DNA from: an uncultured Eubacterium sp.
GTDB lineage: Bacteria; Bacillota; Clostridia; Peptostreptococcales; Anaerovoracaceae
DNA length: 10,133 nt
Assembly (NCBI GenBank): GCA_946614405.1
Contig: CAMOGZ010000036.1
Span: 1 to 10,133 of the forward strand
Direction: 5' to 3'
Within the stretch, counting starts at the first letter, position 1, and each line of letters starts with the position of its first letter. Shown piece by piece: positions 1 to 10,133 of the stretch. The notes under the pieces were generated by a model. It saw only the letters and a program-made list of their open reading frames with translations, was not told where the DNA came from and did no database searches. Made by a program: the position numbers and the translations under genes.

Positions 1-527
1 GCCACATTGGAGGACTTGATGGAGATGACTAAATCATCGTATCCCATGTCCTCGATCATGCGGACGTTCCGCAGTGCGCTCTCTGCAAGTCCCTCTGCGG
101 TGACCCCTCCGTATTTGGCCAGAATATCCTTCTCCAGGGATCCGGAATTGACTCCCACACGGATGGGAACGTGGAATTTCTTCGCAGCGTCCACCACGGC
201 CTTCACCCGGTCCGGGGAGCCGATGTTTCCGGGATTGATCCGGATCTTGTCCGCGCCGGCGTAAATGGCGCCGATGGCCAGCCGGTGGTCAAAATGGATG
301 TCCGCCACCAGAGGCTTGTCGGTCTTGCGCCGGACAGATTCAAAAACATCCAGCGCCTCCTGGTCCGGAACGGCGATGCGGATGATGTCGCATCCCGCTT
401 CCGACAGCGCCGCGATCTGCTCCAGGATCCCCTTCTCATTGCGGGAATCCACGTTTGTCATAGATTGTATGGAAATGGGAGCGCCGCCTCCGATGGCGAC
501 GTCCCTGCACATTACTTGTTTGCTCAT
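1..527 (-). CDS. ispG: 4-hydroxy-3-methylbut-2-enyl diphosphate synthase, N-terminal part (cut by window edge)
   Basis: IspG (GcpE) converts methylerythritol cyclodiphosphate to HMBPP, the penultimate step of the MEP isoprenoid pathway, in the cytosol using a [4Fe-4S] cluster. The first 175 codons are visible and belong to the TIM-barrel domain. Family signatures are IGGGAP (residues 12-17), QSMTN (21-25), PLVADIHFD (72-80), KIRINPGNIG (94-103) and VGVNSGSLEK (124-133). The C-terminal domain with the cluster-binding cysteines would lie beyond position 1, so completeness cannot be judged. The ATG at 527 is chosen because it overlaps the rseP stop as ATGA, starts just before the conserved IGGGAP motif and has GAGG eight bases upstream (536-539). 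It is the last visible gene of the pyrH operon, and dxr of the same pathway lies two genes upstream. Identity is secure from several motifs in order. Confidence 0.95.
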   Translation of the reverse strand, partial: MSKQVMCRDVAIGGGAPISIQSMTNVDSRNEKGILEQIAALSEAGCDIIRIAVPDQEALDVFESVRRKTDKPLVADIHFDHRLAIGAIYAGADKIRINPGNIGSPDRVKAVVDAAKKFHVPIRVGVNSGSLEKDILAKYGGVTAEGLAESALRNVRMIEDMGYDDLVISIKSSNV

Positions 528-1516
528 GATAATAACCTCGTTATGTCATTCCAGGTCACAAAGACCATCAGAGCCAGCAGAAGCAGCATGCCTGCTCCAT
601 GGATCCTGGCTTCCAGTTCGTCAGAGATCATCCGTCCGGTCAGTGTCCGGATGATCACAAAGAGTATACGGCCACCGTCCAATGCCGGAAGGGGCAGCAT
701 ATTGAAAATGGCCAGATTCAGACTGATAAACGCCAGCAAATAGAAGAAGAACTGCATTCCCCGGGACTGGTTCTCATGGACGACGCTGACCATGCCCACA
801 GGGCCGGACATCTCATCCATTCCCACCTGTCCGGTGAAGAGCTGCTGGAACACGTCTTTCAGTGTCTTCACCATGTTCCAGGAGATGACGGCTCCGTTCC
901 GGATGGCCGTTCCGGGACTGTGATCCATCATCGGAGTCACGCCGATGATATACCGGTCATCGGTCTTCTCCGCCTGCACATCCACCGTGACCTCGCTGCC
1001 GTCCCGCAGCATGACGAAGCTGTGGGGTTTGCCGTCGCTGACGGTCTGCTGCAGATCCGTCCAGTACTCCACTTCCTTACCATCTGCCGAAAGGAATTGG
1101 TCTCCTGACAGGATCCCGGCCTCCGCCGCCGGGCTGCCCTGAGCAACCGTATCGATGGTGGTGGTGGCTGCGCCATAGTATCCCATCATGATGGACATGA
1201 TCACCAGTGCGATGAGGACATTCATGAAAGACCCCGCCACAAGGACGATGATCTTGGCCCAGCCCGGTTTATTATTAAAGGCCCGCTCATTGTCGGACTC
1301 TTCATTTTCTCCTTCCATGGCACAGTAGCCGCCGATGGGAAATGCCCGGATGGAATACAGTGTCTCACCCTTCTGGTGTTTCCACAGGGCCGGTCCCATG
1401 CCAAAAGAGAACTCGTTCACCTGAACACCGACAGCCTTGGCTGCGATGAAATGACCGAGTTCGTGTGGAAAAATCAATATTACAAATAGCAGTATTGCAA
1501 GGATCGCTGTTATCAT
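524..1516 (-). CDS. rseP: RseP/RasP-type site-2 zinc metalloprotease
   Basis: An intramembrane zinc protease of peptidase family M50B. Family members cleave transmembrane anti-sigma factors and leftover signal peptides (RseP in E. coli, RasP in B. subtilis). The 330-residue protein begins with a hydrophobic segment carrying the HELGH zinc motif (H18, E19, H22). A hydrophobic stretch follows at about 90-112, then a single PDZ domain at roughly 115-185, and then the NMLPLPALDGG motif (272-282), in which D280 is the expected third zinc ligand. A last hydrophobic helix lies at about 308-322. One PDZ domain is the Gram-positive arrangement; E. coli RseP has two. The residue before the zinc motif is Pro (FPHELGH), which I do not recall as common. 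The start overlaps the dxr stop as ATGA, and only a weak GAGA lies upstream, so translation is probably coupled to dxr. Substrates cannot be inferred from this window. Confidence 0.95.
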   Translation of the reverse strand: MITAILAILLFVILIFPHELGHFIAAKAVGVQVNEFSFGMGPALWKHQKGETLYSIRAFPIGGYCAMEGENEESDNERAFNNKPGWAKIIVLVAGSFMNVLIALVIMSIMMGYYGAATTTIDTVAQGSPAAEAGILSGDQFLSADGKEVEYWTDLQQTVSDGKPHSFVMLRDGSEVTVDVQAEKTDDRYIIGVTPMMDHSPGTAIRNGAVISWNMVKTLKDVFQQLFTGQVGMDEMSGPVGMVSVVHENQSRGMQFFFYLLAFISLNLAIFNMLPLPALDGGRILFVIIRTLTGRMISDELEARIHGAGMLLLLALMVFVTWNDITRLLS

Positions 1517-2652
1517 ATCAGTTCTCTTGTCCTCTCCCTGGTTTCCTTGTCAATGGCGATGATCTCCTCAAGAGACGGATCCGAAACCGAATCGTGCTCT
1601 TCCATCACCTGCTCGATCTTTTCCCCGATCTCTGTAAATCCGATCTTCTTGTCCAGGAATGCCTGTACCAGCACCTCGTTGGCGGCATTCATGACCACCG
1701 GATAGCTTCCTCCCTGCCGGCTGGCGGAAACCGCCAGTTCCATGCAGCGGAATACCTTCCGGTCCGGTTCCTCGAAGGTCAGTTCCTTTCCCTTTCCGAA
1801 GAAGTCCAGAGCAAGCTCCGGAAATTCCAGACGGTCCGGGTATGCCAGTGCCACACTGATGGGGATCCTCATATCCGGAACACCCAGCTGTGTCAGCACG
1901 GAAGAATCGGTAAATTCAATACCGGAATGGACCACACTCTGGGGGTGGACCAGTACCTGGATATCATCGATGTCCACGTGGAACAGCCATTTGGCCTCGA
2001 TCATTTCCAGGCCTTTGTTCATCATAGTAGCGGAATCGATGGTGATCTTCTGACCCATGGACCAGTTGGGATGGCGAAGTGCCATCTCCGGGGTGACGGT
2101 CTTCAGCTGCTCGTAGCTCCAGCCCCGGAAGGGACCTCCGGAGGCCGTCAGAAGGATCTTCCGGATCTTCTTGTCCCGGTTTCCTTCCAGGCACTGAAAG
2201 ATGGCGCTGTGCTCCGAATCCACCGGAAGCATCTTCACGCCCTTCTTTTCCACAGCATCCATGATCACACTTCCCCCTGCCACCAGGGTCTCCTTATTGG
2301 CCAGGGCGATGTCATGTCCCGCCATGATGGCATGATATGTGGGTGCAAGTCCCCGCATCCCCATCAGGGAATTCAGCAGGATGTCACAGTCTGATTCCGC
2401 CGCAGCGATGAGCCCCGCCTCGCCGAAGAGAATCCGGATCCCGGGGAACTCCCAGGAGAGCTTCTCGGCGTCCTCCTGCAGCTGGCAGACGGCCAGCTCC
2501 GGTTTGAACCGGCGGATCTGCTCCCGGAATAAGGATACATTCCTTCCGCAGGTCAGCGCGGAGACGGTGAATCTCTCGGGATTGCGGGAGATCACGTCCA
2601 GCGCCTGCGTTCCGATGGAGCCTGTACTTCCTAGTATTGCAATTCTCTTCAT
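1513..2652 (-). CDS. dxr: 1-deoxy-D-xylulose 5-phosphate reductoisomerase
   Basis: Dxr (IspC) catalyses the first committed step of the MEP pathway, the NADPH-dependent isomerisation and reduction of DXP to methylerythritol phosphate; it is the fosmidomycin target. The 379-residue length is normal. The NADPH-binding loop GSTGSIG is at residues 8-14 and LANKETLVAGG at 117-127. The metal-binding acids are in PVDSEHSAIFQC (D145, E147) and the KGLE segment (E216). SGGPF (171-175), the flexible-loop HPNWSMG (194-200) and VHPQSVVHS (235-243) complete the active site. MNAANE (321-326) begins the C-terminal region. The ATG at 2652 lies 3 bp after the cdsA stop and directly precedes the nucleotide-binding strand, so the start is well fixed although the upstream GGGTG is a poor ribosome binding site. 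The gene probably depends on coupling to cdsA. Its 3' end overlaps rseP by four bases. Confidence 0.97.
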   Translation of the reverse strand: MKRIAILGSTGSIGTQALDVISRNPERFTVSALTCGRNVSLFREQIRRFKPELAVCQLQEDAEKLSWEFPGIRILFGEAGLIAAAESDCDILLNSLMGMRGLAPTYHAIMAGHDIALANKETLVAGGSVIMDAVEKKGVKMLPVDSEHSAIFQCLEGNRDKKIRKILLTASGGPFRGWSYEQLKTVTPEMALRHPNWSMGQKITIDSATMMNKGLEMIEAKWLFHVDIDDIQVLVHPQSVVHSGIEFTDSSVLTQLGVPDMRIPISVALAYPDRLEFPELALDFFGKGKELTFEEPDRKVFRCMELAVSASRQGGSYPVVMNAANEVLVQAFLDKKIGFTEIGEKIEQVMEEHDSVSDPSLEEIIAIDKETRERTRELI

Positions 2653-2655
2653 GTC

Positions 2656-3459
2656 TTATACACCCAGCTGAAAATGAATCATAATGATAGCGATATAGTA
2701 ATAAACGAATGGTGCCACGAACAGGACGCTGTCGAAACGGTCCATGATTCCTCCGTGGCCCGGGATCAGATTGCCGTAATCCTTGATCCCCATCTTACGC
2801 TTGAAGGCCGATGCCGTCAGGTCTCCGCACATGGAGATCGGAGATCCCAGAAGTCCGATGATGGCACAGTGTACCAGGAACTGTGGGCATACGATATAGC
2901 CGAATAGGCCGCATAATACTGCGCTTCCCAGCACGCCGCCCACGGCGCCTTCCCAGGTCTTCTTGGGGCTCAGCACCGGCGCCATCTTATGTTTGCCCAG
3001 GAACACTCCTGCGAAATAGGCGCAGACGTCCGATCCGAAGGCGCAGAGCAGGATCAGCCAGATAAAGATGGAATACTCTCCGCTCTGATCCACCAGCACC
3101 ACGTGATAGGAGAAGAAGATGATGTACACGATCCCGGTTATGGTGGCCAGTGTATCCTCCGGCTTCCGGTCGGTGATATTGAACATGTACAGACAGCTTG
3201 CCATCACAGACAGCACCAGCCATCCCATCAGCAGCACCGGCTCACCGGGCCACAGTCCGTGGATCAGATACAGCAGGAACAGGGATCCGATGGCTACCTT
3301 GTGAGAGGGCTTGATCCCCATATGTTCAAATCCTTTGTAAAACTCTCCGGTTCCGATGGCTCCCACGATGATGCACAGTGCGGCAAGCCAGTAACCTCCC
3401 AGATAAACCAGGACCAGTAACGGTACCATGCAGATACCGGATATGATGCGTGTTTTCAT
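2656..3459 (-). CDS. cdsA: Phosphatidate cytidylyltransferase (CDP-diglyceride synthase)
   Basis: CdsA makes CDP-diacylglycerol from phosphatidic acid and CTP in the inner membrane, the entry point to phosphatidylglycerol, cardiolipin and related lipids. The 267-residue protein is mostly hydrophobic, with several transmembrane segments spread from about residue 5 to 205 and one more near the C-terminus. The complete CDS family signature spans residues 217-243: S217, K220-R221, K226-D227, then PGHGG and DRFD. Upstream lie a conserved GSD (142-144) and SPKKTWEG (164-171), also typical of the family. Length matches homologues of about 260-280 residues. The ATG at 3459 is 6 bp beyond the uppS stop, and the GGAAGG sequence at the end of uppS can act as its ribosome binding site. 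UppS and CdsA adjacent in one operon is the usual bacterial order. Confidence 0.97.
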   Translation of the reverse strand: MKTRIISGICMVPLLVLVYLGGYWLAALCIIVGAIGTGEFYKGFEHMGIKPSHKVAIGSLFLLYLIHGLWPGEPVLLMGWLVLSVMASCLYMFNITDRKPEDTLATITGIVYIIFFSYHVVLVDQSGEYSIFIWLILLCAFGSDVCAYFAGVFLGKHKMAPVLSPKKTWEGAVGGVLGSAVLCGLFGYIVCPQFLVHCAIIGLLGSPISMCGDLTASAFKRKMGIKDYGNLIPGHGGIMDRFDSVLFVAPFVYYYIAIIMIHFQLGV

Positions 3460-3465
3460 TCTTCT

Positions 3466-4188
3466 CTACTTCCTTCCTCCGAATCGACGGTCACGTTTCT
3501 GATACTCCTCGATGGTCTGTTCAAACACTTCCGGGCTGAAATCCGGCCACAGTACGTCTGTGAATACGAACTCACTGTAGGCGCTCTGCCACAGCAGGAA
3601 ATTGGAGAGTCTCTCCTCTCCGCTGGTGCGGATGATCACATCCGGATCCGGGATATTCCCGCAGGCGTCTCCGGTGAAAAGATACCGGCTGATGAGCTCC
3701 TCCGTGATCTCTCCGTCGATCTTCCCCTCCTGCACGTCTTTCACGATGGCATTGACCGCCTTGGTGATCTCGTCACGGCTGCCATAGTTCAGGGCAATGT
3801 TAAACTGAAGCCCGGTATTGTCACGGGTCGTCTCCAGTGTTTTCTCCAGGCTCTTTCTGGCGGCATCCGGTATGACGGAATAATCCCCCAGGGTCATGAC
3901 CTTCACATTCTTCTCATTCAGTTCGTCCAGATCAAGACGGACGAACTTCACCAGAAGCTTGAAAATGCCGGAAACTTCTTCTTCCGATCTCTTCCAGTTC
4001 TCCGTGGAGAAGGCATAGACCGTCAGATACTTGATCCCCAGATCCGATGCTCTGCGGACGATCTCCTTCATGGCCTCCATGCCGGCGTTATGTCCCACCA
4101 GACGCGGGACGTTATGTTGTTTGGCCCATCTGCCGTTACCATCCATGATGATCCCGACATGAACGGGCATTCTCTCATAATCGATCAT
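3466..4188 (-). CDS. uppS: Isoprenyl transferase (undecaprenyl diphosphate synthase)
   Basis: UppS is a cis-prenyltransferase that adds isopentenyl units to farnesyl diphosphate to give undecaprenyl diphosphate, the lipid carrier for peptidoglycan and other wall polymers. The protein has 240 residues. The catalytic Asp and phosphate-binding loop appear as IIMDGNGRWA (13-22; D16), YAFSTENWKR is at 58-67, and the second signature RTSGEERLSNFLLWQ at 187-201. Total length is typical. The ATG at 4188 is used here, but its upstream region (AATGAGAAT) is a weak ribosome binding site. An in-frame ATG at 4170 (residue 7) is an alternative and would still keep all motifs. The gene is separated from frr by the longest gap inside the operon, which holds a strong hairpin, so its expression may be set apart from pyrH-frr. 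Confidence 0.96.
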   Translation of the reverse strand: MIDYERMPVHVGIIMDGNGRWAKQHNVPRLVGHNAGMEAMKEIVRRASDLGIKYLTVYAFSTENWKRSEEEVSGIFKLLVKFVRLDLDELNEKNVKVMTLGDYSVIPDAARKSLEKTLETTRDNTGLQFNIALNYGSRDEITKAVNAIVKDVQEGKIDGEITEELISRYLFTGDACGNIPDPDVIIRTSGEERLSNFLLWQSAYSEFVFTDVLWPDFSPEVFEQTIEEYQKRDRRFGGRK

Positions 4189-4210
4189 ATTCTCATTTCG
4201 TTATAATTCA

Positions 4211-4234
4211 ATGTGGCTGCGGAAGCAGCCACAT
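4211..4234 (-). terminator. Perfect hairpin in the frr-uppS gap, possible weak terminator or attenuator
   Basis: The 58-bp gap between frr and uppS contains a perfect inverted repeat. ATGTGGCTGC (4211-4220) pairs with GCAGCCACAT (4225-4234) around a four-base loop (GGAA on the plus strand, TTCC in the transcript). The stem has ten pairs, six of them GC. In the direction of transcription it is followed by TTGAATTATAACG, which is AT-rich but not a run of T, so it is not a classical intrinsic terminator. It may allow partial termination, protect the 3' end of a pyrH-frr transcript, or be a processing site. The structure is seen directly; its role is inferred. Confidence 0.45.
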
Positions 4235-4246
4235 CATCCAATTCTA

Positions 4247-4801
4247 TTAAACTTCCAGGATCTCCTTGTCCTTTGCAGCGATCATGTCGTCGATCTCCTT
4301 GATCGCCTTGTCGATCTGCTTCTGGATGTCATCCAGATCGTTCTTCAGATCGTCCTCTGTGATCTCACCGGCCTTCTGTGACTTCTTCAGGTTGTCATTG
4401 GCCTCTCTTCTCAGGTTACGGATAGCGACCTTGGCATCCTCGCCCATCTTCTTGGTGGTCTTGGTGAGTTCTTTTCTTCTTTCCTCGGTCAGCTGCGGAA
4501 CCTCCAGACGGATGTTCTTTCCGTCATTATTCGGAGTGATTCCGATGTTGGCTGCGTTGATGGCTCTCTCCACATCACCGATGGACTTCGGATCGAACGG
4601 GGTGATCAGAAGGGTTCTCGGTTCCGGAACGGAAATATTGCTCAGATTCTTCAGCGGGGTCGGGGATCCATAATAATCCACCATGACCTTATCCAGAAGC
4701 GCCGGATTGGCTCTTCCTGCTCTGACAGTATTCAGATCTTCCTTCAGGACCTCTTTGGTTCTTGCGATTCTCTCTTCTAAATTCTTGCTTGAGCGACTCA
4801 T
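4247..4801 (-). CDS. frr: Ribosome recycling factor
   Basis: RRF acts with EF-G to split the post-termination ribosome and release mRNA and tRNA. The protein has 184 residues, one less than E. coli RRF. It contains the family hallmarks RAGRANPALLD (27-37), YYGSPTPL (43-50), PFDP (68-71), NNDGKNIRL (91-99) and IRNLRREAND (127-136). R132 is in the position of the conserved arginine needed for ribosome binding. The charged C-terminus is helical, as expected for the three-helix bundle. A strong GGGAGG ribosome binding site lies eight bases before the ATG and shares a base with the pyrH stop codon. Arginine codons are nearly all AGA or CGT (10 AGA, 2 CGT, 1 CGC of 13), unlike the CGG/CGC-rich neighbours, which fits high expression. 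Identity is certain. Confidence 0.98.
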   Translation of the reverse strand: MSRSSKNLEERIARTKEVLKEDLNTVRAGRANPALLDKVMVDYYGSPTPLKNLSNISVPEPRTLLITPFDPKSIGDVERAINAANIGITPNNDGKNIRLEVPQLTEERRKELTKTTKKMGEDAKVAIRNLRREANDNLKKSQKAGEITEDDLKNDLDDIQKQIDKAIKEIDDMIAAKDKEILEV

Positions 4802-4809
4802 TGTGTTTA

Positions 4810-4817
4810 CCTCCCTA
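4810..4817 (-). promoter_or_regulatory. Ribosome binding site of frr overlapping the pyrH stop codon
   Basis: In the transcript the bases read TAGGGAGG: the pyrH stop TAG (4817-4815) runs straight into the GGGAGG Shine-Dalgarno of frr (4815-4810), eight bases before the frr ATG. Ribosomes terminating on pyrH would sit on this site, which points to coupled or mutually affected translation of the two genes. Confidence 0.8.
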
Positions 4818-5519
4818 CTTGATCAACGTTCCCAGTCTCTCGCCGCATACGGCGCGTACCATACTATTCTCTTCTTTCAGTCCAAATACCTGGATCGTCA
4901 TATTGTTATCCATACAGATCGTTGCGGCAGTCAGATCCATGACCTGCAGGTTCCGGTCTATGACCTCCTTCATGGTCAGTTCATCATACTTCACCGCATC
5001 CGGGTTCTTGGCCGGATCATCGGAATAGACCGCATCCACGTTCTTGGCCAGAAGGATCACATCCGCCTGGATGTTCACCGCCCGCAGTGCAGCTGCAGTA
5101 TCCGTGGAGAAATGGGGCTCCCCGGTTCCTCCGGCAAAGATGACCACATCGCCGCGGCCCAGTTCCTTCATGGCTCTGCGCCAGATATAGGGCTCCGCCA
5201 CGCGGTGCATCTCGATGGATGACTGCACTCTTGCCGGTACTCCCACTGCGATCAGCGCATCCTGCAGTGCCAGTGCGTTCATAACCGTTGCCAGCATGCC
5301 GATGTAGTCCGCTGTCTCACGGTTCATATCCTCGCTGCTGCGTCCTCTCCAGAAGTTGCCGCCTCCGCAGACGATTCCGACCTCTACGCCCAGGTCACGG
5401 AGTTCCTTGATCTCCAGTGCCGTCTTCCGTGTCATCTCCGGGTTGATGCCTGTCTTCGCCTCTCCGGCCAGAGCCTCTCCACTGACCTTCAGCAGCACTC
5501 GCTTATATTTTGCTTCCAT
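4815..5519 (-). CDS. pyrH: UMP kinase
   Basis: PyrH phosphorylates UMP to UDP with ATP, feeding RNA, DNA and UDP-sugar synthesis. It is the bacterial hexameric enzyme of the amino acid kinase fold. The protein has 234 residues. LLKVSGEAL (9-17) is the N-terminal phosphate-binding loop, CGGGNFWRG (51-59) the glycine-rich UMP site, [18 protein letters not shown] (130-147) the conserved substrate loop, and [10 protein letters not shown] (160-169) the ATP-side motif. Many homologues have N, S or F where this protein has EPH, a small local variation. The ATG at 5519 has AAGGAG at 5527-5532, seven bases upstream, and lies just behind a good promoter, so it is the first gene of the downstream operon. 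The familiar rpsB-tsf pair, which precedes pyrH in many Bacillota, is absent here and trxB occupies that place. Confidence 0.97.
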
Positions 5520-5548
5520 AGTCTTTCTCCTTCGTCAAACTCTAAATA

Positions 5549-5578
5549 AGTATACCACAAACCCGGCACTGCTGTTAA
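5549..5578 (-). promoter_or_regulatory. Sigma-A type promoter of the pyrH operon with extended -10 box
   Basis: Within the 66-bp gap between trxB and pyrH the transcript strand carries TTAACA (5578-5573) as a -35 box, an 18-bp spacer and TATACT (5554-5549) as the -10 box. Each differs from consensus by one base. TGG immediately before the -10 forms an extended -10 (TGn) element. Transcription would begin about seven bases downstream, near 5542, leaving a short leader of about 22 bases before the pyrH ATG. No terminator hairpin separates trxB from this promoter, so read-through from upstream is also expected. The boxes are seen; activity is inferred. Confidence 0.75.
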
Positions 5579-5585
5579 CTGTTTT

Positions 5586-6497
5586 TTACAAAGAATTGAT
5601 GTATTCGCAGGCCGCAAGAGCGGACACTGCTCCGTCGGCTGCGGCAGTGGTCAGCTGGCGGACTTTCTTGGTGCGGCAGTCCCCTGCCACGAAGAGTCCT
5701 TCCGTCCGGGTGGTGCAGTCCTCTCCGGCCGCCACATAGCCTGCCGGATCCAGCTCTGCAACATCACTGAAGTCCTGGTTATCCGGGACCTGTCCCACTG
5801 CAACAAAGACTCCCGCAACGGGAAGGACCTGCTCCTCGTCTGTTTTCACATTGCGCACCCGGAGTCCGCTGACCATGAAATCGCCCTCCACGCACACCGG
5901 AACGGAGTCCAGAACGAAGGTTACATTCTCTTTCTCAGAGAGTCTCTTCACAGTCTTCTCATCCCCGCGGAACTGGTCTCTTCTGTGGACCAGGAATACC
6001 TTGCCGCAGAGTCCCGCCAGGACCTCTGCGTCCTCCAGCGCGGTGTTTCCGCCTCCCACGACGGCGACATCTCTTCCGCGGAAGAAGTTTCCGTCACAGG
6101 TGGCACAGTAGGATACTCCGGATCCCGTCAGCTTTTCCTCGCCGTCGATCCCCAGCTTCCGGTTCTTGGCGCCGGTGGCCAGAATCACGGCCTTCGCCTC
6201 ATAGAGGCCTGCCGTGGTAGCGACCTGGAACACTCCGTTTTCCTTTGCCACTTTCACGGCCTTCTCATACTTCAGCTCCGCACCCAGCTCCGTAGCCTGC
6301 TCATACAGATTACGGGCGAACTCGAATCCGGATGTCCTCTTCAGCCCCGGGTAATTCTCCACCTCCGGGGTGTTGATGATCTGTCCGCCATATCCTGCTG
6401 CCTCCAGGATCACCGCCGTCTTTCCGGCCCTCTGTGCATAGATGGCAGCCGACAGTCCCGCCGGTCCTGCTCCGATAATACAAACATCATACATCAT
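5586..6497 (-). CDS. trxB: Thioredoxin-disulfide reductase
   Basis: TrxB is the FAD-containing enzyme that passes electrons from NADPH to thioredoxin in the cytosol. Counted from the ATG at 6497 it has 303 residues. The FAD-binding GAGPAG is at 9-14, the ATG motif near 107-109, and the redox-active CATC pair at 131-134 followed by DG. The second dinucleotide fold is GGGNTA at 148-153. HRRDQFR at 171-177 is the arginine pattern of NADPH rather than ferredoxin-type enzymes. GLFVAGD near the C-terminus completes the FAD site. The sequence at the start is GTG-ATG-ATG in frame. The ATG at 6497 is preferred because GGAG lies seven bases before it and it overlaps the nudC stop as TGATG; the GTG at 6500 and ATG at 6494 are possible. 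It probably shares a transcript with nudC and the aminopeptidase. Confidence 0.96.
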   Translation of the reverse strand: MMYDVCIIGAGPAGLSAAIYAQRAGKTAVILEAAGYGGQIINTPEVENYPGLKRTSGFEFARNLYEQATELGAELKYEKAVKVAKENGVFQVATTAGLYEAKAVILATGAKNRKLGIDGEEKLTGSGVSYCATCDGNFFRGRDVAVVGGGNTALEDAEVLAGLCGKVFLVHRRDQFRGDEKTVKRLSEKENVTFVLDSVPVCVEGDFMVSGLRVRNVKTDEEQVLPVAGVFVAVGQVPDNQDFSDVAELDPAGYVAAGEDCTTRTEGLFVAGDCRTKKVRQLTTAAADGAVSALAACEYINSL

Positions 6498-7396
6498 CAC
6501 ACTTCTCCATTCTTAAACGCTTGAACCATGGCTCTCGTCAGGCTGATATGATCGTCCCCGATGGGGATCTCATCCCGATGGAACCATTCTGCAACGGCCA
6601 GTTCTTCCTCATCGATGCGGACAGTATCATCCCCGTCCAGATCCGCAAAAAATCCAAGGAGCAGATTGCTGTCTGTTCCCCATGGCTGACTTTTGTAATA
6701 GCGAATGTTCTTCGCCCGGAGGCCCACTTCCTCCATGACCTCCCTCTTCACCGTCTCTTCCGGCGTCTCGCCGATCTCTGTGAATCCGGCGATCAGAGCA
6801 TACCTCTTATATGCCCGGTCCGCGTACTTGGTCAGAAGCAGCCGGTCTCCGTCACAGAGGCCCACGATCACCGCCGGGGCGATCTTCGGAAAGACTTCAT
6901 TTCCGCATTTGGGGCACTTCAGCATGCGCACGTTCCTGTCGTGGGACAGCTCCGCGCCGCAGCGACCGCAGAAATGATTGTCCCGGTACCACACGTAGAG
7001 ATGAAATGCCGTCGCTGCAGCGAAGCACACATCTTTACTGGTGTCCTGCCGGAGCTTTCTCACATTCTCATAGTGGAATCCCTCCGACTCCGGGATCTCC
7101 CGGGTATCACAGTACAGAAAGTACCGGGTGCCGCTGATGGCAAAGAGATACTGAAGCTCCCCGTCGGGCACTCCCGGAAGGCTCTTCCGAAGAGGCAGGT
7201 CCAAAAGGTCCTTCGGCGCCATGGAGGGATCGTACTCCTTGCCCAGGTCATTATCCCAGTTGGCCGGAGTTCCGTCCTCACCAGTCCTGCTGAGGAGGAT
7301 CTCCTCGCCCCGGAAGATGACCACCCGGTCCTCCCCCTCCGGCTGACAGTTGATATAGTGATTGTCCAGTTCTTTTGGTGCGATGTCCTGAATCAT
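6497..7396 (-). CDS. nudC: NudC-type NAD(+)/NADH diphosphatase (zinc-ribbon Nudix hydrolase)
   Basis: NudC hydrolyses NADH/NAD+ to NMN(H) and AMP, and in E. coli removes NAD caps from RNA. Counted from the ATG at 7396 it has 299 residues. An N-terminal domain (about 1-135) precedes a zinc ribbon with CGRC (143-146) and CPKC (161-164). The Nudix box runs from G204 to L226 with the full GX5EX7REUXEEXGU pattern (GETPEET, REVMEEVGL). The NudC-specific downstream motif begins SQPW (236-239) but continues GTDSN instead of the usual PFPxS, so the nucleotide-side contacts may differ. An in-frame ATG at 7420 would overlap the aminopeptidase gene by 20 bases; the ATG at 7396, 4 bp past that stop and encoding MIQDI, is preferred. 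Substrate preference for NADH over other dinucleotides is inferred from family membership. Confidence 0.88.
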   Translation of the reverse strand: MIQDIAPKELDNHYINCQPEGEDRVVIFRGEEILLSRTGEDGTPANWDNDLGKEYDPSMAPKDLLDLPLRKSLPGVPDGELQYLFAISGTRYFLYCDTREIPESEGFHYENVRKLRQDTSKDVCFAAATAFHLYVWYRDNHFCGRCGAELSHDRNVRMLKCPKCGNEVFPKIAPAVIVGLCDGDRLLLTKYADRAYKRYALIAGFTEIGETPEETVKREVMEEVGLRAKNIRYYKSQPWGTDSNLLLGFFADLDGDDTVRIDEEELAVAEWFHRDEIPIGDDHISLTRAMVQAFKNGEV

Positions 7397-7400
7397 TGAA

Positions 7401-8831
7401 TTATCCGATCCTTTCCGCATGCTTCAGAAATGCCTCATATCCCCGCATGGTCTCATAGACGTCCGCCTTGCTGGTGGCTTCCCAGGGGGCATGCATGCTC
7501 AGCACCGCAACACCGCTGTCGATGACATTCATTCCGTAGAGGGCCAGGATATAGGCGATGGTTCCGCCGCCACCCAGGTCCACTCTGCCAAGCTCTGCCG
7601 TCTGGAAGTTGATATTCTCCTTCTCAAAGATCCCTCTGAGGTGAGCCAGATACTCTGCGTTGGCATCATTGGATCCGGACTTGCCCCGGGCTCCGGTGAA
7701 CTTGTTCAGCACCATTCCGCCTCCCAGCACGGATACATTCTTCTTGTCAAAGCTTGCGGCATAGGTGGGATCGTATCCGCTGCTGACATCTGAAGAGAGC
7801 ATGGTGCTTGCGGACAGGCATCTTCTCAGTGCAAGCTCGCTGTAGCATCCCATGCGGTCCAGAAGCTCGGACACCGTGTTCTCAAAGAACCGGGATTCCA
7901 TTCCGGTGGCTCCCACGCTTCCGATCTCTTCCTTGTCCACCAGGATGCAGCATGCGGTCCTCTTCACTTCCGGCACCTCCAGCATGGCCTGATAGGAAGT
8001 ATAGGCGCAGACCCGGTCGTCCTGTCCATAGGAGAGGATCATGCTGCGGTCCAGGCCGGCTTCTCTTGCGGCGCCTGCAGGGACCACCTCCAGCTCCGCA
8101 GAAACAAAGTCTTCCTCGCCGATTCCATATTCCTTCTCAAGGATGGCAATGATCGCCTTCTTCACAGGACCTGCAGGATCCTTTTCCTTTTCTTTATCTT
8201 TCTTGTCGTCGTCCTTATCCTCTTTCAGAGGACGGTTTCCGATGATGATATCCAGTGCTTCTCCGGTGATCACCTCGGTGGCCTTCTTGGTCATCTGCTC
8301 CTGAGCCAGATGTGGCAGCAGGTCGGAAACAAAGAACACCGGATCGCTTTCCTTCTCGCCGATGGTGATATTGACCTTGCTTCCATCGGGTCTGATCACG
8401 ACGCCGTGAAGGGCCAGGGGCATGGTGACCCACTGATACTTCTTGATCCCGCCGTAGTAATGGGTGTCCAGATAAGCGAATCCGCCGTCTTCATAGAGCG
8501 GGTTCTGCTTGACGTCCAGTCGGGGTGAATCGATGTGAGCACCCAGGATGTTCATTCCGTTTTCGATGGGCTCTTCCCCGATGTTGAAGAGAATGATGGC
8601 TTTTCCCATATTGATGCGGTAGACTTTGTCCCCGGGGGAAAGGCTCTCCCCTGCGGCGATGATCTGATCCAGATCCCGGTATCCCGCTTTCTCGATGTCA
8701 GAGGTGATGCGCTCCACGCACTCCCGTTCCGTCTTGGCACTGCTCAGGAAATCCATATATCCCTTGCAGACTTCGTCGCATCTTCTGACCTCTTCTTCTG
8801 TGTATTTCTCCCAGCTGTTATCTTTCTGCAT
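7401..8831 (-). CDS. M18 family metallo-aminopeptidase (aspartyl aminopeptidase family)
   Basis: A cytosolic dinuclear-zinc exopeptidase that removes N-terminal, often acidic, residues from peptides. The 476-residue protein is close to the length of the longer M18 members. Metal and catalytic residues appear in order: GAHIDSPRLD (97-106; H99), GQDDR (269-273; bridging Asp), DKEEIGS (299-305; general base and zinc Glu), SSDVSSG (346-352; D348) and SMHAPWE (445-451; H447). Residues 203-218 are an unbroken run of 16 charged residues (7 Lys, 9 acidic), a probable surface loop between the catalytic and dimerisation parts. The start is firm: AGGAGG lies six bases before the ATG and overlaps the stop of the upstream gene. 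It resembles proteins named apeA or lap4, but the exact subgroup and peptide preference were not settled, so no symbol is given. Confidence 0.92.
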   Translation of the reverse strand: MQKDNSWEKYTEEEVRRCDEVCKGYMDFLSSAKTERECVERITSDIEKAGYRDLDQIIAAGESLSPGDKVYRINMGKAIILFNIGEEPIENGMNILGAHIDSPRLDVKQNPLYEDGGFAYLDTHYYGGIKKYQWVTMPLALHGVVIRPDGSKVNITIGEKESDPVFFVSDLLPHLAQEQMTKKATEVITGEALDIIIGNRPLKEDKDDDKKDKEKEKDPAGPVKKAIIAILEKEYGIGEEDFVSAELEVVPAGAAREAGLDRSMILSYGQDDRVCAYTSYQAMLEVPEVKRTACCILVDKEEIGSVGATGMESRFFENTVSELLDRMGCYSELALRRCLSASTMLSSDVSSGYDPTYAASFDKKNVSVLGGGMVLNKFTGARGKSGSNDANAEYLAHLRGIFEKENINFQTAELGRVDLGGGGTIAYILALYGMNVIDSGVAVLSMHAPWEATSKADVYETMRGYEAFLKHAERIG

Positions 8832-8837
8832 GTCTTA

Positions 8838-8844
8838 CCTCCTA
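8838..8844 (-). promoter_or_regulatory. Ribosome binding site of the aminopeptidase gene overlapping the upstream stop codon
   Basis: The transcript reads TAGGAGG: the stop TAG of the GTPase-NYN fusion (8844-8842) is also the start of a full AGGAGG Shine-Dalgarno (8843-8838), six bases before the aminopeptidase ATG. This is the strongest ribosome binding site in the window. It suggests re-initiation or coupling between the two genes. Confidence 0.8.
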
Positions 8845-10133
8845 ATACTCTTGCTGTAATACGTCCCAGATGGCATCCTCCACCTGACGGATCTCGCCGA
8901 TGAACTCCCGGGACGAGGTGCGCAGGGCCCCGTGCCCCAGAATGATCAGCTGCTCCGCTCCGTCGGAGGTGATGACTCTGACATTATGTTTGCGGGCGAT
9001 CTCATGGGTCACCCGTTCAATATACATATCCGCCGTCTCCGCTTCTTTGGTGTAGACAACGTTGATATTCCTTATTTTCTCTTCCGATCCCACGCCGCCT
9101 TTCACCTTGTAGGCGTCGAACACCACGATGAGCTCCGCCCGGGTGAATCCCCTGTAATTGCAGAGGATGTCGATGAGCCTGTCCCTGGCCGCGCCGAAGT
9201 CTGTCTTCGCCAGATCGTTCAGTTCTTCCCAGGCATAGATGAGATTGTAGCCGTCCACCAGGATGAAATCCTTGCGGTTTGGATCGGCTTTGCTCTTCTT
9301 CTGCACTGCTTTGGGGGTGGGCCGGAAGTAGTCTTCTTTGGCCGGTGCTCTTCTGGCCCTTCCCGGCGCCGTCAGATCGTGACGCTTCACCGGTCCATAG
9401 GTCCGCTCGAAAATGGCCATCAGTTCCTTGTCTGAGGCCAGGGAACGTCCGTATTCTCTGGCACGGCGCTCCACCGACTTCTGGTCGGACAGATCCACCT
9501 TCTCCTTCAGAACCGATGGCAGATGCATGTATTCTTCCACCTGATCCCAGGGGATCACGTCTCCGCTTCCGTGACTGCAGAAGACAGAGTCCGGCGTATT
9601 CTCCACATCCCGCAGAGGATCGTATCCCATGCGTTCTGTCACCTCATCTCCGTTGTGGCAGAGGTCATATCCCGCCAGCATGCAGGAGATGCGCCCCCGG
9701 CCTTTGGTATAGCCTGCAAGCTCCCTTCCGTAGTCCCGGATCTCCGATGCCGGGGCCCGTCCCGTAAGGGTGGTCATCTCTCCTTCTGTCAGAGGATCCT
9801 CGAAGGTCCCGTGCATGCGCTGGATATCGTTCATGGCCCGGCCCAGATTCTCTGTGGGAAGCTCGATAGTATAGGAGAACCATGGTTCCAGCAGCACCAT
9901 ATCTGCTTTCATCAGGCCGTTTCGGACCGCCCGGTAGGTAGCCTGCCGGAAGTCTCCTCCCTCGGTATGCTTCTTATGGGCTTTCCCTGCCGCCAGGGTG
10001 ATCTTCATATCCGTAATGGGCGCCCCTGTCAGGGTCCCCCGGTGTTCCTTTTCCATCAGATGGGTCAGGATCAGCCTCTGCCAGTTGCGGTCCAGCTCAT
10101 CCTCATCACAGGTTGTGGTGAATGTCATGCCGG
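8842..10133 (-). CDS. TetM/EF-G-like ribosomal GTPase fused to a C-terminal Rae1/YacP NYN ribonuclease domain (5' part outside window)
   Basis: About 430 C-terminal residues are visible; numbering here starts at the Met at 10128, which is internal. Residues 1-75 resemble EF-G/TetM domain IV, with APITDMKI (36-43) at the place of the family's VTD-K motif and a tip loop GKAHKKHTEGGDF (48-60). Residues 77-155 resemble domain V: LLEPWFSYTIELP, RAMNDI, GRAP, GYTKGRG. A segment with CH (157-158) and FCSHGSG (183-189) follows, then a basic linker (245-286). Residues 287-428 form a complete NYN_YacP domain: ILVDGYN (289-295), VVFDAY (335-340), ETAD (364-367), TSDGAEQ (387-393) and GALRTSSRE (400-408). 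These match B. subtilis Rae1, an endonuclease that cuts mRNA in the ribosomal A site. The GTPase domain should lie beyond 10133. Automated annotation would probably call it a tetracycline resistance protein; the visible tip loop does not support that. Confidence 0.85.
   Translation of the reverse strand, partial: GMTFTTTCDEDELDRNWQRLILTHLMEKEHRGTLTGAPITDMKITLAAGKAHKKHTEGGDFRQATYRAVRNGLMKADMVLLEPWFSYTIELPTENLGRAMNDIQRMHGTFEDPLTEGEMTTLTGRAPASEIRDYGRELAGYTKGRGRISCMLAGYDLCHNGDEVTERMGYDPLRDVENTPDSVFCSHGSGDVIPWDQVEEYMHLPSVLKEKVDLSDQKSVERRAREYGRSLASDKELMAIFERTYGPVKRHDLTAPGRARRAPAKEDYFRPTPKAVQKKSKADPNRKDFILVDGYNLIYAWEELNDLAKTDFGAARDRLIDILCNYRGFTRAELIVVFDAYKVKGGVGSEEKIRNINVVYTKEAETADMYIERVTHEIARKHNVRVITSDGAEQLIILGHGALRTSSREFIGEIRQVEDAIWDVLQQEY

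Follow-up and report, generated by a model that had tools for sequence, protein, structure and literature searches.

In TetM and in EF-G, domain IV sits in the ribosomal A site. Rae1 has been placed in the same site, and the enzyme of Bacillus subtilis is an A-site mRNA endonuclease (PMC6613710, PMC12320835). Tet proteins that carry a NYN_YacP domain were described in ten Clostridiales species by Atkinson 2015 (PMC4342817), where an RNase activity or a role in resistance was suggested for them, and their architecture is the same as that of the fusion analyzed in this study. The architecture itself is known since 2015; added here are the assignment of the GTPase to a non-TetM subfamily, the mutual exclusion of the fused and separate forms, the loss of rae1 between rlmB and sigH and a test for a single fusion event. 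The available sections of Atkinson 2015 contain no link to Rae1, no loss from the operon, no unfused relatives and no extent of the distribution. In the open-access literature, a scope outside which the key Rae1 papers lie, we found neither an experimental study of the fusion nor a report of an operon replacement, and no phenotype described for a fused gene; the fusion or the exclusion may already have been mentioned in Condon 2018.

The window, which is the whole stretch of DNA analyzed here, corresponds to the entire 10133-base contig C36 of a 1.46-Mb draft genome. Its open frames and Pfam matches revealed the C-terminal half, 429 codons, of a GTPase-NYN_YacP fusion gene on the minus strand (8842..10131), the 5' end of which is cut at the contig end. 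EFG_IV, EFG_C and NYN_YacP were all matched above cut-off. The frame begins with the C-terminal part of EF-G domain IV (9904..10128; PF03764, 41.7 bits, profile positions 46-120 of 121, residues 2-76), which includes the tip loop III with the subfamily signature KHTEGGDFR, located by alignment (9946..9972). EF-G domain V follows (9655..9897; PF00679, EFG_C, 66.8 bits, residues 79-159), and then come a C-terminal extension of the type DSVFCSHG...PW....MH (9520..9654), which was defined by alignment and is confident in the model of the relative P0001, a tether defined by alignment (9265..9519) and the Rae1-type NYN_YacP nuclease domain (8845..9264; PF05991, 161.2 bits against a curated cut-off of 24.6, residues 290-423), all on the minus strand.

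The preliminary description of this DNA had proposed that both halves are joined in one chain, and this observation is confirmed. The GTPase domain expected upstream is present in the N-terminal half of the gene (motifs AHVDSGKT, DTPGH and NKMD), which was found at the end of C66, another contig of this genome. By eye, the last 28 residues of the C66 frame agree with the first 28 of the window frame at all 28 positions, and the contig ends overlap by 86 bases, 82 of them identical. The N-terminal half is 65% identical to a protein of Hornefia butyriciproducens (L002), and likewise the window half. In L002 the domains GTP_EFTU, D2, IV and V were found above cut-off (domain III reached 25.8 against 27) and are followed by NYN_YacP, the order that had been predicted. 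On one contig, Hornefia encodes MnmA, the fusion, M18, NudC, TrxB and PyrH, and the order in the window agrees: downstream of the fusion gene lie an M18 aminopeptidase, a NUDIX protein, a pyridine-nucleotide oxidoreductase, AA_kinase and RRF, followed by Prenyltransf, CTP_transf_1, DXP reductoisomerase, an M50 peptidase and GcpE. Gene symbols such as TrxB and PyrH for the window neighbours are our own labels. At least 590 public stretches encode a relative; among the best 80 of these, 74 loci contain the whole fusion in a single frame of 840-949 aa after start trimming, each with the P-loop AHVD[AS]GKT, and the other six reach a contig end. PF05991 was counted by eye on 119 of the best 120 of 7975 protein-database matches, the exception being frameshifted. 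P-loop and DTPGH are present in all of 97 fused proteins, with NK[MILV]D in 86 and NK[TN]D in 11. An assembly chimera is excluded by the single-frame public loci, the overlap of C66 and C36 and the Hornefia gene order. An apparent natural loss of NYN in P0022 turned out to be a frameshift. A conserved gene cluster was rejected as well, as the five neighbours of the window occur together at only one of the 80 loci (L002), judged from fetched flanks of which many were short.

Within the nuclease domain, the motifs VDGYN, VFDAY, ETAD and TSDG start at residues 292, 337, 365 and 388 of the window frame. A full NYN_YacP domain with all acidic motifs had been described; the motifs are all there, but the domain is incomplete, with profile positions 1-136 of 166 matched and the last ~30 unmatched. 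The acidic residues D293, D339, E365, D368 and D390 are those which we take to be catalytic; the first two had been numbered D292 and D338. In 215 aligned fused rows, the window included, D293 is kept in 214 and D339, D368 and D390 in all 215, and position 365 carries E in 197 rows and Q in the other 18. The divergent proteins G128f and G166f, which like the frameshifted P0022 stand outside this count, have VDGFN/VDSYN as first motif and retain the acidic residues that follow. A decayed nuclease is thereby ruled out. The B. subtilis YacP/Rae1 (5MQ8/5MQ9) has the same acidic motifs, with 132 residues alignable (E 1.2e-26), but is a separate protein, whereas the window domain is fused to a GTPase at a different locus. 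Separate Rae1 proteins of Clostridia have 160-216 aa and are encoded in an rlmB-rae1-sigH operon; the window domain is neither separate nor operonic.

The distribution of the two forms was determined in 136 Clostridia genomes, all at least 98% complete except that of the window (G000). The fused form was found in 48 and the separate form in 48, 40 are without a NYN_YacP match and none has both, compared with 17 genomes expected to have both if the forms were independent and kinship is ignored. All 48 fused genomes also match the GTPase query; three of them (G000, G098, G197) were scored as fused despite a cut or split frame, and most of the others were called from frame length and both matches and not by reading each gene. 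Neither part is needed everywhere, since both are missing from 37 of the 136 genomes, and the unfused GTPase occurs without any NYN in G121 and G218. Of 392 genomes in a wider set, 254 contain NYN and six have more than one match; four of the second matches lie below cut-off, G369 carries fragments and G304 both forms intact. The preliminary description had raised the question whether genomes with the fusion lack a stand-alone Rae1, and it is indeed near-absent there: none in the 48 fused Clostridia genomes, and both intact forms in one of the 254 NYN-bearing genomes of the wider set. A phylum sample of 149 genomes, which shares at least six with the class sample, contains 91 with NYN above cut-off; 10 were counted by eye as fused, 81 as separate and none as both. 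G555 of this sample has two separate Rae1 copies, and the long frames upstream of NYN in G546 and G468 are without GTPase motifs.

Among closer relatives, 44 of 61 genomes gave a NYN match. In the window's own family, 20 of the 23 NYN-bearing genomes show fused frames of 841-968 aa; three remain, namely G000, cut at the contig end, G003, whose 190-residue frame reaches a contig end, and G012, whose 538-residue frame is interrupted, with masked bases and a P-loop part upstream. Elsewhere in the order, outside this family, 20 of 21 frames are separate (172-197 aa) and only G037 is fused. Mutual exclusion of the forms is partly inherited within families. The families f31 and f27 have fused members, yet G105 (f31) and G123 (f27) possess a separate Rae1 without the GTPase, so that states also swap within families.

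The old rae1 locus was compared between both groups. In 19 genomes with operonic Rae1, rlmB, rae1 and sigH are adjacent in 16, and mrnC is nearby in 15; the exceptions are G102 with a more distant rlmB, G145 with no rlmB and G084 with no sigH in the stretch. Of 14 fused genomes searched for sigH, 12 gave a match (not G000 and G185), and 11 of these loci were opened (not G141). In nine of the 11, rlmB adjoins sigH, the matches being 15 to 582 bases apart, and the intact rae1 is gone; in G207 and G178, rlmB lies away from sigH. In a twelfth genome, G369, the very space between rlmB and sigH contains two fragments of rae1. One of the nine, G144, retains a 39-residue rae1 remnant in the gap (E 9e-8; none in 140 shuffled controls), and no remnant was detected in five of the seven longer gaps searched. 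As the separate rae1 is missing or decayed at its old site in fused genomes, the fusion seems to have taken over its job.

We consider it rather likely that the encoded protein is a Rae1 joined to its own translational GTPase, a member of the EF-G/ribosomal-protection superfamily that brings it to ribosomes, and that it cuts mRNA when these are paused. GTP-dependence, A-site docking and cleavage are properties that we infer for the fusion. The protein would do the job of Rae1, the cutting of mRNA on paused ribosomes. In its GTP-bound form it would go into the ribosomal factor site, where domain IV would probe for an empty or blocked A site and the tether would hold the nuclease on the ribosome. 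Because domain IV and Rae1 both belong in the A site and cannot share it, they would act in succession: domain IV would withdraw after GTP hydrolysis, the nuclease would then enter the A site and cleave the codon there, and the ribosome would be left fit for tmRNA rescue. Such an enzyme would be a ribosome-dependent nuclease tied to a GTPase of the A-site-acting kind. More tentatively, the fusion could represent a new class of housekeeping translation factor, a GTP-powered and self-contained quality-control nuclease whose domain IV probes the A site before the mRNA is cut, which replaced free Rae1 across much of the Clostridia; its unfused relative would be a GTPase partner of Rae1, so far uncharacterised. 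We hold this wider proposal as possible.

It is unlikely that the two halves act separately and were joined merely for co-expression or stability. The tether would leave room for such independence, as it is long (~80 residues; median 76 over 97 fused proteins, in one of which a misplaced pattern match gave a negative length) and partly disordered in the model of P0001 (874 aa, 68 sequences; mean pLDDT 84.5, pTM 0.64). In this model the GTPase, the extension and NYN are confident, a helix at 648-691 is of low confidence and 690-729 are disordered; the position of NYN relative to the GTPase is not fixed at this pTM. Separate genes for both parts in seven of the 136 genomes, and also in G400 and G572, would fit an independent action as well. 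However, the fusion is kept across many families, and fused NYN domains mostly lack, or have changed, the C-terminal end of separate Rae1. The pattern LE.{1,3}R was found in the last 25 residues of 30 of 39 separate rows versus 2 of 36 fused rows, and the window domain stops before this region. Measured from just before the first motif, in rows limited to about 178 residues, the fused domains have a median of 144 residues versus 169 in the separate ones; they are shorter or have a different end. In B. subtilis, a Rae1 mutant with R166P came up alongside loss-of-function mutants in a selection (PMC6613710), and the LE..R-type end therefore probably matters in separate Rae1. Its absence or alteration in most fused domains suggests an adaptation to the partner, and we infer that the GTPase has taken over the docking role of this end. 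In 89 of the 97 fused proteins, the 45 residues that precede NYN carry a net basic charge. The linker motif D.EL..IFE.TYG was dropped as evidence, since its strict pattern fits only 68 of the 97. The tether is missing from the aligned unfused relatives.

The fusion could also be an antibiotic ribosomal protection protein, which expels tetracycline or another A-site drug and uses the nuclease as an extra resistance activity, a reading suggested in Atkinson 2015; we regard this as quite unlikely. The five-domain plan is that of TetM, which is colinear with L002 over L002 residues 3-584, no NCBIfam model matches L002 better than tet_protect, and some of the protein-database matches listed bear tetracycline-resistance names, as had been supposed. 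The score of L002 against tet_protect is nevertheless 412.5 bits at a cut-off of 775 (92.8 bits for the window half alone), and that against the TetM/W model 253 bits at a cut-off of 1100; identity to Tet(M) is 28-29% among the matches listed. Loop III is as long as in TetM, but reads G.AH.KHT.GGDFR in the fusion subfamily (KHT.GGDFR in 95 of 97 fused proteins and in 120 of 120 among the database matches listed) compared with YYSPVSTPADFR in TetM and TetS. The TetM loop III triple mutant S508A P509A V510A is reported to stay active (PMC4750697), so that the loop letters alone do not exclude drug protection. TetM, Tet(S) and Otr(A) have no nuclease and a different C-terminal part; the extension DSVFC.HG.G..V.W....MH, which replaces it, is common to the window protein and the aligned unfused relatives and is missing from the TetM, TetS and OtrA rows. 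The TetM-like function first proposed for the GTPase is therefore not supported by the profile scores, the domain IV tip and the extension. In the surveys, the gene occurs as a single copy per genome across many families. A mobile resistance gene is ruled out by the database comparison and a survey of plasmid records: among 1308 matching records, only two cover at least 80% of the query in one place, one of them being a 518-kb replicon. A replacement of rae1 would also not be expected from a resistance gene.

The 50 Foldseek matches listed for the modelled P0001 are EF-G/EF-2 class factors by title or chain, none of them to the NYN part. The score of L002 against EF-G (TIGR00484) is 280.3 bits at a cut-off of 659.4, and the window's genome encodes a separate 642-aa frame, EF-G-like by our own label. 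As judged from the sequences, the GTPase is a distinct non-TetM subfamily of the EF-G/ribosomal-protection superfamily with fused and unfused members, and the fusion is probably not a tetracycline-resistance determinant. Part of the clostridial genes named 'tetracycline resistance' would then probably encode a translation quality-control enzyme, and counts of resistance genes could be inflated. In a phage collection, two unannotated faecal 'Bacteriophage sp.' records (MT835563.1, MT835514.1) match 98-100% of the fusion length; these matches are probably bacterial DNA and not phage genes. Finally, an RNase for rRNA or tRNA maturation, brought to ribosomal particles by the GTPase, is improbable: PMC4342817 cites a proposal of such a role for NYN_YacP domains, and the operon partner YacO/RlmB is a homologue of a 23S rRNA methyltransferase (PMC6613710), but the characterised Rae1 cuts A-site mRNA (PMC6613710, PMC12320835) and a NYN_YacP match is missing in 40 of the 136 Clostridia genomes.

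A strong unfused GTPase match was detected in nine of the 136 genomes, in seven together with a separate Rae1 and in G121 and G218 without any NYN. Seven of the nine GTPases were read and those of G114 and G172 were called by frame length, the G172 frame having internal stops; weaker matches of 76-84 bits were left out of this count, namely those in G151 and G173, which have a separate Rae1, and in G268, which has no NYN. The unfused proteins of 620-724 aa share loop III and the extension with some variation. That of Ligilactobacillus salivarius (WP_069469564.1) is 46.6% identical over residues 2-631 and has the loop NVHTVGGDFR and the extension HGAG..VDW....MH, after which it stops, with no tether and no NYN. 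The unfused GTPase is a candidate partner of Rae1.

The origin of the fusion was addressed by trees. In a quick GTPase tree of 34 fused and 11 unfused rows, rooted with TetM/TetS/OtrA and an EF-G-like row, G121, an eight-row unfused group and G218 branch before a 99% group, which contains every fused row and, on a long branch, the unfused protein of L. salivarius; an artefact or a loss of NYN may account for the placement of this protein. A first NYN tree of 75 rows, which lacked the divergent fused G128f and G166f, grouped 36 fused domains at 99% with a single separate Rae1 (G400). In the wider tree, with 48 fused and 39 separate domains among its 87 rows, two changes of state are required, and 'one group' of fused domains was withdrawn as evidence; identical rows and L106 and L110, missed by the pattern, are absent from the NYN trees. 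A single clade of all fused rows is not rejected on the 87 rows (p-AU 0.317), so the alignments would allow a single fusion event without demonstrating it. The odd row of the wider tree is best explained by G400, whose Rae1 (L221, G400:C1, 3055-3549) lies outside the rlmB operon and has fused NYN domains as nearest rows, and whose GTPase is unfused. G400 represents either a state near the origin of the fusion or a fission product.

Several further loci were observed. An unfused member adjoins rpsN on the 280-kb L. salivarius plasmid pLS_1 (L118, 4971-6905); its database name is TetM/TetW/TetO/TetS family, its G1 motif is ANVDAGKT, and it is probably a misnamed translation factor. G154:C1 carries two unfused GTPase copies (L140, L141), with one separate Rae1 in the genome. 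Weak NYN_YacP-like matches of 21 bits, below cut-off, occur in 163-165 aa frames of one genus (G165:C1:2323953-2324090, G214:C1:2636501-2636638, G241:C20:134518-134655). G304 combines an intact fusion and an intact operonic Rae1 (L143, G304:C2:3222000-3231000, 4748-5270 on the minus strand, and L133) and offers a natural test of split roles.
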